A stretch of DNA of 39,753 nt. It comes from Microgenomates group bacterium RBG_16_45_19 (lineage in GTDB: Bacteria; Patescibacteriota; Microgenomatia; UBA1400; RBG-16-45-19). Location: the NCBI GenBank assembly GCA_001803415.1, contig MHDC01000017.1:1-39753 (forward strand). The letters are read 5' to 3'. The translations under genes and the position numbers were made by a program. This document shows positions 1-39,753 of this stretch, piece by piece; position 1 is the stretch's first letter, and each line of letters begins with the position of its first letter. Under the pieces are notes generated by a model that was not told where the DNA came from, searched no databases, and worked only from the letters and a program-made list of their open reading frames with translations.

Positions 1-75
1 TTTTATCAACAACAATGGGAAACCATTAAATCAGCTATCACTGAGGCCCTGCGTTATGAATTGATGGTGACGTGA
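1..75 (+). pseudogene. 3' part of a DUF1704-like gene fragment, cut by the contig edge
   Basis: Frame 1 is open from the first base to TGA at 73-75 and reads as a short helical stretch ending in ELMVT. Bases 14-91 are identical to the inverted right end of the window (39676-39753). There the same sequence runs into a recognisable DUF1704 (QEGLA-family, HExxxH) peptidase gene, so I infer this is a piece of that gene. The fragment alone has no diagnostic motif, and its frame overlaps the following transposase start by GTGA. Confidence 0.45.
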
Positions 76-91
76 AGTGCGAAACTCGTGG
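14..91 (+). repeat. Left copy of a 78-bp perfect inverted repeat at the contig ends
   Basis: Bases 14-91 match the reverse complement of 39676-39753 at 78 of 78 positions. Identity stops at base 92 (t here, a in the other copy). The left copy continues 13 bases further outward, so the true repeat probably extends beyond the contig. Downstream sequences differ completely: a transposase here, DUF1704 at the right end. Confidence 0.95.
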
Positions 92-746
92 TAAGCAGAA
101 ATCCTTAAAAAAGCTCCGAAAAGAACTATCCATCCTCTTAGCCTTTGTGGAACAGCGACCCGCCTATCAGGTGGCTATCGATCACCATACCAGCTACCCC
201 ACCGTCACTCGGGTCTTCCGGACGATTCGGGATCTGCTTTACTACCAGTGTGAATTAGAAGGTAAACGCTTATCAGGCAGTGTTGAAGTTGATGAAGCCT
301 ATTTTGGCGGTAAGCGTAAAGGGAAACGGGGACGAGGTGCAGCCGGTAAACGAGTGGTCCTGGGTTTACTCGAGAGGCAGGGGCAAGTTTACACCCGGGT
401 GGTGGAAACTTTAACCGCAGAGCAACTGATGGAAATTATTCGCTTAAAGACCCGTAAAGGTAGCGTTTTCTACACCGACACGTTTAGAAGCTACAACTCC
501 CTCCACCAGTTTGGCAAGCACCTTCAGGTTAACCACCACAAAACCCTCGTCTCTCCCCGCCATAACCACATTAACGGGATTGAAGGCTTTTGGAGCTACG
601 CTAAGCATAAACTGTACAATTACCGAGGTGTCTCCCAAGCCAATTTGCCGTTATACTTAAAGGAGATGGAATACCGCTACAATCACCGTAAAGAAAACAT
701 CTTAGAACCAATTATGAAGCTGTATTTTGGTTACGTTTCGTACTAA
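72..746 (+). CDS. IS1595-family (IS1016-like) transposase
   Basis: A 224-residue DDE transposase of the ISXO2/IS1595 type, near the length of IS1016-group enzymes. A helix-turn-helix-like region lies at about residues 20-60. The catalytic core begins with VEVDEAYFGGKRKGKRGRG (D74), continues with FYTDTFRSY (D136) and ends with HNHINGIEGFW (E171, with N168 nearby), a signature of this family. The GTG start at 72 lies inside the 78-bp repeat, so the first seven codons come from sequence also found at the other contig end. The native start may differ, and no methionine codon follows before the helix-turn-helix region. Clear terminal inverted repeats were not found between 747 and 850, so the element boundaries are unknown. 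It probably mobilises its own insertion sequence by cut-and-paste or copy-in. Confidence 0.85.
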   Translation: MKCETRGKQKSLKKLRKELSILLAFVEQRPAYQVAIDHHTSYPTVTRVFRTIRDLLYYQCELEGKRLSGSVEVDEAYFGGKRKGKRGRGAAGKRVVLGLLERQGQVYTRVVETLTAEQLMEIIRLKTRKGSVFYTDTFRSYNSLHQFGKHLQVNHHKTLVSPRHNHINGIEGFWSYAKHKLYNYRGVSQANLPLYLKEMEYRYNHRKENILEPIMKLYFGYVSY

Positions 747-850
747 TTACCTAATATTATATCACTTGAACAAAATCCTAACCCAGGGATACTGTGATAA
801 AACTCTGAGTGATTTGGTTGAGTTCACCGTCTAAACTTAGCTGCCGTGGT

Positions 851-1627
851 CTAACCGTTATCAACTTTATCAATCCAGTCCTTAAATATTTCCCTTATTT
901 CTTCCAGGTGAGCTTCCTCATAAAAAGTGTGGAGTGCACCCTTAATCACATGCAGTTCTTTTTGTCCAGGTAACCTATCGTAAAGTAGCTGTTGCTGTTT
1001 CAACGGCGTGCCATCGTCCTTTTCCCCCACCATCATTAGTACGGGCATGGTCAATTTTCCTGCTTTTGGTAGTAAATCATGTCCTAACGAATCCTCAGCG
1101 AATGTCCATTTTAGCTTTTTTATCAAGCCAGGTTTTGACTTGCTCTCCTCAATCAGCCACCCGGTTTTCCTCCACGCCTCCACTTGACTTTTTGGTCTAA
1201 CTTCTAAAGTTAACTTACCTGACACCACCGTGGATATCGGCGCTACAGCTTTTACCTTTGAGGGGTAGTTTTCAGCATAAAAGGCGGTGCCATATCCGCC
1301 AATGCTATGCCCAGCCAGGTAGAAGGGCTCTTGATACCATGCTTGCGTCTTAGCCCACTGTATGACATCTTCCAGGTCTTCATAGTAGTTGGTCATGGTG
1401 GCATTCTCATACGCCCCGTCGCTCTGCCCAAAAGTATTAGTGGTATCAAAGGCCACCACGGTATACCCCTTATCTTTAAACGCCTGCCTAAATGTTTGAA
1501 TGTGCAGTTGTTCTTTTGAACCACTCAGTCCGTGCATAACGAAGACCAATCCCCTTGGCTTTATTGGCTTCTCTACCACCACTACCACCTTTTGCTTTTT
1601 TCTATTTGTAATTTTCAGTTTCTCCAT
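851..1627 (-). CDS. Alpha/beta hydrolase, serine aminopeptidase/monoacylglycerol-lipase type
   Basis: A 258-residue cytoplasmic protein with the alpha/beta-hydrolase fold. It has an oxyanion-region HGLSGSKE motif near residue 32, the nucleophile elbow GHSIGG with S108, an acidic residue after strand 7 in VGEKDDGTP, and the catalytic His in GALHTFYEE near the C-terminus. These suit the Hydrolase_4 (S33) group, which cleaves esters or short peptides; the substrate cannot be read from sequence. I start it at ATG 1627 rather than the in-frame TTG at 1633. A TAAACT box at 1640-1635 lies 7 nt before that ATG, so the transcript may be leaderless. It is separated from the upstream methyltransferase by a hairpin at 1657-1674. 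Confidence 0.8.
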   Translation of the reverse strand: MEKLKITNRKKQKVVVVVEKPIKPRGLVFVMHGLSGSKEQLHIQTFRQAFKDKGYTVVAFDTTNTFGQSDGAYENATMTNYYEDLEDVIQWAKTQAWYQEPFYLAGHSIGGYGTAFYAENYPSKVKAVAPISTVVSGKLTLEVRPKSQVEAWRKTGWLIEESKSKPGLIKKLKWTFAEDSLGHDLLPKAGKLTMPVLMMVGEKDDGTPLKQQQLLYDRLPGQKELHVIKGALHTFYEEAHLEEIREIFKDWIDKVDNG

Positions 1628-1656
1628 GTTCAAAGTTTACACCAAAATATCCTCCC

Positions 1657-1674
1657 GGCTTGGTTGACCAAGCC
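1657..1674 (-). terminator. Hairpin between the rRNA methyltransferase and hydrolase genes
   Basis: A perfect 7-bp stem (GGCTTGG/CCAAGCC) encloses a 4-base loop. On the minus strand it is followed by a purine stretch and then ATATTTT, not an immediate T-run. It could be a weak terminator for the methyltransferase gene or a processing structure. Confidence 0.35.
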
Positions 1675-1689
1675 ACTTTGGCCACCAGA

Positions 1690-2451
1690 TCATTGACTAT
1701 TATATAGTCCTACCCATTGCTCAACCGACAAGTCACTCGGTCTGGCTGATAAAGAGACCCCCAATTTCTGGCAAATACGGGCTAAATCCGGTTTCGCCAT
1801 TACGGTTTTCAGGTTGTGTTCCAACCGTCGCCCACCCCCAAAACCTTGTCTAATTAACTGTTGATAAGCCGGTCGGTCGGTCCAGGGTAGTAAAAGCTCG
1901 GCGCGTTTTTTTATGGCGATCATCACCGTCTCCACCTGAGGCGGAGGGTTAAAATCACTCCGGTGGAAACGATGAATCACCGCCATCTCAAACCAAGGCT
2001 TATGAGCGATAGCAAACTCGCTTTCGTGTCTGGCCCCGCACCAGCGCTCGCCCACTGCCTTCATTGTGACTAAATAAGCCGACTCCGGCGGATTAACTCC
2101 ATCCAGTAATTTGCGGATGATCTTGCCTTCAATCTCAAACGGGGTATTGGCAAAGACGTGATACGGCGTTTGCGGTAAGGGGTATTCCAAAAAATTACCC
2201 CCGACCAAAACCAACCGCGGGTTGTCGGCAAATTGCCGCTTCAACCTTTGGCACAATTTTTGATCAATCTCTACCCCAATCACTATTCTCACCACCGTTA
2301 ATAATTCCTGAGTAATAATCCCTTTGCCTGGACCGATCTCAATGACCGTCTCTGTTTGGCCAAATTGAGCCTGCCGTACCAATCGAGACACCAATTGCCG
2401 GTTATGAAAAAAATGCTGGGAGCGTAGTGGCCGCCGCCTGTTTGGTAACAT
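1690..2451 (-). CDS. rRNA adenine N6-methyltransferase (RsmA/KsgA-Erm superfamily)
   Basis: A 253-residue SAM-dependent methyltransferase that dimethylates adenines in rRNA, either the 16S 3' helix (RsmA) or A2058 of 23S (Erm). The N-terminal SQHFFHN segment (residues 11-17) resembles the QNF/QHF opening of both groups. Motif I is IEIGPGKG (37-44), the acidic ribose-binding residue is E61, and motif IV is NTPF (102-105) where the family normally has NLPY or NIPY. The C-terminal third is the small helical RNA-recognition domain. The gene follows a GT39-like gene by 58 bases on the same strand. RsmA would be the housekeeping role; the HFF opening and FNPPPQVETV block look somewhat Erm-like. Sequence alone does not settle which. 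Confidence 0.8.
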   Translation of the reverse strand: MLPNRRRPLRSQHFFHNRQLVSRLVRQAQFGQTETVIEIGPGKGIITQELLTVVRIVIGVEIDQKLCQRLKRQFADNPRLVLVGGNFLEYPLPQTPYHVFANTPFEIEGKIIRKLLDGVNPPESAYLVTMKAVGERWCGARHESEFAIAHKPWFEMAVIHRFHRSDFNPPPQVETVMIAIKKRAELLLPWTDRPAYQQLIRQGFGGGRRLEHNLKTVMAKPDLARICQKLGVSLSARPSDLSVEQWVGLYNSQ

Positions 2452-2509
2452 CGCGGCCTCTAAGAACTAAGCTACTCATAACTAGCCCCATAGTCTAGCC
2501 GACTTACCT

Positions 2510-4093
2510 TTATTTGTCCAGCTCTTGTGCCAACTTTTTCACTTCAATGCCTCCGGGAAAACTGGTGCTTTGCGTCTCCTCTTTCGGAAATAAACTCCGC
2601 CAATAATCCCGCGAATAGGCGGCATGGTCCCCCGGTTCCATAATTAAAAAAATAACCGCCTCACCGGCTTGACCGCGGTTGGGAACCATTTGATCGTAGC
2701 CTGTTTTATTAATCACATATTCCGGCTGGTCCGGTTTATAAGCGTAGGTCACCGGCAACTGGTTAAATTCCTTTTTCCCCACCCACCAAAATAAATATTG
2801 ATAAGGGTAGTCGTAAATTAAAGGTGTGTACGTGTACACCGCCAACGGTTGCCCTGCCGCCTGAGCGTAAATCCAGCGCACCGCTTTAACTTGTGACCGA
2901 TATTCTTGACCGTTTGCCTCTCGCAAAATTTGACTGATATCGCCTGCCTGGGCCATCACCATCACTGCCACCAGGCAAAATATTATCACCCGAAACTGCC
3001 GACTCCGCCAGCCTAATTCAAAGAAAACCCCTAAAAATAATCCCACCAAGACCGGTATCAAATAAAGGTAATAATCTTTAACCAATCTGGGGAAAATCAG
3101 AAAGTAAATCCAAGTCACTCCCCCTGCTAAAGCCAATAAACTTATAAAGTCTTTAAAGCCTGGCTGCCGCTTTAAGGCCTGGCTGATTACTGACCGAAAA
3201 CCAACCGCACTGGCGATCAAGCCACCGATAATGACGCCACCCAGCCACGGTTCGGTGATGGCCGTCACCGACCGACTAATCATTGATACCAAATTAATGG
3301 GTCTGTCTATCAGCCTGACGTACCAAGCTAAACCTCCGCCCAGACTGGTATCCGCGCCTGTTGCCAATTGCCCCAATGCCCTCAGCTGACTCCACTCGTG
3401 CCTGACGTCGTAAATCAGGTTTGGTAGTAACGGTATTACCAAACCCATGAGGAGCCAAGCCCTCGACTGGACTGAGAATTGGAGGTGTTGTTTCCGCCAC
3501 AGATATCCTAACCAAACGACTAACAATAGGTAAGCCATGGGTGTATCCACCGGTTCAAAATGCCACCATAAAGAAGCTAACAGTCCTGTCCCCAACCAAA
3601 TGATCGGCCGTGGTTGTCGCTTCCATTCCCACAAGCAGGCCAAGCAGCCTAATCCAGCCAGAGGTATTAATTGTTGCGGAAAAGAATATAAGGCCAGGTT
3701 TGTCATGATGGGCATGACCGCGAACAGGCCAGCCCACCACCAACCCACGCGGGCTCCAAACCAGCGTTTACCTAAGTAATAACCAATCGGGATCATGACC
3801 GTCACTAAGATGGTCACCATGTAGACGGCGGCTCTGGGATCCCCACCTGATAGCCAGTAGGGGATAGCCAATAAGTAAAAATAGCCGGGACCAAAAAAAG
3901 TTCCGGCCAGCGAACCCCAAGCCCCTACCAGCATCGGCCGATTTAATTCGGTGATTTGCCTCACCCAAAGCATATCCCGGCCAAAATCCCAGGAGAAATT
4001 AAAATAGCCTTGATAAGCCAAGCCCAACCGTACTACTAGCATCACCCCTGTCAGTAGCCCGACTCCCAAATAATCTTTAACCTCTCGTTTCAT
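2510..4093 (-). CDS. GT39/PMT-like integral membrane glycosyltransferase
   Basis: A 527-residue multipass protein with roughly ten or more hydrophobic segments and a soluble C-terminal tail of about 130 residues. The first periplasmic loop carries acidic residues in WDFGRDMLW (about residues 36-44), where GT-C enzymes place the catalytic Asp. It probably transfers a sugar from a polyprenyl-phosphate carrier to a protein or lipid outside the membrane. It lies 18 bases after lepA and probably belongs to the murJ-lepA-transferase operon. Family assignment rests on topology and the loop motif; donor and acceptor are unknown. Confidence 0.7.
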   Translation of the reverse strand: MKREVKDYLGVGLLTGVMLVVRLGLAYQGYFNFSWDFGRDMLWVRQITELNRPMLVGAWGSLAGTFFGPGYFYLLAIPYWLSGGDPRAAVYMVTILVTVMIPIGYYLGKRWFGARVGWWWAGLFAVMPIMTNLALYSFPQQLIPLAGLGCLACLWEWKRQPRPIIWLGTGLLASLWWHFEPVDTPMAYLLLVVWLGYLWRKQHLQFSVQSRAWLLMGLVIPLLPNLIYDVRHEWSQLRALGQLATGADTSLGGGLAWYVRLIDRPINLVSMISRSVTAITEPWLGGVIIGGLIASAVGFRSVISQALKRQPGFKDFISLLALAGGVTWIYFLIFPRLVKDYYLYLIPVLVGLFLGVFFELGWRSRQFRVIIFCLVAVMVMAQAGDISQILREANGQEYRSQVKAVRWIYAQAAGQPLAVYTYTPLIYDYPYQYLFWWVGKKEFNQLPVTYAYKPDQPEYVINKTGYDQMVPNRGQAGEAVIFLIMEPGDHAAYSRDYWRSLFPKEETQSTSFPGGIEVKKLAQELDK

Positions 4094-4111
4094 TCTTCCA
4101 TCATAGCTGAA

Positions 4112-5911
4112 TTATTTCTTCAACACCGCCATGAAGGCTTCCTGGGGGATATCCACTTTGCCGAACACCGCCCGTCGCTCCTTACCCTTCTTCTGTTTTG
4201 ACAACAGTTTCATCCGCCGGGTCATATCCCCACCGTAAAGTTTAGCGGTCACGTCCTTACGATAAGCCTTGACCGTCTCCCGGGCTAAAATCGTTCCTCC
4301 CACCGCCGCTTGGATCGGAATCGGGAATAGCTGCCTGGGAATTACCTCGGCTAGCTTAGCCGTTAACCGCCGAGCCACTGTCAACGCTCGCTCTTCCACC
4401 ACTATTTGCGAAAAAGCTTCCACCGGCTCCTTATTAATCAAAATCGTCAACTTGACGGCTTGAACCGGTTCATAACCGGTCAAGTTATAATCCAAACTGG
4501 CAAAACCGGAGGAAAGTGACTTTAAGTCATCATAAAAAGTGATAATAATCTCCGCCAACGGGATCCGGTAAGTCAGTTTCGCCCGTTCGCCCAAATATTC
4601 TAAATCTTCCATTGTTCCCCGATGTTCCTCCACCAGTCTCATCACTCCACCCACCACCGCTTTCGGGGCGTAAATATGCATCAACGTCATCGGCTCTTTA
4701 ATTTCTTGAATTAGGCTGGGATCGGGCAATTCCGCCGCGTTTTTTACAATTACCATCTCCCCGGCGGTTTTCGTAACTTCATATCTGACCGTGGGTACGG
4801 TGGTAATTAATTCCAACCCGTATTCTCGTGATAACCGTTCCCGCACGATGTCGGCATGTAAGACTCCCAAAAAACCCATCCTAAGGCCATTCCCCAACGC
4901 CAACGAGTGAGTCGGGGTAAAGGCCAAAGCCGCATCATGCAGTTTTAATTTGTCAACCCCCTCGACTAGGTTTTGATAATCATCACCATCGATGGGGTAA
5001 AAATCCATATAGACCATCAGTTGCGGCGCCTGATAACCGGGTAGGGGAGCCACCGTCATCCCCGCTGTTGTCACCGTATCTCCCACTTGGGCTTCCCCGA
5101 TATTCTTGAGGCCCGTGGCAATGTAACCGACTTCTCCGGCAGCCAGTTGATCCACCTTTTCCATTTTGGGAGTGTAAACCCCAATTTCCGCCGGCTCAAA
5201 CACTATACCCGTAGCCAACATTTCCAGTTTGGACTTAACCGTGATGTGCCCCCCTCTGACTCTGATCGCGGCGACAACGCCTTTGTGATTGTCATAATGT
5301 GAGGTAAAAATTAGAGCCCGAAATGGTTGTTGCTGACTGCCCAGAGGTTCGGGAATTCGCTCAATGATGGCGGTGAATAACGCTTCCACTCCCAAACCTG
5401 TTTTCGCTGACACTTTGACAATTTCTTTTTCCTCAAAGCCAAAAGTTTCCATAAGTTCCAGGATCGTGCCCGTAATCTCGGCATTGACTAAATCCACCTT
5501 ATTTAGGACCGGAATAATGGTTAATCGCTGGGCCTTAGCGGTATCGTAGTGGGATAAAGTCTGGGCTTGGATCCCTTGGGTGGCATCGACCAGCAATAAC
5601 ACTCCCTCGACTGCGTTCAAGGACCGGGAGACTTCATAAGTAAAATCTACATGACCGGGTGTATCAATCAAATGCAAAATGGCTTCGCTGGTCTGATATT
5701 TTTCGGCCAACGCTGGCGGCAACTTAAAGTGCATTCTCACCGGCGCCATTTTAATCGTGATCCCCCGCTCCTGCTCAATCGGATTGCTGTCGAGGAGTCG
5801 TTCGTGGAATTCTCGCGGGCTGATCGTGCCGGTTTTTAACAACATCCGGTCAGTCAACGTCGTTTTGCCGTGATCAATGTGGGCAATAATCGAAAAATTG
5901 CGAATCAGCAT
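4112..5911 (-). CDS. lepA: Elongation factor 4 (LepA), back-translocating GTPase
   Basis: 599 residues, the usual LepA length. G1 is AHIDHGKTT near the N-terminus, switch I contains ERGITIK, G3 is DTPGHVDF, and G4 is NKVD. These are followed by domain II, the EF-G-like domains III and V, and the LepA-specific C-terminal domain with YGGDMTRRMKLL and the terminal IPQEAFMAVLK block. EF4 binds the ribosome and remodels stalled or mis-translocated complexes, and has a role in 30S biogenesis. The ATG lies 3 bases after the murJ stop codon, so the two genes are almost certainly co-transcribed. No Shine-Dalgarno motif is evident. Confidence 0.97.
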   Translation of the reverse strand: MLIRNFSIIAHIDHGKTTLTDRMLLKTGTISPREFHERLLDSNPIEQERGITIKMAPVRMHFKLPPALAEKYQTSEAILHLIDTPGHVDFTYEVSRSLNAVEGVLLLVDATQGIQAQTLSHYDTAKAQRLTIIPVLNKVDLVNAEITGTILELMETFGFEEKEIVKVSAKTGLGVEALFTAIIERIPEPLGSQQQPFRALIFTSHYDNHKGVVAAIRVRGGHITVKSKLEMLATGIVFEPAEIGVYTPKMEKVDQLAAGEVGYIATGLKNIGEAQVGDTVTTAGMTVAPLPGYQAPQLMVYMDFYPIDGDDYQNLVEGVDKLKLHDAALAFTPTHSLALGNGLRMGFLGVLHADIVRERLSREYGLELITTVPTVRYEVTKTAGEMVIVKNAAELPDPSLIQEIKEPMTLMHIYAPKAVVGGVMRLVEEHRGTMEDLEYLGERAKLTYRIPLAEIIITFYDDLKSLSSGFASLDYNLTGYEPVQAVKLTILINKEPVEAFSQIVVEERALTVARRLTAKLAEVIPRQLFPIPIQAAVGGTILARETVKAYRKDVTAKLYGGDMTRRMKLLSKQKKGKERRAVFGKVDIPQEAFMAVLKK

Positions 5912-5914
5912 ACC

Positions 5915-7603
5915 TTACCACGGTTTTATCTGTTCATTTTGGGTCGGCGGCTCCTCAATCACTTCCTCAGTTTGTGCCAACACTGACCGCCAGTTACCCA
6001 GCTTGGATAGGATTCTGGCATAGGCTTCCAATGCCGGAATTCTAAACATCCGTGCCAAACTTAAATAGACCACCGCCCCAATCAGCGACACAATCAGTGT
6101 TAACAAGAGCAACGGTAGGACGCGGGTGGTATCAAAGACGTAGCGGTCCAACAGCCGCAAGGGAATCCATAAGGCCAAGCCCATGGCTGCCGTCGCCAGC
6201 CCCATCTTTAGCGGCGAACTCAGCAGTTCCCTCATTGTCATCCCCGATATCTTTGGCTTGAGTTTAATGATTAACAGACTCATTTGCACCAAAGCTGCCA
6301 CAGTCACCCCAAAGGCCAAACCGATTACCCCCCAGTGATAAACCATGACTGACAAATAAGCGATGCTGATATTAATCAAAACCGAAATCAGGGCGATCCA
6401 GAGCGGTATTTTGGTATCGTGTAAAGCATAATACACCCTGGTTAAGACGTGAATCGACGCTGACGCAAACACCGATAATGCCAAAATCGCTACTACTTTA
6501 CCCGTTAGGACTGTCGCCGCCCAAGGAAATTCCGCTGCGCCGTAAGCTAACCGGACTAAGGGAATCCGCAGGATTAATAAAAGCATGCCCGCCGGTAGGG
6601 CGATAAACAACACCTGGTGAAACGATTGTAAGAAAGTTTGTTTAAACTGGCTCGCTTCGCCGTCAGCGGCCGTTTTTGATAAGAACGGCAGTGACGCTTG
6701 TCCCATCGGCACCGAAAAAATTCTGATCGGGGCGCTCATCAGCTGGGTGGCAATATTCATGATCGTTAAGGAACCGGATGGTAAGGCCGTGGCAAAGAAA
6801 ACCGTCGCGAATAATTCAATTTGGTTGACCGAAATGGCAAAAATCCGCGGCGGCATCAACCGCAGCATTTCCACCACCCCCGCCTGCTTGAGGAGGATTT
6901 TCGGTCGGTAGACAAAACCCAATGTCCGCGCCAGGGGTATTTGCATTAACAGGTGCAGTAACGCCCCCACCACCACCCCGATGGTCGGGCCGTAAATGCC
7001 GATCATTGGGGCTAACAAAACAGTCCCCAAAATTATGCCCAAATTGTAAGCCGACGGCGATAAAGCCGGAATCAAAAAGCGATGTTCCGCTTGGATAGCT
7101 CCGGTTAAAAAATTGCTAATCGCAAAGAAAAATTGAGCCAGGAGCATGATCCGAGTTAGCTGTGCCGCCAGCAAAATTTGCCACTCGGCAAAATTAGTTG
7201 AGGTAAACAGGCGGGTGAAGGGTACTGCCCAAATAAAGATCACCCCGGCCACCGCGGCGAAAACTAAGAGGACAATGTTCATCACTGACGAGGCGATGGC
7301 GAAAGCTTCGGTGCGGTTCTGCTTTAAGTGCTTGGCAAAAACCGGGATAAAAGCCGCCGACAGTGAGCCGATAACCAGGATCTGAAAGACTAATTCCGGC
7401 AAGCGGAAAGCTACCCAGTAAGCGTCCAACTGCATCCTCGATAACGGTGAACCGAAGAATTCTCCCACCAGTAAGCGGTTCCGCAGTAGCCCTAGGAGCG
7501 ATGACAACAGACTGCTGGCGGTGATGATCGCCGCCGCCGACAAAATGCTCGAATGCTGCCGGCTGATTAATCGCTGACTGGAATTAAGCCACTGCTTCAC
7601 CAT
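5915..7603 (-). CDS. murJ: Lipid II flippase MurJ (MviN, MOP superfamily)
   Basis: A 562-residue polytopic protein with about 14 hydrophobic helices, consistent with the MurJ branch of the MOP exporters. Near the N-terminus it has the family pattern AAAIITASSLLSSLLGLLRN and the downstream DAYWVAFRLPEL segment; the loop with GIYGPTIGVVVGALLH is also typical. It flips undecaprenyl-linked peptidoglycan precursor to the outer face of the membrane. The C-terminal 25 residues are acidic and probably cytoplasmic. It is the first gene of a minus-strand operon with lepA and the GT39-like gene, divergent from rpsT across a 49-base gap. Confidence 0.93.
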   Translation of the reverse strand: MVKQWLNSSQRLISRQHSSILSAAAIITASSLLSSLLGLLRNRLLVGEFFGSPLSRMQLDAYWVAFRLPELVFQILVIGSLSAAFIPVFAKHLKQNRTEAFAIASSVMNIVLLVFAAVAGVIFIWAVPFTRLFTSTNFAEWQILLAAQLTRIMLLAQFFFAISNFLTGAIQAEHRFLIPALSPSAYNLGIILGTVLLAPMIGIYGPTIGVVVGALLHLLMQIPLARTLGFVYRPKILLKQAGVVEMLRLMPPRIFAISVNQIELFATVFFATALPSGSLTIMNIATQLMSAPIRIFSVPMGQASLPFLSKTAADGEASQFKQTFLQSFHQVLFIALPAGMLLLILRIPLVRLAYGAAEFPWAATVLTGKVVAILALSVFASASIHVLTRVYYALHDTKIPLWIALISVLINISIAYLSVMVYHWGVIGLAFGVTVAALVQMSLLIIKLKPKISGMTMRELLSSPLKMGLATAAMGLALWIPLRLLDRYVFDTTRVLPLLLLTLIVSLIGAVVYLSLARMFRIPALEAYARILSKLGNWRSVLAQTEEVIEEPPTQNEQIKPW

Positions 7604-7652
7604 AAGTGTACTCTGGTATTGTAGCAGTTAAATATGATAAAATCGCTTTCTT
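7604..7652. promoter_or_regulatory. Divergent promoter region between murJ and rpsT
   Basis: The 49-base gap must carry signals for both genes. On the minus strand a TACAAT box (7623-7618) lies 14 nt before the murJ ATG. On the plus strand, overlapping TATGAT (7633-7638) and TAAAAT (7638-7643) boxes precede rpsT by 9-14 nt. No convincing -35 elements or ribosome-binding sites are visible, so these are candidates only. Confidence 0.4.
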
Positions 7653-7901
7653 ATGCCAGTGACTACCTCAGCCGCAAAAGCCCTCCGCCGTGATCGTCGC
7701 CGGACTTTGGTTAATCTAACTTTGCGCTCCCAAGTTAATAGTCTGGTCCGCCAGTCGACCCAGCGTCCCACCGCTGACTTAATTAGACAAGCTTATTCCC
7801 TTTTGGATCGAGCCGCCCAGAATCACATCCTTCATCCCAATCGAGCGGCCAAATTAAAATCCAAGTTGGCCAAACTGCCACCGGTGAAGAAGCGCCCCTA
7901 A
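7653..7901 (+). CDS. rpsT: 30S ribosomal protein S20
   Basis: 82 residues, very basic. It begins MPVTTSAAKALRRDRRR and ends with the S20 pattern LLDRAAQNHILHPNRAAKLKSKLAK, which matches the conserved helical hairpin of bS20. The protein binds 16S rRNA early in small-subunit assembly. It is slightly shorter than the usual 85-90 residues. It stands alone between murJ and the pilus genes, with its own probable promoter and no Shine-Dalgarno motif. Confidence 0.9.
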   Translation: MPVTTSAAKALRRDRRRTLVNLTLRSQVNSLVRQSTQRPTADLIRQAYSLLDRAAQNHILHPNRAAKLKSKLAKLPPVKKRP

Positions 7902-7909
7902 CCCCCATC

Positions 7910-7938
7910 TTGCTCTTGATACCTGAATTTTCTACAAT
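7910..7938 (+). promoter_or_regulatory. Predicted sigma70-type promoter of the pilus-glycan operon
   Basis: TTGCTC (7910-7915) and TACAAT (7933-7938) are separated by 17 bases. The predicted start near 7945 would leave a leader of about 29 nt before pilN. The downstream genes to 16862 are closely spaced or overlapping and could be served by it. Confidence 0.6.
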
Positions 7939-7973
7939 GTAATTGAGGCTCTGTCATTAGTCGCCTGCCCAAC

Positions 7974-8534
7974 ATGGCTAATCAGCTCCATCCAACACCC
8001 AGTATTAACCTCTTAACTCAAGATGCCTTGTCTTCGAGTTTGATCGGCAAATTCTTGCTCTGGACTTTATCCATCGGCCGCTATGTCGTAGTTTTTACCG
8101 AATTAATTGTCATTCTCTCTTTTCTCTCCCGCTTTAAACTAGATCGGGATCTAACCGACTTAAACGAAGCCATCGCCCGCCAAAAAGCCATTGTCCTGTC
8201 CTATGGTGATTTAGAGACCAAAATCCGTTATGACCAGGAACGGCTAGCGCTGGTTCGTCAGGAGGAGACTAAGCTCAAACCGCCTCAAGTCCTCACCCTC
8301 TTAAATCAAACTGTCCCGGCTGACATTAAGTTTGATGACCTGAGTTTAACTGAAAATTCCTTTAAATTTTCGGCCGTTGCCCTCACCCCTCAAGGTTTGG
8401 CCGTGATGCTTAACAATCTGGTCAATCACCCTCTGGTTGAAGAGGTTAATATTACCGACGTCTCGTCTCAGGATCAAAACAATAGCATCAACTTTTCCAT
8501 TGACACTAAATTAAAAGCCCCCTCGTCCGGCTGA
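7974..8534 (+). CDS. PilN-like type IV pilus inner-membrane assembly protein
   Basis: 186 residues with the PilN layout. A short cytoplasmic N-terminus contains PSINLL, the usual contact motif for PilM. One membrane helix follows at about residues 30-52, then a coiled-coil stretch, and then a small alpha/beta domain (ferredoxin-like) with PADIKFDDLSL. PilN pairs with PilO to link the pilus motor platform to the envelope. The position directly ahead of a PilO-like gene supports the call. No pilM, pilB or pilC lies in the window, so the remainder of the machine must be elsewhere. Confidence 0.8.
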   Translation: MANQLHPTPSINLLTQDALSSSLIGKFLLWTLSIGRYVVVFTELIVILSFLSRFKLDRDLTDLNEAIARQKAIVLSYGDLETKIRYDQERLALVRQEETKLKPPQVLTLLNQTVPADIKFDDLSLTENSFKFSAVALTPQGLAVMLNNLVNHPLVEEVNITDVSSQDQNNSINFSIDTKLKAPSSG

Positions 8535-8541
8535 TCCACCT

Positions 8542-9210
8542 ATGCCCACCCTGTCCAACCGCAGCTACAAAAACGAATATGTTCGCTACCGCCAATATTA
8601 TCATCGGTTGTGGATCTTCTATCAAAGACCGGCGGCTAAAGTTTCGGTCGCTCTCCTCTTGACCATTTTCACCATTGTCTTTTTTGCCGTTTTCGCCATC
8701 CGCCCCACCCTTCTCACCGTCGCCGAATTAATTAAAAAAATTCAGGATAAAAAAGCCACCCTAGTTCAAATTGAGCAAAAAGCCGCCCAGCTGGCTTCAG
8801 CCCAACAGGAATACCTGGCCGCTCAAACCCAATTACCCTATCTTGATCAAGCCCTGCCGGGAGAACCTGACCTCCAGCAAATTATCCGTTTACTCGAAGC
8901 CACCGCCGCTTACCACGGTTTAGCCCTCTCCAATTTAAAAGTCGCTGGCGCCAATTATTCTCAGGCCGGCGTCCCTTATGCCGCCGGGCTTCAACCGCTG
9001 CCGGTGACTTTGTCCGTCGAGGCCGATTTCCCGACGCTTAACGCCTTTCTTAATGATTTAGGCCGTTTAAGCCGGCAATTTACCTTTAAATCGGCCAGCT
9101 TTAATGCCCAAAATCAATCCCGGTTTGCCGGCCAAACCGACCAGCTTAATTTAACCTTAACCGGCGAGATCTATTTCTTGCCCCAAGACACTTATGCGGC
9201 TGATCATTGA
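8542..9210 (+). CDS. PilO-like type IV pilus assembly protein
   Basis: 222 residues: a basic cytoplasmic N-terminus, one transmembrane helix (about residues 33-55), a coiled coil (about 60-105, rich in K, Q and A), then a domain with LPVTLSVEADFPTLNAFLNDLGRL, the typical PilO signature. It should form heterodimers with the PilN-like product encoded 7 bases upstream. Its 3' end overlaps the next gene by 17 bases, which suggests translational coupling. Confidence 0.8.
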   Translation: MPTLSNRSYKNEYVRYRQYYHRLWIFYQRPAAKVSVALLLTIFTIVFFAVFAIRPTLLTVAELIKKIQDKKATLVQIEQKAAQLASAQQEYLAAQTQLPYLDQALPGEPDLQQIIRLLEATAAYHGLALSNLKVAGANYSQAGVPYAAGLQPLPVTLSVEADFPTLNAFLNDLGRLSRQFTFKSASFNAQNQSRFAGQTDQLNLTLTGEIYFLPQDTYAADH

Positions 9211-9556
9211 AGATACCAAACACTTAAACCTGGCTCAAGACCTCTTATGGGTCGGCACCTTTACTTTGGTGACGGTCATTATCTGGATTGTCTATGGGGT
9301 TTATGTCACTTTTACTAAGCCCTATCCTGATTCCGACACCAGCCAATTGTTGACGCCCTTAAACCCCACCCTCGATCAGGAAATGCTTCACAACCTTAGC
9401 CAGCGGTTCGCCCCGCCGTCCGATTTAGTCATCTTAGTTAAATCCGAAGCCGGTGCGGTTCAAGCCCTTGGCTCACCCCCGAATCAGTCGGCCTCCGTCT
9501 CTGCGGCTGTACCCACGCCGTTGGTGTCCACTTCCTCAGCTTTATTCGCCTTCTAA
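9194..9556 (+). CDS. Small single-pass membrane protein in the pilus cluster
   Basis: 120 residues with one hydrophobic helix at about residues 18-42 and a low-complexity C-terminus rich in Ser, Ala, Pro and Val. It overlaps the PilO-like gene by 17 bases and precedes the Fn3 gene. The middle segment LDQEMLHNLSQRF resembles a short helix. I do not recognise a family. By position it could replace PilP or another PilN/PilO partner, but no lipobox or PilP motif is visible. Confidence 0.65.
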   Translation: MRLIIEDTKHLNLAQDLLWVGTFTLVTVIIWIVYGVYVTFTKPYPDSDTSQLLTPLNPTLDQEMLHNLSQRFAPPSDLVILVKSEAGAVQALGSPPNQSASVSAAVPTPLVSTSSALFAF

Positions 9557-9613
9557 GTTTACTCCGGTTAGTGTTAATATGGAGTTGTTTCTACCTGAGG
9601 AAACCATGTTGCT

Positions 9614-10414
9614 ATGCTTAATCGTAAAATCCCGACCTTAATCGCTTTAATTATCTTGGGTGGCTTTACCGTTATTAGCGTGCTTCTACTCAATCGTCCT
9701 ACTCAGCTTTTATCCTCGGTTTCGGCTACCAGTCAACCTCAAGCCGTGACCATCACCAATCTTTCGGCCACTGCTTTCACCGTTACTTGGTTAACAGCGA
9801 CTGAGACTTCCGGCTCGGTGGTGTACGGCACCAACCCGCGCCACCTTAATCAAGTTATCCTCGATGATCGTGATCGTTTGACCGGTCGGGAGCAGACCTA
9901 CTTAACCCACGCGGTCACCGTTAAACCGTTATCACCAGCCACGGTTTATTATTTTCAGATCCACGGTCAATCTCTGGCTAGTTCTGATCAACTCTATCAG
10001 GTGACTACTCTTGCCCCTCTCCCCACCTTGCCTCGGGCGGATATTGCCTTTGGGCAAGTCTTAAACCAAGCTGGCTTACCCGCCGCCAATACCCTCGTCT
10101 ACCTCATTTTCCCCGCCGCTGTGCCCGCTGCCCCCGTCTCGACCCTTACCTCTTTGGCCGGTCAGTGGGCGATTAACTTGTCCACTATTCGTACTCCGAC
10201 CGGCGAGGCCTATATTAATTATGACCGGGATAATAGTCAGCTTTACTTAACGTATATCGCCGGTCTTGGAGACAAAGCCAGCCTGACCACTACCACCGCC
10301 AATGATCAACCCGCCCCCACCGTCACCCTCGGGGAGACTATTGACTGGCGTGAGCTGCCTTTAACCCCACCGACTCAAGTTGAAGTTCAAGTCCCGATCG
10401 TCCCCTTTAAATAG
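9614..10414 (+). CDS. Exported fibronectin type III domain protein
   Basis: 266 residues with an uncleaved-looking N-terminal helix (about residues 7-27) and then an Fn3 domain (about 40-130). The Fn3 signatures are TAFTVTWLTATETSGSVVYG and the strand LSPATVYYFQIHG. The remaining 130 residues look like a second beta-rich domain of the carboxypeptidase-regulatory or Cna type (GQVLNQAGLPAANTLVYL). It is probably a surface or pilus-associated adhesin-like protein displayed outside the membrane. A TGTTAATAT extended -10-like box (9572-9580) precedes it, so it may also have its own promoter. Confidence 0.75.
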   Translation: MLNRKIPTLIALIILGGFTVISVLLLNRPTQLLSSVSATSQPQAVTITNLSATAFTVTWLTATETSGSVVYGTNPRHLNQVILDDRDRLTGREQTYLTHAVTVKPLSPATVYYFQIHGQSLASSDQLYQVTTLAPLPTLPRADIAFGQVLNQAGLPAANTLVYLIFPAAVPAAPVSTLTSLAGQWAINLSTIRTPTGEAYINYDRDNSQLYLTYIAGLGDKASLTTTTANDQPAPTVTLGETIDWRELPLTPPTQVEVQVPIVPFK

Positions 10415-10425
10415 TTAAATTATCT

Positions 10426-10716
10426 ATGCCTGTCACTAACTTGTCCGCCTATCAACTTAATTCTGATCCGGTTGTCCCGGTCTCCGCCTCTTCTCCGCCG
10501 CCGCCGCTGCTGGTGGTGGCGCCACCCCCGGATTTCCCCAGTCTCACTATCTACCGGCCACTCGTCCCTCCGCCGGAAAACCCGCTCCCCCAACCACCCC
10601 CGGACTTAACCGCTTCCACTCCCAGTCCCGATTGGAAAAAGACTGTCCTCATCGGTATTGTTTTGTTCTTCGCTGGTACAATAACCGGTGTTAGCCTAAT
10701 GTTGTTTCTTTATTAA
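10426..10716 (+). CDS. Proline-rich protein with a C-terminal membrane anchor
   Basis: 96 residues. Residues 1-65 are almost entirely Pro, Ser, Val and Ala with clusters of three or more prolines. Residues 70-93 form a single hydrophobic helix (TVLIGIVLFFAGTITGVSLMLF) ending the protein, so it looks tail-anchored. It lies 11 bases after the Fn3 gene and its stop overlaps the next ATG by one base. No family is recognised; a spacer or envelope-spanning linker role is an inference from composition only. Confidence 0.6.
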   Translation: MPVTNLSAYQLNSDPVVPVSASSPPPPLLVVAPPPDFPSLTIYRPLVPPPENPLPQPPPDLTASTPSPDWKKTVLIGIVLFFAGTITGVSLMLFLY

Positions 10717-11432
10717 TGGCCCCAACCCCGCTCGCTTCGATCAGTGCTTTTTTCCCCTGTTTTAATGAGGAGCAAAATGTCACCGCTATGGTGGCGGCTT
10801 TAACCACTGTTTTGCCTCAAGTGGCTCAGCGCTACCAAATCATCATCATCGATGACGGCAGTCAAGACCAAACGGGCCGGTTGGCCGATGAGCTAGCGCT
10901 TCAAGATCGTCACCTTAAAGTCATTCATCATCCCACTAACTTAGGCTACGGTAGCTCTTTACGCTCCGGCTTTGCCGCCGCCGACTATGCCTGGACTTTT
11001 CTGACCGACGGTGATCGTCAGTTCGATGTCACCGAACTTAAAAAGTTTATTCCCTATACCAAAGATTTTGACATCATCATCGGCTACCGCTTAAAACGGG
11101 CTGAAGGTAGTTTCCGTACCTTAAACGCCCGCCTATTTAAATTATTTATTGACTTGCTCTTCCGGGTTCACGTCAGAGACATTGACTGTGCTTTCAAATT
11201 ACTCCGTACCAATCAAGTTAAACCGTTGCCCTTTATTTCTACCGGCGCCATGATCAGTAGCGAACTCCTTTATCGCCTCAAGAAACGGGGGCTTAAGTTT
11301 AAACAGTTGCCGGTCCATCATTTTCCCCGGGCTTGGGGTTCACCGACCGGCAATAGCTTTAAGGTCATCCTCAAGGCCGGGCTTGAAGCCGTTAACCTCT
11401 ACTTATCCATTAAATTAAACCGATCCATATGA
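10716..11432 (+). CDS. Family 2 glycosyltransferase, dolichyl-phosphate-mannose-synthase-like
   Basis: 238 residues with the GT2 GT-A fold. The N-terminal FPCFNEEQNV motif is followed by the nucleotide-binding IIIDDGSQDQT, NLGYGSSLRSGF, and the metal-binding LTDGDRQFD. The DIDCAFKLL block is typical of polyprenyl-phosphate sugar synthases. It probably loads a sugar onto undecaprenyl phosphate, which would feed the GT-C type membrane transferases in this window. No membrane helices extend beyond the catalytic domain. The stop overlaps the next start by 4 bases (ATGA), indicating coupling. Confidence 0.88.
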   Translation: MAPTPLASISAFFPCFNEEQNVTAMVAALTTVLPQVAQRYQIIIIDDGSQDQTGRLADELALQDRHLKVIHHPTNLGYGSSLRSGFAAADYAWTFLTDGDRQFDVTELKKFIPYTKDFDIIIGYRLKRAEGSFRTLNARLFKLFIDLLFRVHVRDIDCAFKLLRTNQVKPLPFISTGAMISSELLYRLKKRGLKFKQLPVHHFPRAWGSPTGNSFKVILKAGLEAVNLYLSIKLNRSI

Positions 11433-12709
11433 AACTTGGTATCGTTGGTGCCGGTTTTACCGGGATGGCGGCTGCCTATGACTTAGCCCAAGCTGGTCAT
11501 GAGGTGGCCGTTTTTGAAGCTCAAGCTGCCGCTGGCGGTTTGGCCGGCGGCTTTAAGGCTCGCCACTGGGATTGGTATTTGGAGAAATACTATCACCATT
11601 GGTTTGCTTCTGATCATGACCTGAAACGCTGGCTTAGGGCCCTGAACCTGGCTTCAAATTTAATTTACCGTCAGCCTTCGACTATGGTTTACTTCCAGCG
11701 CCGTTTCTATCGCTTTGATTCCCCCTTGGCTGTCCTTAAGTTTCCCGGTTTGACTTTATCTGTTAAAAGTCGGTTTGCCGCCGTCACCGCTTATCTTAAA
11801 TATGTCGCTCGCTGGCAAAGTCTCGAAGCGGTTTCGGCTTCTGCCTGGCTTACTCAACATTATGGTCTCAAAGCCTATCGCGCCGTTTGGCAGCCCCTGC
11901 TTGAGGGTAAATTCGGACCCTACTCGCGTCAGGTCAATATGGCCTGGATGTGGGCTCGGCTTAAAGCCCGCACCCCTAGTTTGGGTACCTATCGGGGTGG
12001 CTTCCAAACCTGCAGTCACGATCTGGTGGCGGCTTTAACCCGCCGCGGGGTTACCTTTCACTTCAATACTCCTATCACCCGACTTAAACCTCACAGTCAG
12101 GGTTTGACCTTATTTAGTCAGTCCGGCTCGCATCGGTTTGACCGGGTTTTACTGACGACTCCGCCAGCCCTAACGGCTAAAATTTCTCCTTTTCTGCCGT
12201 CGGCCTATCTTAAATCGCTGCTTGAACAACCATTTCTGGGCGCCATTATGCTCATTCTCTCGCTTAAACAGCCTTTAACCCACAGTTACTGGTACAACTT
12301 ACCCAAAGCCGCTGGCTTTCCTTTTTTAGCGCTGGTCGAACATACCAATTTTGTTTCACCCCGTTATTTTGGTGGCGAGCATCTGGTTTACTGCGGCGAT
12401 TACCTCCTGCCTCACCATCACCGCCTGAAGGCTTCCCCCGATCAACTCCTTCAAGCCTATTTACCGGGGTTGCAAAAACTGAATCCGGCTTTTACTCCTG
12501 ACTGGATTAATCAAGCCTGGGTTTTTCAAACCGCCTATGCCCAACCCGTTCCCGGCCTCAATCATAGTCAGAAAATCCCATTGCTGGTTACCCCCCATCC
12601 CCATCTATTTTTTGCCGGCCTGGCTCACGTTTATCCCTGGGATCGCGGCACCAATTATGCCGTGGCCTTAGGCCGCCGGGTCGCCCAACTCATGCTTCAG
12701 TCACTATGA
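11429..12709 (+). CDS. FAD-dependent oxidoreductase, protoporphyrinogen-oxidase/amine-oxidase-like
   Basis: 426 residues. The N-terminal dinucleotide-binding fold is IVGAGFTGMAAAYDLAQAG, followed by the GGLAGGF second glycine motif. A C-terminal FAD-contacting block (LFFAGLAHVYPWDRGTNYAV) completes the amine-oxidase/phytoene-desaturase type fold. Members in glycan clusters act on sugars or polyprenyl lipids, sometimes resembling UDP-galactopyranose mutase. Neighbouring GT2, GT4 and GT-C genes favour a sugar or lipid-carrier substrate over haem biosynthesis, because no other haem gene is present. Both ends overlap neighbours by 4 bases. Confidence 0.8.
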   Translation: MKLGIVGAGFTGMAAAYDLAQAGHEVAVFEAQAAAGGLAGGFKARHWDWYLEKYYHHWFASDHDLKRWLRALNLASNLIYRQPSTMVYFQRRFYRFDSPLAVLKFPGLTLSVKSRFAAVTAYLKYVARWQSLEAVSASAWLTQHYGLKAYRAVWQPLLEGKFGPYSRQVNMAWMWARLKARTPSLGTYRGGFQTCSHDLVAALTRRGVTFHFNTPITRLKPHSQGLTLFSQSGSHRFDRVLLTTPPALTAKISPFLPSAYLKSLLEQPFLGAIMLILSLKQPLTHSYWYNLPKAAGFPFLALVEHTNFVSPRYFGGEHLVYCGDYLLPHHHRLKASPDQLLQAYLPGLQKLNPAFTPDWINQAWVFQTAYAQPVPGLNHSQKIPLLVTPHPHLFFAGLAHVYPWDRGTNYAVALGRRVAQLMLQSL

Positions 12710-14346
12710 AACTACCGAAATTCTCACGACGCTCCCCTGATTGGCTGGTGGCTATCGTCTGCTTGGTCTTAGCGTATGGTCTCATGCAGCATACTTTTAA
12801 AGTTCACGCCCAAACCTGGTATATTGCTAGTAAATTATGGAGCGATTTTGCCGCTCATTTACCCCTGATCCGTTCTTTTTCTCTGGGTGACAATTGGCCG
12901 ATCGAATACCCTACCTTTCCCGGTGCCCCGATTCGCTATCATTTTCTTTTCTATGCCGTGGTCGGCTATCTGGAAAAGCTGGGCTTCCCTTTGGCCTTGT
13001 CCCTCAATCTTTTCAGTGCCGTCGGCTTGGCTCTCCTCCTCTTTATAATCTATCGTTATGCCCGGCTAATCTTTGGTCCAATTCAAGCCGGCCTCCTGGC
13101 TCTGGTTTTATTTCTCTTTAACGGCTCTTTAAGTTTCCTGGAATTTTTTAAAACCTACCCTCTGGATCGTCATTTTTTAACCGCCTTGGTCACTAACTCT
13201 CGTTTTGTCAGCTTCGGTCCTTGGGACGGGAAAATCGTCGCCGCCTTTTGGAATCTGAATATCTATACCAACCAACGCCATTTAGGTTTAAGTTTTGGCT
13301 TAAGCTTGTTACTCTTGTTCCCCCTTTTTAAACGTCTCTATCACCGCTTCACCCCGACTCCGGCCGTCACCCTGGCTTTATTCCTGGGCATGTTTTGCCT
13401 TCCCTGGCTTAATCAAGCCGCCGCCGTCATCACTCTCTGGTTCCTCGGCTTTTTGTTTCTCTTCAATTTTAAGGTTTTAAAACCGCTCCTCATCCCCGCC
13501 GCTTTGATGATTTTAGCTTCCCTGCCGGGCCTCCTGTACTATTTAGCTTTAAATGGTCCATCGGTGACTGTCACCCCCGGTTTCCTTTCCGCCTCCCCCG
13601 ATCTGCTCTCGTTGATCCGGTACTGGTTCTTCAATTTAGGCCTTTACTTGATTCTCTTACCCCTGCTTTTTGTCTGGTTGGACCGCCGCGGCCGGTCGGT
13701 GTTGCTCGCCGCCGCTGGTTTGCTCCTACTCGCTAACCTGGTTCAACTGTCTCCGGATATGATTAATAACCACAAACTGGTCAATTTCTTTATGCTCTTT
13801 ATGGTGGTCTATACTTCCGGTTGGCTGCTTGCCTTATGGCGCCGTTGGCCTCGCTTTCGCTGGGGTCTCATCGGTCTCACTGGTTGTTTGGCTTTATCCG
13901 GTGTTATCGATTTTTTCCCCATCATCAATGATTATTACTTGCCCGTCGCCGACGTTGGCCAAAATCCGGTCGCCCGCTGGATCGCTCAGTCAACACCTAA
14001 AGACAGCGTCTTTCTCACCACCACCTATCTTTATAATCCTGCCTCCCTGGCCGGGCGGAAAACCTATCTCGATTATGGCTATTTCAACTGGTCCTTAGGT
14101 TACCCTGATCCAGCCCGGCGTCAAAATTTACCCCTCATTTTGTCGCCCTCAGCTAGAAGTGTCCTAATTTGCCGTCTCTTAGAGGCGCAATCTATCGATT
14201 ATATTTTAATTACTCCCGGCCGCGGTGATCTCGGCAACCTCGATCCGCACCAGTCCACTCTTGTCCGGGAATTCCAGCCAGTCCTGACTGCCGCCGATGG
14301 TTCTCAAGTTTATTCGACTCAAGCCAATTGTCTGCTCTATGACTAA
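12706..14346 (+). CDS. Multipass GT-C-like membrane protein
   Basis: 546 residues with about a dozen hydrophobic segments. The first extracytoplasmic loop contains WSDFAAHLPLIRSF (about residues 46-59) and then APIRYHF, a layout similar to PMT-type and DUF2298-type transferases where an acidic residue sits in loop 1. A C-terminal soluble region of about 120 residues ends the protein. It lies between the FAD enzyme and a HAD phosphatase with overlapping starts and stops, so it is part of the glycan operon. A sugar-transferring role is inferred from topology and neighbours. Confidence 0.65.
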   Translation: MKLPKFSRRSPDWLVAIVCLVLAYGLMQHTFKVHAQTWYIASKLWSDFAAHLPLIRSFSLGDNWPIEYPTFPGAPIRYHFLFYAVVGYLEKLGFPLALSLNLFSAVGLALLLFIIYRYARLIFGPIQAGLLALVLFLFNGSLSFLEFFKTYPLDRHFLTALVTNSRFVSFGPWDGKIVAAFWNLNIYTNQRHLGLSFGLSLLLLFPLFKRLYHRFTPTPAVTLALFLGMFCLPWLNQAAAVITLWFLGFLFLFNFKVLKPLLIPAALMILASLPGLLYYLALNGPSVTVTPGFLSASPDLLSLIRYWFFNLGLYLILLPLLFVWLDRRGRSVLLAAAGLLLLANLVQLSPDMINNHKLVNFFMLFMVVYTSGWLLALWRRWPRFRWGLIGLTGCLALSGVIDFFPIINDYYLPVADVGQNPVARWIAQSTPKDSVFLTTTYLYNPASLAGRKTYLDYGYFNWSLGYPDPARRQNLPLILSPSARSVLICRLLEAQSIDYILITPGRGDLGNLDPHQSTLVREFQPVLTAADGSQVYSTQANCLLYD

Positions 14347-14911
14347 AGCCATCCCCAAAGTCGGTTTTGACCTCGACGGCGTTATTCTCTATAACCCCGC
14401 CCGTCTGGCTCGACCCTTAATCACCGGTTACAAGCGCTTGATTCTTAATAAACCCCTGACTGCGTTTACTATTCCTCATACCCCCCTGCAGCGCTTCATC
14501 TGGACTTTGCTGCATAAATCAAGTTTTTTTATCGCTCCCGGTTTTAATGAATTAAAAACTTTGGTCCGACAGGGACGCCTTGAAGCTTATTTAGTTACTG
14601 CCCGCTTTGATTTTTTAAAGTCGGATTTGGATCGTTGGCTTGAGAAAATCGAGGCTGACAAAATCTTTAAAGCTGTCTATTTCAATCAAAAAAATGAACA
14701 ACCTCATCTTTATAAACTCAAAATTATAAAGCAGCTCCAGTTGGACTATTTTGTTGAAGATAACTGGGATATCGTCAAAAATTTGGCGGTCGCCCCTCAC
14801 TTAAACACCAAAATCTTCTGGATCTATAACCTTTTCGACCGGCGCTTGGCTTACCCCTATAAATATCCCACCTTGCGTCGGGCTCTAGCCGCTTTAAAGC
14901 CAAACCTGTAA
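14339..14911 (+). CDS. HAD-superfamily phosphatase/nucleotidase-like protein
   Basis: 190 residues from ATG 14339, preferred because the HAD motif I (GFDLDGVIL) then sits at the N-terminus; an upstream in-frame start at 14297 would run through the previous gene. Motif I supplies both aspartates, motif II is VTAR (T), a lysine follows in YKLKIIKQL, and motif III is FVEDNWDIV. The pattern resembles cytosolic 5'-nucleotidase type C and other small phosphatases. It overlaps the preceding gene by 8 bases and is followed by a GT4 gene after 3 bases. A sugar-phosphate or nucleotide substrate is possible; neither can be chosen from sequence. Confidence 0.75.
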   Translation: MTKAIPKVGFDLDGVILYNPARLARPLITGYKRLILNKPLTAFTIPHTPLQRFIWTLLHKSSFFIAPGFNELKTLVRQGRLEAYLVTARFDFLKSDLDRWLEKIEADKIFKAVYFNQKNEQPHLYKLKIIKQLQLDYFVEDNWDIVKNLAVAPHLNTKIFWIYNLFDRRLAYPYKYPTLRRALAALKPNL

Positions 14912-14914
14912 CTT

Positions 14915-16057
14915 ATGCGTCTGACTTTTTTCACTCCCTACTTTTACCCCTATGTTTCCGGGATGACTACTTTTCCGCTCTTGTTGCTCAAGCATTGGGC
15001 TAAAACTCACCAAGTTGAAGTGATTACTTTTGCCTATCAACCTCAGCTGGCCCTCAGGCAATCACTTGGTCGTCTCACCATCTACCGCTTGCGCCCTACC
15101 CTGCGCTTGCATAAAGGCTTTATCTCGCTCTCAGCCGGAGCCTTTTTTGCCGACCGGGTTCGGCAAACCGATTTAGTCCTTACCAATCTGCCCAACTTTG
15201 AAGGCTGGCCTCTGGTTTGGTTAGCCAAACGTCATCATAAACCAGTTCTGGCTCTCTATCATTGCCGTGTGGATTTAGGGCCTGGCTTAGTCAACCGCCT
15301 GCTCCATTTTGGTCTGGATGCCAGCGTGGCCTTTCAGCTGAAAACCGCCCAGTTAATCATCGGCACCAGCCCCGATTATCTTCAAAGTCAGCCTCAACTG
15401 GCTCCTTACCTTAATAAATGCCAGGCGATTTATCCACCCATGCCTCCTTTAACCGTCAGTCGGCCGGCTTTGGCACATTTTCTCCAGCTTAAAGGCAAAC
15501 GGCGTTGGCTCGGCTTTGTCGGCCGCATTGCCCGGGAGAAAGGTTTAATCTATCTGGCTGACGCCTTGCACCATTTACCCCATCGTTCCCGCTATGAACT
15601 AGTCATGGCTGGCCCCGAACCAGCTAAAGTCGCCGGTGAAACCAAATTTTATCGGCAGTTTATTACCCGGCTCAAACACCTGGGTCTGACTTTCCGCCAT
15701 TTTGGTTATTTAAGTCCCAATGCTTTAAGCGGCTTTTATCAGGCTCTCGACGTCTTGGTGCTACCCTCCTTAAACTCCACCGAAGCCTTTGGCCAGGTTC
15801 AAGTCGAGGCCATGCAATTGGGTACCCCGGTGATCGCTTCGGCTTTGCCGGGTGTCCGCCTTCCGGTTCAAGCCACGGGTATGGGTCTCTTGGTCGCCCC
15901 GCATCAATCTCAAGCTTTGGCCCAGGCTTTACATCAAGTCATAACTCGCCGGGAAATATATACCTCGGCCGCTCAACGTGATTTAGCTAAGCGGCTGTTT
16001 AATTATCGCTTAGCCCTTAAGCAATATGACCAAGCCTTGGCCGCTGTCACCCGCTGA
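14915..16057 (+). CDS. Family 4 glycosyltransferase (GT-B fold)
   Basis: 380 residues. The N-terminal Rossmann domain opens with the acceptor-side glycine-rich turn in FYPYVSGMTTF. The C-terminal domain begins at about residue 200 with WLGFVGRIAREKGLIYLADAL. It carries the GT4 EX7E-type block (TEAFGQVQVEAMQLGTPVIAS) and a terminal GLLVAP motif. It is a retaining, cytoplasmic enzyme using a nucleotide-sugar donor, and probably extends a surface glycan or glycolipid. Its 3' end overlaps the methyltransferase gene by 32 bases. Confidence 0.9.
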   Translation: MRLTFFTPYFYPYVSGMTTFPLLLLKHWAKTHQVEVITFAYQPQLALRQSLGRLTIYRLRPTLRLHKGFISLSAGAFFADRVRQTDLVLTNLPNFEGWPLVWLAKRHHKPVLALYHCRVDLGPGLVNRLLHFGLDASVAFQLKTAQLIIGTSPDYLQSQPQLAPYLNKCQAIYPPMPPLTVSRPALAHFLQLKGKRRWLGFVGRIAREKGLIYLADALHHLPHRSRYELVMAGPEPAKVAGETKFYRQFITRLKHLGLTFRHFGYLSPNALSGFYQALDVLVLPSLNSTEAFGQVQVEAMQLGTPVIASALPGVRLPVQATGMGLLVAPHQSQALAQALHQVITRREIYTSAAQRDLAKRLFNYRLALKQYDQALAAVTR

Positions 16058-16862
16058 CACTGCCTTCATCCAGCACCTAGTCACTGTCTATTTATCCCAT
16101 CGACCGCTTTTTTATAGTTTTATCCGGCCTCAGGAAGGCTGGTTGTTTCACCGCCACCGGGGTTTGATCCAAGCCCCGATTCTGGATTTTGGCTGCGGTG
16201 ATGGCTTTTTTGCCTACCAAGTTTTCGGGACTCGTGCCATTGACGTCGGTTTGGACATTGTCCGGAGCCGCATCTCAGCATCGCCTCAGTCTCCCGCCTA
16301 CCAAAAAATTGTTACCTATTCTGGCCAAAAAATTCCTTTTCCGGATAAATATTTTTCCACCGTCATTAGTAATTGCGTCTTTGAACACCTTCCCCACCTT
16401 GAAAGCAACCTTACCGAAATCTACCGTGTCCTCAAACCCGGCGGTCACCTGCTGACCACCGTGGCTACCAATTCCTGGGAAGAATTTTTCCTTGGTTCCC
16501 GGTTTTTGGGGCAGCCCTATTTACGCTGGTGGCGTCGGCGCCAAGCCCATATCAATTTACTCAGTCTGAAGCAGTGGCAAACGCTTTTGCGGCAGACTGG
16601 CTTTAGCCCAGTGATCACTCGTGGTTACCTCTCCGACCGGCTGGTCCGCTACCTGGAAATGACTCACTATTTATCCTGGCCTTCACTCCTGGCATATAAA
16701 TTATCCGGACGCTGGGTTTGGTGGTCCGGTTTCTATTCCTGGCTCAACTTAAGCCAAGCCCTCGCCGCCACCCTGATTCGGTCTTTAACCGTTCCTCCTT
16801 CTCACAGTGGTGCCGTATTTTTGGCGCTCACCAAACCGCTGTACTCCAAAGCTACCGGTTAG
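16026..16862 (+). CDS. SAM-dependent methyltransferase (Methyltransf_11 type)
   Basis: 278 residues. Motif I is ILDFGCGDGFF (about residue 52), followed by IDVGLDIV, the KIPFPDKYFSTVISNCVFEHL block and a post-motif ATNSWEEF. The ...EIYRVLKPGGHLL segment is a hallmark of class I small-molecule methyltransferases. It probably methylates a sugar or lipid in the glycan pathway of the preceding genes. The first 11 codons lie inside the end of the GT4 gene. The ATG at 16026 is the only methionine start before motif I. The 3' end meets the FkbM gene tail to tail with an 11-base overlap. Confidence 0.82.
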   Translation: MTKPWPLSPADTAFIQHLVTVYLSHRPLFYSFIRPQEGWLFHRHRGLIQAPILDFGCGDGFFAYQVFGTRAIDVGLDIVRSRISASPQSPAYQKIVTYSGQKIPFPDKYFSTVISNCVFEHLPHLESNLTEIYRVLKPGGHLLTTVATNSWEEFFLGSRFLGQPYLRWWRRRQAHINLLSLKQWQTLLRQTGFSPVITRGYLSDRLVRYLEMTHYLSWPSLLAYKLSGRWVWWSGFYSWLNLSQALAATLIRSLTVPPSHSGAVFLALTKPLYSKATG

Positions 16863-17532
16863 TGGCAAATACCATTTTCAACTGGCGGTGGACCTCATTA
16901 TTAAAAACCTGACAATCAAAGCCTAATTTCCTTAACCGAGCCACAAGTCGGTCAAAATCTTCTTCCATCTTGCCGGTAAAAAGATGGGCTTCCATGGCCA
17001 TATGCTTCACCCGTTGTAAGCTCCTAGTCGAACTCTGTTTAAAAATGGGGTATTCAGCTCCCTCACAATCCACTTTCAGAAAGTCACACCGCCTAATTCT
17101 ATGGCTGGTCATCAACTCATCCAGACTTTTTACCTCTTGAACCCAAACTTTGATCCCGGTTAGCTGATTGGTCTTTATATTTTTCTTTAATCGATTCACC
17201 CGGTTATTATCCTTGTCAAACGCCAGAACCGTCGCCCCCGCTCGAGCTGCGGTCAGGGCAAAATCACCAATCCCCGCCCCGATATCGATGACCACCTCTC
17301 CCCCTTTAAGGCTTTTTACCGCCTCATATTGCCGATCAATCGCCACTTCCTTGATTTCCCACAAATCCATCGGTTTCTGCCAATAAAAGCTTAAGCCGTT
17401 TCTCAACTTGACCCAGTGGTCTCCTTTAGCGTGCCAACGAAATCCTTTTATCTTCGTCGCCAAGGTCACCATTGAGCTCAAATAGTAACCGGCCGCCGTC
17501 ATCAAATCTGGTCTTCGGTTCTCAGCCAACAT
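16852..17532 (-). CDS. FkbM-family methyltransferase
   Basis: 226 residues. Motif I is VIDIGAGIGDFALTAARAG (about residue 80). The FkbM signature DFLKVDCEGAEYPIF lies near residue 150 and a C-terminal MAMEAHLF strand follows. FkbM enzymes O-methylate sugars or other small molecules. It overlaps the plus-strand methyltransferase tail to tail and follows the GT39-like gene by 16 bases on the same strand, so those two are probably co-transcribed. A TAGATTATCTA palindrome lies just before the ATG. Confidence 0.82.
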   Translation of the reverse strand: MLAENRRPDLMTAAGYYLSSMVTLATKIKGFRWHAKGDHWVKLRNGLSFYWQKPMDLWEIKEVAIDRQYEAVKSLKGGEVVIDIGAGIGDFALTAARAGATVLAFDKDNNRVNRLKKNIKTNQLTGIKVWVQEVKSLDELMTSHRIRRCDFLKVDCEGAEYPIFKQSSTRSLQRVKHMAMEAHLFTGKMEEDFDRLVARLRKLGFDCQVFNNEVHRQLKMVFATNR

Positions 17533-17548
17533 ACTAGATAATCTAGCT

Positions 17549-19225
17549 TTACTTCAGTTTATAAATCATCACTTTTGGGTGGTCGTAGACGGTGAAAGTT
17601 TCATCCGCCCAGTCGTCAGGCAGACTGATGGGTATGCCCAAATATTTCAGTGACGGATAAGCCGTAAACTCTGCCACTTTTTGGTAGGGGAGTCGGCCGG
17701 CCAATAAGTCTTCATAAAACCGGCTCATCCGGGGATATTTCTCGGGTACGGTTGGAATCGAGCCCCAACCTCGATTGGAGGTCAGCAAATAATAGTCTCC
17801 CACCGCTAGCCAAGCTTCCATTTGCTGCCACTTTTCCGGTGTATCTGGGTCAAAAACCTTCAATTGCTCTCCCCGGTAAACTTTGGCCGCTTTTCCGGGG
17901 ACATTTATCGGCAGGCCGTCATCCCAATATTCGGACAAGAGCAGGCTATTGGCGGGAATATTGTCCAAGATCCAAACCGAAGCTTGGACTCGGGCATGAG
18001 GCTGAAGATAAATCGAAACAAACATCAGCGGCCATATCAACATTAATCCCGTTAAGACTGGCGTGACCCATTTGGCTCGAGTCGCTAACCAACTCGCCCC
18101 CAATCCAGCCCAAATCGCCCATAGGGGATATAGATAAATAAAATAGCGTAAGGCTTTGACAAATTGAGTACTCTGATACAAAAATATCGCCCCGACCCAG
18201 CCTAAGAGTAACAGCCATACCCATCTGCCCTGATTTTTCCTGATCATTTTGATGGTCAAACTGATACCGATTAATCCTAATATCATTGGTACTAATCCCA
18301 CTCCCAATAGGGTCATGTTTTTCAGGGCAAACCCCACCGGCGCTTTATTAATCCACTGGACTGCCGGCGGGAACCAAACCTCCGGTCCTTCCCAGATTTT
18401 TAAGGCTTTAACATTATCGATAAAATGTTGACTGATCATGGGATTAAGCCAATTGGTTGAGGCAAAAACCGTTGGATCAGCTAGCCGCCAGCCAAAATAC
18501 CCGCTTAAAAGATACATCACACTGGCCCCGATTAATTGGCCCCACCGTTTCACTTTTTTGGCTTTAAATCCCGGTACTAACCATATCAATCCCAAATCTA
18601 ACGGCACTAACAAGACGGCATTGATTTTGGTCGCTAAAGCCAAACCTAAACATAACCCAGCCAAAACCGCCTGATACCATCGCTCTTTTAACGCCAATCT
18701 CAAAGAAAAATAGAGACTGGCCGTCATCAGCGTGGTTAATAAAGTATCCGTGGCGAAAAAATGGGCCAGCTGGATGGGTAAGACCATCACCCCATAGGCG
18801 AAGGCTGACCATAACGGTAAGTGTTGGTATAAGTGATATTGCTTGGTCAGTAATTTGGCCGTGGCATAGACTAAAATTAGGGTCAAACAGTCAAACAGAG
18901 CCGCTAAACTTCTACCTTGGAGAGTCAAACCGTCATAATTATCCGTCTTTAAACCGCTGGCCAAAAGTTTGTTTATAGTTAACGGGAAAGTGCCATAAAC
19001 AAAAAAATCATAGCCCACCGTTTGGGGATTCAAGCTTGAAGTCTGGGGATTAAAATACTGCCTTAAGGATTTGGGTCGGCTCATTGCCTGGCTGACCATA
19101 GTTAAAAACCGCTCGTCCGGGTGCAGGTGATTGCCTTGGTCCCAATTTAAACCGACCCAGCGAAAGCCGCCGGCTAACAAAATGATTAGTATCAAGGCTA
19201 TAGACTCTTTTTTTGGCCTTACCAT
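17549..19225 (-). CDS. GT39/PMT-like glycosyltransferase with HPDERF loop motif
   Basis: 558 residues with about 11 hydrophobic helices. The first loop reads NHLHPDERFLTMV (about residues 33-45); the adjacent Asp and Glu are where PMT-type GT-C enzymes place catalytic acid residues. The C-terminal 150 residues look extracytoplasmic. Such HPDERF proteins are often found beside DUF2298 proteins, as here, where the DUF2298 gene is divergent across 52 bases. Together they probably act on a polyprenyl-linked sugar at the outer face. The start has seven adenines in codons 5-7, a possible slippage tract. Confidence 0.78.
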   Translation of the reverse strand: MVRPKKESIALILIILLAGGFRWVGLNWDQGNHLHPDERFLTMVSQAMSRPKSLRQYFNPQTSSLNPQTVGYDFFVYGTFPLTINKLLASGLKTDNYDGLTLQGRSLAALFDCLTLILVYATAKLLTKQYHLYQHLPLWSAFAYGVMVLPIQLAHFFATDTLLTTLMTASLYFSLRLALKERWYQAVLAGLCLGLALATKINAVLLVPLDLGLIWLVPGFKAKKVKRWGQLIGASVMYLLSGYFGWRLADPTVFASTNWLNPMISQHFIDNVKALKIWEGPEVWFPPAVQWINKAPVGFALKNMTLLGVGLVPMILGLIGISLTIKMIRKNQGRWVWLLLLGWVGAIFLYQSTQFVKALRYFIYLYPLWAIWAGLGASWLATRAKWVTPVLTGLMLIWPLMFVSIYLQPHARVQASVWILDNIPANSLLLSEYWDDGLPINVPGKAAKVYRGEQLKVFDPDTPEKWQQMEAWLAVGDYYLLTSNRGWGSIPTVPEKYPRMSRFYEDLLAGRLPYQKVAEFTAYPSLKYLGIPISLPDDWADETFTVYDHPKVMIYKLK

Positions 19226-19277
19226 AAGCTTTACCGCTCTTCTAGTATACCTAGGGTCTGTGGTAACTTAAAACGGT
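19226..19277. promoter_or_regulatory. Divergent promoter region of GT39-like and DUF2298 genes
   Basis: A near-palindrome CTAGTATACCTAG occupies 19242-19254. Read on the minus strand it gives TATACT 18 nt before the GT39-like ATG; read on the plus strand it gives TATACC 26 nt before the DUF2298 ATG. One shared core could fire in both directions. No clear -35 boxes are visible. Confidence 0.4.
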
Positions 19278-21302
19278 ATGCTTTCGGCTCTCCTCACCAT
19301 TTCGGCTGCTTATATGATTACCTGGTTGCTGCAGGTCATTGGTTGGCCTTATTTGGTTTGGGCTCTCGGCTCTCGTTTGCGCGATCGAGGCTGGTCACTG
19401 GCTCGGCTCCTGACATGGTTGGCTGTTAGTCTGATCATTTGGTCTCTGGCATACTTCAAATTGCCGCTTAATACCGTTTGGGCCATTTGGTTGGTACTCT
19501 TTATTTTAGCTGTTGGTGCCGTTTCCTTGACTCTTCGCTGCCGGTCTCAGATCAAACAGGTGTTTCAGGAAGCCAAATGGTTGCTGCTGGTGGCGGAAAG
19601 TCTGTTTCTTTTCGGCTTCTTTTTCTTAAGTCTGGTCCGAGGCTTTAATCCGGCCATCCTCGATCTGGAAAAATTTATGGATGCCGGTTTTATGGCCTCA
19701 TATTTACGCGCCCCCACCTTGCCGGCGCCTGATATGTGGTTGGCAGGGGAGACGATCAATTATTATACCTTTGGCCACTTCATGGGTTCGGTGATGACTC
19801 GGATTTGGCTCTTGCCTATTAGCTTAAGCTATAACTTGCTCCTCGGTTTGATTATGGCTTTAAGCCTTAGCCTCAGCTTCTCGGTGGTGGTTAATTTCTT
19901 ATCCCCCCTGTTTCCCTCCCGCCTCAAGCCCTTAATCCTCGGTGGCTTGGTGGGTACACTCCTGGTTAACCTTGGCGGCAACAGCCATACCTTCTGGTAT
20001 CTCTTCAAACATCACGGTTGGACGGGTTATTGGTATGCTGATGCCACCCGTTTTATCGATCGGACCATCCACGAATTTCCGGCCTATTCCTATGTGGTGG
20101 CCGACTTGCACGCCCATGTCTGGGGTTTACCCTTAGTCTTAACTTATTTCATTTTTCTGATGCTTTGGTCTAGGGCTTTGTTTCTGCCCCAGCGAAAAGC
20201 TGGCTTAGGGCTGGCCGCTACCTTAGGCTTATTTTTAGGCATCTTTGCCATGACCAGTACCTGGGACGCTTTAATTTACACCTTATTAACCGGCCTGGTC
20301 AGCTTTGTTCTCTTGTTAGCCTATCCCCCTTTAATCAAACCGCTGTTATTTTCCGCCATGGTGGCTCTCCCGACGGCAACGCTTACCGCTTTACCTTGGT
20401 TTCTGTCATTCACCTCGATTGCTGAAGGTATCGCCGTCGCCACCCAACATTCCCCCCTCTGGCAGTTGGCTGCTCTCTGGACTGGCCATTTCCTCCTCAG
20501 CCTATTGGCCTTAATTACCGCTTTCATCGCTTTAATTAAACACCGCCACCGCTTAAGCCCAACCGCTATCGCCACTTATCTCCTGATTGTTGCCTTGGTG
20601 GTGACCGCCTGGTTGTTATTAATCTTACCCGAGTTGATATTCTTCAAAGATATTTATTCTGGTCATCCCCGGGCCAACACCATGTTTAAATTGACATACC
20701 AGGCCTTTATTATGATGAGCCTCACCGGCGGCTGGCTCTTTGGCACTCTCTTTCTTAAACGCCTAGCGCCCCATTGGCTCCGGCTCATTGCCGGTCTTGG
20801 TCTCATCTTAGTCACCGGCGCAGTACTCTGCTTTCCCTTTTTTGCCTACCGCGACTACTACAACCGCCTTAAAGGCTTTAAAGGTCTTGATGGCCATCAA
20901 TGGCTTGAAGCTCAGTACCCCGACGATTACCAAGCCATCCTTTGGTTAAATAGCCAAGTCCGCGGTCAACCGGTGATCCTTGAGTCATGGGGTGAAAGCT
21001 ACACTACCTTTGATCGAGTCTCTTCGATTACCGGCCTGCCGACCGTTTTGGGCTGGCGAGTGCACGAGTGGCTCTGGCGTGGTGGCTTTGACATTCCCGG
21101 TGCCCGGACTACCGAAGTCGATACCATTTTCAGTAACCCCACCACTGTCACTAGCCAAGAACTCCTCCAGCGTTATCAGGTGCAATATATTTTTATCGGC
21201 GCCAAAGAACGGGAACAATACCCCAATCTCAATCAAGCTGCCTTTAAATCTTTAGGTGACGTCGTCTTCGAATCCGGCTCTACCTTCATCGTCAAACTTT
21301 AG
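19278..21302 (+). CDS. DUF2298 (YYY-type) multipass membrane protein
   Basis: 674 residues with about 14 hydrophobic segments and a soluble C-terminal domain of about 140 residues. The hallmark of this family is in loop 1: DMWLAGETINYYTFGHFMGSV, preceded by the acidic FMDAGF segment. Later conserved pieces are EFPAYSYVVADLHAHVWGLP and GHPRANTMFKL. Family members are predicted GT-C-like transferases and co-occur with HPDERF proteins, as here. The last 39 bases including the TAG stop are repeated at 24701-24739. Before that duplication the gene end would have overlapped the tpiA end by 11 bases. Confidence 0.85.
   Translation: MLSALLTISAAYMITWLLQVIGWPYLVWALGSRLRDRGWSLARLLTWLAVSLIIWSLAYFKLPLNTVWAIWLVLFILAVGAVSLTLRCRSQIKQVFQEAKWLLLVAESLFLFGFFFLSLVRGFNPAILDLEKFMDAGFMASYLRAPTLPAPDMWLAGETINYYTFGHFMGSVMTRIWLLPISLSYNLLLGLIMALSLSLSFSVVVNFLSPLFPSRLKPLILGGLVGTLLVNLGGNSHTFWYLFKHHGWTGYWYADATRFIDRTIHEFPAYSYVVADLHAHVWGLPLVLTYFIFLMLWSRALFLPQRKAGLGLAATLGLFLGIFAMTSTWDALIYTLLTGLVSFVLLLAYPPLIKPLLFSAMVALPTATLTALPWFLSFTSIAEGIAVATQHSPLWQLAALWTGHFLLSLLALITAFIALIKHRHRLSPTAIATYLLIVALVVTAWLLLILPELIFFKDIYSGHPRANTMFKLTYQAFIMMSLTGGWLFGTLFLKRLAPHWLRLIAGLGLILVTGAVLCFPFFAYRDYYNRLKGFKGLDGHQWLEAQYPDDYQAILWLNSQVRGQPVILESWGESYTTFDRVSSITGLPTVLGWRVHEWLWRGGFDIPGARTTEVDTIFSNPTTVTSQELLQRYQVQYIFIGAKEREQYPNLNQAAFKSLGDVVFESGSTFIVKL
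21264..21302 (+). repeat. Left copy of a 39-bp perfect direct repeat flanking the subtilase insert
   Basis: Bases 21264-21302 match 24701-24739 at 39 of 39 positions, with mismatches immediately outside on both sides. The repeat is the last 12 codons plus stop of the DUF2298 gene. Confidence 0.97.
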
Positions 21303-21327
21303 TTATTCGCTAACACTCTTACCATAC

Positions 21328-21333
21328 TATAAT
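21328..21333 (+). promoter_or_regulatory. TATAAT box 6 nt before the subtilase ATG (leaderless)
   Basis: A consensus TATAAT ends 6 bases before ATG 21340, so transcription would start at or next to the start codon. No convincing -35 hexamer precedes it. It lies inside the insert, so the cassette carries its own promoter. Confidence 0.6.
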
Positions 21334-21339
21334 GAATCC

Positions 21340-24300
21340 ATGGCCTCTCAAGGGTTTATAAAAGGCATATTATTTGGGAGCGGTCTTCCAATTATATTAA
21401 TATCATCTGCTTATTTTATAAGTTCAATTCATAACCAAATTTATGCTAAAACGGACGCTATCACTAAAACCGCTCCTTACCCCCCAACTTATCCGTCACA
21501 CGTGGCCGGTGAATTTCTGATTAAACTGAAACCCAATACTGATTTCAACGATTGGAAAATCAAGACATCAAAGACAGTCAAATATCAACATATCTCCAAA
21601 CTCTACCTTCCTCAATCCGAACACCAGTTTGTTAAAGTTACCCTGGATGATACCAGGGAAAAACCCTTAAAAATCATTAGCCAGTTAGGCCAAAAAGCAC
21701 AACTTCCTTCCGAGATCGAAACTCAGATTCACAACCTTAGTCAAGATGACCAAGTCGTCACAGTCGAACCCAACTACCTTTATTCCACGAATCTGACCCC
21801 TAACGATCCACTCTTTCCCAACCAATGGTATTTACCCAACATTTCCGCCGAAGCAGGTTGGGAACATGGCGTAGGATCTTCGCCCGTTACGATTGCCGTT
21901 CTAGATACGGGTATTGACATTAACCACGAAGACCTTCAACCAAACATTTGGATTAATCGTGCTGAAATTCCCCAGGATGGTATTGATAATGATCTCAATG
22001 GCTTCGTTGATGACGTAAATGGCTGGGATTTTGTGGCAACCGATCCTACACTTTGTGCGTCAGGTGAAGATTGTCTTATCCCTGATAATAATCCAAGTGA
22101 TTTTGTTGGTCATGGAACCCATGTTGCTGGAATTATTGGTGCCCTAGGTAACAATCAAATCGGAATAGCCGGTATTTGCTGGCAGTGCACAATTATGCCC
22201 ATTCGGGCTGGATATCTTGGATCTGACCACAACGGATATTTAGATACCGAGACCATAATTGAGGGATTATATTATGCGGCCGACAACGGTGCTCAAATCA
22301 TCAATATGAGTTTTGGTAGCCAATTTTACTCCTCCATCCTTGACGCTGCCCTAAAAGAATTAGCAGCACAAAATATTATTCTAATTGCCTCAGCCGGTAA
22401 TTATAGTAGTGATTACCACACATATCCCGCCTCACTCAATCAAGTTATTGCCGTCGCTGCCACTGATTCAAACAATCACAGAACTAATTTTTCCAGTTAC
22501 GGTTCTTGGGTGGATATCGCTGCTCCAGGAGAGAGGATTCTGTCCCTCAGGGCTCCAGGCACTGATATGTATCAAGACCCTAACCATGTCGTAGCCGATC
22601 AGTATTACCTTGCTTCAGGTACTTCCATGTCATCCCCCATTATTGCTGGCGTCGTGGCTTTAAGACTTTCACATACACCTAATCTTGATCAAATCCAACT
22701 CATGAAATTGTTGAAAAATGCACATGATCCACCTATTAGCAACGAGCCGATTGGTTTTGGGAAAGTAAATCTACTCCAATGGTTAATTCAATCACCATCC
22801 ATTTCTCAAGTGCAGTTAACTAACCCTCAAGAAAACAATTACCTTTTCACTCCCATCCAACCATCACTCTCTATCTACGGCACTGGTCAACAAGTCACTA
22901 ATTATCGGTTAGAATATAGCCAAGGCTTATATCCTACTAGTTGGCAAACTATCATTGACTCCGACCAGCCTCTAAATAGTTCCAATCCCCAATTACTCAC
23001 TACTTGGACCCCTCAAGTCTCACCAGATCAATCATATACCTTACGTTTCACTGGATTTGACCAATCCAACAATCCAGACGTTGCCCTTACCCGATTGTCT
23101 TTTTATGATCCAAATCTTGGATGGATGACTAATCTTGGCAGTCCTTACATATCTTCACCTGTTACTGGCGATCTAAATGCTGATGGCCAATCCGAGATTA
23201 TCGTTGTTAACACTCCTACTGCCTTTTCCAACGACTTGAATTTGAATATCTTCAATGCCGATGGCACCTCATTTCTCCCTTCACTACCTCTCAGGATTCA
23301 GGGGGGCTATGGTGGTTTCGGATCGACTCCGGCCATTGGGGACATTAATCAAGACAACCATCAAGAAATAATCTTAGCCGGTACCAATAAATTTGAGTAT
23401 CCATTTCAAGAAGAAGGTACTCTAACCATTATCTCTGATCTTGGCATTCCCCTTCCAGGGTGGGATCCAAAAACTATTGACGATGGTATAAGTTTAGATT
23501 CTAGATGGTGTCGTGGTTGGCAACACCCAGACCGACACTGCGGGGGCTTTCAAAGTGCTCCAGTTTTAGCTGATTTAGATAAAGATGGAAATCTAGACAT
23601 TATTATATTAAGCAATTTTGGGAAATTATATGTTTTCCATGGTGATGGTAGCTCTCTATCTCCCTTTCCACTTCTACTTGGCCAGCCATATTGGTTCGGT
23701 AATACACATAACTCACCTGCTGTTGGTGATCTTAATCAAGATGGCAACCTGGAAATTGTCGTTGCTCTAGGTGAAAATAATGTTCCTGAGGCGGGCACGT
23801 ATATTTATGTCATTGACCATACAGGTACAGTTCAACCAGGCTGGCCTAAAATTATCATTGGTGATGATCCTTCCCAAGCTACCTACTACAGCAGTATTAA
23901 CGCTCCACCTATATTGGTTGATATCGACCAAGATCACAAATTAGAAATATTCGTCCTCTCATGGAATGAACAAGGTGGCCTAATTCATGGCTGGAATGAA
24001 GATGGCTCAAATATTCCCGGATGGCCTGTCAGTGTGCCGGGAGCAATGTATAGTCTTTCTGCTGGCCGATTTTCCAACTTCACTTCACCTGTGATTTTTG
24101 CAGCTACCTATAGACCAGATTTTCCCCAAAAAGTTTTCGCCTTTGCACCTGAGGGTCAACCTTTACCGAATTGGCCACTTAATACCAGCATTAATGCTAT
24201 GACTGGCCAAGCTATCCTTGGTAATTTCGATACAGATTCTGACCAAGAAGTCTTTTTTAATTCAGGTATTACAAACCAGGGCATTGCTTATAATTATGAT

Positions 24301-24675
24301 GGTTCATTAGCTGAAGGTTGGCCCAAAAACATCAGAACTTCGTCATGGCGCACTCCCACTTTAATCTATCCGGAGATGAACCGAAGTTTAATTGTGATTG
24401 CCGACACTAATTCTGGCTTTCTTCAAGCATTTGAACTCCCCCTTCTTCAAATAATGCAATCTAGTTGGGGAACTTTTCAACAAAATACTTTTCATACAGG
24501 CGTCCTACCGGGACGATTAAGCTATACGCTAGTAGATTTAGATAATGACGGGGATACCGATATCCTAGATTACTTTATCTTTCAACCTCTTTATGGGGAC
24601 ATCGAAAATCATGGTGATATCAATCAAGATGGTCTAACTAATTTGTACGATTTTAATCTCTTAATTCAACCTTGA
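21340..24675 (+). CDS. Secreted S8 subtilase with FG-GAP repeats and dockerin-like end
   Basis: 1111 residues from ATG 21340, preferred because the signal/anchor helix (about residues 5-28) then begins the protein; the longer reading from 21256 would overlap DUF2298. A propeptide-like region (about 45-150) precedes the S8 domain. Catalytic D189 is in VLDTGID, H258 in GHGTHVAG, S429 in GTSMSSP, with the oxyanion Asn in ASAGN. Residues about 490-590 form a beta domain. About six FG-GAP/VCBS-type repeats follow, with calcium-loop patterns such as GDLNADGQSEI, ADLDKDGNLDI and GDLNQDGNLEI. The last 50 residues hold two dockerin/EF-hand-like loops (DLDNDGDTDILDY and DINQDGLTNLYDF). It is probably an exported, calcium-stabilised protease acting at or outside the surface. 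It fills the A+T-rich insert alone. Confidence 0.92.
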   Translation: MASQGFIKGILFGSGLPIILISSAYFISSIHNQIYAKTDAITKTAPYPPTYPSHVAGEFLIKLKPNTDFNDWKIKTSKTVKYQHISKLYLPQSEHQFVKVTLDDTREKPLKIISQLGQKAQLPSEIETQIHNLSQDDQVVTVEPNYLYSTNLTPNDPLFPNQWYLPNISAEAGWEHGVGSSPVTIAVLDTGIDINHEDLQPNIWINRAEIPQDGIDNDLNGFVDDVNGWDFVATDPTLCASGEDCLIPDNNPSDFVGHGTHVAGIIGALGNNQIGIAGICWQCTIMPIRAGYLGSDHNGYLDTETIIEGLYYAADNGAQIINMSFGSQFYSSILDAALKELAAQNIILIASAGNYSSDYHTYPASLNQVIAVAATDSNNHRTNFSSYGSWVDIAAPGERILSLRAPGTDMYQDPNHVVADQYYLASGTSMSSPIIAGVVALRLSHTPNLDQIQLMKLLKNAHDPPISNEPIGFGKVNLLQWLIQSPSISQVQLTNPQENNYLFTPIQPSLSIYGTGQQVTNYRLEYSQGLYPTSWQTIIDSDQPLNSSNPQLLTTWTPQVSPDQSYTLRFTGFDQSNNPDVALTRLSFYDPNLGWMTNLGSPYISSPVTGDLNADGQSEIIVVNTPTAFSNDLNLNIFNADGTSFLPSLPLRIQGGYGGFGSTPAIGDINQDNHQEIILAGTNKFEYPFQEEGTLTIISDLGIPLPGWDPKTIDDGISLDSRWCRGWQHPDRHCGGFQSAPVLADLDKDGNLDIIILSNFGKLYVFHGDGSSLSPFPLLLGQPYWFGNTHNSPAVGDLNQDGNLEIVVALGENNVPEAGTYIYVIDHTGTVQPGWPKIIIGDDPSQATYYSSINAPPILVDIDQDHKLEIFVLSWNEQGGLIHGWNEDGSNIPGWPVSVPGAMYSLSAGRFSNFTSPVIFAATYRPDFPQKVFAFAPEGQPLPNWPLNTSINAMTGQAILGNFDTDSDQEVFFNSGITNQGIAYNYDGSLAEGWPKNIRTSSWRTPTLIYPEMNRSLIVIADTNSGFLQAFELPLLQIMQSSWGTFQQNTFHTGVLPGRLSYTLVDLDNDGDTDILDYFIFQPLYGDIENHGDINQDGLTNLYDFNLLIQP

Positions 24676-24700
24676 AATCCACCAGCCATTTAGTCAAGCT

Positions 24701-24739
24701 GTCTTCGAATCCGGCTCTACCTTCATCGTCAAACTTTAG
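24701..24739 (+). repeat. Right copy of the 39-bp direct repeat
   Basis: Identical to 21264-21302. Its last 11 bases are also the last codons and stop of the minus-strand tpiA gene (24729-24739). The DUF2298 reading frame in this copy is a remnant with no upstream gene. Confidence 0.97.
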
Positions 24740-25433
24740 CCGCGGCCTGGACCAAACCCTTCCAAGTTTCCGCTTTCAGACTGGCTCCCCCGACCAATGC
24801 TCCTTGAATAGTTGGTTGGTTCAGAAATGTTGCTAAAGTTTCCACCGCCACCGACCCGCCGTATAACACCGTCACTTCTTTTTCCGCCGCTTGGTTAATC
24901 TTCTCCGCCACTGCTTGGGTGTGTTCCGGTTTGTCCGGCTGCCCGCTCCCGATCGCCGCCAACGGTTCGTAGGCAAAAATGGCCTTATCCAACACTTTTG
25001 GTTCAAGCGCTAATATTTGTTCCCGAAAGTAGGACTCATCCACACAGACCACCGGTGTCACTCCGACTTCTAAAGCTTGGGCTGCTTTATTCGCCACCTC
25101 CTGGTTGGTTTCATGAAACCAGCGGCGTCGTTCCGAATGGCCCACAATCACGTACTCCACCATCCCCGTCAGCATCTGGACCGACACCGCGCCGGTGTAG
25201 GCTCCAAACGGAAACGGCGAGACGTCTTGAGCCCCCAGCTTTATGGGTAAATGCAAAGCGGTAATTAATTCCGCCGCCGCTTTCAGGTAGGGGAACGGTG
25301 GACAAATGATGTTGACGACCCGGCCCTCTTCCCGAAAACCCCTAAACGACTGCAAAAACACTTCACTTTCCGACCAAGTTTTATGACTTTTCCAATTGGC
25401 AATGAGATAAATTGGTTTTCCCGCTTGTACCAT
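24729..25433 (-). CDS. tpiA: Triosephosphate isomerase
   Basis: 234 residues from ATG 25433; an upstream ATG at 25457 would add eight residues and run further into the divergent helicase gene. It interconverts dihydroxyacetone phosphate and glyceraldehyde 3-phosphate in glycolysis. The substrate-binding N13 and K15 are in LIANWKSH, the catalytic His in IVGHSERRRWF, the catalytic Glu in FAYEPLAAIGSG, and the phosphate-binding GGS in VLYGGSV. It is slightly shorter than the usual 245-255 residues, common in reduced genomes. Its 3' end lies within the right 39-bp repeat. Confidence 0.96.
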   Translation of the reverse strand: MVQAGKPIYLIANWKSHKTWSESEVFLQSFRGFREEGRVVNIICPPFPYLKAAAELITALHLPIKLGAQDVSPFPFGAYTGAVSVQMLTGMVEYVIVGHSERRRWFHETNQEVANKAAQALEVGVTPVVCVDESYFREQILALEPKVLDKAIFAYEPLAAIGSGQPDKPEHTQAVAEKINQAAEKEVTVLYGGSVAVETLATFLNQPTIQGALVGGASLKAETWKGLVQAAAKV

Positions 25434-25460
25434 AAGCCCCTTCTTTATACCATGCAAGCC
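25434..25460. promoter_or_regulatory. Divergent tpiA/helicase start region with a shared TATA core
   Basis: The two genes start only 18 bases apart (25433 and 25452). TTTATA at 25444-25449 reads TATAAA on the opposite strand, so one core could serve as a -10 box both ways, giving very short or absent leaders. No -35 box is convincing. Confidence 0.35.
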
Positions 25461-27371
25461 ATGACTGTGCCACCTTTCTTAAAAGATTTAAATCCGGCTC
25501 AACAACAGGCGGTGACTCACACCGGCTCTCCCCTGTTAATCTTAGCTGGTGCCGGTTCTGGTAAAACCCGCGCCCTGACTTACCGCGCCGCTTACCTCAT
25601 CGCCCAGGGTGTCCCACGCCAGCGGATCCTCCTCACTACATTTACCAATAAAGCCGCTCAGGAAATGCAGCGGCGACTCTACCGTTTGGTCGGTTATCGC
25701 TTGCCCCTGGCTGGCACTTTTCACTCCCTCTGCGCTCGCTGGCTAAGACAGCACGGCCAGGCTATCAATCTCTCCCCCGACTTTTCCATCTATGACACTG
25801 CCGACCAAATCCAACTTCTCAAACAGGTTTTACGTGATCTTAAATTAGATCCCAAGGAACATCGCTTGAGCCCGTTATTACATTACCTGGAATCGGCCAA
25901 GCAGGAGCTGCTCACTCCGGCCGATTACGCCGCTCTGGCTCGAGGTCCAGCTCAAACCACCGCCGCTCGCGTCTATACCCACTACCAAAAATTGCTCTTC
26001 CAAGCCAACGCCTTGGACTTTAACGATTTGCTTTTTATGGCTGTGACACTCTTTCAATCAGCCGCCGACATTAGGCAACGTTATCAGGAGCAACTCCTTC
26101 ATCTTTTAATTGACGAATATCAAGATACTAACCGCGCTCAATATCGCCTGACCCAGTTGTTAGCCACCAAACACCAAAATCTTTGCGTCGTCGGTGATGC
26201 CTCTCAGGCTATTTATTCCTGGCGCGGGGCTGACTACCGCAACTTGAGCTTACTTAAACGCGACTTCCCCAACTTAACCATCATTAAGCTGGAGCAAAAT
26301 TACCGTTCCACCCAGAACATCTTAGATGCCGCTCATGGTGTCATTGCCCAAAATTCCCTGCATCCGATCCTGACGCTCTGGACTCAAGCTGCCAAAGGCG
26401 CTTTAGTTGGTCTCTATCCGGCTGCCAACGAATACGCTGAGGTCGACTTTATCTTGCAGACGCTTGCCGACCGCCGCCGTCGTTTTCACTTAAACTTAAC
26501 CGATTTTACCGTGCTTTACCGGACCAACGCTCAATCCCGGGTTTTAGAAGAGGTCTTTATTCGGGCTGGGATACCCTATGTTTTAGTCGGCGGGGTCAAA
26601 TTTTATGAACGCAAAGAGGTTAAGGATGTTGTAAGTTACTTAAGGCTGGCGGCTAATCCTCAGGATTCAGTCAGTCGGGAACGCTTGGAAAAACTGGGTC
26701 GCCGTCGCTTAAGCTCCTTTGATAATTGGCGGGAAACGGCTGATCTGACTCGATCGCCGGCGGTTCTCCTGGATGAATTATTGGCCGTCACCCAATACCT
26801 CAGCCGCTACGACCCCAAAGTCGTCGAAGATTTATACCGCCTGGAAAACGTACAAGAGTTGCGCTCGGTCGCCCAAAATTTTAAGTCCCTCTCCGCTTTT
26901 TTAGAAAATGTGGCTTTGGTCGAACCCGATACCGGCCGCCAAGGTTGGGTAGCACCCAGAGGTCAAATGAACCATCAACCGGACCAAGACGCCGTTATCT
27001 TCATGACTCTCCATGCTTCCAAAGGTTTAGAATTTGACACAGTTTTTATCATCGGCCTGGAAGAAGGTTTGCTGCCCCATTCCCGTTCGCTCTTGTCTCA
27101 AGCTGATCTTGAAGAAGAACGCCGTCTTTGTTACGTCGGTATCACCCGGGCTAAACAACAAGTTTATTTAAGTTATGCCTTGAGTCGCCTCTATTTTGGG
27201 ACTCGGGCTCGGAACGAACCGTCGCGCTTCCTGGCCGAAATTCCGGCCACCGTCACCGAAAGCCTCGGGGCGTCGTCACCTCCGCCTCCGGTCGCCTCAC
27301 CCTTGTCGGAAAAACTCTTAGACCAATTTTTAAACGATGAAATCGACATCGACGCATTCCTCCACGGTTAA
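25452..27371 (+). CDS. UvrD/PcrA-type superfamily 1 DNA helicase
   Basis: 639 residues from ATG 25452 (another ATG at 25461). It unwinds DNA 3' to 5' in repair and replication restart. The motifs appear in order: Q-motif LNPAQQQAV, Walker A AGAGSGKT, Ia TFTNKAAQEM, II LIDEYQDTN, III VVGDASQAIYSWRGAD, IV LEQNYRSTQNIL, V MTLHASKGLEFDTVFI and VI YVGITRAKQQVYLSYA. It is about 100 residues shorter than PcrA; the reduction lies in the 2A/2B region and the C-terminal tail. Whether it is the UvrD or Rep counterpart cannot be told. Confidence 0.93.
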   Translation: MQAMTVPPFLKDLNPAQQQAVTHTGSPLLILAGAGSGKTRALTYRAAYLIAQGVPRQRILLTTFTNKAAQEMQRRLYRLVGYRLPLAGTFHSLCARWLRQHGQAINLSPDFSIYDTADQIQLLKQVLRDLKLDPKEHRLSPLLHYLESAKQELLTPADYAALARGPAQTTAARVYTHYQKLLFQANALDFNDLLFMAVTLFQSAADIRQRYQEQLLHLLIDEYQDTNRAQYRLTQLLATKHQNLCVVGDASQAIYSWRGADYRNLSLLKRDFPNLTIIKLEQNYRSTQNILDAAHGVIAQNSLHPILTLWTQAAKGALVGLYPAANEYAEVDFILQTLADRRRRFHLNLTDFTVLYRTNAQSRVLEEVFIRAGIPYVLVGGVKFYERKEVKDVVSYLRLAANPQDSVSRERLEKLGRRRLSSFDNWRETADLTRSPAVLLDELLAVTQYLSRYDPKVVEDLYRLENVQELRSVAQNFKSLSAFLENVALVEPDTGRQGWVAPRGQMNHQPDQDAVIFMTLHASKGLEFDTVFIIGLEEGLLPHSRSLLSQADLEEERRLCYVGITRAKQQVYLSYALSRLYFGTRARNEPSRFLAEIPATVTESLGASSPPPPVASPLSEKLLDQFLNDEIDIDAFLHG

Positions 27372-27409
27372 ACCTTGACACCAACCTTAATTCAGTTAAG
27401 AATCAAACT

Positions 27410-28066
27410 ATGAAATGGATCGGGGCTTTAAGCGTGGGTTTAGTGTTTCTGGTTTACTTTTTTTCTCCGGTTTGGGCCGAGTCGGTTGAAGTGGAAATTA
27501 ATCAGGAGATCAACAGCCAAACCAAAACCCGCCTCCGTCAAGAAGTCAGTCAACAACTCAAGGTCAGCCGTTCCTTACCGGCCGAAGTCATCACCAAGAA
27601 GGCCACTCTACGCCTCTCTCAGGCTCCTCCAGCCGCCGCCAAAGCCGCTGTCTGTGCCCGGCTCGAAAACCGGATTCAACAGCGCTTGGATCAATACGCC
27701 AGCCATAAAGACAAATGGTCCAGCCGCCATCAGGGGATTGTTAAACGCTTGGAAGACTTGGCCGATAAAATGGAGGCTCGCGGCTGTGATGTCTCCACCT
27801 TAAGGGCCAATCTCCAAACCTATCAAAATCTCATTGAGGCCTTTGCCGCCGCCTTTCGCGATTTCCATGCTTCCCTCCAGGGATCTCAAACCTATGCCTG
27901 CGGTGAATCCGAGGGCCAATTTGTGGCTCAAGTTCAAGAGTCACAGCCAAAACTGGCTTTAGTCAAACAGCGAGCTAGCGAACTCCACACCTTTGTCCAA
28001 ACGACCCTCCGGACTCGCCTCACCGAGATGAATCGGCTTTGCCCCACCGTCGCCCCCACTCTATGA
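27410..28066 (+). CDS. Exported helical (coiled-coil) protein of unknown function
   Basis: 218 residues with a signal peptide (about residues 1-23, ending PVWAE with an AxA-like VWA site). The rest is mainly charged helix with an Arg/Gln-rich character and cysteines in AVCARLENR, EARGCDVS, YACGESEG and NRLCPTV. Four cysteines in an exported protein may pair. It sits 38 bases after the helicase gene, and its stop overlaps the next ATG as ATGA. I do not recognise the family beyond resemblance to small exported helical proteins; no catalytic motif is visible. Confidence 0.7.
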   Translation: MKWIGALSVGLVFLVYFFSPVWAESVEVEINQEINSQTKTRLRQEVSQQLKVSRSLPAEVITKKATLRLSQAPPAAAKAAVCARLENRIQQRLDQYASHKDKWSSRHQGIVKRLEDLADKMEARGCDVSTLRANLQTYQNLIEAFAAAFRDFHASLQGSQTYACGESEGQFVAQVQESQPKLALVKQRASELHTFVQTTLRTRLTEMNRLCPTVAPTL

Positions 28067-28305
28067 CCATCAAAACTCTGATTTTTATTTTTACCGTCAG
28101 CCTGTTTTTAACCGGTTGTTCCCGCCTGAATCAGTCGTTAAACCCCACCCTCAGCCAGGAGGAATTGGCCAACCAGGTTGAAGTGCCGGCGGTTGAGTCC
28201 TCTGGTGATCCCTTGCAGGATCAAGACGCCATTGAAGCTGAGCTTGACGACTTAGACGCCCAAGCAGATTTCGCTCCTTTTTCCACCACTGACTTAACTG
28301 AATAA
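28063..28305 (+). CDS. Small acidic lipoprotein
   Basis: 80 residues from ATG 28063, chosen because it overlaps the preceding stop as ATGA and puts the signal peptide at the N-terminus. A lipobox LTGC is at about residues 16-19, so Cys would be lipidated and the protein membrane-anchored on the outside. The mature part is strongly acidic (ELDDLDAQAD) with no recognised domain. It is probably coupled to the exported helical protein upstream. Confidence 0.65.
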   Translation: MTIKTLIFIFTVSLFLTGCSRLNQSLNPTLSQEELANQVEVPAVESSGDPLQDQDAIEAELDDLDAQADFAPFSTTDLTE

Positions 28306-28320
28306 CGCTCATGGGCGCGG

Positions 28321-28326
28321 TATAAT
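28321..28326 (+). promoter_or_regulatory. TATAAT box 6 nt before the hydrolase ATG (leaderless)
   Basis: Consensus TATAAT ends 6 bases before ATG 28333. The same spacing is seen before the subtilase and the antitoxin genes. No strong -35 hexamer is apparent. Confidence 0.6.
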
Positions 28327-28332
28327 CCGTCC

Positions 28333-29367
28333 ATGACTAAACAAACCCTCATCTTGCTTGGTTTAGGCTTAGGTATTTGCCTGGCCTTAGTTGGCTTGAC
28401 CCTGTTCGAATCTTTCCCCGTGACCATGATCAACCCCCTGGTACCCGAACCTTCCCTGGTCCCGGCCAAGCCGTTCCAGGCTTATGCCTTTCTTAACTTA
28501 CGGGCTGCTGTTCCCCAGGCAAGTCAAATCGTCCTTGAAGCCGTTTTATATCAAGATCCCAGTTTCACTGCTTACCGTTTTGCCTATCAGACCGAGGCTA
28601 AAAAAATGACCGGCCAACTTAATCTTCCGACTGCGGCCACTCCGGCGGCCGGTTTCCCGGTGGTGCTAATGCTCAGAGGTTACGTTGATCCGGCGATTTA
28701 CCAGACGGGTATCGGCACCCAGACCGGCGCCGCTTTCTTCGCCAAAAATGGCTTAGCCACTATTGCCCCCGATTTTTTGGGTTATGGCGGTTCTGATGAC
28801 CCTGACTCCAATGTTATCGGTGAGCGTCTCCAAAAACCCCGCCACCTTTTGGATCTGATCGCCTCGTTGGCCTCCCTGCCCGTCCTCGATCCGACTCAAA
28901 TGGTGATCTGGGCTCATTCCAATGGCGGTCAAATCGCCTTGTCTTTGTTGGAAATTACCCAAAAACCGATTCCCACCACCCTTTGGGCGCCGATCTCCAA
29001 ACCCTTTCCCTACTCAATTCTCTACTATACCGACGAGGCGGACGATCAGGGTAAAGCTTTAAGAGCAGCCTTGGCCGAATTTGAGCAAGCTTATGATGTT
29101 TATGATTTCTCCATCGACCGCTATTATGACCAGATTCAAGCACCGCTGTTAATTCATCAGGGTACCGCCGATGACGCCGTCCCCCTAGCCTGGAGCCAAG
29201 CTTTAGCCGACACGCTTAAGTCTCTCGACTTGGATGTGACTCTCTATCCTTATCCCGGTAACGATCATAACCTACGCCCCAGTTGGGAAACGGTTATCGC
29301 TCGCGACCTTGACTTCTTCAACCACCCCCTCCACCGGGTGTTGACACCCCATAGTACAAAAAATTGA
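28333..29367 (+). CDS. Membrane-anchored alpha/beta hydrolase (S9/prolyl-oligopeptidase-like)
   Basis: 344 residues with one N-terminal hydrophobic helix (about residues 5-26), so it is probably anchored with the domain outside the cell. The nucleophile elbow is WAHSNGGQ (S196), the acid residue lies in HQGTADDAVPL, and the catalytic His is in PGNDHNL. The GYGGSDDPDSN segment is typical of dienelactone-hydrolase/S9-like enzymes. Substrate unknown. Its stop codon overlaps the -35 box of the nusA promoter. Confidence 0.78.
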   Translation: MTKQTLILLGLGLGICLALVGLTLFESFPVTMINPLVPEPSLVPAKPFQAYAFLNLRAAVPQASQIVLEAVLYQDPSFTAYRFAYQTEAKKMTGQLNLPTAATPAAGFPVVLMLRGYVDPAIYQTGIGTQTGAAFFAKNGLATIAPDFLGYGGSDDPDSNVIGERLQKPRHLLDLIASLASLPVLDPTQMVIWAHSNGGQIALSLLEITQKPIPTTLWAPISKPFPYSILYYTDEADDQGKALRAALAEFEQAYDVYDFSIDRYYDQIQAPLLIHQGTADDAVPLAWSQALADTLKSLDLDVTLYPYPGNDHNLRPSWETVIARDLDFFNHPLHRVLTPHSTKN

Positions 29368-29392
29368 CCCTGAGGGTTTTTTGAGTTAAAAT
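29364..29392 (+). promoter_or_regulatory. Predicted promoter of the nusA-infB operon
   Basis: TTGACC (29364-29369) and TAAAAT (29387-29392) with a 17-base spacer form the best sigma70-like promoter seen in the window. Transcription should start near 29399, giving a leader of about 57 nt before nusA that includes a terminator-like hairpin. Confidence 0.75.
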
Positions 29393-29423
29393 GCAGCTTG
29401 GATTAGCAAGCAGTAACAGGTTT

Positions 29424-29449
29424 AGAGGTGGGTTCCCCCGCCTTTTTTT
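29424..29449 (+). terminator. Intrinsic terminator/attenuator in the nusA leader
   Basis: GGTGGG (29427-29432) pairs with CCCGCC (29437-29442) across a TTCC loop, extended by A-T pairs on the outside. Seven T residues follow at 29443-29449. It lies downstream of the predicted promoter and 6 bases before the nusA ATG, so it can terminate read-through from the hydrolase and also attenuate nusA. Confidence 0.7.
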
Positions 29450-29455
29450 AAACTT

Positions 29456-30679
29456 ATGGCTCAAATGATGCAGGCTCGCACCGAATTTGCCGCCGCTCTG
29501 ATGCAGATTTGCAATGAGCGTGGTATTGACCCAGAGGTGGTCATCGACACCATTAAGGCAGCGATTTTGGCGGCTTACAAGAAAGATTTCCCCGAAGAGG
29601 CTCAAGCCGCGGAAGCTGATGAGTCGATTGAACTGACGGTTAAGATCGATCCGGACACCGGGGCCACCGCCATCACCAAAACTCATGCCGGCAAGACAGT
29701 GGATATCACTCCTCCGGGTTTTGGCCGAATTGCCGCTCAAACCGCCAAACAAGTGATTCTTCAACGTGTCCGTGAAGCCGAAAAAGACGCCATTATCAGT
29801 GAATACCAAGACAGGATTGGGACCATGACTACCGGCATGGTGTTGCGCTTTGACGGCAAAAACGTCATTTTCGACATCGGCCGGGGTCAAGGTTTTATGC
29901 CACCCGAAGAACAAATCCGGGGTGAGTTTTATAAAATGAATCAGCGCCTGGCGGTTTACATTTTGGACATCCGGGAAACCATGCGCGGTAAAACCATTAT
30001 TGTTTCCCGCACCACGCCTCAATTAGTCGTCGAGTTATTCAAGCGCGAAGTCCCGGAAGTCAACTCCGGGGCGGTGGAAATTAAAGCCATTGCCCGCGAA
30101 GCCGGGGTCCGTACTAAAATTTCGGTTATCTCCACTCAATCCGGCGTTGACCCGGTCGGTTCCTGCGTCGGTCAAAAAGGTGTCCGGGTTCAGGAAGTCA
30201 TCAACGAGCTCAACAATGAAAAAATTGATATTATCCAATATGCCGACAATCCGGTCAGCTTCATCGGCGCCGCTCTGGCACCGGCGGAAAAACTCGATAT
30301 TGATATTGACCTGAAACAAAAAATGGCCACCGTCACTGTCCCCGATGATCAGATGTCCTTGGCTATCGGCCGGGGTGGTCAAAATGTTCGCTTGGCCGCC
30401 AAATTGACCGGCTTCAAGATCGATATCGTCGGCTCGGCCGGTAAAACCCTTTCGGTCACCGGTCAAGAAGAATACGAAATCGACCAATTGGAGTTATCGG
30501 CCAAAGTCAGGCAAGCTTTGATTGACGCCGGTATTGTCCATTTCTACGAACTCTATAAAGCCATGGATGAGGCTCGGGACATTGCCGGTATCGGTCCGCG
30601 CTCGCGCAAAAATTTGGCTAAGGCGGTTGAGGCCTTCCGTCAATTAACCACCAAGCCCCAAACCGTCGAAGCCACTTAA
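29456..30679 (+). CDS. nusA: Transcription termination/antitermination factor NusA
   Basis: 407 residues. The N-terminal domain binds RNA polymerase (about 1-125) and an S1 domain follows (about 125-200; GMVLRFDGKNVIFDIGRGQGFMP). KH1 and KH2 follow (about 200-345), with GSCVGQKGVRVQEVINEL and LAIGRGGQNVRLAAKLTG as the two GxxG loops. A C-terminal helix-hairpin-helix (GIGPRSRKNLAKA) ends it. It controls pausing and termination. The usual upstream rimP is absent here, replaced by a hydrolase and a leader with its own promoter and terminator-like hairpin. No Shine-Dalgarno motif precedes the ATG. Confidence 0.95.
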   Translation: MAQMMQARTEFAAALMQICNERGIDPEVVIDTIKAAILAAYKKDFPEEAQAAEADESIELTVKIDPDTGATAITKTHAGKTVDITPPGFGRIAAQTAKQVILQRVREAEKDAIISEYQDRIGTMTTGMVLRFDGKNVIFDIGRGQGFMPPEEQIRGEFYKMNQRLAVYILDIRETMRGKTIIVSRTTPQLVVELFKREVPEVNSGAVEIKAIAREAGVRTKISVISTQSGVDPVGSCVGQKGVRVQEVINELNNEKIDIIQYADNPVSFIGAALAPAEKLDIDIDLKQKMATVTVPDDQMSLAIGRGGQNVRLAAKLTGFKIDIVGSAGKTLSVTGQEEYEIDQLELSAKVRQALIDAGIVHFYELYKAMDEARDIAGIGPRSRKNLAKAVEAFRQLTTKPQTVEAT

Positions 30680-30697
30680 TTAGCTTTAAATTTTCCT

Positions 30698-32185
30698 ATG
30701 GTTCAGCCGCCGTTGCCAGCCAAAGCCTTGTCTCGTCCACCCATCGTTGCCATCCTTGGGCATGTCGATCACGGTAAAACCACTTTGCTAGACACCATTC
30801 GTCAAACCAGGGTGGCTCAAGCTGAACCCGGCGGTATCACTCAGCATATTGGTGCCTATCAAGCCAACTACAAGGGCAAAGTCATCACTTTTATTGACAC
30901 GCCGGGTCATGCCGCTTTTGCCGCCATGCGGCGACGCGGGGCTCAGGTCACCGACCTGGTGGTGCTCTTAGTGGCCGGGACCGAAGGGGTCAAACCGCAG
31001 ACGGTTGAATCCATCAAACACATTCAACAGGCAAATGTCCCCTTTGTAGTCGCCATCAATAAGAAGGATTTACCCGGTTTTTCCGCCGATAAAGTCAAGA
31101 CTCAGCTGGCTGATCATGGTGTTTTATGCGAAGGTTTTGGTGGCCAGGTCCCGGTGATAGCCGTCTCGGCTCAAAAAAATGAGGGGATTGATCAACTCCT
31201 AGAAATTATCATACTCTTAGCCGAGCTCGAGGGTATTACCGCCGATCCTGCCGCCCCCCTAACCGCCGTCATTATCGAGTCTCACTTAGACCCTCGCCGC
31301 GGTTATCTGGCCAGTCTCATCGTTAAGCAAGGTACCTTAAGCCAGGGAGATACCGTCTATTTTGACTCAAAGTCCGTCAAAATCAGGGCTTTGTTTTCGG
31401 CTCAAGGACGCCCCCAGACTCAAGCTTTACCCTCCGAACCGGTGCTGGCTATGGGTTTTACATCGCTGCCGCCGGTTGGCAGTCAAATCCAATCGACTCC
31501 GATCCAGCCGGTTGAACCTGTTCCCGTCAAACCCCCAGTCACCCCACCGCCTCCCACTCCGGCCACCGAAGCCGAAGCTGAGGCCGAAACCGAACCACCG
31601 CCAACAGTCAAAGTCTTAATCAAAGCTGACACCATGGGGACTCTGGAAGCCATTATCCATGCCGTTAAACAAGACGAACTGGTCGTGGTCCACCAGGGTG
31701 TCGGCTCGGTTACCGAAGCCGATGTCCTCTTGGCTCATAATACCGGCTCCCATATTATTGCTTTTAACGTCCCCGTTACCCAGGGTGCCACAAACTTGGC
31801 CAAAATCGAACACGTCAAAATTCAGTCTTTTGCCCTCATTTACGAATTAATTGAATTTCTGGAGAAGAAAGTCCTCTCCCTCTTAGAACCATCGATTTAT
31901 GAAGAGGAACTAGGCCAAGCCGAAATTGTCCAAATTTTTAAAATCCGGGGTGCCACCATCGCCGGTTGCCATCTCAAGACCGGCCGCTTCAAAATCAAAG
32001 ATCGGGTTAAAGTTTTCCGGGGTGAGAAATCTCTGGCTCAAAGCCAAATTAGCTCGCTTAAAGAAGGCAAAACTGACCTGAAATCGGTCACCGCTCCCGC
32101 AGACTGTGGCCTAATCCTTGATCCCGTAATTGACATGCAGGTTGGGGACATGCTAAAATCCTATAGGATAGTTGAACGGGTGTAA
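30698..32185 (+). CDS. infB: Translation initiation factor IF-2 (short form)
   Basis: 495 residues, lacking the long N-terminal extension of most bacterial IF-2. The G domain carries G1 GHVDHGKTT, G2 GGITQHIGAY, G3 DTPGHAAF, G4 NKKD and G5 SAQK. Domain II follows, then a proline- and glutamate-rich linker at about residues 265-305, domain III (VKVLIKADTMGTLEAI) and the fMet-tRNA-binding C2 domain at the end. It brings initiator tRNA to the 30S subunit. It lies 18 bases after nusA. Two perfect hairpins overlap its 3' end. Confidence 0.95.
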   Translation: MVQPPLPAKALSRPPIVAILGHVDHGKTTLLDTIRQTRVAQAEPGGITQHIGAYQANYKGKVITFIDTPGHAAFAAMRRRGAQVTDLVVLLVAGTEGVKPQTVESIKHIQQANVPFVVAINKKDLPGFSADKVKTQLADHGVLCEGFGGQVPVIAVSAQKNEGIDQLLEIIILLAELEGITADPAAPLTAVIIESHLDPRRGYLASLIVKQGTLSQGDTVYFDSKSVKIRALFSAQGRPQTQALPSEPVLAMGFTSLPPVGSQIQSTPIQPVEPVPVKPPVTPPPPTPATEAEAEAETEPPPTVKVLIKADTMGTLEAIIHAVKQDELVVVHQGVGSVTEADVLLAHNTGSHIIAFNVPVTQGATNLAKIEHVKIQSFALIYELIEFLEKKVLSLLEPSIYEEELGQAEIVQIFKIRGATIAGCHLKTGRFKIKDRVKVFRGEKSLAQSQISSLKEGKTDLKSVTAPADCGLILDPVIDMQVGDMLKSYRIVERV

Positions 32186-32191
32186 CACCCG
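32158..32191 (+). other. Two hairpins across the infB stop codon
   Basis: ATCCTATAGGAT (32158-32169) is a perfect 12-base palindrome. CGGGTG (32177-32182) pairs with CACCCG (32186-32191) with the TAA stop as loop. No T-run follows, so this looks like an RNA processing or stabilising structure rather than a terminator. Confidence 0.4.
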
Positions 32192-32232
32192 ATCAGAAAA
32201 TCCAGACTAATCATCATAAATCATCTATAACT

Positions 32233-33150
32233 ATGGCCATTCAAGCCGACATTATCGGTCCACTTAAGGATACTTTAACCACTGCCCGTGACCTTTTTAT
32301 CCTCTTACCACAAAACGCCGGTCAGGAAATGGTCAACGCCGCTCTTGGTCTTTACCAGACTTTTAAAGCGGCAGGTAAAAATGTCACCGTTGCCTGTCCG
32401 ACTCCGCTCTCAGCCACCGCTAAGAATTTTCCCGGTGGGGCGGATATCACCGCTAAAATCGGCAATCGCAACCTCATCATCAGTATCCAGGTCGATAAAC
32501 GCGATAGTATCGATAAAGTCAGCTACAGCCTTGATGAAGCCGCCAAAACTTTCAATTTAGTCGTCCAACCTAAAAAGGGTGAACCCCCCTTAAAGAAAGA
32601 CGCCGTTAACTTTACCTATTCTGGGGCTTTAGCCGATGCCGTCATCATGGTCGGCGCTAACCGTTTTGAAGACTTAGGCGTCTTTTATCAAGCGGAGAAA
32701 AAACTTTTTTCCGAAGCTAAAACCATTGCCGTCTCCCGTTTCGCCGCGGTACCTTTTGCCGATTTCCATGTCACCGATAATCGAAGCCTTTCCTTAGCTG
32801 AACTCAGTCTTGATTTAATCAATACCCTTGAGTTAATCCCGCCCGCCGAGGCCGCCACCAATTTGCTCATGGGCATTGATGTCGCCACCCAAAATTTACA
32901 AAGTGCCACCGTTACCGCCAATACTTTTGAACAGGTGGCCAAATTGATGCGTTTAGGGGGTGTCCGCCGTTTGAGTACGCCTCCATCAGTCTCGCCTCCG
33001 CCGGCCGCTCAAATTCAAGTCACCCCCACTCCTACTCCTTCTCCTACACCCACTCCAGTGCCGATGATTAAACCGGTTACCCCGGCGCCGGTGCCTCAGG
33101 ATTGGCTCACTCCCAAAGTCTATAAATCGACCGATACCGTCTCTGCTTAA
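32233..33150 (+). CDS. Degenerate DHH-family (NrnA-like) protein, catalytic residues lost
   Basis: 305 residues, not an obvious enzyme. Its framework follows oligoribonuclease/pAp phosphatase NrnA. The early GQEMVNAALGLYQTFKAAGKNVTV matches the helix-strand after the first DxD site, GANRFEDLG (141-149) stands where NrnA has DTxDxxRLG, IAVSRF (165-170) replaces the DHH strand, and ATNLLMGIDVATQNLQ (208-223) replaces the TGIxxDTGxF block. A TF-containing helix then follows. All metal ligands seem absent. The last 60 residues are a Pro/Thr-rich tail. The gene lies between infB and rpsO, the usual place of nrnA. The DHH link is by pattern, not a search. Confidence 0.5.
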   Translation: MAIQADIIGPLKDTLTTARDLFILLPQNAGQEMVNAALGLYQTFKAAGKNVTVACPTPLSATAKNFPGGADITAKIGNRNLIISIQVDKRDSIDKVSYSLDEAAKTFNLVVQPKKGEPPLKKDAVNFTYSGALADAVIMVGANRFEDLGVFYQAEKKLFSEAKTIAVSRFAAVPFADFHVTDNRSLSLAELSLDLINTLELIPPAEAATNLLMGIDVATQNLQSATVTANTFEQVAKLMRLGGVRRLSTPPSVSPPPAAQIQVTPTPTPSPTPTPVPMIKPVTPAPVPQDWLTPKVYKSTDTVSA

Positions 33151-33182
33151 GCGACTTTACCCTAGCACGACCAGGTGGCTTG

Positions 33183-33191
33183 TGTTACAAT
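33183..33191 (+). promoter_or_regulatory. Extended -10 promoter before rpsO
   Basis: TGTTACAAT gives the extended -10 TGn arrangement directly ahead of TACAAT (33186-33191). The predicted start is near 33198, about 26 nt before the rpsO ATG. The -35 region is poor, as is usual for extended -10 promoters. Confidence 0.5.
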
Positions 33192-33223
33192 CCGATTCGG
33201 AATAAATTTCTCTAAAACAGTTT

Positions 33224-33493
33224 ATGGCTCTCGATAAAGATGTTAAACAACAGGTCATGACCAAATTTGGCACTAAATCCGGGGATACTGGTTCTCCTGA
33301 AGTCCAAGTGGCTCTCTTAACCGAAAAAATCAATCACCTGGTCAGTCATCTTAAAATTCATAAAAAAGATAATCATTCTCGTCGGGGCTTACTCAAAATG
33401 GTTTCCAAGCGCCGCCGTTTACTGCGTTATTTACTCAATAAAAACGAAATCCGTTATCGGGAGCTGATTGCTAAAGTCGGTTTGACTAAATAA
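33224..33493 (+). CDS. rpsO: 30S ribosomal protein S15
   Basis: 89 residues, the standard bS15 length. It contains the signature [51 protein letters not shown], the 16S rRNA helix-22 binding surface. It assembles early on the central domain of 16S rRNA. The gene is followed by pnp, the classical rpsO-pnp order, with a structured 139-base interval. No Shine-Dalgarno motif is present. Confidence 0.97.
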
Positions 33494-33545
33494 ACTCGTT
33501 TATCAATTAAATTTATATAGGCAGGTGGGTTACCAGCTACAGATC

Positions 33546-33601
33546 TAAAGAACTCACTTCTTAACGAACCTGATCCAGTTTGTTCGGACGTGAATTCTTT
33601 A
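33546..33601 (+). other. Long imperfect hairpin in the pnp leader
   Basis: AAAGAACTCAC (33547-33557) pairs with GTGAATTCTTT (33590-33600) at 10 of 11 positions, and one further T-A pair closes the base. Inside, CGAAC (33565-33569) pairs with GTTCG (33582-33586), and CTG/CAG close an ATC tip with a TTT bulge. No T-run follows, so it is a structured 5' leader of pnp rather than a terminator. In other bacteria a leader stem is the target of RNase III and PNPase autoregulation. Confidence 0.6.
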
Positions 33602-33632
33602 CTTCTTGGCTTGATCTCCCCCTGAAATCTTT

Positions 33633-35798
33633 ATGGCTATTAAAACTCTGACTTTGCCCGTCGGCAAGCAGACGCTTACTTTGGAAATTGGCCGGTATGC
33701 TGAACAGGCTAACGCTTGTGTCACCGCTCGCTTGGGTGATACCGTTGTGCTCGTTACTGCCGTCATGGGTCGGGCTAATCCCAACCTGGGTTATTTCCCT
33801 CTTTCCGTGGAATATCAGGAGAAATTATATGCCGGTGGTCGGATTAAAGGCTCGCGCTGGGTCAAACGCGAAGGTCGACCGACTGATGATGCCATCCTCA
33901 CCGCCCGTTTAATCGATCGCAGCATCCGGCCGTTATTTCCTGAAGGTTTGATGAGGGAAATCCAAATTGTGGCCACCGTCCTCTCGGCCGATGGCGTTAA
34001 CGATGCCGATATGCCGGCCATGTACGCGGCTTCGGCTGCTCTGGCCTGGTCTGATATTCCCTGGGGTGGACCGATCGCCGCCGTCCGTTTAGGACTGACC
34101 GCCAAAGGCGACTTTATCGTTAACCCCACTTTTGCTGAGAAAGCCGACAGTCAGCTTGATTTAGTTTTATCTGGCACCCAGTCAGCGGCCGTGATGCTCG
34201 AAGCTGGTGCCAACGAAGTCTCTGAAAGTCAGATGCTTCAAGCTTTTGAATTAGCCCAAACGGAAAATACCCGGTTGGCCACTGCGATTACCGACTTCGC
34301 CAAGGAGCTCGGCGTCACTAAACAAACCTTTACTTCACCGGTTATCGATGCCACCTTAACGGCCGCCGTCACTGCGGCCGTTAAAGATCAGCTGCCGGCC
34401 ATGATAACTAAACTTGGTCATTTGGAACCCACTGGTAAAGATGAGTTGGTCACTTCTCTAAGTGAGCAGCATCCAGATTTTCCCCCGGCCGATATTACTG
34501 CCGTCATCGACACTCTGCTCAAGCAAGCCATTCGGCGTCAAACTTTAACCAAGGGCGTAAGGCCGGACGGCCGCCAGTTAACCGAGATTAGGCCTTTAAG
34601 TTCCGCCGTCGCCGTTCTGCCGCGTACCCACGGCTCGGCCATGTTCCAGCGGGGCTCCACTCAAGCTTTAACCATCACCACTTTGGGCTCACCCGCTTTT
34701 AATCAGTTGATCGAAAACATGGAAGGTGAAGAAGCCAAGCGCTACATCCATCATTACATCATGCCCCCTTACTCGACTGGTGAAACCGGCCGGATGGGCT
34801 GGCCGTCCCGCCGCGAGGTGGGTCATGGAGCTTTAGCCGAACGGGCTTTAATTCCTATGATCCCTGATGAAGCTGACTTTCCCTACACCATCCGGGTGGT
34901 CTCCGAGCTCTTAAGCTCTAACGGTTCGACCAGCATGGCTTCGGTTTGTGGTTCGACTTTGTCTTTAATGGATGCCGGCGTCCCCTTAAAGAAACCGGTT
35001 GCCGGGATCGCCATGGGTTTATTGATTGAAGCCAAGCAACACTGCATCTTAACGGATATTCAAGGCTTAGAAGACCACACCGGCGATATGGATTTTAAAG
35101 TGGCTGGAACCAAGGATGGCATCACTGCCATGCAGATGGATTTGAAAGTCAAAGGCATCCCCTTGGCCATTTTAACCGAAGCCCTCGAACAAGCCCGGGT
35201 CGGACGTCAATTTATTTTAGATCACCTCTTCCAAACCCTGTCGGCTCCCAGGGCTCAACTGTCACCCTACGCCCCCAAAATCATTACCTTGACTATTCCG
35301 GTCGACCGTATCGGCGAAATCATTGGTCCGGGGGGCCGAGTCATTCGAGGAATTATTGAAACCACCGGGGCTCAGATCGACATCGAGGAAGATGGCCGAG
35401 TTTTTATTACCTCCACCGATGTCGAAGCTTTAACTAAAGCCAAAACCACCATCGAGACCATTATCAAAGAGGTTATGCCCGGTGAAGAGTACGATGGTAT
35501 CGTTTCCCGGATCGAGAGCTTTGGCGCCTTTGTTGACTTAGCACCAGGGAAAAGTGGTTTAGTTCACGTCTCCCAGTTATCACCCCAATTTATTCGCCAC
35601 CCGGAGGAAATTGTCAAGCTGGGTGACACCTTGCATGTCCGGGTGACCGAAATTGACTCCATGGGACGGATCAATTTGACCACTTTGACACCCGAGCACG
35701 AAGCTGAGGTCAAAGCCCGTCGTGAGTCCAACCGCCCGGCTGGGGCTAGTGGCCACTTCCGCTCCCGCCGACCCATGTCCCCGCCTCGCCACCGCTAA
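33633..35798 (+). CDS. pnp: Polyribonucleotide nucleotidyltransferase (PNPase)
   Basis: 721 residues. The first RNase PH core (about 10-145) and an alpha-helical linker are followed by the catalytic second PH core (about 305-550). That core contains GVRPDGR, ENMEGEEAKRYIHHY, GHGALAERAL and the TDIQGLEDHTGDMDFKVAGTKDGITA block with conserved catalytic aspartates. A KH domain (GEIIGPGGRVIRGI) and an S1 domain (YDGIVSRIESFGAFVDLAPGKSGLVHVSQL) end the protein, with a short Arg-rich tail. It degrades RNA 3' to 5' using phosphate. It probably acts with RNase J encoded 1.2 kb downstream. Confidence 0.97.
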   Translation: MAIKTLTLPVGKQTLTLEIGRYAEQANACVTARLGDTVVLVTAVMGRANPNLGYFPLSVEYQEKLYAGGRIKGSRWVKREGRPTDDAILTARLIDRSIRPLFPEGLMREIQIVATVLSADGVNDADMPAMYAASAALAWSDIPWGGPIAAVRLGLTAKGDFIVNPTFAEKADSQLDLVLSGTQSAAVMLEAGANEVSESQMLQAFELAQTENTRLATAITDFAKELGVTKQTFTSPVIDATLTAAVTAAVKDQLPAMITKLGHLEPTGKDELVTSLSEQHPDFPPADITAVIDTLLKQAIRRQTLTKGVRPDGRQLTEIRPLSSAVAVLPRTHGSAMFQRGSTQALTITTLGSPAFNQLIENMEGEEAKRYIHHYIMPPYSTGETGRMGWPSRREVGHGALAERALIPMIPDEADFPYTIRVVSELLSSNGSTSMASVCGSTLSLMDAGVPLKKPVAGIAMGLLIEAKQHCILTDIQGLEDHTGDMDFKVAGTKDGITAMQMDLKVKGIPLAILTEALEQARVGRQFILDHLFQTLSAPRAQLSPYAPKIITLTIPVDRIGEIIGPGGRVIRGIIETTGAQIDIEEDGRVFITSTDVEALTKAKTTIETIIKEVMPGEEYDGIVSRIESFGAFVDLAPGKSGLVHVSQLSPQFIRHPEEIVKLGDTLHVRVTEIDSMGRINLTTLTPEHEAEVKARRESNRPAGASGHFRSRRPMSPPRHR

Positions 35799-35840
35799 CT
35801 CACCCCTGTCAAACCGCCCTGGTTTTGTTAGGATGGATAC

Positions 35841-36911
35841 ATGGATCAGTCGAATCTTGGCGATGAAGTTGGTGCTTTACGCACCAAGCTCACTGAAGCC
35901 TCAGTCCCCGAAGATTTACATCTTAAAGCCGAAGCCATGATCAAACGTCTGGAACGGACGGCTCAACTGGGTGGTTTTGTTGAAGAATACGAAAAATTAA
36001 CTCACTATATAGATTGGGTGATTAAACTCCCGTGGCAGGCTTATTCCGGCGATAATTTGGATATCACTCACGCCAAAGCCATTCTCGATCAGCACCATTA
36101 CGGCATGGAGGATATCAAGAGTCGCATTCTGGAATATTTAGCCATTCTCAAACTAAACCGGGATCAGGATGCGACCCATAACCTCTCCCGAGCCCCCATC
36201 CTACTTTTAGTTGGCTTGGTCGGTACCGGCAAAACCACTTTTGCTTACTCGTTGGCCGAAGCTATGAACCGGCAAATTATCCGTATCCCCTTTGGCGGCA
36301 TGGGGTCCGGCCGTGATCTGCGTGGTCAATCCCGGCTCCATTTAGAGTCGGAACCAGGCTACGTCATCAAAGCTCTGGCTCGGGCCAAAACCAAAAATCC
36401 GGTCATTCTCCTGGATGAAATTGATCGGGTTTCGGAAGAATCCCGGGCGGATATTATGGGCGTCTTAGTTGAGCTCTTAGATCCGGAACAAAATCACAGC
36501 TTTTTGGATCATTATCTGGATTACCCCTTCGATGTCTCTCAAGTCCTGTTTATTGGGACCGCCAACGGCACTTCCCATATTGCCACTGCCGTCATGGACC
36601 GGATGGAGCCTTTAGCCATGCCGGCTTATAACGATCAGGAAAAATTGGCTATTGCCAAACAGTATTTATTTCCTAAAATAATGAAACAATCGGCTTTGCC
36701 CGAAGGGGTTTTAACTATTAATGACTCGGTTTGGACGCAAATCATCCGGCCTTTAGGTTACGATTCCGGTATTCGTTCTCTCCAACGTACGATCAGCGGC
36801 ATCGTTAGAAAAATTGCCCGCCAGTATGTTGAGGGGTCAGTCAAGAGTCTGGTCATCTCCCCGGAAAACATAAAAACTTATCTGCCCTCATACCGTACCG
36901 AGTTATTGTAA
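35841..36911 (+). CDS. Lon-like AAA+ ATPase without LON-N or protease domain
   Basis: 356 residues. Residues 1-105 match the Lon region just before the ATPase (YIDWVIKLPWQAYSGDNLDITHAKAILDQHHYGMEDIKSRILEYLA, split in pieces). Walker A is GLVGTGKT (125-132), Walker B is ILLDEIDRV (189-197), then sensor 1 TAN, arginine finger DRME and sensor 2 GIRSLQRTI. The protein stops where the Ser-Lys protease domain should begin; no such domain follows in any frame before RNase J at 36961. It also lacks the N-terminal LON substrate domain. It may be an unfoldase/remodelling factor rather than a protease. It sits between pnp and rnj in one strand block. Confidence 0.85.
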   Translation: MDQSNLGDEVGALRTKLTEASVPEDLHLKAEAMIKRLERTAQLGGFVEEYEKLTHYIDWVIKLPWQAYSGDNLDITHAKAILDQHHYGMEDIKSRILEYLAILKLNRDQDATHNLSRAPILLLVGLVGTGKTTFAYSLAEAMNRQIIRIPFGGMGSGRDLRGQSRLHLESEPGYVIKALARAKTKNPVILLDEIDRVSEESRADIMGVLVELLDPEQNHSFLDHYLDYPFDVSQVLFIGTANGTSHIATAVMDRMEPLAMPAYNDQEKLAIAKQYLFPKIMKQSALPEGVLTINDSVWTQIIRPLGYDSGIRSLQRTISGIVRKIARQYVEGSVKSLVISPENIKTYLPSYRTELL

Positions 36912-36960
36912 ACTTAACCAACCCCATTTAATTGATTAAATTCAAAAAAGGCTTTTATTT

Positions 36961-38613
36961 ATGAAACCATCATTATCTTTGATTCCCTTGGGTGGCATCG
37001 GCAATGTCACCAAAAACATGTATGTCTATGCTTTTGAAAACCAATATTTGTTAGTTGATTGCGGTATGGGTTTCCCCGACCCAACCATGCTCGGAGTCGA
37101 TTTACTTATTCCCGATGTCTCCTATCTACTCGATAAAAAGGAAGCCATTGTCGGTTTAATTCTGACTCACGCTCATGACGATCATATCGCCGGCTTGCCC
37201 TACATTCTGCCTCAACTCGGGACCAATTTCCCCATCTACGGATCTAAGTTAACCATTGGCTTCGCCGCCGACCGGCTGCATGAATTCGGTATTCCCGCCC
37301 GCTTTCAGGAATTACCCGACGGGCCGCTGACTCTGGGCCCCTTTACCATTAATCCGATTCGGGTCACCCATTCGGTACCCGATGCCCGTCACCTGGCTAT
37401 CACCACTCCGGCCGGGATTATTTATCACGGTACCGATTTCAAATTCGATCTTAATCCAGTCGACGGTGTCTTGCCCGATCTACAAAAAATGGCGGCCATT
37501 GGCAGTCAGGGAGTTTTAGCCCTGCTTTCCGATTGTCTTAACGCTGAAAGTAATGATTTTTCCCAGTCCGAGTCCACTTTAAAGGAAATGTTCCTCAGGG
37601 AAATGCGGGGCGTCAAAGGTAAATGTGTCGTCACCATCATGAGCTCCAATATCCATCGTATCAGCCAAGCGGTCGAAGCCGCTTTAGCCTACAATCGGAA
37701 AGTCGCTTTTGTTGGCCGGTCTATCGAACAAAATGTGGCTACCGCCACTAAATTGGGTTTCTTGAAATTACCCCAGCCCCACCTGATTAATAAACGGGAC
37801 ATTAAAAACGTCCATCCCAAGCACCTTTGTGTCTTAATTGCCGGTTCTCAAGGCCAAATTGGTTCCTCGCTCTCCCGAGCCGCAGAGGGTGAACACCAAC
37901 TGGTTACCATCACGCCCGATGATAAAGTCATTTTTGCTTCGGAAGCCATTCCCGGTAATGAGCAGAATGTCTACTCTACCATTGATACCCTCTCTAAAAC
38001 CGGGGCTGATGTCACTTATTCCGATATCGATGCCTCGGTTCACGTTTCCGGTCACTCCTCCAGTATCGAACAAAAACTCTTAATCAACTTGATTAAACCC
38101 CGGCACCTAATCCCCATTGGCGGGACTTACCACCATATGATCCAGTACCGTAAAAACGCCCGCTCCATGGGCTATCGTGATGATCATATTCACCTCTTGG
38201 ACAACGGTCAAATCTTGAAATTTGACCAGGACCGGGCTTGGGTTGATGCCACCTTGGATTTGAAAAACGTCATGGTCGATGGTTTAGGTGTTGGTGACGT
38301 CGGTCACATTGTTTTAAGAGACCGAGCTCGCATGAAAACCGATGGTATTGTCGTCATTATTGTCCCGGTGGAACAGCAAAGCGGCCAAGTCCGCGGTGAC
38401 ATTGAAGTTATTTCCCGCGGCTTTGTCTATATGAAAGAGTCCCAAGATATCGTGACGGCCATTAAGACTGAAGCTACCGCTTGTCTCAAGCACCGCGGTG
38501 TCGTCACCGATTGGCAGAACATCAGGAAAAAGATTGAAAACTCCGTCCAAAAGAAGCTCTACGACTTAACCGAGCGCCAACCCCTCATCCTCCCCGTCGT
38601 CATGGAAGTCTAA
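36961..38613 (+). CDS. rnj: Ribonuclease J
   Basis: 550 residues. The metallo-beta-lactamase core has the HxHxDH zinc motif THAHDDH (H70, H72, D74, H75). The beta-CASP domain follows, with MSSNIHRISQAVEAA, GRSIEQN, SGHSS and IPIGGTYHH. A C-terminal domain ends the protein. RNase J cuts RNA endonucleolytically and degrades it 5' to 3', processing mRNA and rRNA. It is the last gene of the nusA-to-rnj block, 49 bases after the Lon-like gene. Its stop is 9 bases from the convergent toxin gene. Confidence 0.95.
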   Translation: MKPSLSLIPLGGIGNVTKNMYVYAFENQYLLVDCGMGFPDPTMLGVDLLIPDVSYLLDKKEAIVGLILTHAHDDHIAGLPYILPQLGTNFPIYGSKLTIGFAADRLHEFGIPARFQELPDGPLTLGPFTINPIRVTHSVPDARHLAITTPAGIIYHGTDFKFDLNPVDGVLPDLQKMAAIGSQGVLALLSDCLNAESNDFSQSESTLKEMFLREMRGVKGKCVVTIMSSNIHRISQAVEAALAYNRKVAFVGRSIEQNVATATKLGFLKLPQPHLINKRDIKNVHPKHLCVLIAGSQGQIGSSLSRAAEGEHQLVTITPDDKVIFASEAIPGNEQNVYSTIDTLSKTGADVTYSDIDASVHVSGHSSSIEQKLLINLIKPRHLIPIGGTYHHMIQYRKNARSMGYRDDHIHLLDNGQILKFDQDRAWVDATLDLKNVMVDGLGVGDVGHIVLRDRARMKTDGIVVIIVPVEQQSGQVRGDIEVISRGFVYMKESQDIVTAIKTEATACLKHRGVVTDWQNIRKKIENSVQKKLYDLTERQPLILPVVMEV

Positions 38614-38622
38614 TCTCAATCA

Positions 38623-38886
38623 CTAACTCACCCAATTTTGCCACATCCGGTAAATTTCCCGCCGGTGACCGATTAAAACCACATAGATTACCTGTTTTGT
38701 TTTTCGATAGACAATCCGATAGTCTCCCACTCGAACGCGGTAAGCCCCCACCGTACCTTTAAGTTTCTCCTCACCTAAAAAAATCTGAGATCCCAACCAC
38801 CTGATTTTACGAGCGATAATTAATTGTTCAAATTTGGGTAATCTCCTTAATTGTTTTTCGGCCTTGGCTGTCAATATTACCCTCAT
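38623..38886 (-). CDS. RelE/ParE-family toxin
   Basis: 87 residues with the RelE fold pattern: an N-terminal beta strand and AKAEKQLRRLP helix, then VGAYRVRVGDYRIVYR and a terminal VVLIGHRREIYR. The C-terminal basic RRE-type residues are typical of ribosome-dependent mRNA interferases. The ATG overlaps the antitoxin stop by 4 bases, indicating a coupled type II toxin-antitoxin operon. Confidence 0.85.
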   Translation of the reverse strand: MRVILTAKAEKQLRRLPKFEQLIIARKIRWLGSQIFLGEEKLKGTVGAYRVRVGDYRIVYRKTKQVIYVVLIGHRREIYRMWQNWVS

Positions 38887-39122
38887 ATTCCCAGCTCGGT
38901 CGCGATTTCCTCAAAATCTTTTCCGGTGGCAATACCCGCTTCGGTTACCGCTTTTTTGTCGATATAATCCTCAAGATGAGATACCAATTGATCATACAAC
39001 CCTTTACCAATTAAATAAGCCTTCACTTGACTTCTTTTTGCCACCGCCACTGGATAGTCAGCCGCGGCGGCGATGGCTTTATTAGGATTGGCTTTAAGTT
39101 GAGACAGCGAAATTTGCGTCAT
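38883..39122 (-). CDS. Phd/YefM-family antitoxin
   Basis: 79 residues with the prevent-host-death N-terminus (SLSQLKANPNKAIAAAADYPVAVAKRSQVKAYLI), which forms the dimer and DNA-binding part, and an acidic C-terminal tail that would wrap around the toxin. It precedes and overlaps the RelE-like gene by 4 bases. A promoter with a 17-base spacer lies directly before the ATG; family members repress their own promoter. Confidence 0.82.
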   Translation of the reverse strand: MTQISLSQLKANPNKAIAAAADYPVAVAKRSQVKAYLIGKGLYDQLVSHLEDYIDKKAVTEAGIATGKDFEEIATELGI

Positions 39123-39128
39123 AGCTCA

Positions 39129-39157
39129 AATATACCAATTAATCGACCAATTCACAA
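39129..39157 (-). promoter_or_regulatory. Leaderless promoter of the toxin-antitoxin operon
   Basis: On the minus strand TTGTGA (39157-39152), a 17-base spacer and TATATT (39134-39129) are followed by exactly 6 bases and then the antitoxin ATG. This is the best-formed of the three leaderless-type promoters and is likely the site of Phd-mediated autorepression. Confidence 0.65.
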
Positions 39158-39190
39158 GACCAGTAACTATCACTCCGGGGGTGCAGTGAT

Positions 39191-39753
39191 CTAGACACAC
39201 CGGGATCCAAGATAATCCTTAATCCGCTCGGGGATCAGTTCATTTTCCGGAATCGGGACATCTTGAAGATCTTTAAGGCCAAATTTACCGGCATATAATT
39301 TGGCCAGGTTCCCACCCTGATCTAAATACGCTTTTACTTCCCTCATCCCTTGGTAATACATGCTTTCTCGGCCGTTGCTGCCTGGACTTCTGGTGTCCGT
39401 TAAACCTCGTTTTAATCGAAAGGTTCGTCTAAATGCCAGTGGCCGGCCAAATATTTTAAAGCGTGGTGTTTCCGGGAAATCAGGGCAGTCTGGGGCGACA
39501 GATAATCACCCAGAAACGAGGCTAAGCCCTCTTCGGTTTTGAGATAAAATGGCCAAGGTTTTTGAAAGAGGGGTTTAACCTGTCGAGACATGTTGACCGC
39601 TCGGACCACATGACCGTCAATTTCATGGGCTAGGGTATTATCCAAGTCACAAAAATCCCAGTTAATTTCTTGGCTCCACGAGTTTCGCACTTCACGTCAC
39701 CATCAATTCATAACGCAGGGCCTCAGTGATAGCTGATTTAATGGTTTCCCATT
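39191..39753 (-). pseudogene. Broken DUF1704 (QEGLA/MATCAP-like) zinc peptidase gene
   Basis: Three reading frames are needed to read it. The outer fragment (39753 to about 39680) ends in TGA. The middle fragment (39690-39412) carries LAHEIDGHVVRAVN, the HExxxH zinc site, and TEEGLASF, the family signature. After TAA at 39412-39414 a third frame gives FRLKRGLTDTRSPGSN, then MYYQGMREVKAYLD from 39361, and ends at the TAG at 39193-39191 with a typical DUF1704 C-terminus. The last junction is a one-base shift near 39415-39425. Family members are HExxxH metallopeptidases related to tyrosine carboxypeptidases. The breaks may be real decay or errors at the contig end; the N-terminal half lies outside. 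Confidence 0.75.
39676..39753 (-). repeat. Right copy of the 78-bp inverted repeat
   Basis: The reverse complement equals bases 14-91 exactly. It is the outermost known part of the DUF1704 pseudogene and reaches the last base of the window. Confidence 0.95.

Follow-up and report, generated by a model that had tools for sequence, protein, structure and literature searches.

The window, i.e., the whole analysed stretch of 39,753 bp, contains the gene for a DUF2298 membrane protein and, on the opposite strand, the triosephosphate isomerase gene tpiA, between which a segment with a single gene for a secreted S8 subtilase is situated (Table 1). This segment is bracketed by two copies of a direct repeat, which are identical at 39 of 39 positions and correspond in sequence to the end of DUF2298: copy 1 translates to VFESGSTFIVKL followed by the stop, which is the C-terminus of the DUF2298 protein. 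The TAG stop codon of DUF2298 (21300-21302) lies inside copy 1, and the stop codon of tpiA (24729-24731, minus strand) inside copy 2. These coordinates agree with an earlier note on this DNA, which had described the repeat as the last 12 codons plus the stop of DUF2298 and had placed the end of tpiA in the second copy. If the insert and one repeat copy (21303-24739) are removed and the flanks are joined, two intact convergent genes overlapping by 11 bp are obtained, as had also been claimed there; DUF2298 and tpiA are both intact because the duplicated 39 bp span both of the overlapping gene ends.

Table 1. Features of the DUF2298/tpiA locus (positions in the window) and the repeat-flanked inserts of the genome (contig:position, locus label in brackets)
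Feature or cargo	Position	Strand	Repeat	Remarks or target
DUF2298 / chlor_Arch_YYY membrane protein, 674 aa	19278..21302	+		PF10060, E=5e-77; TIGR03662; target gene 1
Direct repeat copy 1, 39 bp	21264..21302	+		Final 12 codons plus stop of DUF2298
Inserted segment, 3,398 bp	21303..24700	+		GC 0.417; without recombinase, without terminal inverted repeats
S8 subtilase cargo gene, 1,111 aa	21340..24675	+		PF00082, E=4.6e-52; PF13517
Direct repeat copy 2, 39 bp	24701..24739	+		Identical to copy 1; holds final 11 bases of tpiA
tpiA, triosephosphate isomerase, 234 aa	24729..25433	-		PF00121, E=5e-58; target gene 2
Subtilase	C17 insert		39 bp, 100%	DUF2298 3' end
Gp49/HigB toxin + HTH antitoxin	C34:21964-22741 (L125)		46 bp, 98%	After lipoprotein-like gene
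YoeB-like toxin	C45:55305-55955 (L138)		61 bp, 38 exact	After folD
Fic protein	C23:51764-53164 (L119)		145 bp, 88%	Host gene 3' end duplicated
AbiEii	C1:2059-3034 (L053)		48 bp, 92%	After DNA polymerase IV-like gene
Cupin + reductase + racemase-like genes	C24:1499-4212 (L076)		58 bp, 84%	After LptB-like ABC gene
MNT + HepT	C29:4547-5250 (L081)		43 bp, 84%	After tRNA-binding-protein-like gene
AbiEii/Fic/SDR	C18 insert		62 bp, 90%	Contig edge
ATPase + DUF4325	C11:929 insert		42 bp	Not at clear gene end
	C45:79595 insert		66 bp	Not at clear gene end

A pattern search allowing up to 3 mismatches located the 39-bp repeat at only two places in the 1,369,726-bp assembly. For comparable repeat pairs (at least 42 bits, within 8 kb), the expectation over the whole genome is estimated at less than 0.01, such that chance is excluded for this pair; the 39-bp direct repeat bracketing a one-gene insert is confirmed as real.

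Concerning base composition, the insert exhibits a GC content of 0.417, the adjoining kilobases on its two sides having 0.505 and 0.537, i.e., it is A+T-richer than its surroundings, as had been noted before, and it lies at the 3.5th percentile among genome windows of equal size. The GC3 of the subtilase gene (0.34, versus a genome median of 0.52) falls within the lowest 1.6% of genes. The cargo protein possesses both the S8 domain and the Asp/His/Ser triad by which a peptidase S8 is recognised (DTGID at 189, HGTHVAG at 258, GTSMSSP at 427), together with FG-GAP repeats (PF13517), an N-terminal hydrophobic stretch and, at its C-terminus, a dockerin-like double repeat, which further ORFs of the genome share. 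Its closest solved relative is deseasin MCP-01 (3vv3), and the top-scoring S8-domain match among 89 relatives is 36% identical. The subtilase is most likely an exported protease that was horizontally gained, and nothing suggests a role in moving DNA. The listed ORF begins with GTG at 21256, overlapping repeat copy 1; the likely start is the ATG at 21340. An own promoter of the insert, claimed in the earlier note, did not find support: the only candidate is a TATAAT at 21328-21333, 6 nt before the ATG, where no sigma-70-type pair scores, and 7 promoter-like sites were found versus 9.4 expected in shuffled sequence. An Rfam scan of the window gave no match to an RNA family.

As already stated in that note, there is no recombinase within the insert, the subtilase being its sole gene; nor does an integrase adjoin it, the Phage_integrase matches of the genome being situated on other contigs. 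The inner ends of the insert (80 bp each) exhibit no inverted match of at least 7 bp, hence no terminal inverted repeats, and no direct matches either. A DNA transposon or insertion sequence was rejected, since terminal inverted repeats are lacking and the duplication is 39 bp long instead of short and fixed.

A comparison of the junction among related genomes, as the earlier note had proposed, revealed an empty tpiA/membrane-gene junction in eight family- or order-level relatives (G001, G033, G041, G045, G069, G073, G076, G079). In all of these, tpiA is positioned tail-to-tail with a membrane gene, with the two stops -12 to +12 nt apart and no insert between them, and the membrane proteins have a C-terminal motif ..YIxIGPxE.. 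in common. Because these eight keep the junction without an insert, the empty site represents the conserved state; among the subtilase matches in 89 relatives, none is situated beside tpiA. In the nearest genome, G001, which belongs to the same family, the neighbour of tpiA resembles DUF2298 over the C-terminal ~95 aa only (28%) and is a distant homologue, such that a conserved junction is described here rather than a strict orthologous pair. Across families, the gene downstream of tpiA alternates between a convergent ..IGPxE.. membrane protein and codirectional genes (L005, L010, L015, L019 and others versus L002-L008).

When each contig of the draft assembly (45 contigs, 87% complete) was compared with itself, blind to genes, about ten inserts between direct repeats, 0.5-3.6 kb in size, were left after filtering (Table 1), i.e., the earlier note missed about nine further inserts of the same kind, most of which carry genes of toxin-antitoxin type. 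Their cargo was named partly by family matches and partly by inspection; the C18 insert may be a paralogue tail, and two weak pairs (C14:13753 and C37:5530) were left outside the ten. The repeat sequence is different at every insert, with no common motif visible by eye, and repeat lengths range from 39 to 145 bp, most of them between 39 and 66 bp. In nine of the ten inserts the GC content is low (at or below the 12th percentile). Eight of the ten repeats overlap a gene 3' end or come close to one, and not one does so at a 5' end. When 45-bp segments are drawn at random, a 3' end is touched by 5.8% of them and a 5' end likewise by 5.8%, with 7.8% containing no gene. As 3' ends make up 30% of the tolerable sites, the presence of eight out of ten inserts there corresponds to P = 0.0015.

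Concerning the divergence of repeat copies, a stop and missense changes have arisen in the orphan copy after the LptB-like gene (C24), and the repeat after the DNA polymerase IV-like gene (C1) ends short of the stop codon, the host gene having gained 4 codons from the insert. Both cases fit a target duplication followed by drift, and the gain of 4 codons would not be expected of a gene-restoring att site. The copies around the Fic insert (C23) differ mainly at synonymous or non-coding positions (6 synonymous versus 2-3 non-synonymous codons), which would also fit an element that brought its own gene tail, the pattern of e14 in icd, with an old duplication as the alternative.

The relative G080 (L214:1080-1798) provides an independent case, in which a homologous HigBA-like (Gp49+HTH) module (antitoxin 52% identical) adjoins another gene at its 3' end; the repeats are 20 bp long (19/20) and include the stop codon. 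In G064, a module of this type is bracketed by 38-bp intergenic repeats. The complete relative G011 contains no clear insert at a coding 3' end, which indicates that the process is not universal; at 664301-670112 it possesses a true integrase element with tRNA-derived repeats at its bounds.

These data establish an insertion relative to a conserved empty junction, a duplication, a foreign composition, and a recurrence with unrelated repeats. They are best accounted for, with a probability of roughly 0.6 by our own estimate, by a non-site-specific, target-duplicating insertion of foreign subtilase DNA at DUF2298/tpiA, in a lineage that gained other modules likewise. A foreign fragment with one secreted-subtilase gene would have entered the cell, perhaps by natural transformation, and would have joined at the convergent 3' ends of DUF2298 and tpiA without a recognised site. 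While the incoming DNA was being repaired or recombined, tens of target bases would have been duplicated, presumably with no site-recognising recombinase being involved, and several other small modules would have been gained by the same lineage in the same way. ComEC is present in the genome and Ku was not found in the 87%-complete assembly, for which reason NHEJ by Ku was rejected as insertion route and DNA uptake followed by illegitimate, duplication-forming recombination appears to be favoured; Patescibacteria, to which this bacterium probably belongs judging by the small genomes of its order, are thought to acquire genes partly via competence (PMC12455944). With an insertion point at or beyond the stop, survival alone does not explain the duplication of tens of coding bases ahead of it, such that the duplication looks intrinsic to the mechanism. 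The strong 3'-end bias, however, could be a sign of real targeting and would then count against a non-site-specific insertion.

A 39-bp direct repeat that restores the gene whose 3' end it occupies corresponds to the classic layout of an att site, and e14 integrates in icd with the gene 3' end as such a site. SGI1 does the same in trmE (PMC8409611); both elements exhibit gene-restoring direct repeats derived from the gene 3' end, as found here, whereas the present inserts differ from them by the lack of an integrase, by their single-gene size, and by a new repeat at each insert. The subtilase segment might accordingly be a small integrative element, or the decayed remnant of one, that used the DUF2298 3' end as att, the tyrosine recombinase having acted in trans or having since been lost. 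We consider this rather unlikely: four tyrosine recombinases of the genome pass the Pfam cut-off, the synonymous-biased divergence between the C23 copies would be in line with it, and G011 demonstrates a tRNA-repeat-bounded integrase element in a relative, but no recombinase lies inside or near the insert, its inner ends are devoid of inverted repeats, and an independent decay of ten elements would be unparsimonious. Furthermore, one defined-site enzyme in trans cannot account for about ten inserts with ten unrelated repeats of variable length and without a visible common core; a single site-specific recombinase is unlikely for this reason, and att-type integration by one common recombinase is disfavoured. 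Of the two mechanisms offered in the earlier note, horizontal gain by a duplication-forming event consequently fits better than an att-type or trans-mobilised cassette, as the repeats differ per insert and target.

The bias towards 3' ends (and away from 5' ends), the fairly narrow length range of most repeats, the many inserts in one genome, and the homologous TA module likewise inserted in G080 could instead point to a dedicated sequence-tolerant machinery, for instance a transposase- or Cas1-like integrase acting in trans, which would set long staggered cuts at gene ends and fill them in to yield duplications of 39-66 bp. Repeat lengths of 20 to 145 bp and the lack of common ends argue against it, no candidate gene was identified, and an enrichment at gene ends is also obtainable by survival selection in a gene-dense genome, such that we regard it as very unlikely. 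In a further reading, the order as a whole would possess a dedicated sequence-tolerant mechanism that places integrase-free-looking modules of one to three genes at gene 3' ends and duplicates the gene end, the target being protected by design; this, too, appears distinctly unlikely. That one repeat copy is a false join made by a metagenome assembler is conceivable insofar as the window represents one contig from a draft assembly, and it is extremely improbable in view of the fact that the DUF2298 end needs copy 1 and the tpiA end copy 2, that the base composition shifts at the insert, and that other inserts possess diverged copies which no assembler would make.

Non-site-specific, target-duplicating insertion has a counterpart in Helicobacter pylori, where a little-studied type of gene gain, insertion with long target duplication, was first reported, with restriction-modification genes as cargo (Nobusato et al. 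2000, as described in PMC1643837, PMC3031569, PMC3874152). The view that events of this type are undescribed, which the earlier note had put forward for these bacteria, is thus not supported. According to these passages, the target duplications in H. pylori are long and variable, 'in the order of 100 bp' (PMC3874152). According to the accounts of Nobusato et al. 2000 and Furuta et al. 2010 given in these papers, the H. pylori inserts are likewise small, lack a transposase of their own, have repeats that represent target sequence, and exhibit, as in the present genome, a long and variable duplication and an addiction-type cargo; a DNA-uptake gene in the host lineage (here ComEC) is likewise common to both. 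In the subtilase insert the direct repeats are copied from the target, and the duplications within this one genome, at 39 to 145 bp, are long and differ in size, in contrast to the short duplications of constant length made by transposons. The pattern of the subtilase insert and its companions matches this type of insertion, with a different cargo and lineage. Going by the same passages, the cargo in H. pylori consists mostly of restriction-modification genes, whereas subtilase, TA-type and metabolic genes are found here; the duplications measure about 100 bp versus mostly 39-66 bp; and the events were seen there by strain comparison, and here from the genome sequence and family- or order-level relatives. 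The inserts studied here, moreover, cluster where genes have their 3' ends, and their host is a Patescibacteria-like bacterium with a small genome.

The nearest mechanistic frame is homology-facilitated illegitimate recombination together with the small variable segments of bacterial genomes, for which, in the cited part of PMC2884548, illegitimate or homology-facilitated joining is proposed and about 10% are direct-repeat-flanked. Those segments are, as here, small non-mobile inserts, but the cited part gives no account of gene-3'-end duplications around foreign cassettes. In Microcystis, direct repeats fence a parDE-like module next to the caspase gene maOC1 (PMC7935541); there, too, TA genes directly follow a host gene and are enclosed by two identical direct repeats, whereas these repeats are 152 bp long, begin 14 bp past the stop codon, and harbour inverted repeats, unlike those described here. 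About ten inserts, each with its own target duplication, constitute a direct record of acquisition events, i.e., of how small transposase-less modules such as TA pairs and single enzymes enter gene-dense, reduced genomes. They make the mechanism testable with regard to the length of the duplications, the bias towards gene ends, the decay of copies with age, and the sufficiency of DNA uptake, and they suggest that what is seen with restriction-modification genes in Helicobacter also applies to other cargo and to a distant lineage.

Several further repeats from the self-comparison were dropped from the list of inserts: inverted repeat pairs in C1, C4, C14 and C38, a pair of tRNAs in C4, a dispersed hairpin in C36 (by inspection), a group I intron in C14, a collagen-like ORF in C3, and, by inspection, secreted paralogues in C32, C44 and C45:1-18000. 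The intron (Rfam RF00028) is situated in the 23S rRNA gene (L115:9233-12334) and is adjoined by a homing-endonuclease-like ORF of 158 aa. The region C3:2089-6651 (L055) consists of long repeats with 9-base units (GGATCAACN-type), read as a collagen-like Gly-Ser-Thr protein. In C45:1-18000 (L097), large secreted paralogues that have their ends in common and possess a dockerin-like C-terminus are arranged in tandem, and near-identical blocks of 140-260 bp are found between neighbours.
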